A DNA stretch of 42,605 nucleotides. It comes from Microscillaceae bacterium (GTDB lineage: Bacteria > Bacteroidota > Bacteroidia > Cytophagales > Microscillaceae). The translations under genes were made by a program, and so were the position numbers. This document shows positions 1 to 42,605 of the stretch, piece after piece. Location: positions 1 through 42,605 of the forward strand of contig JANWZA010000012.1 in the NCBI GenBank assembly GCA_025054775.1, in the 5' to 3' direction. The first letter of the stretch is position 1, and each line of letters opens with the position of its first letter. The notes beneath the pieces were generated by a model. That model searched no databases. It was not told where the DNA came from and was given only the letters and a program-made list of their open reading frames with translations.

Positions 1-2
1 AG

Positions 3-128
3 AAATTTGGTAAATATGAGGTTTTTACGCAATCATACACACGCTTTATGGCAGATAAACCCACTGAACGAAATTTCAAAGCCAAAGCCACATTAGAATA
101 CCTGCATTTTTTAGAAAAACAAGCGTAA
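3..128 (+). CDS. C-terminal end of an unrecognised protein (5'-truncated)
   Basis: This frame is open from the window edge and ends with TAA at 126-128, giving 41 residues that finish in ATLEYLHFLEKQA. The composition is protein-like (charged, helical at the end), while the other two forward frames stop early. I do not recognise the family, and the N-terminal part lies outside the window. The next 850 bases on this strand hold no gene, so this is the last gene of its transcription unit. It could be a chance open frame, but its position and composition make a real gene end more likely. Confidence 0.5.
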   Translation, partial: KFGKYEVFTQSYTRFMADKPTERNFKAKATLEYLHFLEKQA

Positions 129-220
129 AGACTTGACCTCAGCCCCTAACCTTTTTCAAAGGCTAATCTTGTAGCTACATTAACTTTCATATGCATTTTT
201 TTTGAAATTTTGCTTCAACA

Positions 221-786
221 GAACTTACGCCCTCTAAAATTACCTAAGATTTTGTTTGAGAAAACAAGCCAATAAATTTTCTCTAAATCGATACCCATTA
301 GCAATTACTGCTTGATAACCTTTTCTTCCAAAATAACAAAAAGCCCTTAAAGCAGCAAAGATATGATTTTTATGGCATTGGTTCTTCTGACCAGGAAGTT
401 CCGAGTATTACAGAGTTGTTTGATAGCACGATGATATTCCTCAATATTCCAAGGGTTTTTAGAGCCACTTGAAATTCCTCCAAAGAAGTCTTCTTTGGCT
501 CTTGCCGAGAGTCTTGAGCATGGCTATAATAAACCATAAATAGCGTTTTTGATTAGACTCTTCTTTTCTGAAGACTGTTACCCAATAAAAACCTTTAGAT
601 GCGTTAAAAGCCTTTCGGTAGGATATTCGTTCATTTTGCCCCTTCTGCTTTGAATTGGCACGGTAAGTAATAATTACTGTATACCTATATTGCACAATGC
701 AGTGCTTTTCCTTCGCAACGCTCGCATATTCTTTCTCTTTTTTTGTAATATAATCAAAGTATTACATAAGTTTTGGGCGTAACTCC
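221..786 (-). mobile_element. Internally deleted IS4/IS701-type insertion sequence remnant
   Basis: A 10-base inverted repeat with one mismatch, ACTTACGCCC at 223-232 and its counterpart at 775-784 (AGTTACGCCC read on the minus strand), brackets a broken transposase reading frame. The bracketed length of about 560 bases is far too short for an intact element of this type, which usually exceeds 1 kb, so the N-terminal and catalytic core parts are gone. I see no convincing target-site duplication outside the repeats. The assignment rests on the transposase C-terminus plus the repeat pair. Confidence 0.5.
240..767 (-). pseudogene. Transposase C-terminal fragment, frameshifted (IS4/IS701-type DDE)
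   Basis: Read on the minus strand, one frame (about 767 to 459) ends in YWVTVFRKEESNQKRY-type sequence. A second frame continues with PWNIEEYHRAIKQLCNTRNF and then LVRRTNAIK. A third finishes with NHIFAALRAFCYFGRKG and runs to a TAA at 240-242. The order W-x-I-E-x-Y-H-R-A-I-K-Q followed by a C..R...VR patch and a NHIFAALRAF stretch is the known end of IS4-superfamily/IS701-type transposases, including the last catalytic Glu region. At least two frameshifts separate the pieces, so no active enzyme can be made. The exact family is an inference. Confidence 0.6.
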
Positions 787-956
787 TGACAATTTCTAAA
801 GTGGGATTTTGCTTCAAATCTGCAATGAAATCCTACACTTCTTGAGTATATTGTTCACTTAAAAGAGCTTAACTCAGCAGTAACTCGCATAAGTTGAATG
901 GTACAACGATGTATCAATAGTTTTTGTTATATCTCTCTTGCCAAAAATTAGCCTGA

Positions 957-985
957 ACCCTAAAAAATATATCTTCGCTTAGGGT
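957..985 (-). terminator. Possible terminator hairpin after the GWxTD gene
   Basis: ACCCTAA at 957-963 and TTAGGGT at 979-985 form a 7-bp stem with a 15-base loop, overlapping the stop codon of the GWxTD gene. Read on the minus strand it is followed by a short T tract a little further on (ATTTTTGG). The long loop and the gap before the Ts make this weak. Confidence 0.3.
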
Positions 986-2301
986 GAGTATGCAACAGCA
1001 AGTTTTCCTTCTCGCCAAAGTTCCACGGTAGGGTACCAAATTTGCTCATATTCAGGATAACGAACTAGTGTATAGTAAGCATCTGTAAATTGGTTAGGGC
1101 GTTGAACAAAGGTGAAATTGATTTCTGAAAAGTTAGGATTTTGTGTATAAGTCCATAATTGCTTATCTCTGGATTTAGTGATACGGTTAGGCATACCAAA
1201 AACTATGAAAATCATGCCCATGTCAGTTTTCCAACCTTCTTTGAAAGAGGTAAAAAGTTGGTTAGCTAACCTAACTCTTGTGTAAAATTCTTTAATAATT
1301 GCTTTCGCTTTGCGTATGTTCCCCTGCATAAGTTTGAGCCAGTAGCGGTCAAGTTCTTGTTTGGCTTGCAAAGCAGTACTCGTTTGGGTGAGTTTTTTCA
1401 TTTCCTCTTCTAAGGAAATGTAAACAAGTGGTTCGATGAGTTCTTTAGGGTGAGTATATTTAGGAAAATTTCTGTTATTATCTACCCAAAAGCTAAGACT
1501 ATAAAATACGGTAGTGTCATTGGCAACAGCATACAAACCCGCTTTGCGAAAAGTAAGTTTTTGATGACTCTGTACCTGAAAGATACTATCTGCAGGTATA
1601 TTCTTGGGCAAAATATTCTGCCCTGTGGTAGCCATAGGGGTAGTGGCACTCGGGAACTGAGGCTTGTAGTATTTTACCCATAGAGGTTTGCTCTCTTTTT
1701 CTTGCCAACTACTTATTTGTACAGTATCAGCCGTAGTAAGGTAGGAGGCAAACAAAGGTATTTGTCCATTTTTATCAAATAAGCTATACACTTCTCTGAA
1801 TTTTGCTGTAATATAAATAAGTGGTAAATCTTGTACTAAGCGTTTTCCTGTTTGACTATCGGCAAACTCTATAAGCATTACCTCGTTTACATCAGGTTTT
1901 TTAGGGACTTCTATTGTTAGGTAGTAATAAATATCCTGTTTCGTGAGCTTGGCATTTTCAAGGTTAATTTGTTTTGAGATTAAAAAATGTTGGCTATTAT
2001 AGTCAGGTAAAATACCATACATAACCTTGAAGCTATTTATAAAGTCTTGTAGATTTTCACTTTTTTCCAAACGAGGAACATGTAACCGAAACATTATCCG
2101 AAGGCTATCTTTGAGACTAAGGCTAACATACTGGCAACTCATTTTGCGGTTATCTACTAAGGTTTTAGTAGAAGATTCACTATTTTGTGTTTGCGGCACT
2201 GAAGTGGGGTAACCGTCTCGATTACAGGCTGACAGAAATAATAAAAGCAGAGAAAACAAAGATATAGAAACAATATTTGTTTTTTTGAAATGAGGGTACA
2301 T
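979..2301 (-). CDS. GWxTD-domain lipoprotein
   Basis: A 440-residue protein with a lipoprotein signal: positively charged start, hydrophobic core, and lipobox LSAC with Cys26. This suggests export and lipid anchoring. The C-terminal domain carries the signature GWKTD at about residues 356-360 followed by MGMIFIVFGMPN, which defines the GWxTD family of Bacteroidota. The family's function is not established. I start at the ATG at 2301 because it places the signal peptide at the N-terminus; an upstream in-frame ATG at 2394 would add 31 residues before it. The gene lies 105 bases downstream of the WecA-like gene on the same strand and is probably the last gene of that envelope cluster. Confidence 0.85.
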   Translation of the reverse strand: MYPHFKKTNIVSISLFSLLLLFLSACNRDGYPTSVPQTQNSESSTKTLVDNRKMSCQYVSLSLKDSLRIMFRLHVPRLEKSENLQDFINSFKVMYGILPDYNSQHFLISKQINLENAKLTKQDIYYYLTIEVPKKPDVNEVMLIEFADSQTGKRLVQDLPLIYITAKFREVYSLFDKNGQIPLFASYLTTADTVQISSWQEKESKPLWVKYYKPQFPSATTPMATTGQNILPKNIPADSIFQVQSHQKLTFRKAGLYAVANDTTVFYSLSFWVDNNRNFPKYTHPKELIEPLVYISLEEEMKKLTQTSTALQAKQELDRYWLKLMQGNIRKAKAIIKEFYTRVRLANQLFTSFKEGWKTDMGMIFIVFGMPNRITKSRDKQLWTYTQNPNFSEINFTFVQRPNQFTDAYYTLVRYPEYEQIWYPTVELWREGKLAVAYSP

Positions 2302-2406
2302 TGGTTTCTTCAAAACTAAAAAATAAAAACAATTTGTGTCTAATCCTTCTCCTTTAAGAGGTTTCAAATGCTTTTCAGAAGCAAAGCCATACACAGGGTG
2401 ACATAA

Positions 2407-3528
2407 TCAAATAACTTTGGCTGAGTTGGTTTGGTTCTTAATTAATTCTGCTTTTTTAAGCAATATAACTTGTTTTTGTTCTTTTTTTTTGTAAAACCAA
2501 TAAGCAAGATAAGTGTAAGCTCCTGCTAAAACTAATACTACCGTCAAAGCAAAAATGTTATATGTATTTTCCAAAAGTAATACTATGCAAATCATTATTA
2601 AGTTAATACAATACAAGAGTAAAGAGCTAGCCCAATGGCTCAAACCGCCACGAGTTAGGTAGTGGTGTAAGTGATTACAATCCGCTTTTAAGGGGGACTT
2701 ACCATTAAGTATTCTTTGAATAAATAAGCGAAGAGTGTCAAACAAAGGAATGATAAGAATAGTAACGGCTAATACAGGCGCAAAACTTTCCCTAAATAAA
2801 GGGCTTTTAGCTACTTTGTGCATTTCTATAAAATTGACTGCTAATACTGCTATCACAACACCAATGGTAAGTGAACCCGTATCCCCCATGAATATCCCTG
2901 CCGAATTTCGCAAGTTATATCGCAAAAAACCTGCTACCGCTCCTGCCAAAGCTGTACTTAGTATGGTCCATTGATATAAACCTAATTGATAAAATAGAAA
3001 ACCGAATACCAAACTTGTAATTACCCCGATTCCTCCTGCCAAACCATTGATGCCGTCTAAAAGGTTGAAGGCATTAGTAATCACTAATAAGGTAAAAACT
3101 GATATTACAATACTTAACCAAAAAGGAATTTCATATATCCATAAGAAGCCATAAAAGCTCGTGAGGCGAATGTCTCCTTTCCAGGCTAGTATGAAAGTTG
3201 CAATAAGCTGGGCTATCAATTTTTTGTAAGGACTGAGAGGAATAATATCATCTTTTACACCTGTAAAAAATAGAATTAAAATGGCTGTAAGTACTACGCC
3301 TAAGGCAGGCATTTGGGTAAAGTCGGCAAAAAAGCACCACGATATACTTAATCCACCGAAAATAGCTATACCTCCTAAGGTAGGTACTCTTCTTTTGTGT
3401 ATTTTACGAAAGGTATCGGGTTCATCAAATAGATATTTTTGCTCTGCTAATCTTACTAGAGCAGGTATGCTCAGCCAAGAGATGAGAAAAGCAAGTACGC
3501 CTGTCAAAAATAATATCAGTAGTATCAT
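2407..3528 (-). CDS. WecA/TagO-type polyprenyl-phosphate HexNAc-1-phosphate transferase (GT4, MraY superfamily)
   Basis: A 373-residue polytopic membrane protein with about ten hydrophobic segments. It shows the MraY/WecA superfamily landmarks in order: KIHKRRVPTLGGIAIF near residues 43-58, the GVKDD aspartate pair near 90, NAFNLLDGINGLAGG near 152-166, FMGDTGSLT near 213, and CNHLHHYLTRGG near 282-293. The HLHH type and the lack of UDP-MurNAc-pentapeptide features favour a WecA/TagO-like enzyme over MraY. Such enzymes move a HexNAc-1-phosphate from its UDP-sugar to undecaprenyl phosphate at the inner membrane and start glycan synthesis. The gene sits between a second type of initiating enzyme and a lipoprotein gene, all on minus. 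The exact donor sugar cannot be told. Confidence 0.85.
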   Translation of the reverse strand: MILLILFLTGVLAFLISWLSIPALVRLAEQKYLFDEPDTFRKIHKRRVPTLGGIAIFGGLSISWCFFADFTQMPALGVVLTAILILFFTGVKDDIIPLSPYKKLIAQLIATFILAWKGDIRLTSFYGFLWIYEIPFWLSIVISVFTLLVITNAFNLLDGINGLAGGIGVITSLVFGFLFYQLGLYQWTILSTALAGAVAGFLRYNLRNSAGIFMGDTGSLTIGVVIAVLAVNFIEMHKVAKSPLFRESFAPVLAVTILIIPLFDTLRLFIQRILNGKSPLKADCNHLHHYLTRGGLSHWASSLLLYCINLIMICIVLLLENTYNIFALTVVLVLAGAYTYLAYWFYKKKEQKQVILLKKAELIKNQTNSAKVI

Positions 3529-3664
3529 TTCAGTACGAGTAGCATTGTTTCATTTACCGCCAACATATTTTCTAGTGTGATTTAGGTGTTTTTTAGCTTT
3601 TTTTACTTTTACGTAAAAATTACTAAAAAGTCTAATGAAAGTACTAAATTTATTTCAATAGTTC

Positions 3665-5044
3665 TCAAAAAGCACTACTATCTCCCTTTATCATACGAAA
3701 AACGGTCAATAAAATAATTTTTATATCCAAAAAAAATGACCAATTTTCAATGTAAAATACGTCTAAACGTACACGATTTATCATAGAGCGAATATCTTTG
3801 GTTTCACCGCGATAGCCCTTCACTTGCGCTAATCCTGTAATTCCAGGCTTAACAAAATGACGTACCATATATTTATCTATTACTTGCTTAAAGCGGTTGT
3901 CTAGTTCTAAGGGGTGAGGGCGGGGACCTACAACAGTCATGTCTCCTAGAAGGACGTTAATAAATTGAGGTAATTCATCTAGATTAGTTTTGCGTAAGAA
4001 GGCTCCTACTTTGGTAACACGAGAGTCGTTTTTAGTAGCTTGCACAAAAACAGCATCTTTTTCATGCTTCATAGTCCTAAATTTGAAGCAAGTAAAGGTT
4101 TTACCGTTCCGTCCTGAGCGTTTTTGCAAAAAGAAGATAGGTCCTTTGGAATTAAGCCGAATAGCTATAGCTATGAGTGGGACGAGCCAAGAGAGAAAAA
4201 AGATGATGATGAAAAGTGAAAAAACTATATCGAAAGTGCGTTTGATGGCTTGGTTTAATAAATCGTTTAGTGGCTCTTCGCGCGTGTTAATAACGGGAAT
4301 ATTACCGTATTTTTCAATTTTCATGCTCTTGTCTGAAAACTCGCGCAAATCAGGCAGCATTTTGAGGCGCACTAAATTACGGTCTGCAAATTTGCGAATT
4401 TGTTTGAAATGTTTTTTATCTGCCTCAGGAAGGGCAAAATAAATTTCATCAATTTGCTTTTCAAGGGCGAAAGTTTCTACATCAGCTACTTTCCCTATTA
4501 CCTCAGGGGCCTGCACCTTATCATCAAAAAAACCTAGTACCCGATAACCCAAAGAAGGATTTTTTAGGAAAAACTGCGCCAAAGAGCGGCTTAAATCATT
4601 ATATCCAATAATGACTACTTTTTTGAGGTTATAACCTAACTCTCGTATAGAACGCAAGAAATACATTAACGCAAACCGCCACGCAACACCGAATATGAAG
4701 AATAAACTATACGTGTAGAAAAGGTGTAAACGTGAAAAATAGGTCGTTTTAATAAAAACGAAGACAGCCGTTACAGAAAACAGGTGCAAAATAACCGACT
4801 GAGCTATTTTGCGAGCCACAGCACCATAGCTATCTAATCGTGATACTTCATAATTTCCTAATAAGAAAGCAATTACAAGCCACGTAGCGTTGAAATAAGC
4901 CAAAAGTAACAAATAAGGTGTACTCTCAAAGAGACTAAAATTACCAAATTTAATAGGATAGGCTAAAATATAAATTAAATTAAGTAGTAATAAATCACCT
5001 ATCAAATACACTAATCTTAAAAATCGGTGATATTGCTGTGCCAT
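3665..5044 (-). CDS. Undecaprenyl-phosphate sugar phosphotransferase (WcaJ/WbaP-like)
   Basis: A 459-residue protein built as in the polyprenyl glycosylphosphotransferase family. It has an N-terminal block of four to five membrane helices (residues 1-135), a soluble CoA-binding-like region (VVIIGYNDLSRSLAQF near 142), one more hydrophobic segment near 275-295, and the catalytic module. The catalytic module shows KRTFDIVFSL, GPIFFLQKRSGRNG, FKFRTMK, NLDELPQFINVLLGDMTVVG and PRPHP, then PGITGLAQV. These enzymes add a hexose-1-phosphate to undecaprenyl phosphate and start exopolysaccharide or capsule units. The gene is first in the minus-strand group and diverges from bshA across a 406-base spacer. 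Sugar specificity is unknown. Confidence 0.88.
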   Translation of the reverse strand: MAQQYHRFLRLVYLIGDLLLLNLIYILAYPIKFGNFSLFESTPYLLLLAYFNATWLVIAFLLGNYEVSRLDSYGAVARKIAQSVILHLFSVTAVFVFIKTTYFSRLHLFYTYSLFFIFGVAWRFALMYFLRSIRELGYNLKKVVIIGYNDLSRSLAQFFLKNPSLGYRVLGFFDDKVQAPEVIGKVADVETFALEKQIDEIYFALPEADKKHFKQIRKFADRNLVRLKMLPDLREFSDKSMKIEKYGNIPVINTREEPLNDLLNQAIKRTFDIVFSLFIIIFFLSWLVPLIAIAIRLNSKGPIFFLQKRSGRNGKTFTCFKFRTMKHEKDAVFVQATKNDSRVTKVGAFLRKTNLDELPQFINVLLGDMTVVGPRPHPLELDNRFKQVIDKYMVRHFVKPGITGLAQVKGYRGETKDIRSMINRVRLDVFYIENWSFFLDIKIILLTVFRMIKGDSSAF

Positions 5045-5450
5045 AAAAGGGATCCTACTTAAAATTGAGTTTTTGAATAGTTGAGTTTAATTATTTTATC
5101 GTTAAATGAAGGCTATATGGCAAATGCAAGTTTCTCGGGTGAGAACCAAAGGAAATACGCATTTTTTTGCATAGGGTTGTTTTAGTACAGTTTTTTTTTC
5201 ACTTACGTCTTTCAAAAAAATATTTTTTTGATAAGATTTTGTACTTTTCTATGATTTCAAGTTTACTTTTTTATGATTTCAGGTTATATTTTGCTTGTTA
5301 AGCATAGAAAAAACGAGGTAATAGATTATGAATATATGTAAAAATGTTGTTTATTTTCTTATTTTTTTTTTATTACCAAACTTTGTACCCAAGTTTGATG
5401 TTTAACTTTTAGTGCTTAATTTAGGTTATGAACTTTTTTTTCATTTTTTC
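5045..5450. promoter_or_regulatory. 406-base divergent spacer between the WcaJ-like gene and bshA
   Basis: The spacer is AT-rich with several T tracts and no convincing open frame. It must hold promoters for both flanking genes. I find no perfect TAnnTTTG; a near match TAACTTTT lies about 50 bases before bshA. The only clear structure is a 22-base tandem repeat, listed separately. Confidence 0.4.
5242..5285. repeat. Two tandem copies of a 22-base unit
   Basis: The unit TACTTTTCTATGATTTCAAG plus two bases at 5242-5263 is repeated at 5264-5285 with 20 of 22 positions equal. Copies spaced by about two helical turns in a divergent promoter region could be binding sites for one regulator, but replication slippage is an equally simple cause. 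Confidence 0.6.
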
Positions 5451-6617
5451 ATGAATATAGGCATTGTCTGTTATCCCACTTATGGTGGAAGTGGAGTGGT
5501 AGCTACTGAATTAGGTAAAGGATTGGCAGAAAAAGGGCATAAGGTTCATTTTATTACCTATACCCAACCCGTGAGGCTAAACATTTTTAATGAAAATATT
5601 TGCTATCATGAGGTGTATGTTCCGAATTATCCGTTGTTTTTGTATCCTCCTTATGAATTAGCTTTGGCAAGTGAGATTGTAAATGTGGTAAAGCACGAAA
5701 AATTAGATATATTGCACGTGCATTATGCCATTCCTCATGCTTCATCAGCCTTCATGGCAAAGCAAATCCTTAAAACAGAAGGCATAAAAATTCCAGTAGT
5801 AACCACTTTGCACGGCACAGATATTACCTTAGTGGGTAAAGATGCTTCGTTTGCTCCGGTGGTTACTTTTAGTATCAATCAATCGGATAAGGTTACGGCT
5901 GTTTCTAATAGTTTGAAAGAGGACACATACAAGATATTTCCTATTCAAAAATCAATTGAAGTAATACCTAATTTCATTAATTTAGAGCGCTTCAAACGGC
6001 AAAGTAAAGAGCATTTCAGAAGAGCTATCTGCCCCAAAGGTGAAAAGTTATTAGTACATACGTCTAATTTCAGAAAAGTAAAGCGTATTCAAGATATTTT
6101 GTTCATATTTCAGCAATTACAAAAACATATTCCTGTAAAGTTGCTTATAATAGGGGATGGTCCAGAAAGAGTAAATCTAGAAGAGCTTTGCCGTGAGTTA
6201 GGCTGTCAAGAAGATGTGAGGTTTTTAGGTAAATTGGATGCTATTGAAGAGGTGCTTTCTATTGCTGATGCCTTTATGATGCCCTCTGAAAAAGAAAGTT
6301 TTGGATTAGCCGCTTTAGAGGCTATGGCTTGCGAAGTACCTGTCATTTCTAGTAATGCAGGAGGACTCCCCGAGCTTAATATTCACGGCGTTACAGGTTT
6401 CGTAAGTGAAATTGGAGATATTGAAGACATGGTAAAAAATACACTTACTCTTCTAAAAGATGAAAATTTACCTACGTTCAAAAAAAATGCTTTGGCACGT
6501 GCCAAAGACTTTGAGATTTCAAAAATTTTGCCCATGTATGAAAGAGTCTATCAAGAATGTTTAGAACAAATCCAACTCAAACCTGAAACAGAAAAAATAG
6601 ATATTCTTACAATTTAG
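5451..6617 (+). CDS. bshA: N-acetyl-alpha-D-glucosaminyl L-malate synthase
   Basis: A 388-residue GT4/GT-B glycosyltransferase. It opens with MNIGIVCYPTYGGSGVVATE, the hallmark of BshA, followed by LHVHYAIPHASSAFMA, TTLHGTDITLVG and the donor-site stretch MMPSEKESFGLAALEAMACE with its E-x7-E pattern. BshA joins GlcNAc from UDP-GlcNAc to L-malate, the first step of bacillithiol synthesis, and bacillithiol is the main low-mass thiol in many Bacteroidota. I use the ATG at 5451. An in-frame ATG at 5412 would add FFHF-rich residues ahead of the Rossmann strand. BshB and BshC are not in the window. thiL follows 49 bases later but has its own promoter. Confidence 0.93.
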   Translation: MNIGIVCYPTYGGSGVVATELGKGLAEKGHKVHFITYTQPVRLNIFNENICYHEVYVPNYPLFLYPPYELALASEIVNVVKHEKLDILHVHYAIPHASSAFMAKQILKTEGIKIPVVTTLHGTDITLVGKDASFAPVVTFSINQSDKVTAVSNSLKEDTYKIFPIQKSIEVIPNFINLERFKRQSKEHFRRAICPKGEKLLVHTSNFRKVKRIQDILFIFQQLQKHIPVKLLIIGDGPERVNLEELCRELGCQEDVRFLGKLDAIEEVLSIADAFMMPSEKESFGLAALEAMACEVPVISSNAGGLPELNIHGVTGFVSEIGDIEDMVKNTLTLLKDENLPTFKKNALARAKDFEISKILPMYERVYQECLEQIQLKPETEKIDILTI

Positions 6618-6640
6618 TTATCAAATTAGCCACAAAATCG

Positions 6641-6648
6641 TACCTTTG
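6641..6648 (+). promoter_or_regulatory. Bacteroidota -7 element before thiL
   Basis: TACCTTTG matches the Bacteroidota -7 consensus TAnnTTTG exactly and lies 18 bases before the thiL ATG. The -33 region is poor (TTA at 6618-6620). It gives thiL a short leader and suggests transcription separate from bshA. Confidence 0.6.
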
Positions 6649-6666
6649 TAGAAAAAAATCTACCTT

Positions 6667-7704
6667 ATGCCTACCACCCAACGCACAGAGCTAAACCAAC
6701 TAGGTGAATTTGGTTTGATAGACCGTATTAAGCAACCTTTTGAGCAGAAACAACATACAGAAACCCGTAAAGGTATCGGCGATGACGCTGCTGTAATAGA
6801 CTATGGGCAAGACTTCTATACATTACATTCTACTGACTTGCTCATAGAAGGCGTACATTTTGATTTGAGTTATATGCCCCTAAAATATCTAGGCTACAAG
6901 GCTGTAGCGGTCAATGTATCTGATATTGCCGCTATGAACGGCATACCACAACAAATCTTGGTGAGTATAGCGGTAAGCAATCGTTTCTCAGTAGAGGCTA
7001 TTGACGAAATATACGAGGGCATTGCCGAGGCCTGCCAAAACTATCGGCTTGATCTTATAGGAGGAGATACTACCACTTCCAGAGCAGGCTTGGTGTTGAA
7101 TATTAGTATTATAGGTAAAGTAAAAAAAAATAAAATTACTTACCGAAGCGGAGCAAGAGAAAATGATATTTTATGTGTAACGGGTGATTTAGGAGCAGCT
7201 TATTTAGGCTTGCAAATTTTAGAACGCGAAAAACAAGTTTTTCTTGCTAATCCCCATGCCGAACCACAACTAGAAGGAAAAGATTATATTGTGCAAAAAC
7301 AACTCAAACCCGAAGCCCGTACCGATATTGTATATGAATTAGACGAACTTGGTATCATACCTACCGCTATGATTGATATTTCTGACGGATTAGCCTCTGA
7401 AATTTTGCACCTTTGTAAGCAATCTAATGTAGGAGCAGTTATTTTTGAAGATAAACTACCTATTGAGGATATTAGTTGGCTTACTGCCCAAGAACTCAAT
7501 CTACCTATAATGACTTGTGCCTTAAACGGTGGTGAGGATTATGAACTGCTTTTCAGCATAGCCCAAAAAGACTTTGAAAAGGTGAATAAAATTGCCGATG
7601 TCAGCCCTATTGGTTATATTACTTCGGCAGATAAAAAAGCTACCCTCCGTACTAAAAGTGGTACGGTATATCCGTTAGAGGCACAAGGTTGGAAACATTT
7701 TTAG
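6667..7704 (+). CDS. thiL: Thiamine-monophosphate kinase
   Basis: A 345-residue protein of the PurM-like ATP-binding superfamily. The N-terminus LGEFGLIDRI is the usual ThiL start, followed by GIGDDAAVID (Mg-ATP site, about residues 37-46), TDLLIEGVHFD, GYKAVAVNVSDIAAMNG (78-94), LIGGDTTTS and, in the C-terminal half, MIDISDGLASE and NGGEDYELLF. ThiL uses ATP to turn thiamine monophosphate into thiamine diphosphate, the active cofactor. Length is normal for the family (about 320-350). I see no TPP riboswitch upstream, and the leader is too short to hold one. The gene is followed by a repeat-rich stretch and an IS1 remnant. Confidence 0.95.
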   Translation: MPTTQRTELNQLGEFGLIDRIKQPFEQKQHTETRKGIGDDAAVIDYGQDFYTLHSTDLLIEGVHFDLSYMPLKYLGYKAVAVNVSDIAAMNGIPQQILVSIAVSNRFSVEAIDEIYEGIAEACQNYRLDLIGGDTTTSRAGLVLNISIIGKVKKNKITYRSGARENDILCVTGDLGAAYLGLQILEREKQVFLANPHAEPQLEGKDYIVQKQLKPEARTDIVYELDELGIIPTAMIDISDGLASEILHLCKQSNVGAVIFEDKLPIEDISWLTAQELNLPIMTCALNGGEDYELLFSIAQKDFEKVNKIADVSPIGYITSADKKATLRTKSGTVYPLEAQGWKHF

Positions 7705-7791
7705 AATTTGTATGCTCGGTTTAAGGCTACAAGCTAATATCCACACACAACCAAATTTCTTGAGCATCCCCTTCGCCTTTTCACTAAGGCT

Positions 7792-7878
7792 CAAAAGGCT
7801 GCGAGGTAGGCTCTACAGGGCTTTGCTAACGTTTCATTGCTTCTTACCAAGCCCTTGAGACTTGTCCTTTCAATCCCT
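7792..7878 (+). repeat. Imperfect dispersed repeat, copy A (thiL downstream region)
   Basis: This stretch matches 38499-38577 in the same order of blocks: GCGAG, CAGG-x-CTTT, ACGTTT-xx-TGCTTC, AAGCC and CTTG-x-CCTTTCAATC (the last 14 of 15). Overall likeness is roughly two thirds with small gaps. The remaining bases between thiL and the IS1 remnant (7705-8070) hold no open frame with coding character. Copies in two intergenic sites suggest a scattered non-coding repeat family. Confidence 0.55.
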
Positions 7879-8070
7879 AACGCTTGCAACTTGACTTTGT
7901 TGAATTGAATGTTGTTATTATTGAAATAAGACATTCAATTGTTCACTCAAATAGCATTTTTTGAAAAGTAAAACTCACAATTGGACAAACTTTCAATACA
8001 GATTACTTGAAAAACTTTTTGTAGGAAAAGAGACAGAAAAAGAAATATGGCTCCCTACATACAGGAATTG

Positions 8071-8751
8071 TTAAAATAGTATAGATAAATCATTATTCCA
8101 TCTAAACATTAAAAGTTTAACTGAATAGACTAGCATGTAAACAACTTTAGAGTAACATCTAGTTTTCCTTCTTAATCGTGCTAAAAGATGACGCAAAAGA
8201 CTATTATATCCTTCAACCGTGAAAGTGTTCGCTTTGGATTGTATATGTAATCGTCTGGCACAAATGCTTCTTATGCCTTCCAATAATCTGTACAAACCCT
8301 CCCCCTTTATCTTCGGTTCAATCTTCTTCCAAAGTTTTTCACCAGTTCCAGTTCCCCTGGTACCAACTCCGCAATGGATGAATTTACGCCCATCTCTATC
8401 AACAGCAATCCATATCCAACAATAGTTTTTTTTGAGCCAATATATGTGTGCATCTCATCTATTTCAATAACTTCAATAGCATCATTACTCCGAATTTCAT
8501 CAAGTTTTTTTCCATATGTCTTAATCCAATTAGAGACTGTAACGTGGCTCACTTTTAAGAAGCGACCAATGGAGCGAAATCCTAGACCTGCAAGATATAA
8601 TATTAATGCATCACGTTTTAGTTTTTCAGGTTTTCCTATGTGGTAAAACGAAAACTGCAGTCTTTATTTAAACGTTATTTAAACGTTGTTTGCCTTTAGC
8701 TATACCCTCTTTACAAAATTTTGTTGATTTGCATTTGGGACATCGTTCCAT
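8071..8751 (-). pseudogene. Frameshifted IS1-family transposase (insA/insB-like)
   Basis: From ATG at 8751 on the minus strand the frame reads MERCPKCKSTKFCKEGIAKG, the zinc-finger start of IS1 InsA. It stops, then resumes in another frame with GFRSIGRFLKVSHVTVSNWI (helix-turn-helix) and EIDEMHTYIGSKK (first catalytic Asp, as in InsB). A further shift gives a short readable patch, and a last frame ends with NTFTVEGYNSLLRHLLARLR at 8071. At least three frame breaks make it inactive. Terminal inverted repeats and target duplication could not be recognised. It lies alone between thiL and aroQ and does not interrupt a gene. Confidence 0.8.
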
Positions 8752-8823
8752 AGTTTCAGGGTTTTAGTAATTTTTTTGCAAAAATAATAAATCTATACAA
8801 AATTAACAATACCAAATTATTTT

Positions 8824-9258
8824 ATGCCAAAAATTTATATTATCAATGGGGCAAACCTGAATTTGTTAGGCAAAAGAGAACCACATATATATGGAAGTAC
8901 AACTTTTGAGGAATTCTTTAATAACTTAAAAGAAAAATATGGTCAAATAAAATTAGCTTATTTTCAATCTAACCATGAGGGAGCATTGGTAGATAAGTTG
9001 CATGAAATTGGTTTTGAAGCAAATGGTATTATCTTGAATGCAGGAGCTTTTACGCACACTTCGGTAGCCTTAGCAGACGCGGTTGCTGCTATTCCTGCTC
9101 CTGTAATAGAGGTGCACATTTCTAACATTTTCGCACGTGAGCCTTTTAGGCATCATAGCTATCTCTCACCTTATTGCAAAGGAATAATAACAGGATTAGG
9201 GCTAAAAGGATATGAATTAGCATTACAATACCTTTTGAGTTTGCTAAACGTAGAGTAA
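8824..9258 (+). CDS. aroQ: 3-dehydroquinate dehydratase, type II
   Basis: A 144-residue protein of normal length with all family landmarks: NGANLNLLGKREPHIYG at residues 7-23 (catalytic Arg and Tyr), YFQSNHEGALVDKLHE, LNAGAFTHTSVALADA, and EVHISNIFAREPFRHHSYLS. It removes water from 3-dehydroquinate to give 3-dehydroshikimate, the third step of the shikimate pathway. Type II enzymes form dodecamers and need no Schiff-base lysine. Another shikimate gene, aroA, lies 17 kb away, so the pathway is scattered. Gene ends converge with queA over 66 bases. Confidence 0.95.
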   Translation: MPKIYIINGANLNLLGKREPHIYGSTTFEEFFNNLKEKYGQIKLAYFQSNHEGALVDKLHEIGFEANGIILNAGAFTHTSVALADAVAAIPAPVIEVHISNIFAREPFRHHSYLSPYCKGIITGLGLKGYELALQYLLSLLNVE

Positions 9259-9312
9259 TGCGTACTTGCAATCTATGCCCTTTGCGTTTATTTTTTGTGA
9301 ATAATTTTTGGC

Positions 9313-9332
9313 TTTTATAGTTATCTATAAAA
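9313..9332. terminator. AT-rich hairpin between convergent aroQ and queA
   Basis: TTTTATAG at 9313-9320 and CTATAAAA at 9325-9332 form a perfect 8-bp stem with a TTAT loop, overlapping the queA stop codon. It lacks GC pairs and a flanking T run on either strand, so a terminator role is only a suggestion from its place between convergent genes. Confidence 0.3.
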
Positions 9333-10386
9333 TAAGCATAGCATCACCATAGCTGAAAAAGCGGTATTTTTCCTTGATTGCCTCTTGATAGGCTTTCATA
9401 ATTAGATTATGACCACCGAAGGTACAAGTAGTCATAAGCAAAGTAGACTCGGGCAAATGGAAATTAGTAATAATGCAATTTGGAATTTTGAATTCATAGG
9501 GGGCAAAAATAAACTTATCTGTCCAACCTTTATTAGGCTTCACGCGATTATCTGCTGAAACCGAAGACTCTAAGGCTTTAATAACACTCGCACCCACGGC
9601 ACACACTTTCTTTTTTTTGTCAATAGCTTCGTTAATAATGTCTGCGGTAGCTTCTGGTACTTCAAACTGTTCCGAGTCGCTTCGGTGTTTGGTAAGGTCT
9701 TCTACATCTACACTTCGGAAGGTTCCCAAACCTATGTGTAAGGTAATAGGGCAAAAGGTAACTCCTTGCAACTCTAATTTTTTAACTAAATTACGGGTAA
9801 AGTGCAGACAAGCAGCAGGAGCGGCTACAGCTCCTGTATGTTTGGCAAAAATGCTCTGAAATCGCTCTCTATCAGCGGGTTCGGCTTTACGTCGGCTGTG
9901 TATAGCTTTGGGGAGGGGAGCTTCACCTAATTTATCTATAAGTCTGTAAAACTCTTTATCTGAGATGCCCTCTTTTTCTACTAGAAACTTAATAGTTCGT
10001 CCTCTTGAGGTAGTGTTATCTATCACTTCGGCAACTAGCTCTCCTCCCCCAAAGAAAAGTTTGTTTCCTACTCTAATTTTACGAGCAGGATCTACCAAGA
10101 CGTCCCAAAGATGAAGTTGTGTATTGAGTTCTCTAAGCAAAAACACTTCAATCATGGCGCCTGTTTTCTCCTTGCTTCCGTACATACGTGCAGGAAACAC
10201 TTTTGTATCATTTATTACCATCACGTCGCCCTCACCAAAGTAGTCTATTAAATCTTTAAACAAACGATGTTCTATTTGCCCTGTTTTTCGGTGAACTACC
10301 ATTAACCTTGATTCATCACGGTTTTTGGCAGGATAGAGGGCAATTAGATTATCAGGCAAATCAAACTTATATTCGGAGAGCTTCAT
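9325..10386 (-). CDS. queA: S-adenosylmethionine:tRNA ribosyltransferase-isomerase
   Basis: A 353-residue protein of normal length. It begins [20 protein letters not shown] and shows [30 protein letters not shown] (residues 53-68), [20 protein letters not shown] (about 177-196), [11 protein letters not shown], and the C-terminal [19 protein letters not shown]. QueA moves the ribosyl part of SAM onto 7-aminomethyl-7-deazaguanine at wobble position 34 to make epoxyqueuosine, late in queuosine synthesis. The ATG at 10386 is chosen because it gives the conserved start; an upstream in-frame codon at 10428 adds an unsupported 14-residue tail. ispH lies upstream on the same strand, 121 bases away. 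Confidence 0.95.
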
Positions 10387-10507
10387 AGAGAATTGTGTAA
10401 AGAATTTAGAATAAAAATTGAATAGCAAAATACGGTTAAATATACTACTTGGGGATAGCCAAAAGCAAATTTTTTTGAGTTTTTGGAAAAAAATATTTAG
10501 TTAGAGA

Positions 10508-11410
10508 TTATCCTATTTGCTTTGCTTTGTTCAAATTTTCTACAAATTGGGCTACGTTTTGCATGAGCCAAGTGGGAGTAGAAGTGGCTCCGCAAATGCC
10601 TACCGTGCTATTCTCGTTAAACCATTCAGGTAAGATTTCTTGTTCATTCTCAATGAAATAGCTGTTAGGGTTTTGATTTTTACATACTTGATAGAGGGCT
10701 TTGCCATTAGAGCTTTTTTTTCCACTTACGAATAAGATAACATCATGCTCTTGGGCAAATTTTTGAAGTTGTGGCTCTCGGTTAGAGACTTGCCTGCAAA
10801 TGCTGTCGTTAGCATCAAAATAAGGCAATTGTTCCTTTTGAATATTAGCTTGTTTTATGCGTTCTTCTATGAGGTTTTTGATTCTATAAAAGCCTTCGGT
10901 GCTTTTAGTAGTTTGGCTAAAAAGTGAAATAGGCTTGGTAAAATCAATCTTATCTAAATCGGTTTCTTGGTTTACGATAATGGCTTTCTGTTGGGTTTGT
11001 CCTGAAAGTCCAATAACTTCGGCATGTCCTTCTTGCCCATAGATTACAATTTGTCCGTCTTGTGCGATTATTTGGTCATATGCCGCTTTCACTCGGTTCT
11101 GCAATTTAAGCACTACGGGGCAGGAGGCATCTATAAGTTCTAAGTTATTATCTAAGGCAATTTTATAGGTTTCAGGAGGCTCGCCGTGCGCTCTGATGAG
11201 CACTTTGGTATTTCGTAAATTCTTTAGCTCTTCGCGTGTGATAATGCGTAAACCTTTGGCATACAAGCGTTTTACTTCCATGTCATTATGCACAATATCG
11301 CCTAAGCAATACAAAATAGCCTGCTCCGCTAACTCGCTCTCTGCCATTTGGATAGCATATTCTACACCAAAGCAATAGCCTGAATTTTTGTCTATGGTTA
11401 CTTTAATCAT
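10508..11410 (-). CDS. ispH: 4-hydroxy-3-methylbut-2-enyl diphosphate reductase
   Basis: A 300-residue protein. The three iron-sulfur cluster cysteines are in place: Cys13 in NSGYCFGVEYAI, Cys97 in DASCPVVLKL and Cys205 in DSICRQVSNRE. Other family motifs are LGDIVHNDMEV, LIRAHGEPPE, YGQEGHAEVIGL, FSQTTKS and VSGKKSSNGKAL, ending with GICGATSTPTWLM. IspH is the last enzyme of the MEP pathway, reducing HMBPP to IPP and DMAPP. The presence of ispH implies a MEP-type supply of isoprenoids, which would feed the carotenoid made with crtI and the undecaprenyl carriers used by the two phosphotransferases in this window. Confidence 0.96.
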   Translation of the reverse strand: MIKVTIDKNSGYCFGVEYAIQMAESELAEQAILYCLGDIVHNDMEVKRLYAKGLRIITREELKNLRNTKVLIRAHGEPPETYKIALDNNLELIDASCPVVLKLQNRVKAAYDQIIAQDGQIVIYGQEGHAEVIGLSGQTQQKAIIVNQETDLDKIDFTKPISLFSQTTKSTEGFYRIKNLIEERIKQANIQKEQLPYFDANDSICRQVSNREPQLQKFAQEHDVILFVSGKKSSNGKALYQVCKNQNPNSYFIENEQEILPEWFNENSTVGICGATSTPTWLMQNVAQFVENLNKAKQIG

Positions 11411-11751
11411 ATATTCTGGGGTTGTTACATCTATTGTTCCTTACTTGTTATACTATTAGGTCAATATTTTTTTATAACTAACTTTGTAAGTATATTTCTG
11501 CAAATGTAACCATTTTTAGTATAGTTATGCATGGATTTGAGTAATAAAAATGATAATGCAAAAGTTAAAAAAATTATTTGATCGCCCATATAAGTATTCG
11601 GGTTATTTAATTAGGCTAATTTTTTTCAAAAATCAGAGAAATTATCTCTGAAAATCAATAAGTTGTAATTCGGAATTTATTATATTCTTAAACTCTATTA
11701 TTTTTGGCAAAAAAATCCAAGCATTTTCTAAAAACTAAAAAACAAAACCTC
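11411..11751 (+). promoter_or_regulatory. ispH-accC divergent spacer with a promoter match and a hairpin
   Basis: The spacer has no gene. On the plus strand an exact Bacteroidota -7 match, TAACTTTG, sits at 11479-11486, which would leave a leader of about 260 bases before accC. Inside it, TCAGAGA (11633-11639) and TCTCTGA (11645-11651) form a 7-bp stem with a 5-base loop. The region is AT-rich, so a nearer, poorer promoter is possible. No known riboswitch motif is seen. Confidence 0.35.
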
Positions 11752-13245
11752 ATGCGAAAAATACAAAAACTTTTGGTGGCTAATCGTGGTGAAATTGCTT
11801 TGCGAGTGATGCGGTCTGCCAAAGAAATGGGCATACAAACCGTAGCTATTTACAGCGAAGCCGATAGAAATGCTTTACACGTAAAATTTGCCGACGAAGC
11901 CGTTTATATTGGCAAAGCACCCTCTAATCAATCATACCTTTTAGGAGACAAAATTATAGAAATTTGCCTCCAACTCAATGTAGATGCTATTCACCCTGGG
12001 TACGGTTTTCTCTCTGAAAATGCTCTTTTTGCACGTAAAGTTGCCCAAGCAGGGCTAATTTTTATCGGTCCCTCGCCTGAAAGTATAGAAATGATGGGGA
12101 GCAAAATTGGAGCAAAACGCGTAGCCCAACAGCACCAAATTCCAATGGTACCAGGCACTCCCGAAGCTATTACCGATATTGCCCAAGCCAAGCAAGCCGC
12201 ACAAGCTATCGGCTATCCTATTTTGATAAAAGCAAGTGCAGGCGGCGGTGGCAAAGGTATGCGTATCGTAGAAACGGAAACCGATTTTGAGGAGCAGATG
12301 CAACGTGCTATGAGCGAAGCCCAATCGGCTTTCGGCGATAGTGCCGTATTTATAGAAAAATTTATTACCTCTCCCAAACATATTGAAATTCAGATACTTG
12401 GCGATAAATATGGTAATTTGATTTACCTCTTTGAGCGGGAGTGTTCTATCCAACGGCGATACCAAAAATTAATTGAGGAAGCCCCCTCGCCTGTGGTTAG
12501 CCCTGAAATGCGAAAAGCCATGGGCGAGTGTGCGGTGCGTATTGCCCAAGCCTGTGGTTATTACAGTGCGGGTACGGTTGAGTTTGTGGTAGATGAGCAT
12601 TACAATTTCTATTTTTTGGAAGTGAATACCCGCTTGCAAGTAGAACACCCTGTAACTGAACTCATTACAGGCATTGACCTCGTAAAAGAGCAAATTCGCA
12701 TTGCCCAAGACGAAAAACTAAATATCAAACAAGAGGATTTACGCATTCTAGGACACGCTATTGAAGTTCGCGTTTGTGCCGAAGACCCTAAAAATAATTT
12801 TTTGCCCGAAGTAGGTAAGTTACAAGTTTACAAGCGACCACAGGGCGTAGGTATTCGCGTTGATGATGGCTTTGAGCAAGGCATGGAAATTCCACTTTTC
12901 TACGACTCCATGATAGCCAAACTAATTGCCTACGGCAAAGATCGCCACGAAGCTATTGCCCGCATGAAACGTGCTATTGACGAGTATCAAATTGTAGGTA
13001 TTGCTACTACGCTGGAGTTTTGTAAATTCGTTTTGCAACATGAGCAATTTTTAAGTGGTAAGTTTGATACAAATTTTATCAAAAATTTCTATCAACCTGA
13101 ACTTTTGCAACAAAACCTTACAGAGCAAGAGGCAGAGGTAGCGGCTTGCGTAATAGCATACCTATTAGACCATGCACAACCCAAAGCCTCAGCTATGCAA
13201 ACAGTAGCAACTGTGCAAAGTAATTGGAAAAGAAATCGTACCTAA
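11752..13245 (+). CDS. accC: Biotin carboxylase subunit of an acyl-CoA (acetyl-CoA) carboxylase
   Basis: A 497-residue ATP-grasp enzyme. It has KLLVANRGEIALRVMRSAKE at the N-terminus, GSKIGAKRVAQ, the glycine-rich loop KASAGGGGKGMRIVE (about 162-176), ERECSIQRRYQKLIEEAPSP, FYFLEVNTRLQVEHPVTE (about 290-307) and the biotin-carboxylase C-domain. It ATP-dependently carboxylates biotin on a carrier protein. I use the ATG at 11752; an in-frame TTG at 11704 would add a lysine-rich extension with no counterpart in the family. No biotin carrier or carboxyltransferase gene is adjacent, so whether it serves acetyl-, propionyl- or methylcrotonyl-CoA cannot be settled. The length of about 500 is slightly above the classical AccC (about 450). 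Confidence 0.88.
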   Translation: MRKIQKLLVANRGEIALRVMRSAKEMGIQTVAIYSEADRNALHVKFADEAVYIGKAPSNQSYLLGDKIIEICLQLNVDAIHPGYGFLSENALFARKVAQAGLIFIGPSPESIEMMGSKIGAKRVAQQHQIPMVPGTPEAITDIAQAKQAAQAIGYPILIKASAGGGGKGMRIVETETDFEEQMQRAMSEAQSAFGDSAVFIEKFITSPKHIEIQILGDKYGNLIYLFERECSIQRRYQKLIEEAPSPVVSPEMRKAMGECAVRIAQACGYYSAGTVEFVVDEHYNFYFLEVNTRLQVEHPVTELITGIDLVKEQIRIAQDEKLNIKQEDLRILGHAIEVRVCAEDPKNNFLPEVGKLQVYKRPQGVGIRVDDGFEQGMEIPLFYDSMIAKLIAYGKDRHEAIARMKRAIDEYQIVGIATTLEFCKFVLQHEQFLSGKFDTNFIKNFYQPELLQQNLTEQEAEVAACVIAYLLDHAQPKASAMQTVATVQSNWKRNRT

Positions 13246-13344
13246 TTTTACAAAAAACGCATAACTGTTTACTATTTTTTACAATTATTTTAATTCATTT
13301 GGCTTTTTACTGAAAAATATTTTTCTTTTATTTTATCCAAACCC

Positions 13345-14994
13345 ATGAAAATCAAATATTTACAATTTTTATACTTCGGCTTAATTAGTCTGTTTTTGCT
13401 TTCATGCCAAAGTAAGCAAAGCGTAGATAGCATTTTTTACAATGCTCTCGTTTACACAAGCCAAGACCAACAGCCCACTGCCGAAGCCTTTGCTATCAAA
13501 GATGGAAAATTTGTTGCCGTAGGAACTACCCAAGAAATTTTGGCAAAATATGATGCCAAAGAAAAAATTGACGTACAAAAAAAGCCTATCTATGCAGGTT
13601 TTCATGATGCCCATTGTCATTTCTACGGCTATGGCAAATTTTTGAATGAAGCCAACCTCGTGGGAGCTACCTCATGGGACGAAATTTTGGAGAGATTGAA
13701 AAAATTTGATACGCAAAACCCTAATAATACATGGCTTATTGGGCGAGGCTGGGACCAAAACCTTTGGCAAAACAAAGAATTTCCTACCAAAGAAAAATTA
13801 GACCAACTTTTTCCTAATAAGCCTGTTTTCCTTACTCGCATTGACGGACACGCTGCTATCGTGAACCAAAAAGCCCTGCAAATTGCTCAAATTCAAGCAG
13901 ATACGCAAATACAAGGAGGTATCCTTATCAAACAAAACAACCAACTTACAGGGGTTTTGATTGATAATGCCATCAAATTAGTAGAAAAATACATTCCCGA
14001 ACCTTCCCCTACTGAAATAAAAAAATATTTACTCTCTGCCCAAGAAAAATGCTTTGCCGTAGGATTAACCTCTATTGCCGATGCAGGACTTGACCGCAAA
14101 GTGATTGAAACCATTGAGCAAGCCCATGCCGAACAGTCGCTTAAAATGCGTATTTATGCTATGGTGAGCAGTACACCTGACAATTTAGCATACTACCTCA
14201 AAAAAGGAAAAATTAAAACCGATTTCTTGAACGTCTGCTCATTCAAAATTTATGCTGACGGTGCCTTGGGTTCACGCGGGGCGTGCTTGCTTCAGCCTTA
14301 CAGTGATAGCCCCAAAGAATACGGCATTTTGCTCAAAACACCTCAGGAATTAGTACAACTTATTAAGCAAATTAGCGAAAAAGATTTTCAAGTTTGCACA
14401 CACGCCATCGGTGATTCGGCAAATAGGTTGGTATTGAATATCTACAAAGATTTGCTCAAAGGCAAAAACGATAAACGCTGGCGGATAGAACACGCCCAAG
14501 TGGTAGCCCCTACCGATTTTGATAAGTTTGGACAATACAACATTATTCCTTCAGTACAACCTACGCATTGTACTTCGGATATGCACTGGGCTAAGGAGCG
14601 ACTCGGCAAAGACCGTTTGCAGTTCGCGTATGCTTACAAAGCGTTGCTCAAACAAAATAATTATATTCCGTTAGGAAGTGATTTTCCTGTGGAGGATATC
14701 AACCCGCTTTATGGTTTTCACGCTGCCGTAGCACGCCAAGATGCTAACGGTGAGCCAAAAGGTGGTTTTCAGATGGAAAATGCACTCACCCGCCAAGAGG
14801 CTTTGAAAGGTATGACCATTTGGGCAGCCAAAGCTAATTTCGAAGACCAAGAAAAAGGAAGTATTGAACCTAATAAATGGGCTGATTTTGTAATTTTAGA
14901 CCAAGATATTATGCAAATCCCTATTGAAAAAATACGCAACGTAAAGGTAATTTCTACCTATATAGCAGGAAAAAAAGTTTTCGAAAGAAAGTAA
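13345..14994 (+). CDS. Secreted lipoprotein amidohydrolase (YtcJ-like, amidohydrolase-3 family)
   Basis: A 549-residue protein with a lipoprotein signal (FLLSC, Cys21). The composite metal-dependent hydrolase fold follows: a small beta domain around IKDGKFVAVG, the metal motif GFHDAHCHF with His90 and His92, TWLIGRGWDQNLW, KIYADGALGSRGACL, VCTHAIGDSANRLVL, RWRIEHAQVV, and LGSDFPVEDINPLYGFHAAV with a late Asp. This is the arrangement of the YtcJ-like/amidohydrolase-3 group, which includes putative N-acyl and imino hydrolases; the substrate cannot be inferred. The lipid anchor puts it outside the cytoplasm. A glycosyltransferase gene follows 20 bases later on the same strand, so the two may be co-transcribed. 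Confidence 0.85.
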   Translation: MKIKYLQFLYFGLISLFLLSCQSKQSVDSIFYNALVYTSQDQQPTAEAFAIKDGKFVAVGTTQEILAKYDAKEKIDVQKKPIYAGFHDAHCHFYGYGKFLNEANLVGATSWDEILERLKKFDTQNPNNTWLIGRGWDQNLWQNKEFPTKEKLDQLFPNKPVFLTRIDGHAAIVNQKALQIAQIQADTQIQGGILIKQNNQLTGVLIDNAIKLVEKYIPEPSPTEIKKYLLSAQEKCFAVGLTSIADAGLDRKVIETIEQAHAEQSLKMRIYAMVSSTPDNLAYYLKKGKIKTDFLNVCSFKIYADGALGSRGACLLQPYSDSPKEYGILLKTPQELVQLIKQISEKDFQVCTHAIGDSANRLVLNIYKDLLKGKNDKRWRIEHAQVVAPTDFDKFGQYNIIPSVQPTHCTSDMHWAKERLGKDRLQFAYAYKALLKQNNYIPLGSDFPVEDINPLYGFHAAVARQDANGEPKGGFQMENALTRQEALKGMTIWAAKANFEDQEKGSIEPNKWADFVILDQDIMQIPIEKIRNVKVISTYIAGKKVFERK

Positions 14995-15014
14995 ATTAAC
15001 CTTAACCAAATACC

Positions 15015-15884
15015 ATGAAAGTAAGCGGTTTTACTTTTATCCGAAATGCCCTCAAATATGACTATCCGATTGTAGAGGCAATTCAATCTATTTTGCCTTT
15101 GTGCGACGAGGTAGTGGTATGTGTGGGCAATTCGGAAGATGAAACTTTGCAACTCATACAAAATATCCCCAGCCCTAAAATTCGTATCATTCAAAGCATT
15201 TGGGACGATAACCTCCGGCAAAACGGTGAGGTACTCGCTCTTGAAACCAACAAGGCCTTTGATGCCATTAGCCCCGACTCCGATTGGGCTTTTTATATCC
15301 AAGGCGACGAGGTAATTCACGAACAGTATTACGATAACATACAAAAAGCCATGCTTCAATACAAAGACCAGCCCCAAGTAGAAGGATTACTATTTCACTA
15401 CAAACATTTTTACGCTACTTATGACTACATAGCTGATTCAAGACAATGGTATAGGCGAGAAGTGCGTATAATTCGAAATGATAAACGAATTCGTTCTTAC
15501 AAAGATGCCCAGGGGTTTAGGAAAAATAACCAAAAACTTAAAGTAAAACTAATTGATGCTTATGTTTTTCACTATGGATGGGTGAAAAATCCTGCCTTAC
15601 AAAAAGAGAAAGAAAAAAACTTCCATCGTTACTGGCACTCCGACGAGTGGATAAGCCAACACGTAAAGCCTGAGGATTTTTATGATTATTCTAACATAGA
15701 CTCGTTACAAATTTTTCAAGGAAGCCATCCTGCAGTTATGCAAGCACGTATTAAAGCTAAAAATTGGCATTTTGAGTTTGATACCAATCAAAAAAAATTA
15801 AGCCTCAAAAATCGTATCTTGCAATGGATAGAGCAACGCACAGGCATACGCTTATTTGAATACCGTAATTACAAATTGATTTAA
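15015..15884 (+). CDS. Family 2 glycosyltransferase
   Basis: A 289-residue soluble protein with a GT-A start (KVSGFTFIRNALKYDYP), LPLCDEVVVCVGNSEDET, and the acidic motif FYIQGDEVIHEQ (residues about 94-105), followed by WYRREVRIIRND and FHYGWVKNP. This pattern matches cytoplasmic family 2 glycosyltransferases of Bacteroidota, with GDE in the usual DxD position. The acceptor and donor sugars are unknown. The gene lies 20 bases downstream of the amidohydrolase gene and is not linked to a larger polysaccharide cluster here. Confidence 0.75.
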   Translation: MKVSGFTFIRNALKYDYPIVEAIQSILPLCDEVVVCVGNSEDETLQLIQNIPSPKIRIIQSIWDDNLRQNGEVLALETNKAFDAISPDSDWAFYIQGDEVIHEQYYDNIQKAMLQYKDQPQVEGLLFHYKHFYATYDYIADSRQWYRREVRIIRNDKRIRSYKDAQGFRKNNQKLKVKLIDAYVFHYGWVKNPALQKEKEKNFHRYWHSDEWISQHVKPEDFYDYSNIDSLQIFQGSHPAVMQARIKAKNWHFEFDTNQKKLSLKNRILQWIEQRTGIRLFEYRNYKLI

Positions 15885-15946
15885 CCAAAATAATTTGTAA
15901 TTTTTTGATTACCAAAACTAACTTTCTACTAAACTCTTTGCAAAAA

Positions 15947-15987
15947 ATTTTTATTTACAAATTCTTAAAAAGATTTTTATTTACAAA
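15947..15987. repeat. Short direct repeat, 15 bases, 26-base period
   Basis: ATTTTTATTTACAAA occurs at 15947-15961 and again at 15973-15987 in the spacer before the STAS-like gene. It may be regulatory or simply low-complexity AT-rich DNA. Confidence 0.4.
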
Positions 15988-16042
15988 ATTGTGTATTTTT
16001 CAGCTTTAAGCTTCAATTATTTAACCTTAATTCATAATTCCT

Positions 16043-16456
16043 ATGAATCAAGCAAACGAACCAAAACATCAAACCGATTTTCAGAAAGTATGGTTTTATC
16101 CTGATTATCAATTACTTCACTTTGAATGGTACAATACTAATTTATTGAGAGATGAAACTTATAAGCAAGAAATGCTTTGGCAATTAGAACAAATTATGCA
16201 TTATCAGCCTGAAAGGATTTTGTTTGACTCACGAAATTTTACTTATACCATTGCCCCTGAAATTCAAGATTGGACAAGCCGTGAGATTACTACTAAAAGA
16301 ACAGCAAACATTAAAAAAACTGCAATAGCTGTTTCAAAAGACCTTTTTTCGCAACTGTCTATTGAACAGCTAATAGAGGAAATTCCTAAAGAGGTAGTCC
16401 AAGATTTACGATACTTTGACAATATAGAGCAAGCCTTGAATTGGTTAAAGGAATAA
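16043..16456 (+). CDS. Small STAS-like protein of unknown function
   Basis: A 137-residue soluble protein without signal peptide or membrane segment. The pattern of an N-terminal beta strand pair (LLHFEWYNTN), a helix (QEMLWQLEQIMHY), the strand-turn RILFDSRNFTYTIAP, then KKTAIAVSKDLFSQLSIEQL and an end with FDNIEQALNWLKE, resembles STAS/SEC14-like small proteins common in Bacteroidota. These are often orphan proteins next to signalling genes, but their roles are unknown. It lies 160 bases upstream of the WD40 gene, which has its own promoter match, so co-transcription is uncertain. Confidence 0.65.
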   Translation: MNQANEPKHQTDFQKVWFYPDYQLLHFEWYNTNLLRDETYKQEMLWQLEQIMHYQPERILFDSRNFTYTIAPEIQDWTSREITTKRTANIKKTAIAVSKDLFSQLSIEQLIEEIPKEVVQDLRYFDNIEQALNWLKE

Positions 16457-16561
16457 AAACCGAAAGTTTACGATAAAAGTACCCAAAAATTACTTATATA
16501 ATTTTTTTGTTTTTAGTGTATTTTTTGTAAGAAAAAAATAGTTTTTTAGACAAAAAAGTAC

Positions 16562-16569
16562 TATTTTTG
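16562..16569 (+). promoter_or_regulatory. Candidate -7 element before the WD40 gene
   Basis: TATTTTTG fits TAnnTTTG and lies 46 bases before the ATG at 16616. The surrounding DNA is very T-rich, so a chance match is possible. Confidence 0.4.
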
Positions 16570-16615
16570 TAGGTTGTAATTTGTAATTCTAATTCAACCG
16601 TTTGGCAAAATTTTT

Positions 16616-18679
16616 ATGAGAACTAAATTATTGCTAGGCATATGGTTATGCTACTCCTCAATCATAGCTAATGCTCAAAACCTTCCACTCAAAGTACAAT
16701 TAGGGCATAACAAGAACGTGTGGGCTGTGGCTTTTAGCCCCACAGGAAAGCTTCTAGCAAGCGGAAGCAGTGATAATACCATCAAACTCTGGGATATTGC
16801 CACGGGAAAAGAATTACTTTCTCTAGAAGGACATACAGGAGATGTAGAAACAATAGTATTCCACTCTAATGGGAAACTTTTAGCCAGTGGAGCAGCTGAT
16901 AACTCAGTGCGAATTTGGGACTTAGATAAAGGTAAAGAACTTAGACAACTTACAGGACATACTAACGTAGTTAAAGGACTTGCCTTTAGCGAAGATGGGC
17001 AAAAATTAGTAAGTGTAAGCAACGACCGTACTGCTAAAGTATGGAGTGTAGCTAATGGCAAAAGACTTCTGGAAATTAAAGACTTCCAAGATGCCCAACG
17101 AAGTGTACATATATACAAAGACCAAATTTTAGTAGCAGGACGCGACAAAACGCCGCGTATCTTTGACCTAAACACAGGTAAACTTATCAAAAAATTACCT
17201 GAAACTACTTTTGAAATCTCTACGGCAAAATTTACCCCTGATGGCAAGTTTGTCATTACAGCAGGAGGCTCTAACTATGATAACAAAGGAGAACTACGCA
17301 TCGTAGATGCTCAAACTTTGGCAATTGTCAAAAATTTAGAAGGGCATCAATCCCTCATCAATAGTTTTGCCATTAGTCAAGATGGTAGCCTTTTAGTAAG
17401 TGGTGGCGGTACAGACGATTTTAGCGAACTAAAACTCTGGGACCTGACCACTTTCAAAGAATTGCGTAGTTTGGGAAATACTAAAACACGCATACGTGCC
17501 GTAGCTATTAGCCCTGATAATCAACTTATTGCCACAGGGGGAGGTAATAATATTGAAAATTTTAGCGAACTCAAACTTTGGGAAACCGCCACAGGTAAAG
17601 AACTAAAACAACTCCAAGGATATGCCACTGAACTTTATGCCGTTAGTTTTAGCCCTGACAACCGTTACGTTGCTGTAGGGGGGAGTGATAAATTAATCAA
17701 AATCTTTGACTTGCAAACCGCTAAATTACATAAGATACTGGTAGGACATACTAAAAAAGTAAAAACCTTGAACTTCAGTACTGATGGCAAATTATTAGCA
17801 AGTGGTGGCGAAGATGCCGTCATCCGGCTTTGGGACGTAGCCACAGGAAAACAAGTAAAATCCTTTGAAGGCCACGAAATGTTTGTTTTTACGGTAGATT
17901 TCAGCAAAGATGGTGGAAAGTTAATTAGTGGAGGAGTTGACGATATTAAGTTATGGGACTTGAACACAGGTTCACAAATAAAGGGCTTCAAAGCACACGA
18001 TTTGTTTGTATATGCCGCAAGGTTTAGCCCTAATGGGCGGCATCTCGTAAGTGGAAGCTATGACATGACGCTCAAACTTTGGGATGCAACCACAGGAAAT
18101 GAGGTACTTACTTTTGCCGAGCCTCCTGCCTTTGTTCTAGATGCTGATTTTAGCCCTGACGGAAGATATGTATGTAGTGCTAGTGCAGACCATACGCTCA
18201 AACTTTGGAATGTAAGTACAGGTAATGAAGAACGCATTTATGAAGGGCACCTTGACGATGTGAACTCCGTAGATTTCGACCCCAGCCAAAAAACCATTGT
18301 AAGTGCCAGTGCTGACAACACCATTCGACTTTGGGATTTGAACACAGGTAATATTATCCATACCTTTGAAGGGCATACAAGTAATGCCACTAGCGTAGAT
18401 TTTAGCCCTAATGGGAAAATGATTGCCAGTGTAAGCTGGGATGGCACACTTAGACTTTGGAATCCAATTACAGGAAAAGCCATAGCAGTTATTATTTTTG
18501 TGGCAGGTGAAAATGAAGAGTATCTTATTGTAACTCCTGACGGAGACTACGCAGGTACGCCCCACTGTGAGAGAGTCGCTCATTTTGTAGACGATAATCA
18601 AATTATTCCCTTAGATAGAGAAAACAAAAAATTCTTTCGCCCTGAAGCTATACAACAAAAAATTAACCAACTTGAATAA
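16616..18679 (+). CDS. Exported WD40-repeat protein, about 14 repeats
   Basis: A 687-residue protein with a cleavable signal (MRTKLLLGIWLCYSSIIANA, then Q). By eye about 14 WD40 repeats run from residue 30 to 630, most ending in LWD or a variant such as IFDL or VWSV. That number fits two seven-bladed propellers. Repeats 4-7 are more divergent and longer (GGSNYDNKGELRIVD, GGGTDDFSELKLWD). The last 60 residues (EEYLIVTPDGDYAGTP, then IIPLDRENKKFFRP) resemble the linker that in other bacterial WD40 proteins precedes a caspase-like domain, but here the protein ends directly after it. It is likely a periplasmic or surface binding scaffold. The LRR gene follows 46 bases later. Confidence 0.85.
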   Translation: MRTKLLLGIWLCYSSIIANAQNLPLKVQLGHNKNVWAVAFSPTGKLLASGSSDNTIKLWDIATGKELLSLEGHTGDVETIVFHSNGKLLASGAADNSVRIWDLDKGKELRQLTGHTNVVKGLAFSEDGQKLVSVSNDRTAKVWSVANGKRLLEIKDFQDAQRSVHIYKDQILVAGRDKTPRIFDLNTGKLIKKLPETTFEISTAKFTPDGKFVITAGGSNYDNKGELRIVDAQTLAIVKNLEGHQSLINSFAISQDGSLLVSGGGTDDFSELKLWDLTTFKELRSLGNTKTRIRAVAISPDNQLIATGGGNNIENFSELKLWETATGKELKQLQGYATELYAVSFSPDNRYVAVGGSDKLIKIFDLQTAKLHKILVGHTKKVKTLNFSTDGKLLASGGEDAVIRLWDVATGKQVKSFEGHEMFVFTVDFSKDGGKLISGGVDDIKLWDLNTGSQIKGFKAHDLFVYAARFSPNGRHLVSGSYDMTLKLWDATTGNEVLTFAEPPAFVLDADFSPDGRYVCSASADHTLKLWNVSTGNEERIYEGHLDDVNSVDFDPSQKTIVSASADNTIRLWDLNTGNIIHTFEGHTSNATSVDFSPNGKMIASVSWDGTLRLWNPITGKAIAVIIFVAGENEEYLIVTPDGDYAGTPHCERVAHFVDDNQIIPLDRENKKFFRPEAIQQKINQLE

Positions 18680-18725
18680 GCCTAAACTGTACCCTTCTTA
18701 ACAGTAGAATAATTTGCGTTTGTTT

Positions 18726-19922
18726 ATGATAAAAAAGCCATCTTCTTTTTATGATTGTATTTATTTTTTATTTTTCTTTTGCCTAAACCTCTCGGCAGTT
18801 ACTGCTCAGAATATGCTTTTAGATAGTGTACAATTAGCCCGCCAACCTATCTTTAAGCAATTAGCTCAAGCCTTGAAAAATCCTGACCAAGTGTATATCT
18901 TAGACCTTTCGCAACAATCACTTAAAGAATTTCCTAAGGAGGTTTTGCAACTCAAACGTTTACAAAAACTTATCTTACATACTAATCAAATCAGAACTTT
19001 ACCTAATGAAATTGCTCAACTTGCTAATTTACAATTTCTAGATTTATACAATAATCAAATCAACACTCTTCCCCAAGAATTAGCCCAACTTAAATATCTT
19101 ACATACATTGATTTGGGTAAAAATCGCTTTAAGAAGTTCCCACAGGTGTTAGCCCAAATGCCTCAGCTCAAATATTTAATGCTGTATGCTAATCCTATTA
19201 AGTGCTTACAGGCTAATTTTAGCCCTGACAATAGTTTGCATACTTTACGACTAGGGAGCACCAAACTCAAAAAATTTCCCCAAGAAATTACACAATGTGG
19301 CCAACTTAGAGAGTTGTATTTGCCTGATAATCAACTCAAAAAGTTACCTCAAAATTTTGCAAATCTTTCTCAATTAGAGCATTTAGTTTTAGAAAATAAC
19401 CGCTTTCGGCATATTCCTGAACCTATTTTTGAGTTACCAAATCTCAAATACATAAGTTTTTGGGATAGGAATTTTCGTGAACAAGAGGTGAGGCGCTTGC
19501 AAAATCTTCCTACTCAGCCCAAGGTTATGCTTTTTAAGCAATATACGGGAGCTTTTACGAGTCTCGTTGTGGAAGTTTTGCAAGGTAAAACTACTATGAT
19601 AAGTGCTGGTTTGGCAAGAGGTTACGTGAAAGATGTAATAAGTGTGGGTATTGCTTGGCAAGGGCATTATGATTTGCAACAAACCCTGTGGGGCCTAGGG
19701 GCAAGAGTATGGTTCAATGGCTTGCTACATTTTTCTTTGGGGGCAGGCTATTACCAACAAACCGAACTCCAAACTTGGGCTATTAGTCCCCAAGTTGGGT
19801 GGGGTATACGCAATACAAGCCTAAGCTATGGCTACCACTTCTGGCTCAAAAAAAAGGATAGTTTTACCACGCATCATATTACTCTACGTCAAATCATTTC
19901 GCTTAATCCTACATTTTTTTAG
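18726..19922 (+). CDS. Exported leucine-rich repeat protein with a barrel-like C-terminus
   Basis: A 398-residue protein with a long hydrophobic signal ending near AVTA-Q (residue 27). Residues about 57-262 form roughly nine 23-residue leucine-rich repeats of the bacterial type LxxLxLxxNxxxxLPxEixQL. The last 115 residues change character: alternating hydrophobic and polar strands (MISAGLARGYV, DVISVGIAWQG, GLGARVWF, LHFSLGAGYY, WAISPQVGWG, TSLSYGYHFWL, HHITLRQIISL) and a final Phe, like an outer-membrane beta-barrel fragment. I start at the ATG at 18726; an in-frame TTG lies 12 bases upstream. Its stop codon abuts the stop of the opposing DUF4249 gene with no spacer. Confidence 0.8.
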   Translation: MIKKPSSFYDCIYFLFFFCLNLSAVTAQNMLLDSVQLARQPIFKQLAQALKNPDQVYILDLSQQSLKEFPKEVLQLKRLQKLILHTNQIRTLPNEIAQLANLQFLDLYNNQINTLPQELAQLKYLTYIDLGKNRFKKFPQVLAQMPQLKYLMLYANPIKCLQANFSPDNSLHTLRLGSTKLKKFPQEITQCGQLRELYLPDNQLKKLPQNFANLSQLEHLVLENNRFRHIPEPIFELPNLKYISFWDRNFREQEVRRLQNLPTQPKVMLFKQYTGAFTSLVVEVLQGKTTMISAGLARGYVKDVISVGIAWQGHYDLQQTLWGLGARVWFNGLLHFSLGAGYYQQTELQTWAISPQVGWGIRNTSLSYGYHFWLKKKDSFTTHHITLRQIISLNPTFF

Positions 19923-20813
19923 CTACGGCTCGTCCTCTTTGCTATCTTTTTGAATGGTAATTTCTCTGCTACTCACAGCAGAGGCATAAAAATAACCAAC
20001 AGCTTTTTTACCTCTCGGATTTGTATTTTGAACATTAGTAGGTACGTTAGCAATAGGGCGAGCAAATAAACCACTATTATTTACTTGTATGCTCAGTTGC
20101 TCAAAAAAGCGAAAAGCATTTTCATCAATAGAAAGTACTTCGGCACGTACCACATCCCCTACTTTGTAGGGTTCTAGGCCGTTAGAGTCAAAAAAAGGAT
20201 TAAAACTAATACGAATGGGAGGGATAAAAGGCAAACCATCGATGTTTTGGTCAGACATAATGGTCAGGTTTTCAGGTCTGTTAAACATCACACCATTACG
20301 CCAAACTCTGAAACGGTAGAAATCACCTATTCCTGGAATATCTCGCCCAAATACATTTACGTAATAGCCTTTGGGTTGTCCGAGGCGAGCTTTTCTATAT
20401 TCAGAGTTCATAGAGTCAATTGGTGGCACGCGTTTGAGCCACGTTTCTGCTACAAAATTTTCACCTTGGTAAGTAAGTTGCAACTGATATTTTCGCCCAA
20501 TTTCACCTTTGAAGTTTGCCTCATAATTGCCATTGCTTACTTGCTGAAAGGTATATGTATTGAGCAAGGTATTATTCGCATCAAATTCAAGGACTTTTAC
20601 GGTTGCACCCCCTAAAGCAGGGGCCGGTGTGTTTTGAAAATAGGGCAAAGTGCTTGTCAAGCGAATAATTTGCGTATTATCTTGGTTATTTATCCAACCA
20701 TCTACGGCTAAAAGTGGTTCGGCATTTTTAACTTTTACCTTAATAGGATATTCGCAACTTACAACTAATAATAAAATCGCAAAAATTCCTTTAAGAAATA
20801 CTACTTTTTTCAT
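19923..20813 (-). CDS. DUF4249-type lipoprotein
   Basis: A 296-residue protein with a lipoprotein signal (LLLVVSC, Cys20) followed by EPLLAVDGWINNQDN and TQIIRLTSTLPYF, then ATVKVLEFD and GNYEANFKGEIGRKYQLQLT. This opening is typical of DUF4249 proteins of Bacteroidota, which are usually encoded next to TonB-dependent outer-membrane receptors and thought to be surface lipoproteins. No receptor gene is adjacent here, so it stands alone. The gene is convergent with the LRR gene and has a 189-base upstream spacer shared with the divergent FAD dehydrogenase gene. The C-terminus is rich in charged residues (DSKEDEP). Confidence 0.82.
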   Translation of the reverse strand: MKKVVFLKGIFAILLLVVSCEYPIKVKVKNAEPLLAVDGWINNQDNTQIIRLTSTLPYFQNTPAPALGGATVKVLEFDANNTLLNTYTFQQVSNGNYEANFKGEIGRKYQLQLTYQGENFVAETWLKRVPPIDSMNSEYRKARLGQPKGYYVNVFGRDIPGIGDFYRFRVWRNGVMFNRPENLTIMSDQNIDGLPFIPPIRISFNPFFDSNGLEPYKVGDVVRAEVLSIDENAFRFFEQLSIQVNNSGLFARPIANVPTNVQNTNPRGKKAVGYFYASAVSSREITIQKDSKEDEP

Positions 20814-21002
20814 AGCGACAGGATTCTCTGAAAAAGAATGTCGTTTAATTAACCCATTTGTAACCTAAAATGTTAAGCAATTACGATTTAACTAAACGAA
20901 AATTACACTATATCGTATCAATTTTTAATTCAAAAAAAGTTCCTACATTAGCTTAATCATACAGTAATAGACTTTTTTTGCTCAAAATAAGTTGAGAAAG
21001 TT

Positions 21003-22586
21003 ATGATAAAAGAACTATCGTTACAACTACCGCCAGAAATTGCTTACGAACCTCACTTACTGCAAAGCCACATATTTAAGCAACTCGGTATACAAACTAC
21101 TGAAAATACCTTCCTTCGGCTTAAAAAGCGTTCCATTGATGCGCGCAATAAGCCAATTAAAGTGAACACACAAGTTGAAATCTTCTTAGGAGAGCCTCCT
21201 ACTCCTATTATTCAATATTCTAAACCCTGTACGGATGTAAGCCAAAAACCACAAGCTATTATTGTGGGAGCAGGTCCTGCAGGAATGTTCGCCGCTTTGC
21301 GATTGATTGAATTAGGTATAAAACCTGTTATCGTTGAGCGAGGCAAAGATGTACGTAGCCGTAGGCGCGACTTGGCAGCTATTAATAAAGAGCATTTGGT
21401 AAACGAAAATTCTAACTACTGCTTTGGAGAAGGTGGAGCAGGTACATATTCCGATGGCAAACTTTACACCCGCTCTAACAAACGTGGGGATATTCGTAGA
21501 ATTTTGGAAATTTTTGTAGCACACGGAGCAGTAGAGGATATTTTGGTAGAGGCGCACCCACATATCGGTACGAACAAATTGCCTAAAATTGTACAAAACC
21601 TTCGCGAAAGCATCTTGAATGCAGGCGGTGAGATTTATTTTGAAACACGTGTAACGGATTTTATTCTTAAAAACCGTGAAATATTAGGGGTTATTACGCA
21701 TAGAGGGCAAGAGCTGAGAGGAGTAGGGGTTATTTTAGCCACAGGACACTCAGCACGAGATATTTTTCAACTTTTGCAACAAAAAAATATCCATATTGAA
21801 CCTAAACCTTTTGCCCTCGGCGTAAGAGTAGAACATTCTCAAGAATTGATAGACAAATTGCAATATCATGGCATTGGCCGAGGCAATTATTTGCCTGCAG
21901 CAGCATATTCTTTGGTAACGCAAGTAAGCTACAAAAATGTAAAACGAGGAGTATTTTCGTTTTGTATGTGCCCTGGTGGGTTTATTGTACCTGCAGCAAC
22001 TGCCCAAGGCGAGGTAGTGGTAAATGGTATGTCTCCTTCTAAACGCAATTCTGAATTTGCCAACTCTGGCATTGTAGTAAGTGTAGAACCGGCTGATTTT
22101 CAAAAATTTGCACAATATAAAGAATTAGCAGGTATGTATTTTCAGCAGAGTATAGAGCAAACGGCTTGCAAAGTGGCAGGTAATTCACAAAAAGCACCTG
22201 CCCAAAGATTGCAAGATTTTGTAAATGGTAAAATATCCACTTCATTACTCAAAACTTCGTACCAACCAGGATTGGAAAGTGTGGATATGCAAACCGTTTT
22301 GCCCGATTTTATTGCGTACAGTTTACGACAAGGTTTCAAGGATTTTGGCAAAAAGATGAAAGGTTATTTAACTAACGAGGCGCAAATCATAGGCGTTGAA
22401 AGCCGTACCTCATCCCCCGTGAGAATTCCCCGTAATAAACAAACCTTTGAGCATCTTACCATCCAGCGACTATTTCCTTGTGGAGAAGGAGCAGGCTATG
22501 CAGGAGGTATCATGTCTGCCGCTATTGACGGTGAACGTTGTGCTGAGAAATTAGTAGAGAAATACGCTTACAACTATGCAAAATAA
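21003..22586 (+). CDS. FAD-dependent dehydrogenase (COG2509 type)
   Basis: A 527-residue flavoprotein. An N-terminal domain of about 70 residues (LKKRSIDARNKPIKVNTQVE) precedes the FAD-binding fold QAIIVGAGPAGMFAALRL (GxGxxG at 89-94), ERGKDVRSRRRDLAAINKEH, NYCFGEGGAGTYSDGKL and LYTRSNKRG. Later come LGVRVEHSQELID, FSFCMCPGGFIVPAA, and the C-terminal GEGAGYAGGIMSAAIDGERC. This is the uncharacterised NAD(P)/FAD-dependent dehydrogenase family widespread in bacteria; the substrate is unknown. The stop codon overlaps the rqcH start by 11 bases, so the two are very likely translated from one message. Confidence 0.88.
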   Translation: MIKELSLQLPPEIAYEPHLLQSHIFKQLGIQTTENTFLRLKKRSIDARNKPIKVNTQVEIFLGEPPTPIIQYSKPCTDVSQKPQAIIVGAGPAGMFAALRLIELGIKPVIVERGKDVRSRRRDLAAINKEHLVNENSNYCFGEGGAGTYSDGKLYTRSNKRGDIRRILEIFVAHGAVEDILVEAHPHIGTNKLPKIVQNLRESILNAGGEIYFETRVTDFILKNREILGVITHRGQELRGVGVILATGHSARDIFQLLQQKNIHIEPKPFALGVRVEHSQELIDKLQYHGIGRGNYLPAAAYSLVTQVSYKNVKRGVFSFCMCPGGFIVPAATAQGEVVVNGMSPSKRNSEFANSGIVVSVEPADFQKFAQYKELAGMYFQQSIEQTACKVAGNSQKAPAQRLQDFVNGKISTSLLKTSYQPGLESVDMQTVLPDFIAYSLRQGFKDFGKKMKGYLTNEAQIIGVESRTSSPVRIPRNKQTFEHLTIQRLFPCGEGAGYAGGIMSAAIDGERCAEKLVEKYAYNYAK

Positions 22587-24219
22587 TTACTACCTTTTAC
22601 GAAAAATTAGCCAAGAAATCGCCCAAAAAATAGCCCAAGGGCAATGGGTAGAAACTGAAAATATTGTGCAAGCTTCACAAAGATTTTCGCAGTTTTCTAC
22701 CGAAGACAACATGCGACTCTTAGCATGTTTTAGCCAAAGTAAAGATGAGTTGGTAATGGGTTTTGCCAATTCAAAAGCAGAATTTTATATCAAAGCCGTA
22801 CTGAATGCCGATTTCAGTTGTCTTACCTTCCCTGCTGAGTTCCATAGAGCTAAACGAAACAGCGTAGATCTGTTTAAGGAATTGATAGGATTACGTGTGT
22901 TAGGAATAAAGCAATTTCTCAATGAACGGAGTTTTTGTCTTATTTTTGAGAATAATTACCAATTTTTATTCAAAATGCACGGAAGGCGTGCCAATGCAGT
23001 TCTGTTTCGTAATTATGAATTTTGTATAGGTTTTCACAAAAAAATGGAGAACGATAAGCAAATTTACTTACCTACTTTTGACCGCCTTATTGAGCAAAGT
23101 TACCAAAATTTTACAAAAAATAACTATGATTGGAGTATACTTTTTCCTACTTTTGGTAAAGAAATCAACAACTATTTGATAGATACTTTTAGCAAAAATC
23201 CTATTTTGAGCCACTCCCCTGAAAAACAATGGGCTTTTATTCAAGAAATGTTGCAAAGTTTTGAGAAGAATACTTACTATTTAATTCACTTAGATACCAT
23301 TCCTGAACTCTCACTCCTGCCTCCTGCAGAAGGTGTAAAGTTTCTTGTCTATTCTACTGCCATGCAAGCCTATAACGAGTTTTACTATGCTTTTACTCAT
23401 AAAAATACACTTCACGAAGAAAAAAACGCGATTTTGAGGCAATTACAAAGACGAAAAAAACAAATTCAAAGCTACATTGAAAAAAATATACAAAAATTAG
23501 CTGAGTTAGGCAATAGCACTGAAAATGAAGAGAATGCTAATCTGATTATGGCGAATTTACATCTGATTAAACCACACAGCACCGAAGTAATCGTTTGGGA
23601 CTTTTACCATAACAAAGAGCGAAAAATCAAGCTAAAAAAAGAGCTTTCTGCTCAGAAAAATGCAGAAAATTATTACCGAAAAGCGAAAAATCAAAGAATA
23701 GAAGTCGAAATTTTAGAGCGAAATATCGCTAATAAAACGCGTGAACTAAAGGAAACTGAAAAATATTTGCAACAAATCCAAGCCATTGAGACGATTAAAG
23801 AACTACGCAACTACCTAAAAATACATCAAATTAAAAAAGAGCCTCAAAAAGAGAACCCGTTGGCTTCGCTTTTCAAACAATTTGAATACATGGGCTTTGA
23901 AATTCTAGTAGGTAAAAATGCTAAAAATAATGATTTACTTTTGCAGAAATACACACATAAAGAGGATTTGTGGCTTCATGCTAAGGATGTGGCAGGTTCG
24001 CACGTAATCGTGAAACATAAAGCAGGGCAAAAATTTCCCAAAGAAGTAGTAGAAAAAGCAGCACAATTAGCAGCATATTTTTCTAAACGTAGCCAAGACT
24101 CTCTCTGTCCCGTGATAGTAACGCCCCGTAAATATGTACGCAAAACCAAAGATTTGAGTGAAGGGCAGGTAATCATAGAAAAAGAAGAGGTAATTTTAGT
24201 CGTTCCCGAACCATTTTAG
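22576..24219 (+). CDS. rqcH: NFACT-family ribosome quality control protein RqcH
   Basis: A 547-residue protein with the NFACT domain order. The NFACT-N part contains KMHGRRANAVLF (about 135-146). A long coiled-coil middle (about 275-425) has many Lys and Glu. The NFACT-R domain at the C-terminus shows FEILVGKNAKNNDLLLQKY and DLWLHAKDVAGSHVIVKHK, then TPRKYVRKTKDL. RqcH binds stalled 50S subunits carrying peptidyl-tRNA and adds C-terminal alanine tails that mark the chain for degradation. The start ATG at 22576 overlaps the FAD dehydrogenase gene, and a nuclease-like gene starts 5 bases after the stop. Some annotations would call it a fibronectin-binding protein, an older family name. Confidence 0.9.
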   Translation: MQNNYYLLRKISQEIAQKIAQGQWVETENIVQASQRFSQFSTEDNMRLLACFSQSKDELVMGFANSKAEFYIKAVLNADFSCLTFPAEFHRAKRNSVDLFKELIGLRVLGIKQFLNERSFCLIFENNYQFLFKMHGRRANAVLFRNYEFCIGFHKKMENDKQIYLPTFDRLIEQSYQNFTKNNYDWSILFPTFGKEINNYLIDTFSKNPILSHSPEKQWAFIQEMLQSFEKNTYYLIHLDTIPELSLLPPAEGVKFLVYSTAMQAYNEFYYAFTHKNTLHEEKNAILRQLQRRKKQIQSYIEKNIQKLAELGNSTENEENANLIMANLHLIKPHSTEVIVWDFYHNKERKIKLKKELSAQKNAENYYRKAKNQRIEVEILERNIANKTRELKETEKYLQQIQAIETIKELRNYLKIHQIKKEPQKENPLASLFKQFEYMGFEILVGKNAKNNDLLLQKYTHKEDLWLHAKDVAGSHVIVKHKAGQKFPKEVVEKAAQLAAYFSKRSQDSLCPVIVTPRKYVRKTKDLSEGQVIIEKEEVILVVPEPF

Positions 24220-24224
24220 CCACT

Positions 24225-24878
24225 ATGTTCTACTCCTTACTTTGCCTTTTTGTTTATGACTGCACGGCTTGCCCTACACGCTGTGATAACCGAACCACTC
24301 CTCAATTTGATTTTAAGCGTGATGTAGCATTTTCAGAACTTATTGAACAAGAGGTAATTAGTTGGATACACACTCATTACCCCACCTTAAAAGCAACTAA
24401 AAGTACCCAAGTGGGTTATCCTGACATTGCTGTTACTCACCAAAATTATCCACATGAGGTACTACTTTGGATAGAAATCAAAGGACAGGAACGTACTTTT
24501 ATGGCAATTACTCATCTCTTGAAAGAGAGCCAACTACAACCTTCTGAAACAGTTGCTTTAAATTTGAGTGACTTGGAACGGTACTTTTCTATCAAAGATA
24601 TAGAAAAAACTCCTATTCTCTTAGTGTGGTGTTTGCTCAATCGCCCTTGTATTGTACCGCAAAAGGAGAAGCTATTTTTTTACCAAGAAATTGATATTTT
24701 ACGCCAAATTTGTGCCCAAGATACGCACAATACACGCCGCTTCCGCAGAGAAAGTGGTATAGGGGACGTGGTAAAAGGAAAGCATAAAGGTGTAACGATC
24801 AATTATCATTTTAGCCTCAACGAACTCCGCCTAGGATTACCTTCTTTGAAAAAACTGGATATAGATGATAAAACATAA
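24225..24878 (+). CDS. Unrecognised protein with a PD-(D/E)XK nuclease-like core
   Basis: A 217-residue protein I cannot place in a named family. Residues 38-48 form an acidic helix (ELIEQEVISWI), followed by GYPDIAV with Asp67, a spacer, and LLWIEIKGQ with Glu84 and Lys86. The order Glu helix, PD, then E-x-K on a hydrophobic strand is the core signature of PD-(D/E)XK nucleases. Near the N-terminus there is CTACPTRC (Cys13, Cys16, Cys20), which could bind metal if that stretch is translated. The C-terminal part is basic. It starts 5 bases after rqcH and ends just before a strong terminator, so it belongs to that operon. The nuclease activity is an inference from motifs only. Confidence 0.65.
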   Translation: MFYSLLCLFVYDCTACPTRCDNRTTPQFDFKRDVAFSELIEQEVISWIHTHYPTLKATKSTQVGYPDIAVTHQNYPHEVLLWIEIKGQERTFMAITHLLKESQLQPSETVALNLSDLERYFSIKDIEKTPILLVWCLLNRPCIVPQKEKLFFYQEIDILRQICAQDTHNTRRFRRESGIGDVVKGKHKGVTINYHFSLNELRLGLPSLKKLDIDDKT

Positions 24879-24887
24879 TAGAGAACA

Positions 24888-24920
24888 AAAAAGTCTTTTC
24901 CCAACAGGAAAAGACTTTTT
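24888..24920. terminator. Two-way intrinsic terminator
   Basis: AAAAAGTCTTTTCC at 24888-24901 pairs perfectly with GGAAAAGACTTTTT at 24907-24920 across a 5-base loop (CAACA). The stem ends in A on one side and T on the other, so it works in both directions: for the rqcH operon on plus and for tRNA-Phe on minus. Confidence 0.88.
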
Positions 24921-25038
24921 AGGAACTTCTAAAATTTATAACTTTCAGCGAACCGAAAATCACGAAAATTAACCTTTTCTAATAAACCCTTTTTATTTTA
25001 TGCTTAACAACCTTTTTCCAACCTTTTACTTTTAGAAG

Positions 25039-25111
25039 TGGTGACGAGTGGAATCGAACCACCGACACAAGGATTTTCAGTCCTTTGCTCTACCAACTGA
25101 GCTACGTCACC
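25039..25111 (-). tRNA. tRNA-Phe (GAA anticodon)
   Basis: On the minus strand the 73-base sequence starts GGTGACGTAGCTCAGTTGG, has the anticodon arm GGACTGAAAATCC with GAA, and the T arm GGTTCGATTCC. The acceptor stem GGTGACG pairs fully with CGTCACC, and the discriminator base is A. CCA is not encoded. Its downstream end faces the two-way terminator. Confidence 0.96.
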
Positions 25112-25237
25112 GTACTTATTTCGTTTTTAGCTTATTTCAAGATTGGACTGCAAAATTAGAACTTTGATTTTTATTTGCAAAATATTGTGTTACTTTTTTT
25201 TCATTTTCTTTTCAAAACATTGATTATCAGCCTTTTT

Positions 25238-26254
25238 TTATTCAGGTAGATATTTTTTGCCTAACCCTTGGTTGATTCTCTCTAAATTTTTAATAGCTGA
25301 AGAGCTGATATGTTCAAATTCACTATCGCAAGGAATGAATACAATTTTCAAATCAGGTTTCATTTCCTCCATAAAGCGGAGTTGGTTCACCTCATAGTCT
25401 AGGTCATAGCCATTGCGAAGGCCACGTATGAGTGTAATATCGGCAAAGGTTTCTTTACTTTTCAAGTAATCAGTTAATAGCCCTGTAAACTCTTCAGTTT
25501 GTCGAAAGGCCAACACTTTAAGTTGGTGTATTGATTGTATTGATTCTTGTTTTAATTTGTCAGGGTTTACGCCACGCGCTACAATTACTTTATCAAAAAT
25601 TTTTTCTGCTTTTTGCAAAATATTGTAATGCCCATTGTGAAACGGATTAAACGAACCTGCATAAACACCTATACGTGGTCTCTGTTCGGTTAGGTAATCT
25701 ATCAAAGCCCGTAAATTATAGGCATTTTGCGGATATTGTGTTATCAATTGTTCAAGGAATAATTTCCGCTCCGTAAGGTATAGACCATAATCCAAGTATT
25801 GATATTCTTTCATGATAGCTTTTTCCCACTGAAGTAGGGCTTGAAAATCACCTTTGGCTACAATTTTCATATCCAATTCAATAAACAATTCACTTAAATA
25901 GCTATTAGGTTGGTGCGTTTGCGTATCCAAAATGATTTGGCAAATGGTATCTAAATCAGGATGTGGGCTAGCGCGTTGTCTCAAAAATTCAACCGATTGC
26001 GGTTCGTTATCTTGGCGTTTAGGATTATAGACAATATCGTGAAAAAAGGCAGCCATTACCAAGATAGCATACTCTTGTTGTGTAATTGCTTGTTTTGCTT
26101 TCAACAAATCAATATTGGTTAAGAGGTTTTGTAGATGCGTAAGTGTGTGGTAATAGCGATGCGGTTCGGACCAGGCTTGCAGTAATTCCTCTAATTGATT
26201 GATGCCAAATTGTTGCAGAATAGGAGTATAAGTTTGGAAAAAAAATGTATTCAT
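25238..26254 (-). CDS. coaD: HD-domain phosphohydrolase fused to pantetheine-phosphate adenylyltransferase
   Basis: A 338-residue two-domain protein. Residues 1-190 match predicted HD-superfamily metal phosphohydrolases of the COG4339 type: EPHRYYHTLTHL (His36, His40), AAFFHDIVYNP (His72-Asp73), DNEPQSVEFL, and ELDMK (Asp128). From 194 the CoaD fold starts with IGVYAGSFNPFHNGHYNI (HxGH at 206-209) and continues with LIRGLRNGYDLDYEVNQL and HISSSAIKNL. CoaD makes dephospho-CoA from phosphopantetheine and ATP. Stand-alone CoaD is about 160 residues; here it is a slightly short C-terminal part. The ATG at 26254 is used, as the only in-frame upstream candidate is a TTG. The fusion is read directly from one open frame; the job of the HD part is not known. 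Confidence 0.88.
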   Translation of the reverse strand: MNTFFFQTYTPILQQFGINQLEELLQAWSEPHRYYHTLTHLQNLLTNIDLLKAKQAITQQEYAILVMAAFFHDIVYNPKRQDNEPQSVEFLRQRASPHPDLDTICQIILDTQTHQPNSYLSELFIELDMKIVAKGDFQALLQWEKAIMKEYQYLDYGLYLTERKLFLEQLITQYPQNAYNLRALIDYLTEQRPRIGVYAGSFNPFHNGHYNILQKAEKIFDKVIVARGVNPDKLKQESIQSIHQLKVLAFRQTEEFTGLLTDYLKSKETFADITLIRGLRNGYDLDYEVNQLRFMEEMKPDLKIVFIPCDSEFEHISSSAIKNLERINQGLGKKYLPE

Positions 26255-26291
26255 AGCTAACAAAGTAAGGATTTAACAAGTTTTAAGCTAT

Positions 26292-26359
26292 TGAGAGAGT
26301 CAAAACATATTTTTCTCTCTCACGTTGCAAGATAGTATAATTTGGTAAAAAGCTATCTT
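26292..26359. promoter_or_regulatory. Two inverted repeats in the coaD-aroA divergent spacer
   Basis: TGAGAGAG (26292-26299) with CTCTCTCA (26315-26322), and AAGATAG (26329-26335) with CTATCTT (26353-26359), lie side by side in the 145-base region between the divergent fusion gene and aroA. They could be operators or small hairpins in the aroA leader. Confidence 0.35.
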
Positions 26360-26399
26360 TTTGCTCAAGAGTTTTACTCAAATTTTCTCTTTATGACTT

Positions 26400-27680
26400 A
26401 TGCTTGTAACCATTGCTCTGCCTGCTTCTAAAAGTGAAAGCAATCGGGCTTTAATGTTGGAAGCCTTAGCTCACTTCCAAGCAGGGCAAACACAAAACAC
26501 AAGCCGAGTGCAAAACCTGTCCTCTGCTCGTGATACACAAATTATGTACTCACTTTTACATACCCAAAGCAAAGAGAGTAATGTCCATGATGCAGGGACG
26601 GTAATGCGTTTTTTGGTAGCATATTTTGCAGTAACCAACCGAACTCAATACTTGTACGGCACGGAGCGTATGCATCAACGACCTATCGGGGTGTTGGTAG
26701 ATGCTCTCAACTCGCTTGGATTTGAAGTACATTACACAAATAAAATAGGTTATCCACCTGTACGAGTTCAGGCAATCAGCCCTAAGCGATATGCCCAAAT
26801 AAAGCATGAGGTAGCAGTAAGAGGTGATGTGAGCAGTCAATACATTTCGGCTTTGCTTATGATAGCTCCCCTTTTGCCTAAGGGGTTAGTTATTAATTTA
26901 TTAGGCGAAGTAATTTCACAGCCGTATATTGCCATGACCATCCAACAAATGCAATACTTCGGCGTACAAACTCTACAAAGAGGTAACTTATTGCAAGTAG
27001 CGCCACAGCGTTACCAGGTGGTAACATTTCATGTAGAGGCTGATTGGTCAGCGGCGAGTTATTGGTATAGTTTTTTAGCTATATTAGCCTGGAAAAAGCA
27101 ATTTTTGGGTCTAAAAATTAAACTTGTTGGGCTAAAAAGCAACTCTTTGCAAGGTGATAGCGTTATTAAAGAGGTGATGCAAAAATGGGGGATTTTTACA
27201 ACTTTTGATAACCAAGGGGCTCTTTTGAGTTTTCATCCAAGTCAATGCACACCCCCAAAACTTGTACTGCATTGTACGCATTGTCCTGATTTAGTACAAA
27301 CTTTTGCAGTTTGCGCGGCTCTGTTACAAACAGATGCTGAATTTAGCGGAATAGAAAGCTTGCGCATCAAAGAAACTGATAGAATCATCGCTTTGCAAAA
27401 CGAATTAGCTAAAATAGGTGTATCCTTGAAGGAAAGGAACAGTAAGTGGTACTTGGATACGCAGAACTTACAATTACCCAAAACTATATTTATTCAAACA
27501 TATCAAGATCATCGCATGGCGATGGCATTCGCAGTATTAGGGGTTTTTTGTGATTTAGAGGTTGAACAACCTCAAGTAGTTTCTAAATCATACCCCCATT
27601 TTTGGGCAGATGTACAACTTTTATTTTCTACGTTGCAACTTCCCTTACCCTCTTTTTTAAGGCACTATGGACATGAATGA
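26400..27680 (+). CDS. aroA: 3-phosphoshikimate 1-carboxyvinyltransferase (EPSP synthase)
   Basis: A 426-residue enzyme with the EPSP synthase motifs LPASKSESNRALMLEAL (residues 7-23), VHDAGTVMRFLVAYFA, LYGTERMHQRPI, VRGDVSSQYISALLMIAP, RIKETDRIIALQNEL and YQDHRMAMAFAVLG near the C-terminus. It joins shikimate-3-phosphate and PEP in the shikimate pathway. The N-terminus is short, with only six residues before the LPASKS motif, which is common in Bacteroidota. The last 14 bases overlap the start of the arginyl-transferase-like gene, which implies translational coupling. Within the PEP-site segment VHDAGTVMRF the usual glycine of the LGNAGT type is still present. Confidence 0.94.
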   Translation: MLVTIALPASKSESNRALMLEALAHFQAGQTQNTSRVQNLSSARDTQIMYSLLHTQSKESNVHDAGTVMRFLVAYFAVTNRTQYLYGTERMHQRPIGVLVDALNSLGFEVHYTNKIGYPPVRVQAISPKRYAQIKHEVAVRGDVSSQYISALLMIAPLLPKGLVINLLGEVISQPYIAMTIQQMQYFGVQTLQRGNLLQVAPQRYQVVTFHVEADWSAASYWYSFLAILAWKKQFLGLKIKLVGLKSNSLQGDSVIKEVMQKWGIFTTFDNQGALLSFHPSQCTPPKLVLHCTHCPDLVQTFAVCAALLQTDAEFSGIESLRIKETDRIIALQNELAKIGVSLKERNSKWYLDTQNLQLPKTIFIQTYQDHRMAMAFAVLGVFCDLEVEQPQVVSKSYPHFWADVQLLFSTLQLPLPSFLRHYGHE

Positions 27681-28506
27681 GTTAGAATTTCAAGTAAATG
27701 ATTTCTTTGAGCGTAAACGCGTTTCATTAAAGCGTTGGGAAAAGTTATTAGCAGAAGGCTGGGACAGAATAGGCAAAAGTTTCCTTAGACGCCGGTTTTA
27801 TTACAGCGACTATGGCACCACCAAATTAGAATGTATGCCCTTACGCTATAATCTTACCATTCCTTTTGAGTTTACTAAAAAACAAAAAAAGATTTTAGCT
27901 AAAAATCAAGATTTGAAAACAATTATTCGCCCTCTACAATTAGATGATGAACAGTTAGCACTCTTTGATGCATGGGAAGAGTATCGATTTCAAAGTTATA
28001 GTAGCATACATTCGTGGATAGTCTCTGAAACTATTCCTTTCCCCTCATACCAAGTGTGCGTATATGATAAAGATCGTCTCATAGCTGTAAGCTATTTTGA
28101 CATTGCAGGCAAAACTCAATACAGCACTATAGCCGCTTATCTGCCTGAAGAGTCGCACCGAAATTTGGGCTATTTTACTCTATTCAAAGAAATTGAATTT
28201 GCTTTGCAAAATAAACGAAAATACCATCACCCAGGATACGCTTACTATAACAATCCTGTGTTTGATTACAAAAAGACTATTCCCAATGCCGAAGGCTATT
28301 GTTGGATAGAAAAACGATGGATACCTTTGCCTATTCTACAAAAGAATTACGAAGCACGTCTTGCTCAAGCCAACAAATCTGATGCAGAGACGAACAGGGA
28401 AAACTCCCTCCCTCCCAAGTCCGAAAATGAAAGATTGCTTAAAAGTGAGCAAGAGGGGGTAGAGACTTTGGTAAGTATATTGAACATGTTGAGCAATATA
28501 CATTAA
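27667..28506 (+). CDS. Arginyl/leucyl-tRNA-protein transferase-like protein (ATE1/Bpt C-domain)
   Basis: A 279-residue protein resembling the C-terminal GNAT-like half of ATE1/Bpt aminoacyl-tRNA-protein transferases. It shows LECMPLRYNLTIPFEFTKKQ with KKILAKNQDL, FDAWEEYRFQSYSSIHS, YQVCVYDKDRLIAVSYFDI, TIAAYLPEESHRNLGYFTLF, and HHPGYAYYNNPVFDYKKTI with WIEKRWIPL. Known family members put Arg or Leu on protein N-termini to make N-degrons. The usual N-terminal CxY and CxxC cysteines are absent, so the acceptor or activity may differ. ATG codons at 27667 and 27673 are both possible starts. It overlaps aroA by 14 bases. The C-terminal 60 residues are polar and poorly conserved-looking. Confidence 0.75.
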   Translation: MDMNELEFQVNDFFERKRVSLKRWEKLLAEGWDRIGKSFLRRRFYYSDYGTTKLECMPLRYNLTIPFEFTKKQKKILAKNQDLKTIIRPLQLDDEQLALFDAWEEYRFQSYSSIHSWIVSETIPFPSYQVCVYDKDRLIAVSYFDIAGKTQYSTIAAYLPEESHRNLGYFTLFKEIEFALQNKRKYHHPGYAYYNNPVFDYKKTIPNAEGYCWIEKRWIPLPILQKNYEARLAQANKSDAETNRENSLPPKSENERLLKSEQEGVETLVSILNMLSNIH

Positions 28507-28571
28507 AATAATTTTTGCAACTAAATCCTGCTAAAATAATTCTACTTGTTTTCTTCCTTCTCAAATACTTG

Positions 28572-28597
28572 CCTACATAAAAAGTAATTTATGTAGG
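28572..28597. terminator. Hairpin between convergent genes
   Basis: CCTACATAAA (28572-28581) pairs perfectly with TTTATGTAGG (28588-28597) over a 6-base loop, in the 99-base gap between the convergent transferase and trhO genes. There is no T run next to it, so it may slow or mark message ends rather than act as a classic terminator. Confidence 0.45.
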
Positions 28598-28605
28598 TAA
28601 AGCCT

Positions 28606-29553
28606 TTATCGTATTGAATTTTTGCGAGGATTATACCCATTAAGTTTTGTAGGATAGTAGCCTGTACCGTCGTAAGGGCGTTTTTTAGGTGCTTGCTTAC
28701 ACTCCAAAGAGCAGGCTCCGTCCATTTTCCAACCACACTCCTCACACATAGGCGCATGTAAGTTACATTCAGGGTTGGCACAGTTCACCATACGCGCTGA
28801 AGGTGTACCACAGACGCAACATTGAGAAATAATACTTGGATTTTTACGGTTAATATCTATGGCAATGCGGTTGTCAAATACATAACATTTGCCTTCAAAG
28901 TCCTCGCCGTCGGTTTCTAAACCATATCTAATAATACCCCCATGTAATTGATATACGTTGCGGAAGCCATTTTCTATCAAATAAGCACTTGCTTTTTCAC
29001 ATTTAATTCCTCCTGTGCAATAGGTAATAATGGTTTTATCACGATACTGTTCCAACTCGTGTAGTTTATACGGGAAATCTCTAAAATTTTCAATATCCAG
29101 TGTAACTGCATTTTTGAATTTGCCCAAGCGATGCTCATAATTAGAACGTACATCTAAAATGACAACATCCTCTCGGTTTTTAATTTGCTTAAACTCTTCT
29201 GGCTCAATATACTTACCTTTGGGCTTCAAAGCTGGGTTGATATGTTTAAGCCCTGCATGCACTAATTCGTCTTTAAGCCGTACATTTAGTTTTTGGAAGG
29301 TCATCTGATTAGCATAATCTACCTTAAACTCAATGCCTTTGAAACGCTCATCTTGTGAGACAATTTGCATGTACTTTTCACAGTTTTCACGCGTTCCTGA
29401 TACTGTACCGTTAAGCCCTTCGTGAGCTATGATAATTCTGCCTCGCAGGTCAAGGTCAAGGCAAAGTTGGTGGTGTTCGTTCCGATATTCTTTCGGATTG
29501 TCTATCACTGTAAAGTGATAATAAAGCAATACTAAATAAGGTGATTTTTCCAT
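28606..29553 (-). CDS. trhO: tRNA uridine(34) hydroxylase (rhodanese-like)
   Basis: A 315-residue protein of the TrhO/YceA family. The N-terminal part contains YLVLLYYHFTVIDNPKEYR, RGRIIIAHEGLNGTVSGT, and YANQMTFQKLNVRLKDELV. The rhodanese domain follows with VVILDVRSNYEHRLGKF and the active loop ITYCTGGIKCEKAS (Cys179). A Cys-rich C-terminal stretch (QCCVCGTPSARMVNCANPEC) also has conserved CEECGW. TrhO makes 5-hydroxyuridine at position 34 of several tRNAs without needing prephenate. The ATG at 29553 gives the family start; an upstream in-frame codon at 29601 would lie on the promoter match. With queA, this is the second wobble-base enzyme in the window. Confidence 0.9.
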   Translation of the reverse strand: MEKSPYLVLLYYHFTVIDNPKEYRNEHHQLCLDLDLRGRIIIAHEGLNGTVSGTRENCEKYMQIVSQDERFKGIEFKVDYANQMTFQKLNVRLKDELVHAGLKHINPALKPKGKYIEPEEFKQIKNREDVVILDVRSNYEHRLGKFKNAVTLDIENFRDFPYKLHELEQYRDKTIITYCTGGIKCEKASAYLIENGFRNVYQLHGGIIRYGLETDGEDFEGKCYVFDNRIAIDINRKNPSIISQCCVCGTPSARMVNCANPECNLHAPMCEECGWKMDGACSLECKQAPKKRPYDGTGYYPTKLNGYNPRKNSIR

Positions 29554-29598
29554 ACGTTTTTGCTGCAAACAAAATGTAAGTGAAATTAAAAATACTTG

Positions 29599-29606
29599 CA
29601 AAGCTA
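29599..29606 (-). promoter_or_regulatory. Candidate -7 element for trhO
   Basis: Read on minus the site is TAGCTTTG, an exact TAnnTTTG match 45 bases before the ATG at 29553. No clear -33 TTG is seen. Confidence 0.45.
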
Positions 29607-29755
29607 CAAAAAATTGTGCTTTTGTCTTAGTTATCTGTTCACTATCTGAAGGATAAACTATTAAGAATCAGCATAATACTTTCAGAGGTTACTAATTACA
29701 ATAAAATAATGAATAATTTGAGGACAAAAAGTTAGCTGAACACGAGTTTTTTACG

Positions 29756-29763
29756 TATATTTG
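29756..29763 (+). promoter_or_regulatory. Candidate -7 element for ytxH
   Basis: TATATTTG matches TAnnTTTG exactly and lies 42 bases before the ytxH-like ATG, with a partial -33 (TTA at 29732-29734). Confidence 0.5.
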
Positions 29764-29805
29764 TGAAAACTCAGACAAAGTATTCAAAACATTCCATTTG
29801 GACCA

Positions 29806-30099
29806 ATGAACAAAACCACAAACTATATAATAACCTTTCTACTAGGTGTTGCCACAGGGGGTATTTTAGGTTTGCTATATGCTCCTTCCAAAGGTAAACA
29901 CCTACGAGCTAAACTTTCTTATGAGTTTTCTAAATACGGGAGCCAGATTAGCGATTTAGTAGAGGAGATAGTAGAAGGCAAAGAGGTAGCTTATAGTGAA
30001 GCTAAAACAGAGAGCGAAAAAGTAATTAGCCAAACACGTCATCGTGCTGAGCAGTTGCTCTCTGAAGTTTCAGATATGGTAAATAAAGCTAATAAATAA
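29806..30099 (+). CDS. YtxH-domain small membrane protein
   Basis: A 97-residue protein with one N-terminal glycine-rich membrane segment (IITFLLGVATGGILGLLYAP, residues 8-27) followed at once by SKGKHLRAKLSYEF, then a long charged amphipathic helix to the end. This is the YtxH/GvpP-like family: small envelope proteins, often stress-induced, whose molecular role is unknown. It has its own promoter match and no co-directional partner. The 248 bases after it carry no gene I can support. Confidence 0.85.
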   Translation: MNKTTNYIITFLLGVATGGILGLLYAPSKGKHLRAKLSYEFSKYGSQISDLVEEIVEGKEVAYSEAKTESEKVISQTRHRAEQLLSEVSDMVNKANK

Positions 30100-30347
30100 A
30101 TGTTGAAGTATCACTTAATAACGCTTTCCAAGTTGCCGATAGTTTAGAGAGTGCTATTCTATTGTTGCACCCTGTTGAAAACGGTATAAAAAAGTAATCT
30201 TATAGGCTCGAGTCAGGGCCTAAGAGTTGGTTTGATTTTCAAAAACATTGAGAGAAAATTAAGGAGCATTTTTGTTTTTTGGTATAACGTGTAGTAAGCA
30301 AATCTTACTAAAGGGAGTAAAAATATAGTGCTTTGTAATTTCGTAAT

Positions 30348-31727
30348 TTAGCCTGCCATAGCTGCTAAAATATCTGCTTGAGTAATGATATGTATTTTAT
30401 AGTCGTCATCACGTACTAGAAGGGCTTTGTTTTCACTATCAATCAAGGAGGATAGAACATCAAGGGTGTTGTCTAAGGCTACGAACTTAAAAGGTTTACC
30501 CATAACCTCTGAAACAGGTCTATCCTTTAATTCTGGGTTTTCTATTAGTTGATAAAGCATTTTGGAGTCTGTAATGCTTCCTACGAAATGCTCACCATCG
30601 GTAACGGGTAGTTGGGAAATTCCTTCTTTGCCCATAATGCGTATAGCTTCCATGACTTTCACTCCTTTGTCTACTGTAATTAATTCTTTTCGTCCTATTT
30701 TTTGGTGATATTTCACAATATCACGCGCTGTGGCAAAGTCGCGCTGTTCTAAAAAGCCGTGGTTTTTCATCCATGCGTCATTATAGATTTTGCTTAAATA
30801 TCTTGTACCGTGGTCAGGTAGAATAATTACCATTACATCTTCTTCTTTTAAGTGTTGGCGTGCATATTCTAGTGCCCCAAAAACTGCCGAGCCACATGAC
30901 CAACCCACGAAAAGTCCTTCCTCACGCGCTAGTCGGCGTGCCATGATTGCGGCATCTTTATCCGTTACTTTGATAAATTGATCTATCAAATCAAAATCTA
31001 CATTTTTGGGCAAGATATCTTCTCCGAACCCTTCTGTGAGGTAAGGGTAGATTTCATTTTCATCAAAAATACCTGTTTCTTTGTATTTCTTAAATACCGA
31101 GCCATAGGTATCAATCCCTAAGCAGAAGATTTTAGGGTTTCGCTCTTTGAGGTACTTTGCTGTGCCACACATTGTCCCCCCAGTGCCTACGGTAGCTACA
31201 AAATGGGTGATTTTTCCGTCAGTTTGTCGCCAAATTTCTGGACCTGTGGTTTCGTAATGAGCTGCTGAATTAGAAAGGTTGTCATATTGGTTAGGATAAA
31301 AAGAATTAGGGATTTCCTTATTTAATCTACGTGCTACTGAATAATAGGAACGTGGGTCATCAGGAGCTACATTAGTAGGGCATACAATCACCTCTGCCCC
31401 TACGGCACGCAAAATATCTATTTTTTGTTGCGATTGTTTGTCTGCCATAGTAAAAATACACTTATATCCCTTGGCAATTGCAGTAAGTGCCAAGCCCATG
31501 CCTGTATTGCCTGAGGTAGCTTCAATAATAGTACCTCCAGGTTTAAGAATACCTGCTTTTTCGGCATCTTCTATCATTTTTACTGCCATGCGGTCTTTAA
31601 CTGAATTGCCGGGATTAAAATATTCTACCTTTGCCAATATTGTACCTTTAATACCCTTAAAGATTTTATTCAACTTAACCAAAGGGGTATTACCTATGGT
31701 CTCAATAATAGAATTGTAATATTGCAT
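30348..31727 (-). CDS. Cystathionine beta-synthase-like PLP enzyme with CBS pair
   Basis: A 459-residue protein. Its fold-type II PLP domain has ETIGNTPLVKLN, FNPGNSVKDRMAVKMI (Schiff-base Lys44), EATSGNTGMGLA, VGTGGTMCGTAKYLKE and VGWSCGSAVFGAL. The C-terminus (about 335-459) has two CBS motifs (VMEAIRIMGKEGISQLPVTD and SEVMGKPFKFVALDNTLDVL). This layout is that of cystathionine beta-synthases, which condense serine and homocysteine, with CBS domains as regulatory sites. A cysteine synthase role cannot be ruled out. I choose the ATG at 31727 since it begins the conserved YYNSIIETIG and leaves a normal leader after the promoter match at 31773-31780; an ATG at 31757 is the alternative. No sulfur-metabolism partner gene is adjacent. 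Confidence 0.88.
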   Translation of the reverse strand: MQYYNSIIETIGNTPLVKLNKIFKGIKGTILAKVEYFNPGNSVKDRMAVKMIEDAEKAGILKPGGTIIEATSGNTGMGLALTAIAKGYKCIFTMADKQSQQKIDILRAVGAEVIVCPTNVAPDDPRSYYSVARRLNKEIPNSFYPNQYDNLSNSAAHYETTGPEIWRQTDGKITHFVATVGTGGTMCGTAKYLKERNPKIFCLGIDTYGSVFKKYKETGIFDENEIYPYLTEGFGEDILPKNVDFDLIDQFIKVTDKDAAIMARRLAREEGLFVGWSCGSAVFGALEYARQHLKEEDVMVIILPDHGTRYLSKIYNDAWMKNHGFLEQRDFATARDIVKYHQKIGRKELITVDKGVKVMEAIRIMGKEGISQLPVTDGEHFVGSITDSKMLYQLIENPELKDRPVSEVMGKPFKFVALDNTLDVLSSLIDSENKALLVRDDDYKIHIITQADILAAMAG

Positions 31728-31772
31728 ATGCCCAAAAGAGTAAGAGTGGAAACTCATTAGTTTTGATTTCTG

Positions 31773-31780
31773 CAAAATTA
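31773..31780 (-). promoter_or_regulatory. Candidate -7 element for the cystathionine beta-synthase gene
   Basis: Read on minus the site is TAATTTTG, fitting TAnnTTTG. It lies 46 bases before the chosen ATG and would place transcription start almost on the alternative ATG at 31757, which favours the inner start. Confidence 0.45.
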
Positions 31781-31880
31781 ACAGAAAAATAACAAACGAG
31801 GTGAAATATAGTAAAATATAGTAGTAGTTTGGGTAATTGACTTAATAATATTTTTTCAAAATTTGACTTTTGCTTGACAG

Positions 31881-31913
31881 AAAAAAATAGGTATTTGAGT
31901 TTATCAAATACCT
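31881..31913 (-). terminator. Intrinsic terminator of the subtilase gene
   Basis: AGGTATTTGA (31889-31898) pairs perfectly with TCAAATACCT (31904-31913) over a 5-base loop. Read on the minus strand the hairpin is followed directly by a T run (TATTTTTTT), 31 bases after the stop codon of the S8 peptidase gene. Confidence 0.8.
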
Positions 31914-31943
31914 GTATTTCTAAAACTGAAGGTGAAAGGATTG

Positions 31944-33584
31944 TTACTTCTTTTTATTTTTACTCATCTGTTCAGCTAATTTGAGTGCTTCATAAGCATT
32001 TACGATACCACCTGTGATACAAAGTTGGTCTAAGGTAGTGTACTCTTTATTTTTCGCTTCTCCTTCTTTGGGCTTATTGATTTTTTTGTTAGGATATCTT
32101 ACTGCAGACTTCAAGATAATTTCTTTAACTTCCTTAGCAGAGAATTCAGGGTAATAAGCCATAATCAAAGCGGCAACGCCAGAGGTTACAGGTGCTGCCA
32201 TGCTTGTACCACTTTCATTTTTGTATTTTTGGTTTGGAATAGTAGAGTAAATATCTACTCCAGGGGCAAAAACGTCTACTGTGGTTTTGCCATAATTAGA
32301 GAAACTACCTACGAAGTTATCTTCATTACCCCATGAAGAGGCACCTACCTCAATCCAATTTTCGGCTTGTTGAGTGCTATTGGCATAACGTCGGTTAGGG
32401 AAATTAGGGGACTCGTCTAAATTTAGGGCTTCGTTGCCTGCGGCATGTACTAAGAGTACATTTTTGGACTCGGCATATTTTACGGCTTCATCTACGATGG
32501 CTTTGTGAGGTGAATAGCCTTTACCAAAACTCATATTTATAATATTTGCTCCATTATCTACGGCATAACGAATGGCATTAGCTATGTCTTTATCGCGCTC
32601 ATCGCCGTCGGGAACGGCACGAATGGGCATAATTAACACGCTGTTTGCCACACCTTTGATACCGATTTCATTATCGCGATTAGAGGCAATAATTCCTGCT
32701 ACGTGGGTACCGTGTTTGGCATCGGTGCCAATTACGTCATTATTACCGTACCCTTTTTCTTTCAGGTTATCATAGTCATCTCCTACAATTTCTTTGCGGG
32801 GGTCAAAGTCAGGGTTGTAGGAATATTTTACTTTATTTTCTAAATATTCCATGTATTCTTTCATGCCCTCCTCGTCTAAACCTAATTGTGCAACATTAAG
32901 AAATTGATTACGTGCTTCTTTTATTTCGCTGCTCACGCTGTCGCCGATGGCTTTTACCTCTTGCTCGGTTAAGAAGGCTGTTTCAGGTTTATTAAGGTAT
33001 TTTTTTAAGATTTTTACGTTAGAAGTGTATTCCATATAAAAAAATTTAAATCCAAAAAGATTTTGCTTGGCTTCTTTGAGTTTGCTTTCAAAATCCTCTT
33101 TCACTTTAAGGTAATATTTATACTCTTCTAATTTTTTGCCTGAGAAATCACTTTCTTTTTTATCCTTATAAAGTTTGGAAAGCCTGACGTACTCACGAGT
33201 AACTTCTAGATTGTCTTGTTTGATATTTCTTCCATCTTTACCACCGATAAAGTTCCAGCCGTCAATATCATCAATATAGCCATTTTTATCATCATCTTTT
33301 TTGTTACCTGCTTTTTCTTTGGTATTTTTCCAAAGTTTGGTTTGTAGGTCTTCATGTTGAATATCTACCCCTGAGTCAATTACTCCTACAATGACTACTC
33401 GTTTAGGCTGTTTATCCTTCAGGAGTTCTCGATAAGCACGTTCTGTGCTTACACCGCGTATACCGTCTTGTTGCTCGTCAAGGTTAAACCAGTTAGCAGG
33501 AGGCTTTTCTTGGGCAGATAGCCTAGAATAAACCGTAAGGCAAAGAATAAAAGCAAGAAGTATGCTTTTGATATATTGTTTCAT
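31944..33584 (-). CDS. Exported subtilisin-like serine peptidase (S8 family)
   Basis: A 546-residue protein with a signal peptide (LLAFILCLTVYSRLSAQ, residues 9-25). The catalytic triad is Asp70 in VIVGVIDSGVDIQHED, His291 in HGTHVAGIIAS and Ser461 in SGTSMAAPVTSG, with the oxyanion Asn384 in HAAGNE. Residues about 116-280, between Asp and His, form a large charged insert rich in Lys and Glu that is much longer than in classic subtilisins. No sorting tail is seen at the end; the C-terminus is Lys-rich (SKNKKK). It is likely a periplasmic or secreted protease. mltG lies 93 bases upstream on the same strand, but the terminator after this gene ends the unit. Confidence 0.92.
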   Translation of the reverse strand: MKQYIKSILLAFILCLTVYSRLSAQEKPPANWFNLDEQQDGIRGVSTERAYRELLKDKQPKRVVIVGVIDSGVDIQHEDLQTKLWKNTKEKAGNKKDDDKNGYIDDIDGWNFIGGKDGRNIKQDNLEVTREYVRLSKLYKDKKESDFSGKKLEEYKYYLKVKEDFESKLKEAKQNLFGFKFFYMEYTSNVKILKKYLNKPETAFLTEQEVKAIGDSVSSEIKEARNQFLNVAQLGLDEEGMKEYMEYLENKVKYSYNPDFDPRKEIVGDDYDNLKEKGYGNNDVIGTDAKHGTHVAGIIASNRDNEIGIKGVANSVLIMPIRAVPDGDERDKDIANAIRYAVDNGANIINMSFGKGYSPHKAIVDEAVKYAESKNVLLVHAAGNEALNLDESPNFPNRRYANSTQQAENWIEVGASSWGNEDNFVGSFSNYGKTTVDVFAPGVDIYSTIPNQKYKNESGTSMAAPVTSGVAALIMAYYPEFSAKEVKEIILKSAVRYPNKKINKPKEGEAKNKEYTTLDQLCITGGIVNAYEALKLAEQMSKNKKK

Positions 33585-33677
33585 TATGGTTAAGGGATAA
33601 AGTGAATGAAATTGAGTAATAACTTTATGATTGTAATTTCGTGCTAAATTAAACTTTTTATTCGAATTAAAATTTTC

Positions 33678-34709
33678 TTATCTTATTCCACGCAGGGCTA
33701 ATGCTCTATGGTATAGCTGTGCATTGCGGTTGTGTTCGGCAGAGGTTACGGCAAAGTTATGGTAACCTGAAAAATCGTCTTTGGCACAAAAAAACATATA
33801 ATTATGTTTTTCATAATTCAGAACTGCCTCAATGCTACGGGTAGTAGGCAAATTGATAGGAGCGGGAGGTAGTCCTGGATAGCGATAAGTATTGAAGGGA
33901 GAGTCGATTTCTAAATGGCTTTTAAGCACGCGTTTAAGGTTAAAATTTTGGTGAGCAAATACTACGGTGGGGTCGGCTTCTAGTCGCATATTTTTCCGCA
34001 GACGGTTGATATATACTCCTGCAATTCGGGGCTTTTCATCTTCTTTGGTGGTTTCTGCTTGTACTATGGAGGCTAAAATACTTACTTGAATAGGGGTAAG
34101 TCCTAATTCTTGGGCTTTTTGGCGGCGCTCTTTTGTCCAAAAATTTTGGTATTCTTTATACATTCTATCCACAAAACTTTGAGCTGAGATATTCCAATAC
34201 ACTTGGTAAGTATTTGGTAAGAACATAGCCATAACTGTAGTACTATCAAAGCCATATTTGGCTAATTTGGTATTGTCTTTCAAGATATTAGCCAACTCTT
34301 GTTCGCTAAATTCTAATTCTTTGGCAATAGCTTTTATCAAATCTTTTTTTAAACGGATATTGTGAAAGGAAATGTTAATAGGAGTTTGCAGCCCTTTGCG
34401 AAGCATTTGTACTACTTCCCAATTATTCGCATTTCTTCTGATTAAGTATCTACCTGGCTTTACATTGTCTTGATAGTTGAGCAATTTAGATAAAAAAGCA
34501 AACGATACTTCATCATGTACAATTCGTTTCTTTTTTAGGCTATCCAATACTTGCTTAAACTTTGCCCCTGTGGGAATGTAAAAATAAATATCAGGTTTGC
34601 CTATTTGAAAATTCGCTGTCCTTAGAATTTGATAAACGTAAAAAGAGATACTAATTATGGTAAAAGATAAGACCGTAATCAAAATCAAGCCTTTAGATTT
34701 AATATGCAT
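33678..34709 (-). CDS. mltG: Endolytic murein transglycosylase
   Basis: A 343-residue protein with an N-terminal membrane anchor (residues 8-27) and a YceG/MltG catalytic domain. A LysM-like part (YIPTGAKFKQVLDSLKK) is followed by KPGRYLIRRNANNWEVVQML, FLPNTYQVYW, the catalytic Glu219 in ILASIVQAETTKEDEK, IAGVYINRLRKNMRLEADPT, and SPFNTYRYPGLPPAPINLP. MltG cuts nascent glycan strands in the periplasm and sets their length. Length is normal for the family (330-350). It stands upstream of the subtilase gene on the same strand; a functional link is not implied. The divergent ettA gene starts 186 bases away. Confidence 0.94.
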   Translation of the reverse strand: MHIKSKGLILITVLSFTIISISFYVYQILRTANFQIGKPDIYFYIPTGAKFKQVLDSLKKKRIVHDEVSFAFLSKLLNYQDNVKPGRYLIRRNANNWEVVQMLRKGLQTPINISFHNIRLKKDLIKAIAKELEFSEQELANILKDNTKLAKYGFDSTTVMAMFLPNTYQVYWNISAQSFVDRMYKEYQNFWTKERRQKAQELGLTPIQVSILASIVQAETTKEDEKPRIAGVYINRLRKNMRLEADPTVVFAHQNFNLKRVLKSHLEIDSPFNTYRYPGLPPAPINLPTTRSIEAVLNYEKHNYMFFCAKDDFSGYHNFAVTSAEHNRNAQLYHRALALRGIR

Positions 34710-34834
34710 ATTTTACGAAAAAAGGAACTTTAAGAGAGCAAGTTTATACTTTTTTGGAAAATAGCAATAACTTCGCCAAATATTAGTTCTCAAAAAAATT
34801 AACACTATAAAGCACGAGTTTTGTTACAAAACAG

Positions 34835-34863
34835 TTGTTTTTTCGCTAAAATAAATACATTTG
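34835..34863 (+). promoter_or_regulatory. Promoter of ettA
   Basis: TACATTTG at 34856-34863 is an exact -7 match, with TTG at 34835-34837 and an 18-base spacer, close to the Bacteroidota TTTG/TAnnTTTG layout. It lies 31 bases before the ettA ATG. Confidence 0.65.
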
Positions 34864-34894
34864 TAAAAATTTTTGTCGCTTAACCCTTTTTAAT

Positions 34895-36559
34895 ATGGCA
34901 AACGAAACTATAATCTTTTCAATGGTAGGGGTGAGCAAAACTTACCCTCCTAAAAAACAGGTACTGAAAAATATCTACCTTTCTTTTTTCTATGGGGCAA
35001 AAATCGGAGTAATAGGACTAAATGGCTCAGGAAAATCCTCACTTTTACGAATTATTGCAGGTAAAGATAAAGACTATCAAGGAGAAGTAGTGTTCTCCCC
35101 AGGATATAGTGTGGGAATGCTAGAGCAAGAGCCTGAATTAGACAAAACTAAAACCGTAATAGAAGTGGTAAAAGAAGCCGTACAAGAAACAGTGGATTTA
35201 CTAAATAAATTTGAGGAAATTAACCTCAAATTTACCGAACCTGATGCTGATTATGATAAGCTTTTAGAAGAGCAAGGCAAAGTCCAAGAAAAACTAGACC
35301 AACTAGATGCTTGGACTCTAGACGCAAGGTTAGAAAAAGCTATGGATGCTCTACGCTGTCCTCCACCTGATACTCCCATTGCTGTACTTTCAGGAGGTGA
35401 AAAAAGACGAGTAGCCCTTTGCCGCTTACTTCTACAACAACCCGATATATTGCTATTGGACGAGCCTACTAACCACCTTGACGCCGAGTCAGTACAATGG
35501 TTAGAGCAACATTTGCAACAATACAAAGGCACAGTAATTGCCGTTACCCACGACCGCTACTTCCTAGATAATGTAGCAGGCTGGATTTTAGAACTCGACC
35601 GAGGCGAGGGAATTCCTTGGAAAGGTAATTACTCCTCGTGGTTAGAACAAAAGAAAAATCGGTTAGCCCAAGAGGAAAAAATCGAATCCAAACGCCAAAA
35701 AACTCTAGAACGTGAGCTTGAATGGATACGTATGACTCCCAAAGCTCGCCAAGCTAAAAACAAAGCCCGCTTGAATAATTATGAAAAACTACTTAACGAA
35801 GAGATTAAACAAAAGGAAGCAAAATTAGAACTATTTATTCCACCTGGACCTCGTTTAGGAAATAAAGTAATTGAGGCAAAAAATGTTAGCAAAGCCTATG
35901 GTAACAAACTTCTGTTTGAAAATCTCAGCTTTTCGCTGCCACCCGCAGGCATTGTAGGTGTTATTGGACCGAATGGTGCAGGAAAATCTACTTTATTTAA
36001 GCTAATAATAGGGCAAGTCAAACCCGATACAGGGGAATTTGAAATAGGTGAAACAGTAAAAATTGCATACGTAGACCAAGAACATGACAACCTCAAACCC
36101 GACCAAACCGTTTTTGAGGCTATCTCTGGAGGTGCAGAGGTGATAACACTAGGAGGAAAAGAAGTAAATGCACGTGCTTACGTAAGCAAATTCAATTTTA
36201 GCGGAGCAGACCAAGAGAAAAAAATCAGTATGCTCTCAGGAGGAGAACGTAATCGCGTTCACCTAGCAATGGCCTTGAAACAAGGTGGAAATCTCATTTT
36301 ACTTGACGAGCCAACCAATGACCTTGACGTAAACACCATGCGCGCCCTAGAGGAAGCCCTTGAAAACTTTGCAGGCTGTGCTGTCATAATTTCTCACGAC
36401 AGGTGGTTTTTAGATAGAGTTGCTACTCATATTTTAGCTTTCGAAGGTAATTCGCAAGTCTATTGGTTTGAAGGCAATTATTCAGAATATGAAGAGAATC
36501 GCAAAAAGCGCCTCGGTGAGGAAGCTCCCAAACGTATCAAATACAAAAGTTTGGTGTAA
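34895..36559 (+). CDS. ettA: Energy-dependent translational throttle protein (ABC-F ATPase)
   Basis: A 554-residue soluble protein with two ABC cassettes and no membrane segments. Cassette 1 has Walker A GLNGSGKSSLLR (41-52), signature VLSGGEKRRVALCRLLL and Walker B ILLLDEPTNHLDAES. Cassette 2 has GPNGAGKSTLFKLI, MLSGGERNRVHLAMAL and ILLDEPTNDLDVN. The linker between them contains EWIRMTPKARQAKNKARLN, and the arm region of cassette 1 fits EttA. The VSKTYPPKKQVLKNI start is also typical. EttA binds the ribosomal E site and gates the first elongation steps according to ATP/ADP. Length and motifs match the EttA subfamily rather than Uup or YheS types. Confidence 0.94.
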   Translation: MANETIIFSMVGVSKTYPPKKQVLKNIYLSFFYGAKIGVIGLNGSGKSSLLRIIAGKDKDYQGEVVFSPGYSVGMLEQEPELDKTKTVIEVVKEAVQETVDLLNKFEEINLKFTEPDADYDKLLEEQGKVQEKLDQLDAWTLDARLEKAMDALRCPPPDTPIAVLSGGEKRRVALCRLLLQQPDILLLDEPTNHLDAESVQWLEQHLQQYKGTVIAVTHDRYFLDNVAGWILELDRGEGIPWKGNYSSWLEQKKNRLAQEEKIESKRQKTLERELEWIRMTPKARQAKNKARLNNYEKLLNEEIKQKEAKLELFIPPGPRLGNKVIEAKNVSKAYGNKLLFENLSFSLPPAGIVGVIGPNGAGKSTLFKLIIGQVKPDTGEFEIGETVKIAYVDQEHDNLKPDQTVFEAISGGAEVITLGGKEVNARAYVSKFNFSGADQEKKISMLSGGERNRVHLAMALKQGGNLILLDEPTNDLDVNTMRALEEALENFAGCAVIISHDRWFLDRVATHILAFEGNSQVYWFEGNYSEYEENRKKRLGEEAPKRIKYKSLV

Positions 36560-36783
36560 AGTATACCTAAAAAAACAAAGTGATTCTTGTATCCTATAAA
36601 AGTAAATCCTTGAAAATCAAACTAGAAATCAACTAAATCATAGCATCGCATACCTACTTAACTGCTTTCATCAAAATTATCTTCATAAGAGGTACAAGCA
36701 TTTACTTGCTTGTGCCAACAAGAAAAGCTAAAAATCTAGCAGGCTGAACTATCTAAACAACTTTCTATTTTGTTTTTCTATTA

Positions 36784-36791
36784 TATCTTTG
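36784..36791 (+). promoter_or_regulatory. Candidate -7 element for the uridine kinase gene
   Basis: TATCTTTG is an exact TAnnTTTG match, 64 bases before the ATG at 36856. The rest of the 296-base spacer after ettA holds nothing else I can support. Confidence 0.5.
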
Positions 36792-36855
36792 CGTACAATA
36801 TTTGGTAATGCTTCCCTAATTCCAATTACCAAGTATTTTTTTAGTCTTTTATCCA

Positions 36856-37494
36856 ATGAAACCCTATCTTATCGGTATCACGGGCGGAAGTGGCTCAGGT
36901 AAAACAACTTTACTTAAACGCCTGCTCAAGCAATTCAAAGAAACTGACGTTTGCCTCATCTCACAAGACCATTACTACAAACCAATTGAGGAGCAGCAAA
37001 TAGACGAGCAGGGAGTAGTCAATTTTGACCTTCCCGAGGCTGTAAACTTAGATAAATTTTATGAAGATATTTTCCAGCTTTGTCAAGGAAAGATAGTAGA
37101 AAAATTAGAATATACCTTCAATAACCCCCAGAAAACGCCTGATTTGCTTATCTTCAAGCCTGCTCCTGTTATTTTGGTAGAAGGTTTGTTCATTTTTCAC
37201 TATCAACCTATTAGAGAATTGCTAAATCTCAAAATTATTATTGATGTAGAAGAGCATATTCGCCTCAAACGCCGTATCTTGCGCGATAATCAAGAGCGGG
37301 GTTATGATTTACACGACGTATTGTATAGATATGAAAAGCATGTTTCTCCCTCATATAAGCGATATATTGCAGCTTACCGTTATGAAGCAGATTTAATAAT
37401 TCCTAATCATCATCATTTTGATAATGCTTTTGAAGTGCTTTGTGCCTTTATAGAAACTAAAATCCAAAAAGTATCCCAAAATATTTCACAATAG
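36856..37494 (+). CDS. udk: Uridine kinase
   Basis: A 212-residue P-loop kinase. Walker A is IGITGGSGSGKTTLLKRL (residues 6-23), followed by CLISQDHYYKP, VNFDLPEAVNLDKFYEDI, and PVILVEGLFIFHYQPIREL. The lid/helix LKRRILRDNQERGYD precedes VSPSYKRYIAAYRYEADLII. It phosphorylates uridine and cytidine to UMP and CMP in pyrimidine salvage. Length is normal. It converges with pyrE, another UMP-forming gene, with only 3 bases between the stop codons. Confidence 0.9.
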   Translation: MKPYLIGITGGSGSGKTTLLKRLLKQFKETDVCLISQDHYYKPIEEQQIDEQGVVNFDLPEAVNLDKFYEDIFQLCQGKIVEKLEYTFNNPQKTPDLLIFKPAPVILVEGLFIFHYQPIRELLNLKIIIDVEEHIRLKRRILRDNQERGYDLHDVLYRYEKHVSPSYKRYIAAYRYEADLIIPNHHHFDNAFEVLCAFIETKIQKVSQNISQ

Positions 37495-37497
37495 AAA

Positions 37498-38166
37498 TCA
37501 AAGGATGGGGCTTTCAAGACACCACGTTTCAGGACTATTACGCCATTCGTGTAAAGATGCCATTGTCTTTTCGCTCAAATCATATCTTTTTTGCACTTCA
37601 ATAAGCAAAGTATTATAGTTACAAAGACTTTCCACCAAAATCCCTGCCTCTTGAAAAGCACGCATAGCTATGTCAAAGCCGTAATTAAACACTGCCACTA
37701 TTCCTAATACCCGTACACTTGGCTCACTATGTCGTAAGGACTCAGCTGCTTGCAGGCTACTTCTTCCCGTAGAAATTACGTCTTCAACTACGACAATTTG
37801 GGCATCAGGAAAAAGTGAACCCTCTACCAAATTTTCTTTACCATGTTCTTTGGGCTTAGAGCGAACATATACAAAAGGCAAATTTAGCGAGTCAGCCACC
37901 AAAACTCCCTGCGGAATACCTGCCGTAGCCACCCCTGCAATCATAGATACTTTTGAAAACTTACTTTGAATAAGCGAAACCAAATTCTTCTTCAGAAAGC
38001 TACGAATTTCAGGAAAGGAGAGCGTTTGCCTTACATCACAATATATTGGGGAGTTCCAACCTGAAGACCACTTAAAAGCAGGAGGCTCAAACCGAAATTG
38101 CACCGCTTGAATTGCTAACAAGTAGTGAGCTACCTGCATAGCAACTTGGCGTTCTTCTTGTGTCAT
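37498..38166 (-). CDS. pyrE: Orotate phosphoribosyltransferase
   Basis: A 222-residue enzyme. It shows AVQFRFEPPAFKWSSGWNSP with IYCDVRQTLSFP (substrate pocket), IAGVATAGIPQGVLVADSLN, FVYVRSKPKEHGKENLVEGS (flexible loop) and the PRPP motif IVVVEDVISTGRSSLQAAE. It makes orotidine monophosphate from orotate and PRPP, the fifth step of pyrimidine synthesis. I use the ATG at 38166, since the only in-frame codon further up is a TTG at 38175. The C-terminus overlaps nothing but abuts udk on the other strand. Confidence 0.94.
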   Translation of the reverse strand: MTQEERQVAMQVAHYLLAIQAVQFRFEPPAFKWSSGWNSPIYCDVRQTLSFPEIRSFLKKNLVSLIQSKFSKVSMIAGVATAGIPQGVLVADSLNLPFVYVRSKPKEHGKENLVEGSLFPDAQIVVVEDVISTGRSSLQAAESLRHSEPSVRVLGIVAVFNYGFDIAMRAFQEAGILVESLCNYNTLLIEVQKRYDLSEKTMASLHEWRNSPETWCLESPIL

Positions 38167-38498
38167 AAAAAACAAGTTCTTAGGTAATTTTTAGTTTGTA
38201 AGCTGAATAGCAAAAAAATACACAAAGTTTTTTAGCGTTTGTTGAGGCTAAGTATATCAAAATATCCAAGCCACATAAACCCTAGTAAAAATAGTTATAA
38301 GATTTCAAATATGAAAAAATAGACATTGTTTAGAATTTGTAAGTAGCATAAATCTAACCCATAACTTATTGATTTTCAGTGCTAATTTCTCTTAAAATAT
38401 TTCTATAAACTCCATTCAAGTTACAAAGAAACATTTACCCATGATTTTCTTTAACATTTTTTTAAGCATTCCTTTTACTGCTTAAGCTAAGCAAAAGT

Positions 38499-38577
38499 AA
38501 AGGGGCGAGACTTTGCAGGACTTTATTTACGTTTAGTGCTTCATGTTAAGCCATTCGGGCTTGCCCTTTCAATCATT
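38499..38577 (+). repeat. Imperfect dispersed repeat, copy B
   Basis: This copy of the repeat at 7792-7878 lies inside the 619-base spacer between pyrE and crtI. Its best preserved part is the end, CTTGCCCTTTCAATC, followed directly by an ATG. The rest of the spacer (38167-38498) is AT-rich and shows no gene. Confidence 0.5.
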
Positions 38578-38743
38578 ATGAAAAATCACTCTTTTATCTA
38601 CTTTATCTACTTTTCTAGTAGTTCCCCTCTTTGCCTCAACTGAAAAGAATATAAAAGATAGTAATTGGAAAGGTAAGTTAGAGAATAGTTATTTTCAAGT
38701 TTCGTTTATTTTCAAACAACTTACAAACCTTTGTAGTTTCTGA
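38578..38743 (+). pseudogene. Possible broken small exported protein
   Basis: ATG at 38578 opens only 21 codons, but the +1 frame from 38582 reads KITLLSTLSTFLVVPLFAST and continues 53 codons to a TGA at 38741. That piece looks like a signal peptide followed by a polar chain (EKNIKDSNWKGKLENSYFQV). Adding two As to the A5 tract after the ATG would restore MKKITLL. This may be a decayed gene or chance in AT-rich DNA; a near-consensus crtI promoter (AACCTTTG at 38726-38733) lies inside it. Confidence 0.25.
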
Positions 38744-38785
38744 TTAAGTTTGTGAATATTATTTTTTCATTTTAACAGAAGAATT

Positions 38786-40276
38786 ATGCCTTCTTTTACT
38801 AAGAAAATTGTTGTTATTGGAGCGGGTTTTGCAGGTATGTCTGCAGCTACTTTTTTAGCTCAAAAAGGATATGAGGTGAGTCTGTTAGAGAAACACGCCA
38901 TTGCAGGAGGTAGAGCTAGAATGTTTGAAAGTCAGGGCTTTCGATATGATATGGGGCCTAGTTGGTATTGGATGCCCGACGTTTTTGAACGATACTTCGC
39001 TCAGTTTGGCAAACGAGTAAGCGACTATTACGAATTAGTACGGCTCAATCCCTCCTATCGTATTATTTTTGGTGAAAATGATATTTGGAACATTCCTGCT
39101 TATATGCACGAATTTAGCGAAATGTTAGAAAGAATTGAAGCAGGAAGTAGTAAAAAATTAGCCAAATTTTTAGCTCAAGCTGCTTACAAATACCGTGTAG
39201 GAATCCAAGATTTAGTATATAAGCCTAGCCGTTCCATTTGGGAATTTGCGGATAGCCGTTTGCTTGTAGCTTTATTTCACATGGATGTATTTCAATCTAT
39301 GCATACTCATGTGAGGCGGTTCTTCAAAAATCCAAAAATTATTCAACTCATGGAATTTCCTATTCTTTTTCTGGGAGCTTTACCTGAAAATACGCCTGCT
39401 CTCTACAGCCTTATGAACTATGCTGACATAATTTTGGGAACGTGGTATCCTATAGGAGGAATGTATGAAATTGTAAAAGCTATGCAAACTCTCGCCCAAG
39501 AACAAGGTGTAAGATTTTATTTTAACCAAGATGTAAAACAAATTGCTATAAGGCAAGGAAAAGCTTACAAAGTGATTACCCAAACCAATGATTTTGAGGC
39601 TGATGTAGTAGTAGTGGGAGCAGATTATCACCATGCAGAAACCAATTTCCTACCTCCTGAATATCAATCATATTCAGAAAAATATTGGGCAAGCCGTATT
39701 CTAGCTCCCTCTTGCTTAATTTTTTATGTAGGCTTGAATAAAAAACTCAAAAATGTCTTGCACCACAATCTTTTTTTTGATACCGACTTTATGCAACATG
39801 CCCACGAAATTTATACCACACCACGATGGCCCCAAAATCCGTTGTTTTATGTATCTGTCCCTTCTGTTACCGATGAGAGTGTGGCTCCCCGAGGATGTGA
39901 AAACTTATTTTTTCTTATCCCTACGGCACATGATTTGGAAGACAAGCCAGAAATTAGAGAACACTATTTTAAGATAATAATTGACCGTTTTGAAAGAATT
40001 ACAGGTGAGAACATTCGCCAACATATTGTATTTCAGCGGAGCTATGCTCATAATGATTTCAAAAACGATTACAATGCGTTCAAAGGCAATGCCTATGGTT
40101 TAGCAAATACCCTAACGCAAACTGCTATTCTCAAACCTTCGCTCAAAAGTAAGAAAGTAAAAAACTTGTTTTATACAGGGCAGCTCACTGTACCTGGCCC
40201 AGGTGTACCGCCTTCGCTTATTTCAGGAGAGGTAGTAGCTAAAGAAATTGCCAAAGAATATGATAGATGGAATTAG
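38786..40276 (+). CDS. crtI: Phytoene desaturase-type carotenoid oxidoreductase
   Basis: A 496-residue flavoprotein of the CrtI family. Its N-terminal dinucleotide fold reads KKIVVIGAGFAGMSAATFLA, then LLEKHAIAGGRARMFESQGF and RYDMGPSWYWMPDVFERYF. Later parts show YPIGGMYEIVKAMQTLAQEQ, ADVVVVGADYHHAETNFLP, and the C-terminal LFYTGQLTVPGPGVPPSLIS with GEVVAKEIA, all CrtI signatures. It desaturates phytoene toward lycopene or neurosporene, so the organism probably makes carotenoids. The phytoene synthase gene usually next to it is not within the following 2.3 kb. A 31-base tandem duplication covers its stop codon. Confidence 0.9.
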   Translation: MPSFTKKIVVIGAGFAGMSAATFLAQKGYEVSLLEKHAIAGGRARMFESQGFRYDMGPSWYWMPDVFERYFAQFGKRVSDYYELVRLNPSYRIIFGENDIWNIPAYMHEFSEMLERIEAGSSKKLAKFLAQAAYKYRVGIQDLVYKPSRSIWEFADSRLLVALFHMDVFQSMHTHVRRFFKNPKIIQLMEFPILFLGALPENTPALYSLMNYADIILGTWYPIGGMYEIVKAMQTLAQEQGVRFYFNQDVKQIAIRQGKAYKVITQTNDFEADVVVVGADYHHAETNFLPPEYQSYSEKYWASRILAPSCLIFYVGLNKKLKNVLHHNLFFDTDFMQHAHEIYTTPRWPQNPLFYVSVPSVTDESVAPRGCENLFFLIPTAHDLEDKPEIREHYFKIIIDRFERITGENIRQHIVFQRSYAHNDFKNDYNAFKGNAYGLANTLTQTAILKPSLKSKKVKNLFYTGQLTVPGPGVPPSLISGEVVAKEIAKEYDRWN

Positions 40277-40317
40277 TACATTCTAAGAATATGATAGATG
40301 GAATTAGTACATTCTAA
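40256..40317 (+). repeat. Perfect 31-base tandem duplication at the end of crtI
   Basis: The unit from GAATATGATAGATGGAATTA onwards occupies 40256-40286 and is repeated without change at 40287-40317. The first copy includes the last six codons and the stop of crtI; the second is silent downstream DNA. Confidence 0.95.
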
Positions 40318-40633
40318 AAAGTAAGGGTTAGTTTTTCCTGATATTCCTTGTAAGTTTTCAGCATATAAGATGGGTATCTTTGAAATAGCTAAATCTGCCC
40401 AAACCTCTATCTTTGTAACTACCTCCATCAAACAGGCTTCTATTTTGTGGAAAATACACATTTTTTATAAACCTAGCTTCTACATACAACAAGTAAAATT
40501 TTGGAAGTAAACAAAATTGAAAAATAAAATCTTTTTTTTTTCAATTAAAAAAAAATTTTATTATATTTACTCACGAAAAATAAGTATTTACAAATGGTTT
40601 TTAATTACAAATCAAATAAAATTTTTGCTGTTT
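40318..40633 (+). promoter_or_regulatory. Leader region of the large secreted protein gene
   Basis: No gene is convincing here. Two exact -7 matches, TATCTTTG at 40375-40382 and 40408-40415, lie 33 bases apart, and a near match TATATTTA at 40562-40569 lies 65 bases before the ATG. The nearest one would give an ordinary leader; the two exact ones imply a leader of more than 200 bases. Confidence 0.35.
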
Positions 40634-42605
40634 ATGGCAGGTAAATCTACACCTCTCACCTTCATAATTGGAGCTTGGGGGAAGGTTTTTACTTTAACTT
40701 TTTTATGTACCTACATAACAAACGCTCAGTCTTTAGGAGACTATCGCACAAATGGGAATACGAACTTCTCTAGCCCTGTAAACTGGGAATACTATAATGG
40801 TAACAGCTGGATACCTGCGTTCTTTCCACCAAGTAGTCTTAGTGGTGTGATTACAATAAGAAATGGACATAATGCTACCGTACCAAATACTGTTGTTATA
40901 GACCAGGTAGTGGTAGAAAATGGAGGTACAATTACCGTTGATTCGGGGGGAAAATTACTTATTGGATCTAATTCTAGTAGTAATCATGGTATTATATTCG
41001 AAGCCACAGGAGTAGTAAATGGGCCAGGCAGTTTTGAGATTTCTTCTGCTAAACTTACTACCGCTAATATAAATGGTATTAGCGCAACTGCTATGAATGG
41101 GAGCGTGCAAGTAACGGGAGTTCGTACTTTCAATTCAAACTCAACCTACGAGTACAATGGTACTTCTCCCCAAGTAACAGGAGATGGTTTACCTAGCAAT
41201 GTAGAAAATCTTTTTATTAACAACCCCGCCGGAGTAACCAGTGTAAACCATATTACTATTGACATTGATGGTCTTCTTAAATTACAAGTAGGGAATTTGG
41301 ACATGAACGGTTTTGATCTTACTATCAGTACTTATGCTACGATCGATTGCAGTGCTAGTAGTATAGTATTAGGAGTAGGAAGTAATTTTACACTATCGCA
41401 AGACGCTATTCTAAAAACGGCTAATGTTGATGGTATTTCATTATCTTCATCACAAGGTAGCATACAAGTAACAGGAATGCGAAATTACCATCAAAACGCA
41501 ATTTACGAATATAATGGCACAACTATGCAAAACACGGGAGATGTATTTTCTACTTCAGATGCTATTATCGTAATTAACAACCCTAGTGGTGTAGTGGCTT
41601 CCAATTCAATTACTATATCAAGTGTTGGTACTTTAAGGTTAGAAGGTGGAAATTTAATCGTGAATCATCCTTATCATTTGAATATTGAAGGAGTCATTGA
41701 ATGTAACACCTACCAAGTAGCGGGAACTGGTAGTTTTAGTTTAGCTGATGATGGTCAAATTATGACGGCAAATACAAATGGAGTCATGGGAAGTATTGCA
41801 GTTACTGGCTCTCAGACTTTCGCACCCTTAGGCGAATATTTATTTAACAATGCTTTTTCTCCCCAAAGCACGGGCTTCCCTAACTCTATTACTACTGTGC
41901 ACGAATTGATAGTTAATCTTGGAATGACAAATAATTATGTAAGTTTGAATAAAGATATTCATGTGAGCGGAGGAGTATTAATTTTTGGCAGTGGAGACTT
42001 TAACTTAAATGGGAAGAATCTTTTCTTAGATGATGTAGGAGGAATTGTAGAAGATTACATAAACCAAGGTCTTATCAAAGATTTCACTGCTACCACAGAA
42101 TTAGGTGTGAAAGGAGGATTTATTGAAGCTACAAATCGTATCGTAGATCATACCTCAGGAGATATCGGTGGATTGGGAATATCTTTTAGAACATTAAATC
42201 CATTTCATTCCTATAACGATTTGAAAATAAGACGGTACCATTATACCGCAAGCAATGGAATAGGAATAAGACTTATTTACCAAATTTTTTCACCGAGTGT
42301 GAGTTCTAATCCCACCGTCATTGGATTTAGACTTCCTTTTGATGAAGAGAATCCTAACAATATCAATGTTGATGCCATTTATCGATGGAGTGCAGGCTCA
42401 TGGCAAGCCATCCCTTCTAGTTTATCTTGTACTAACCCGCCCTCACAAATTTGTACCAGCTCCCCTCAAACTTCTTTCTCCTCTTGGAGTTTGGGAAATA
42501 ATAGCAATGCTCAATTACCTATTACTTTACTTAGTTTTGATGCAAAAAGAATAGGGCAAACCCCCGAAGTTCTCTTGCAATGGCGTACTGCTCAAGAAAT
42601 CAACA
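40634..42605 (+). CDS. Large exported repeat protein, 3'-truncated by the window end (probable type IX secretion cargo)
   Basis: The frame opens at ATG 40634 and stays open for 657 codons to the window edge. A signal peptide (LTFLCTYITNAQ, ending near residue 32) is followed by GDYRTNGNTNFSSPVNWEYY and by beta-rich, Asn/Gly/Thr-rich sequence. Three repeats of about 117-120 residues share TANxxGI, GSIQVTG and YEYNGT. The last visible part, NAQLPITLLSFDAKR then EVLLQWRTAQEIN, is the stretch that in many Bacteroidota surface proteins directly precedes a C-terminal type IX sorting domain. That tail lies outside the window. I infer a cell-surface or secreted adhesin-like protein; binding target unknown. 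Confidence 0.85.
   Translation, partial: MAGKSTPLTFIIGAWGKVFTLTFLCTYITNAQSLGDYRTNGNTNFSSPVNWEYYNGNSWIPAFFPPSSLSGVITIRNGHNATVPNTVVIDQVVVENGGTITVDSGGKLLIGSNSSSNHGIIFEATGVVNGPGSFEISSAKLTTANINGISATAMNGSVQVTGVRTFNSNSTYEYNGTSPQVTGDGLPSNVENLFINNPAGVTSVNHITIDIDGLLKLQVGNLDMNGFDLTISTYATIDCSASSIVLGVGSNFTLSQDAILKTANVDGISLSSSQGSIQVTGMRNYHQNAIYEYNGTTMQNTGDVFSTSDAIIVINNPSGVVASNSITISSVGTLRLEGGNLIVNHPYHLNIEGVIECNTYQVAGTGSFSLADDGQIMTANTNGVMGSIAVTGSQTFAPLGEYLFNNAFSPQSTGFPNSITTVHELIVNLGMTNNYVSLNKDIHVSGGVLIFGSGDFNLNGKNLFLDDVGGIVEDYINQGLIKDFTATTELGVKGGFIEATNRIVDHTSGDIGGLGISFRTLNPFHSYNDLKIRRYHYTASNGIGIRLIYQIFSPSVSSNPTVIGFRLPFDEENPNNINVDAIYRWSAGSWQAIPSSLSCTNPPSQICTSSPQTSFSSWSLGNNSNAQLPITLLSFDAKRIGQTPEVLLQWRTAQEIN
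41051..42000 (+). repeat. Three coding repeats of about 350-360 bases
   Basis: Within the large secreted protein, units start near 41051, 41413 and 41762. Copies 1 and 2 are clearest (KLTTANINGI and ILKTANVDGI; VQVTGVRTFNSNSTYEYNGT and IQVTGMRNYHQNAIYEYNGT). Copy 3 keeps MTANTNGVMGSIAVTGSQTF but then drifts. Confidence 0.7.

Follow-up and report, generated by a model that had tools for sequence, protein, structure and literature searches.

Within the window analysed here, a stretch of 42,605 nucleotides from a Microscillaceae bacterium (contig JANWZA010000012.1), a single gene codes for a 338-aa two-domain protein in which an HD-type domain is joined to CoaD. With a probability of roughly 0.38, we read this protein as a bifunctional enzyme combining the sole CoaD of the cell with an HD phosphohydrolase that would edit or clean up the CoaD step.

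Organization of the fusion gene

The HD-CoaD gene (25238..26254) is located on the minus strand, as are all of its features given below, and forms a single unbroken frame from the ATG at 26254 to the stop codon at 25238–25240; on the plus strand, the displayed frame is full of stops over the same interval. The HD half (residues 1–191; 25682..26254), delimited by its motif, by alignments and by an AlphaFold model, contains a linker helix at its end (residues 175–190; 25685..25732), and solo phage HD genes end past the equivalent helix. The CoaD half (residues 192–338; 25241..25681) was assigned from matches to TIGR01510 and to solved CoaD proteins and from the alignment. A fusion of HD and CoaD in one open frame had been proposed in a sequence-only reading of this DNA and proved to be real, the same continuous two-domain frame being present in 35 genomes. 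A search of both halves against protein families, which that reading had suggested, placed the CoaD match in the C-terminal and the HD motif in the N-terminal part, and the genomes with the fusion were listed (n = 35). The earlier picture is refined in three respects: the gene lies on the minus strand, the fusion is shared across whole lineages instead of being an isolated case, and its CoaD half represents a divergent subfamily. An assembly error or missed stop at the domain junction, near residue 190, which the earlier reading had kept in view, has a negligible probability because the fusion is replicated in 35 genomes; the identical junction is open in all of them, among them the isolate Raineya orbicola.

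A conserved operon, sought by reading 17 fused or truncated loci, was not apparent, the neighbours varying between lineages. The tRNA-Phe gene beside the window gene (25038–25111) was found in only one of the 15 loci scanned, the window's own, and the adjoining 217-aa frame (24225–24878) has no Pfam match at E ≤ 0.01. Positions 27667–28506 of the window code for a 279-aa protein with an ATE_C domain (arginyl-tRNA-protein transferase C-terminal domain; E = 1.4e-12), adjoining an EPSP synthase gene. In three genomes of family f5 (L012, L013, L038), the 1.5 kb around the fusion contain frames that read like 6-pyruvoyl-tetrahydropterin synthase and GTP cyclohydrolase I.

Distribution across genomes

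The fusion is present in all 31 genomes seen of three families, namely the window's own family f1 (15/15), f5 (8/8) and f22 (8/8), and in 4 of 14 genomes of family f42, which belongs to another class. Among 241 genomes of the order, no others reached E ≤ 1e-30. In a phylum sample, 6 of 395 genomes matched at E ≤ 1e-25, corresponding to the window itself and five members of f42. Besides the four fused genomes, f42 comprises six with a truncated form, two with an ordinary CoaD, and two without a match, which are 82 and 86% complete. Named records with the fusion are the Raineya orbicola isolate (NZ_NKXO01000007.1) and Microscillaceae bacterium Prado074; the R. orbicola protein (L034) is identical to that of an f22 genome (L017) and the Prado074 protein to that of an f1 genome, and the fusion is therefore chiefly a trait of some Cytophagales. 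The FMO protein family, sought as a sign of a Chlorobi origin of f42, was matched in none of eight genomes, and the control likewise gave no match.

In the following, the clade denotes 41 genomes (35 fused, six truncated), while gene-presence searches took in 45 genomes. Loci L031–L035, being exact duplicates of L004, L037, L044, L017 and L045, and L036, which is another nucleotidyltransferase, were left out of the counts. The set of stand-alone HD proteins (n = 15) consists of 13 of L062–L078 (L063, L072, L073 and L076 excluded) plus L081 and L082. The trees were calculated without L029, which has internal stops, and without the longer or less similar HD proteins L079, L080 and L083–L088.

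The CoaD domain

Residues 196–331 match TIGR01510 (CoaD) with an E value of 7e-27 and 94.3 bits, below the cut-off of 103.3, and the next-best equivalog for the fusion protein reaches 30.8 bits. The CoaD half also matches Pfam CTP_transf_like (E = 7.6e-11), and its best solved relatives are CoaD chains (9xwq, E = 2.5e-16). Each of the 41 clade genomes contains one strong TIGR01510 match of 91–111 bits, above the cut-off in five, whereas all other matches in these genomes are weak (≤27.5 bits); a second CoaD elsewhere was rejected, as no other strong match occurs. In the window's genome, the weak match falls on NadD, a protein that reaches 190.7 bits with the NadD model. For comparison, the ordinary CoaD of f42 reaches about 198–200 bits with TIGR01510. 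Identification of the C-terminal half as NadD was also rejected, because a separate NadD above cut-off is present in 39 of 45 genomes; among the clade exceptions, G013 and G627 lack a match, and G130 and G623 show a weak match to the fusion itself. Of the 45 genomes, 41 gave a match for CoaE and 44 one for CoaBC, and the window's genome has both (125 and 432 bits, respectively). The clade genomes without a CoaE match (G001, G117, G130) are 72 to 86% complete. Since CoaBC, CoaE and a separate NadD are present and no other CoaD is, there is a strong case, drawn from sequence and gene content, that the C-terminal half is almost certainly the cell's only CoaD, which would make dephospho-CoA from ATP and 4'-phosphopantetheine.

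In the alignment, the CoaD signature of the window protein is represented by H206–H209, K233, R277, R280 and S317–S319. Residues 206–209 (HNGH; 25628..25639) form an HxGH motif that replaces the TxGH of ordinary CoaD, with H206 in 41/41 clade proteins versus T in 11/11 stand-alone CoaD proteins, and H209 in all 52. Residues 316–319 (ISSS; 25298..25309) correspond to the CoaD phosphate-binding loop; S317 and S318 are kept in 41/41, and position 319 is S in 31 and T in 10. Positions at which mutation abolishes or impairs H. pylori CoaD (PMC12784347) are largely retained: the catalytic residues H18, K42, R91, S128 and S129 occur in 41/41 clade proteins; T10 appears as S in 40/41, R88 is R in 31 and K in 10, and R133 is R in 32 and K in 9. 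Clade-specific changes, in E. coli numbering, are T15H (41/41), D12N (37), N106M (41) and E134N (40). N106 and E134 presumably touch the pantetheine arm. The P8 position is P in 21 and A in 20 proteins. P8A is reported to be inactive in H. pylori CoaD (PMC12784347). In a tree with 11 stand-alone Bacteroidota CoaD proteins, long branches, 3.2 and 5.1 changes per column, set the clade and the stand-alone group apart (support 100/99); in a quicker second tree with more rows, the same two branches measured 1.6 and 3.7. The retained catalytic residues, the long branches and the clade-specific changes together indicate that the C-terminal domain is a divergent CoaD subfamily, whatever its age. Two AlphaFold runs modelled the CoaD half with low confidence (about 40 and 44), and the mean frequency of the top residue, taken over the whole half, is 0.75 for CoaD versus 0.59 for HD.

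The HD domain

HD phosphohydrolases, according to the accessible text of a review, are characterized by an H...HD...D motif and an arginine that precedes its first histidine by about three residues (PMC8177086). The HD half of the fusion contains the H...HD...D metal motif, and R33-x-x-H36, with both residues in 54/54 rows, fits that arginine feature if H36, not H40, is the first ligand. The residues named in the sequence-only reading (H36, H40, H72-D73 and D128) are all present at those positions within residues 1–191, and its hint that the fusion might inform on an uncharacterised HD family has gained support. Nine residues, R33, H36, H40 (R33 to H40, 26135..26158), H72, N83, S87, T111, D128 (the last metal-ligand position, 25871..25873) and E150, show no variation across the fused (n = 35), phage (n = 4) and stand-alone (n = 15) proteins. 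In the H72-D73 dyad (26036..26041), D73 is kept in 34/35 fused, 4/4 phage and 15/15 stand-alone proteins, and the same counts hold for E84 in the N83-E84..S87 motif (25994..26008). Locus L045 (= L035, Raineya sp. SKYG86) carries D73N in the HD dyad together with E84K, and its HD half is perhaps on the way out.

Between D73 and D128, no histidine other than H114 (25913..25915; 33/35 fused, 4/4 phage, 13/15 stand-alone) reaches 93% conservation in the fused rows. The two extra histidines before the last aspartate that define the dinuclear site of YqeK are thus not both present, the second one not being conserved. No YqeK model, if the library includes one, occurred among the 25 listed of 32 NCBIfam matches or among the eight of a second search.

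The match to Pfam HD (PF01966) is below threshold, with 17.1 bits for the full protein and 18.4 bits for the HD half alone, versus a gathering value of 22. We take the HD half to be COG4339-like, a family name that comes from the earlier reading. A literature search on this COG name retrieved no paper, and we know of no tested substrate for the family. Fused (n = 7) and stand-alone (n = 14) HD proteins can be aligned over the whole domain, with 16 invariant columns in 21 rows, and a tail segment of the stand-alone form is absent from the fused HD half. When an HD profile was compared with solved sequences, the nearest were YedJ (E = 0.0085) and BH2835 (E = 0.051), indicating a weak relation; hhalign of the profile with YedJ gave a probability of 38.7% (E = 3e-4). 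The HD half was modelled as all-helical, with pLDDT values of 75–97 per block of ten up to residue 190, apart from one block of 64. The best Foldseek match of the HD half is 2pq7, an HD hydrolase (E = 0.039), with none at 0.001. Compared by VIA-align with the fold of cyclic nucleotide phosphodiesterases, the HD half reached Z values up to 12.8, in a range that the program describes as common among helical folds. The conservation of the motif suggests that the HD half is under catalytic constraint and is probably a catalytically competent phosphohydrolase.

Matches to the HD half at E ≤ 1e-6 occur in 43 of 198 genomes of the phylum, three of them via the fusion and some via longer HD proteins. 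In the flanks of the 15 stand-alone HD loci, read by eye over up to 1.5 kb, no CoA gene was recognized. A frame near the stand-alone locus L081 reads like NadC. The HD proteins of L079, L080, L085 and L088 have about 400 aa and hydrophobic, membrane-like C-termini; we take them to resemble membrane effectors of nucleotide-signal defence systems.

A truncated form in one genus

In six of the seven genomes of genus g218 of f42, all that precedes the clade CoaD is roughly the final third of the HD domain. The truncation removes H36, H40, H72 and D73, and the aspartate aligned with D128 remains in some of the proteins. No other match to the window protein was found in the truncated genomes at E ≤ 1e-5, a threshold that a distant HD gene could escape. 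Because of this deletion, HD activity appears to be dispensable in some cells. In L050, L051, L052 and L057, a thiolase-like frame, recognized by reading, lies close upstream.

Phage and viral copies

Separate copies of the two halves occur in very large phage genomes. LR745206.1 (634,780 bp) and LR756502.1 (642,428 bp) encode a 186-residue HD protein (40–41% identity) that ends past the linker helix, where CoaD would start; a separate fusion-type CoaD is located 94 and 79 kb away, respectively, with identities of 46 and 49% and TIGR01510 scores of 92.4 and 97.8 bits. In LR756501.1 and LR756503.1 (735,411 bp each), which are probably one genome, the HD half is followed by a decayed CoaD without HxGH (hhalign probability 87%); elsewhere in this phage, genes for an ordinary CoaD (139 bits) and, immediately after it, CoaE (119 bits) are found, both above the NCBIfam cut-offs (L100:4953-6016). 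LR756504.1 (636,363 bp) contains an HD half, and no CoaD match was found in it at E ≤ 0.01, the five uncultured-phage records that matched all being others. The phage HD halves (L093:6004-6564, L095:5989-6549, L094:5959-6930 and L096:5773-6618) have an intact metal motif. Upstream of the phage HD gene, a frame for a Sir2-type NAD-dependent deacylase was noticed at L093:3982-4755 (E = 2e-64 to the deacylase model, below its cut-off) and, by similarity on reading, at L095:4612-5361. The agreeing lengths suggest that these records are the four largest complete phages reported in 2020, of 634, 636, 642 and 735 kb, which the accessible text of that report assigns to the Mahaphage clade with predicted Bacteroidetes hosts (PMC7162821).

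Among IMG/VR contigs, a solo HD half occurs in 10, with the motif in 10/10, and a fusion-type CoaD whose frame lacks an HD motif in 12, one of these frames being cut off at the contig edge; the HxGH pattern was matched in 6 of these 12. One contig of 476 kb carries both halves. In the HD tree, the four phage proteins group with the 35 fused ones (100/100) versus the 15 stand-alone proteins. In the CoaD tree, the two phage proteins group with the fusion clade (SH-aLRT 100), inside which, according to a warning of the program, long branches meet. Given the fused relic in the 735-kb phage, the splitting of an originally fused protein is the likely source of the phage halves; the branching order within the clade lacks resolution. 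In PHROGs, a phosphohydrolase family matches the HD half (E = 1.6e-16), and a separate family annotated without function matches the CoaD half (E = 9.5e-14). The window protein matches 48 phage and 76 plasmid records, none of them over 80% of the protein. Viral scans with the window protein and with the protein of the 735-kb phage gave no match, Foldseek against viral models gave two (E = 9.9e-6 and 3.2e-4; viral proteins of 233 and 290 aa), and PADLOC gave none at E ≤ 0.1.

Possible role of the HD domain

The HD half is proposed as an editor of the CoaD step because of the precedent, by analogy, of NadD-YqeK. Clearance of pyrophosphate or of another by-product, which the earlier reading had allowed for, is conjectural: in the accessible text of the review, the substrates given for HD phosphatases comprise nucleotides, dinucleotides and (p)ppGpp but no free pyrophosphate (PMC8177086), and NadD-YqeK suggests that an attached HD domain hydrolyses what its partner makes. 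The CoaD half would form dephospho-CoA from ATP and 4'-phosphopantetheine and, with its altered nucleotide and pantetheine pocket, would yield faulty or surplus products; that it is error-prone is a guess from the substitutions. The HD half would then hydrolyse faulty or surplus products or donors of the attached CoaD, for example dephospho-CoA analogues that arise when CoaD takes up an incorrect NTP or dNTP, or a damaged phosphopantetheine. The fusion, the co-retention of both halves in some phages and the NadD-YqeK precedent are consistent with such a role. It is favoured by the persistence of the fusion, its sole-CoaD status, the near-invariant HD residues, and the presence of both halves in two phages and one viral contig, the phage co-occurrence being weaker evidence because very large phage genomes hold many genes. 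Against it stand the g218 deletion, the HD half of LR756504.1 without a CoaD match, the D73N copy, and the lack of a CoA gene beside the 15 stand-alone HD loci; moreover, in the 735-kb phage the HD half is attached to a CoaD remnant while an ordinary CoaD and CoaE are encoded separately, and about half of the clade has A where P8A is inactive in H. pylori CoaD. A wider version of the proposal, in which the fusion would be an independently evolved second cofactor-editing device that removes wrong dephospho-CoA analogues made by an error-prone CoaD, and in which huge Bacteroidota phages would have taken and split both halves to manage CoA or nucleotide quality during infection, is speculative and unlikely.

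Unlikely as well, although the best placed of the alternatives, is nucleotide or dinucleotide housekeeping (NTP, dNTP, Ap4A-like signals) without a link to CoA, the fusion being a historical accident that was kept as CoaD is essential. This would suit the frequency of HD relatives outside the fusion, the lack of CoA genes near 15 of them, and the phage LR756504.1, which keeps an HD half and no CoaD match; moreover, the HD diphosphatase YpgQ splits dNTPs (PMC8177086). The persistence of the fusion over three families and another class, however, argues against an accident, as do the two phages and the viral contig that keep both halves as separate genes. Rather doubtful is a flux brake, in which the HD half would dephosphorylate 4'-phosphopantetheine, the substrate of CoaD, or its oxidised form, in the manner of the DUF89 domain of human PANK4. 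PANK4 is proposed, in the accessible text of the study concerned, to limit CoA synthesis via its fused phosphatase acting on 4'-phosphopantetheine (PMC9352595), and some HD enzymes, YfbR and YGK1, are listed as monophosphatases (PMC8177086); the HD profile, however, did not align with E. coli YfbR (hhalign probability 0.3%, single-sequence template), its alignment with YedJ being better without being strong, and a substrate destroyer on an enzyme that needs this substrate would be wasteful unless gated.

That the HD half now serves mainly as a scaffold or allosteric lid for the CoaD half is improbable. One genus keeps only the C-terminal HD part, including the last helices before CoaD, as if these were structurally needed, but the motif positions are kept in 33 to 35 of the 35 fused proteins, and viral HD halves without a working CoaD attached retain the motif as well (10/10 IMG/VR contigs and phages of four lengths). 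More improbable still is a release of 4'-phosphopantetheine from holo-ACP, as by AcpH, which presumably belongs to the HD superfamily. Such an activity would feed CoaD through a direct substrate channel, and the HD model aligns with phosphodiesterases (VIA-align Z 12.8, rmsd 4.5, 185 aligned), although such Z values can be common for helical folds; the HD profile, however, did not match E. coli AcpH (hhalign probability 0.2%, single-sequence template). Together, the fusion, the loss of the hydrolase in one genus and its separate carriage by phages make the job of the HD half testable: the fused protein, the g218 deletion of the catalytic part and the HD genes of huge phages represent natural constructs for finding its substrate.

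Comparison with known systems

Fusions of HD domains to adenylyltransferases are already known; the pairing with CoaD, its distribution and the phage-borne halves are new as far as searched, a literature search having retrieved no description of them within its scope, to which supplements, preprints and most subscription journals did not belong. Compared with ordinary CoaD proteins (TIGR01510; PDB 1qjc, 3nd5, 1od6), which are the closest solved relatives and share the catalytic residues, the fused protein differs in its long branch, in HxGH for TxGH, in D12N, N106M and E134N, and in the HD half. YedJ/YpgQ-type phosphohydrolases, whose member YedJ comes closest to the HD profile among solved sequences, also belong to the HD superfamily, but they are not fused, and only the N-terminal part aligns (profile positions 22–114); YedJ and YpgQ are close kin. 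By its NCBIfam name, the bifunctional CoaD/NTP phosphatase PRK01170 (NF002250), with an archaeal host range, likewise joins CoaD to a phosphohydrolase; however, the phosphatase is another one, and the window protein scores 15.6 bits versus a cut-off of 489, in the CoaD part only. PANK4-DUF89 resembles the fusion in that a phosphatase is joined to a protein of the CoA pathway, but it is eukaryotic and involves another phosphatase family and another pathway step (PMC9352595).

The closest parallel in architecture is NadD-YqeK, of which PRK07152 is presumably the NCBIfam model. Like the fusion described here, it is a single polypeptide that unites an HD phosphohydrolase with a nucleotide adenylyltransferase (PMC9426524). 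It concerns, however, NAD instead of CoA and an HD domain of the YqeK/COG1713 family instead of another one, and its HD half, judging from the number of an active-site residue (230) given in the accessible text, follows NadD, whereas here the HD half comes first; the HD-CoaD fusion appears to be of separate origin. In the mycoplasma enzyme, as far as the accessible text goes, NadD used wrong nucleotides, and the HD domain was no less active on wrong-base NaAD analogues, which it hydrolysed, than on NaAD itself (PMC9426524). NadD-YqeK is itself no clean proofreader, because cleavage by its HD domain extended to the correct product and to further compounds, 8-oxo-GTP among them (PMC9426524). If the editing reading of the HD-CoaD fusion is true, CoA synthesis would include a clean-up step comparable to that proposed for mycoplasma NAD synthesis.
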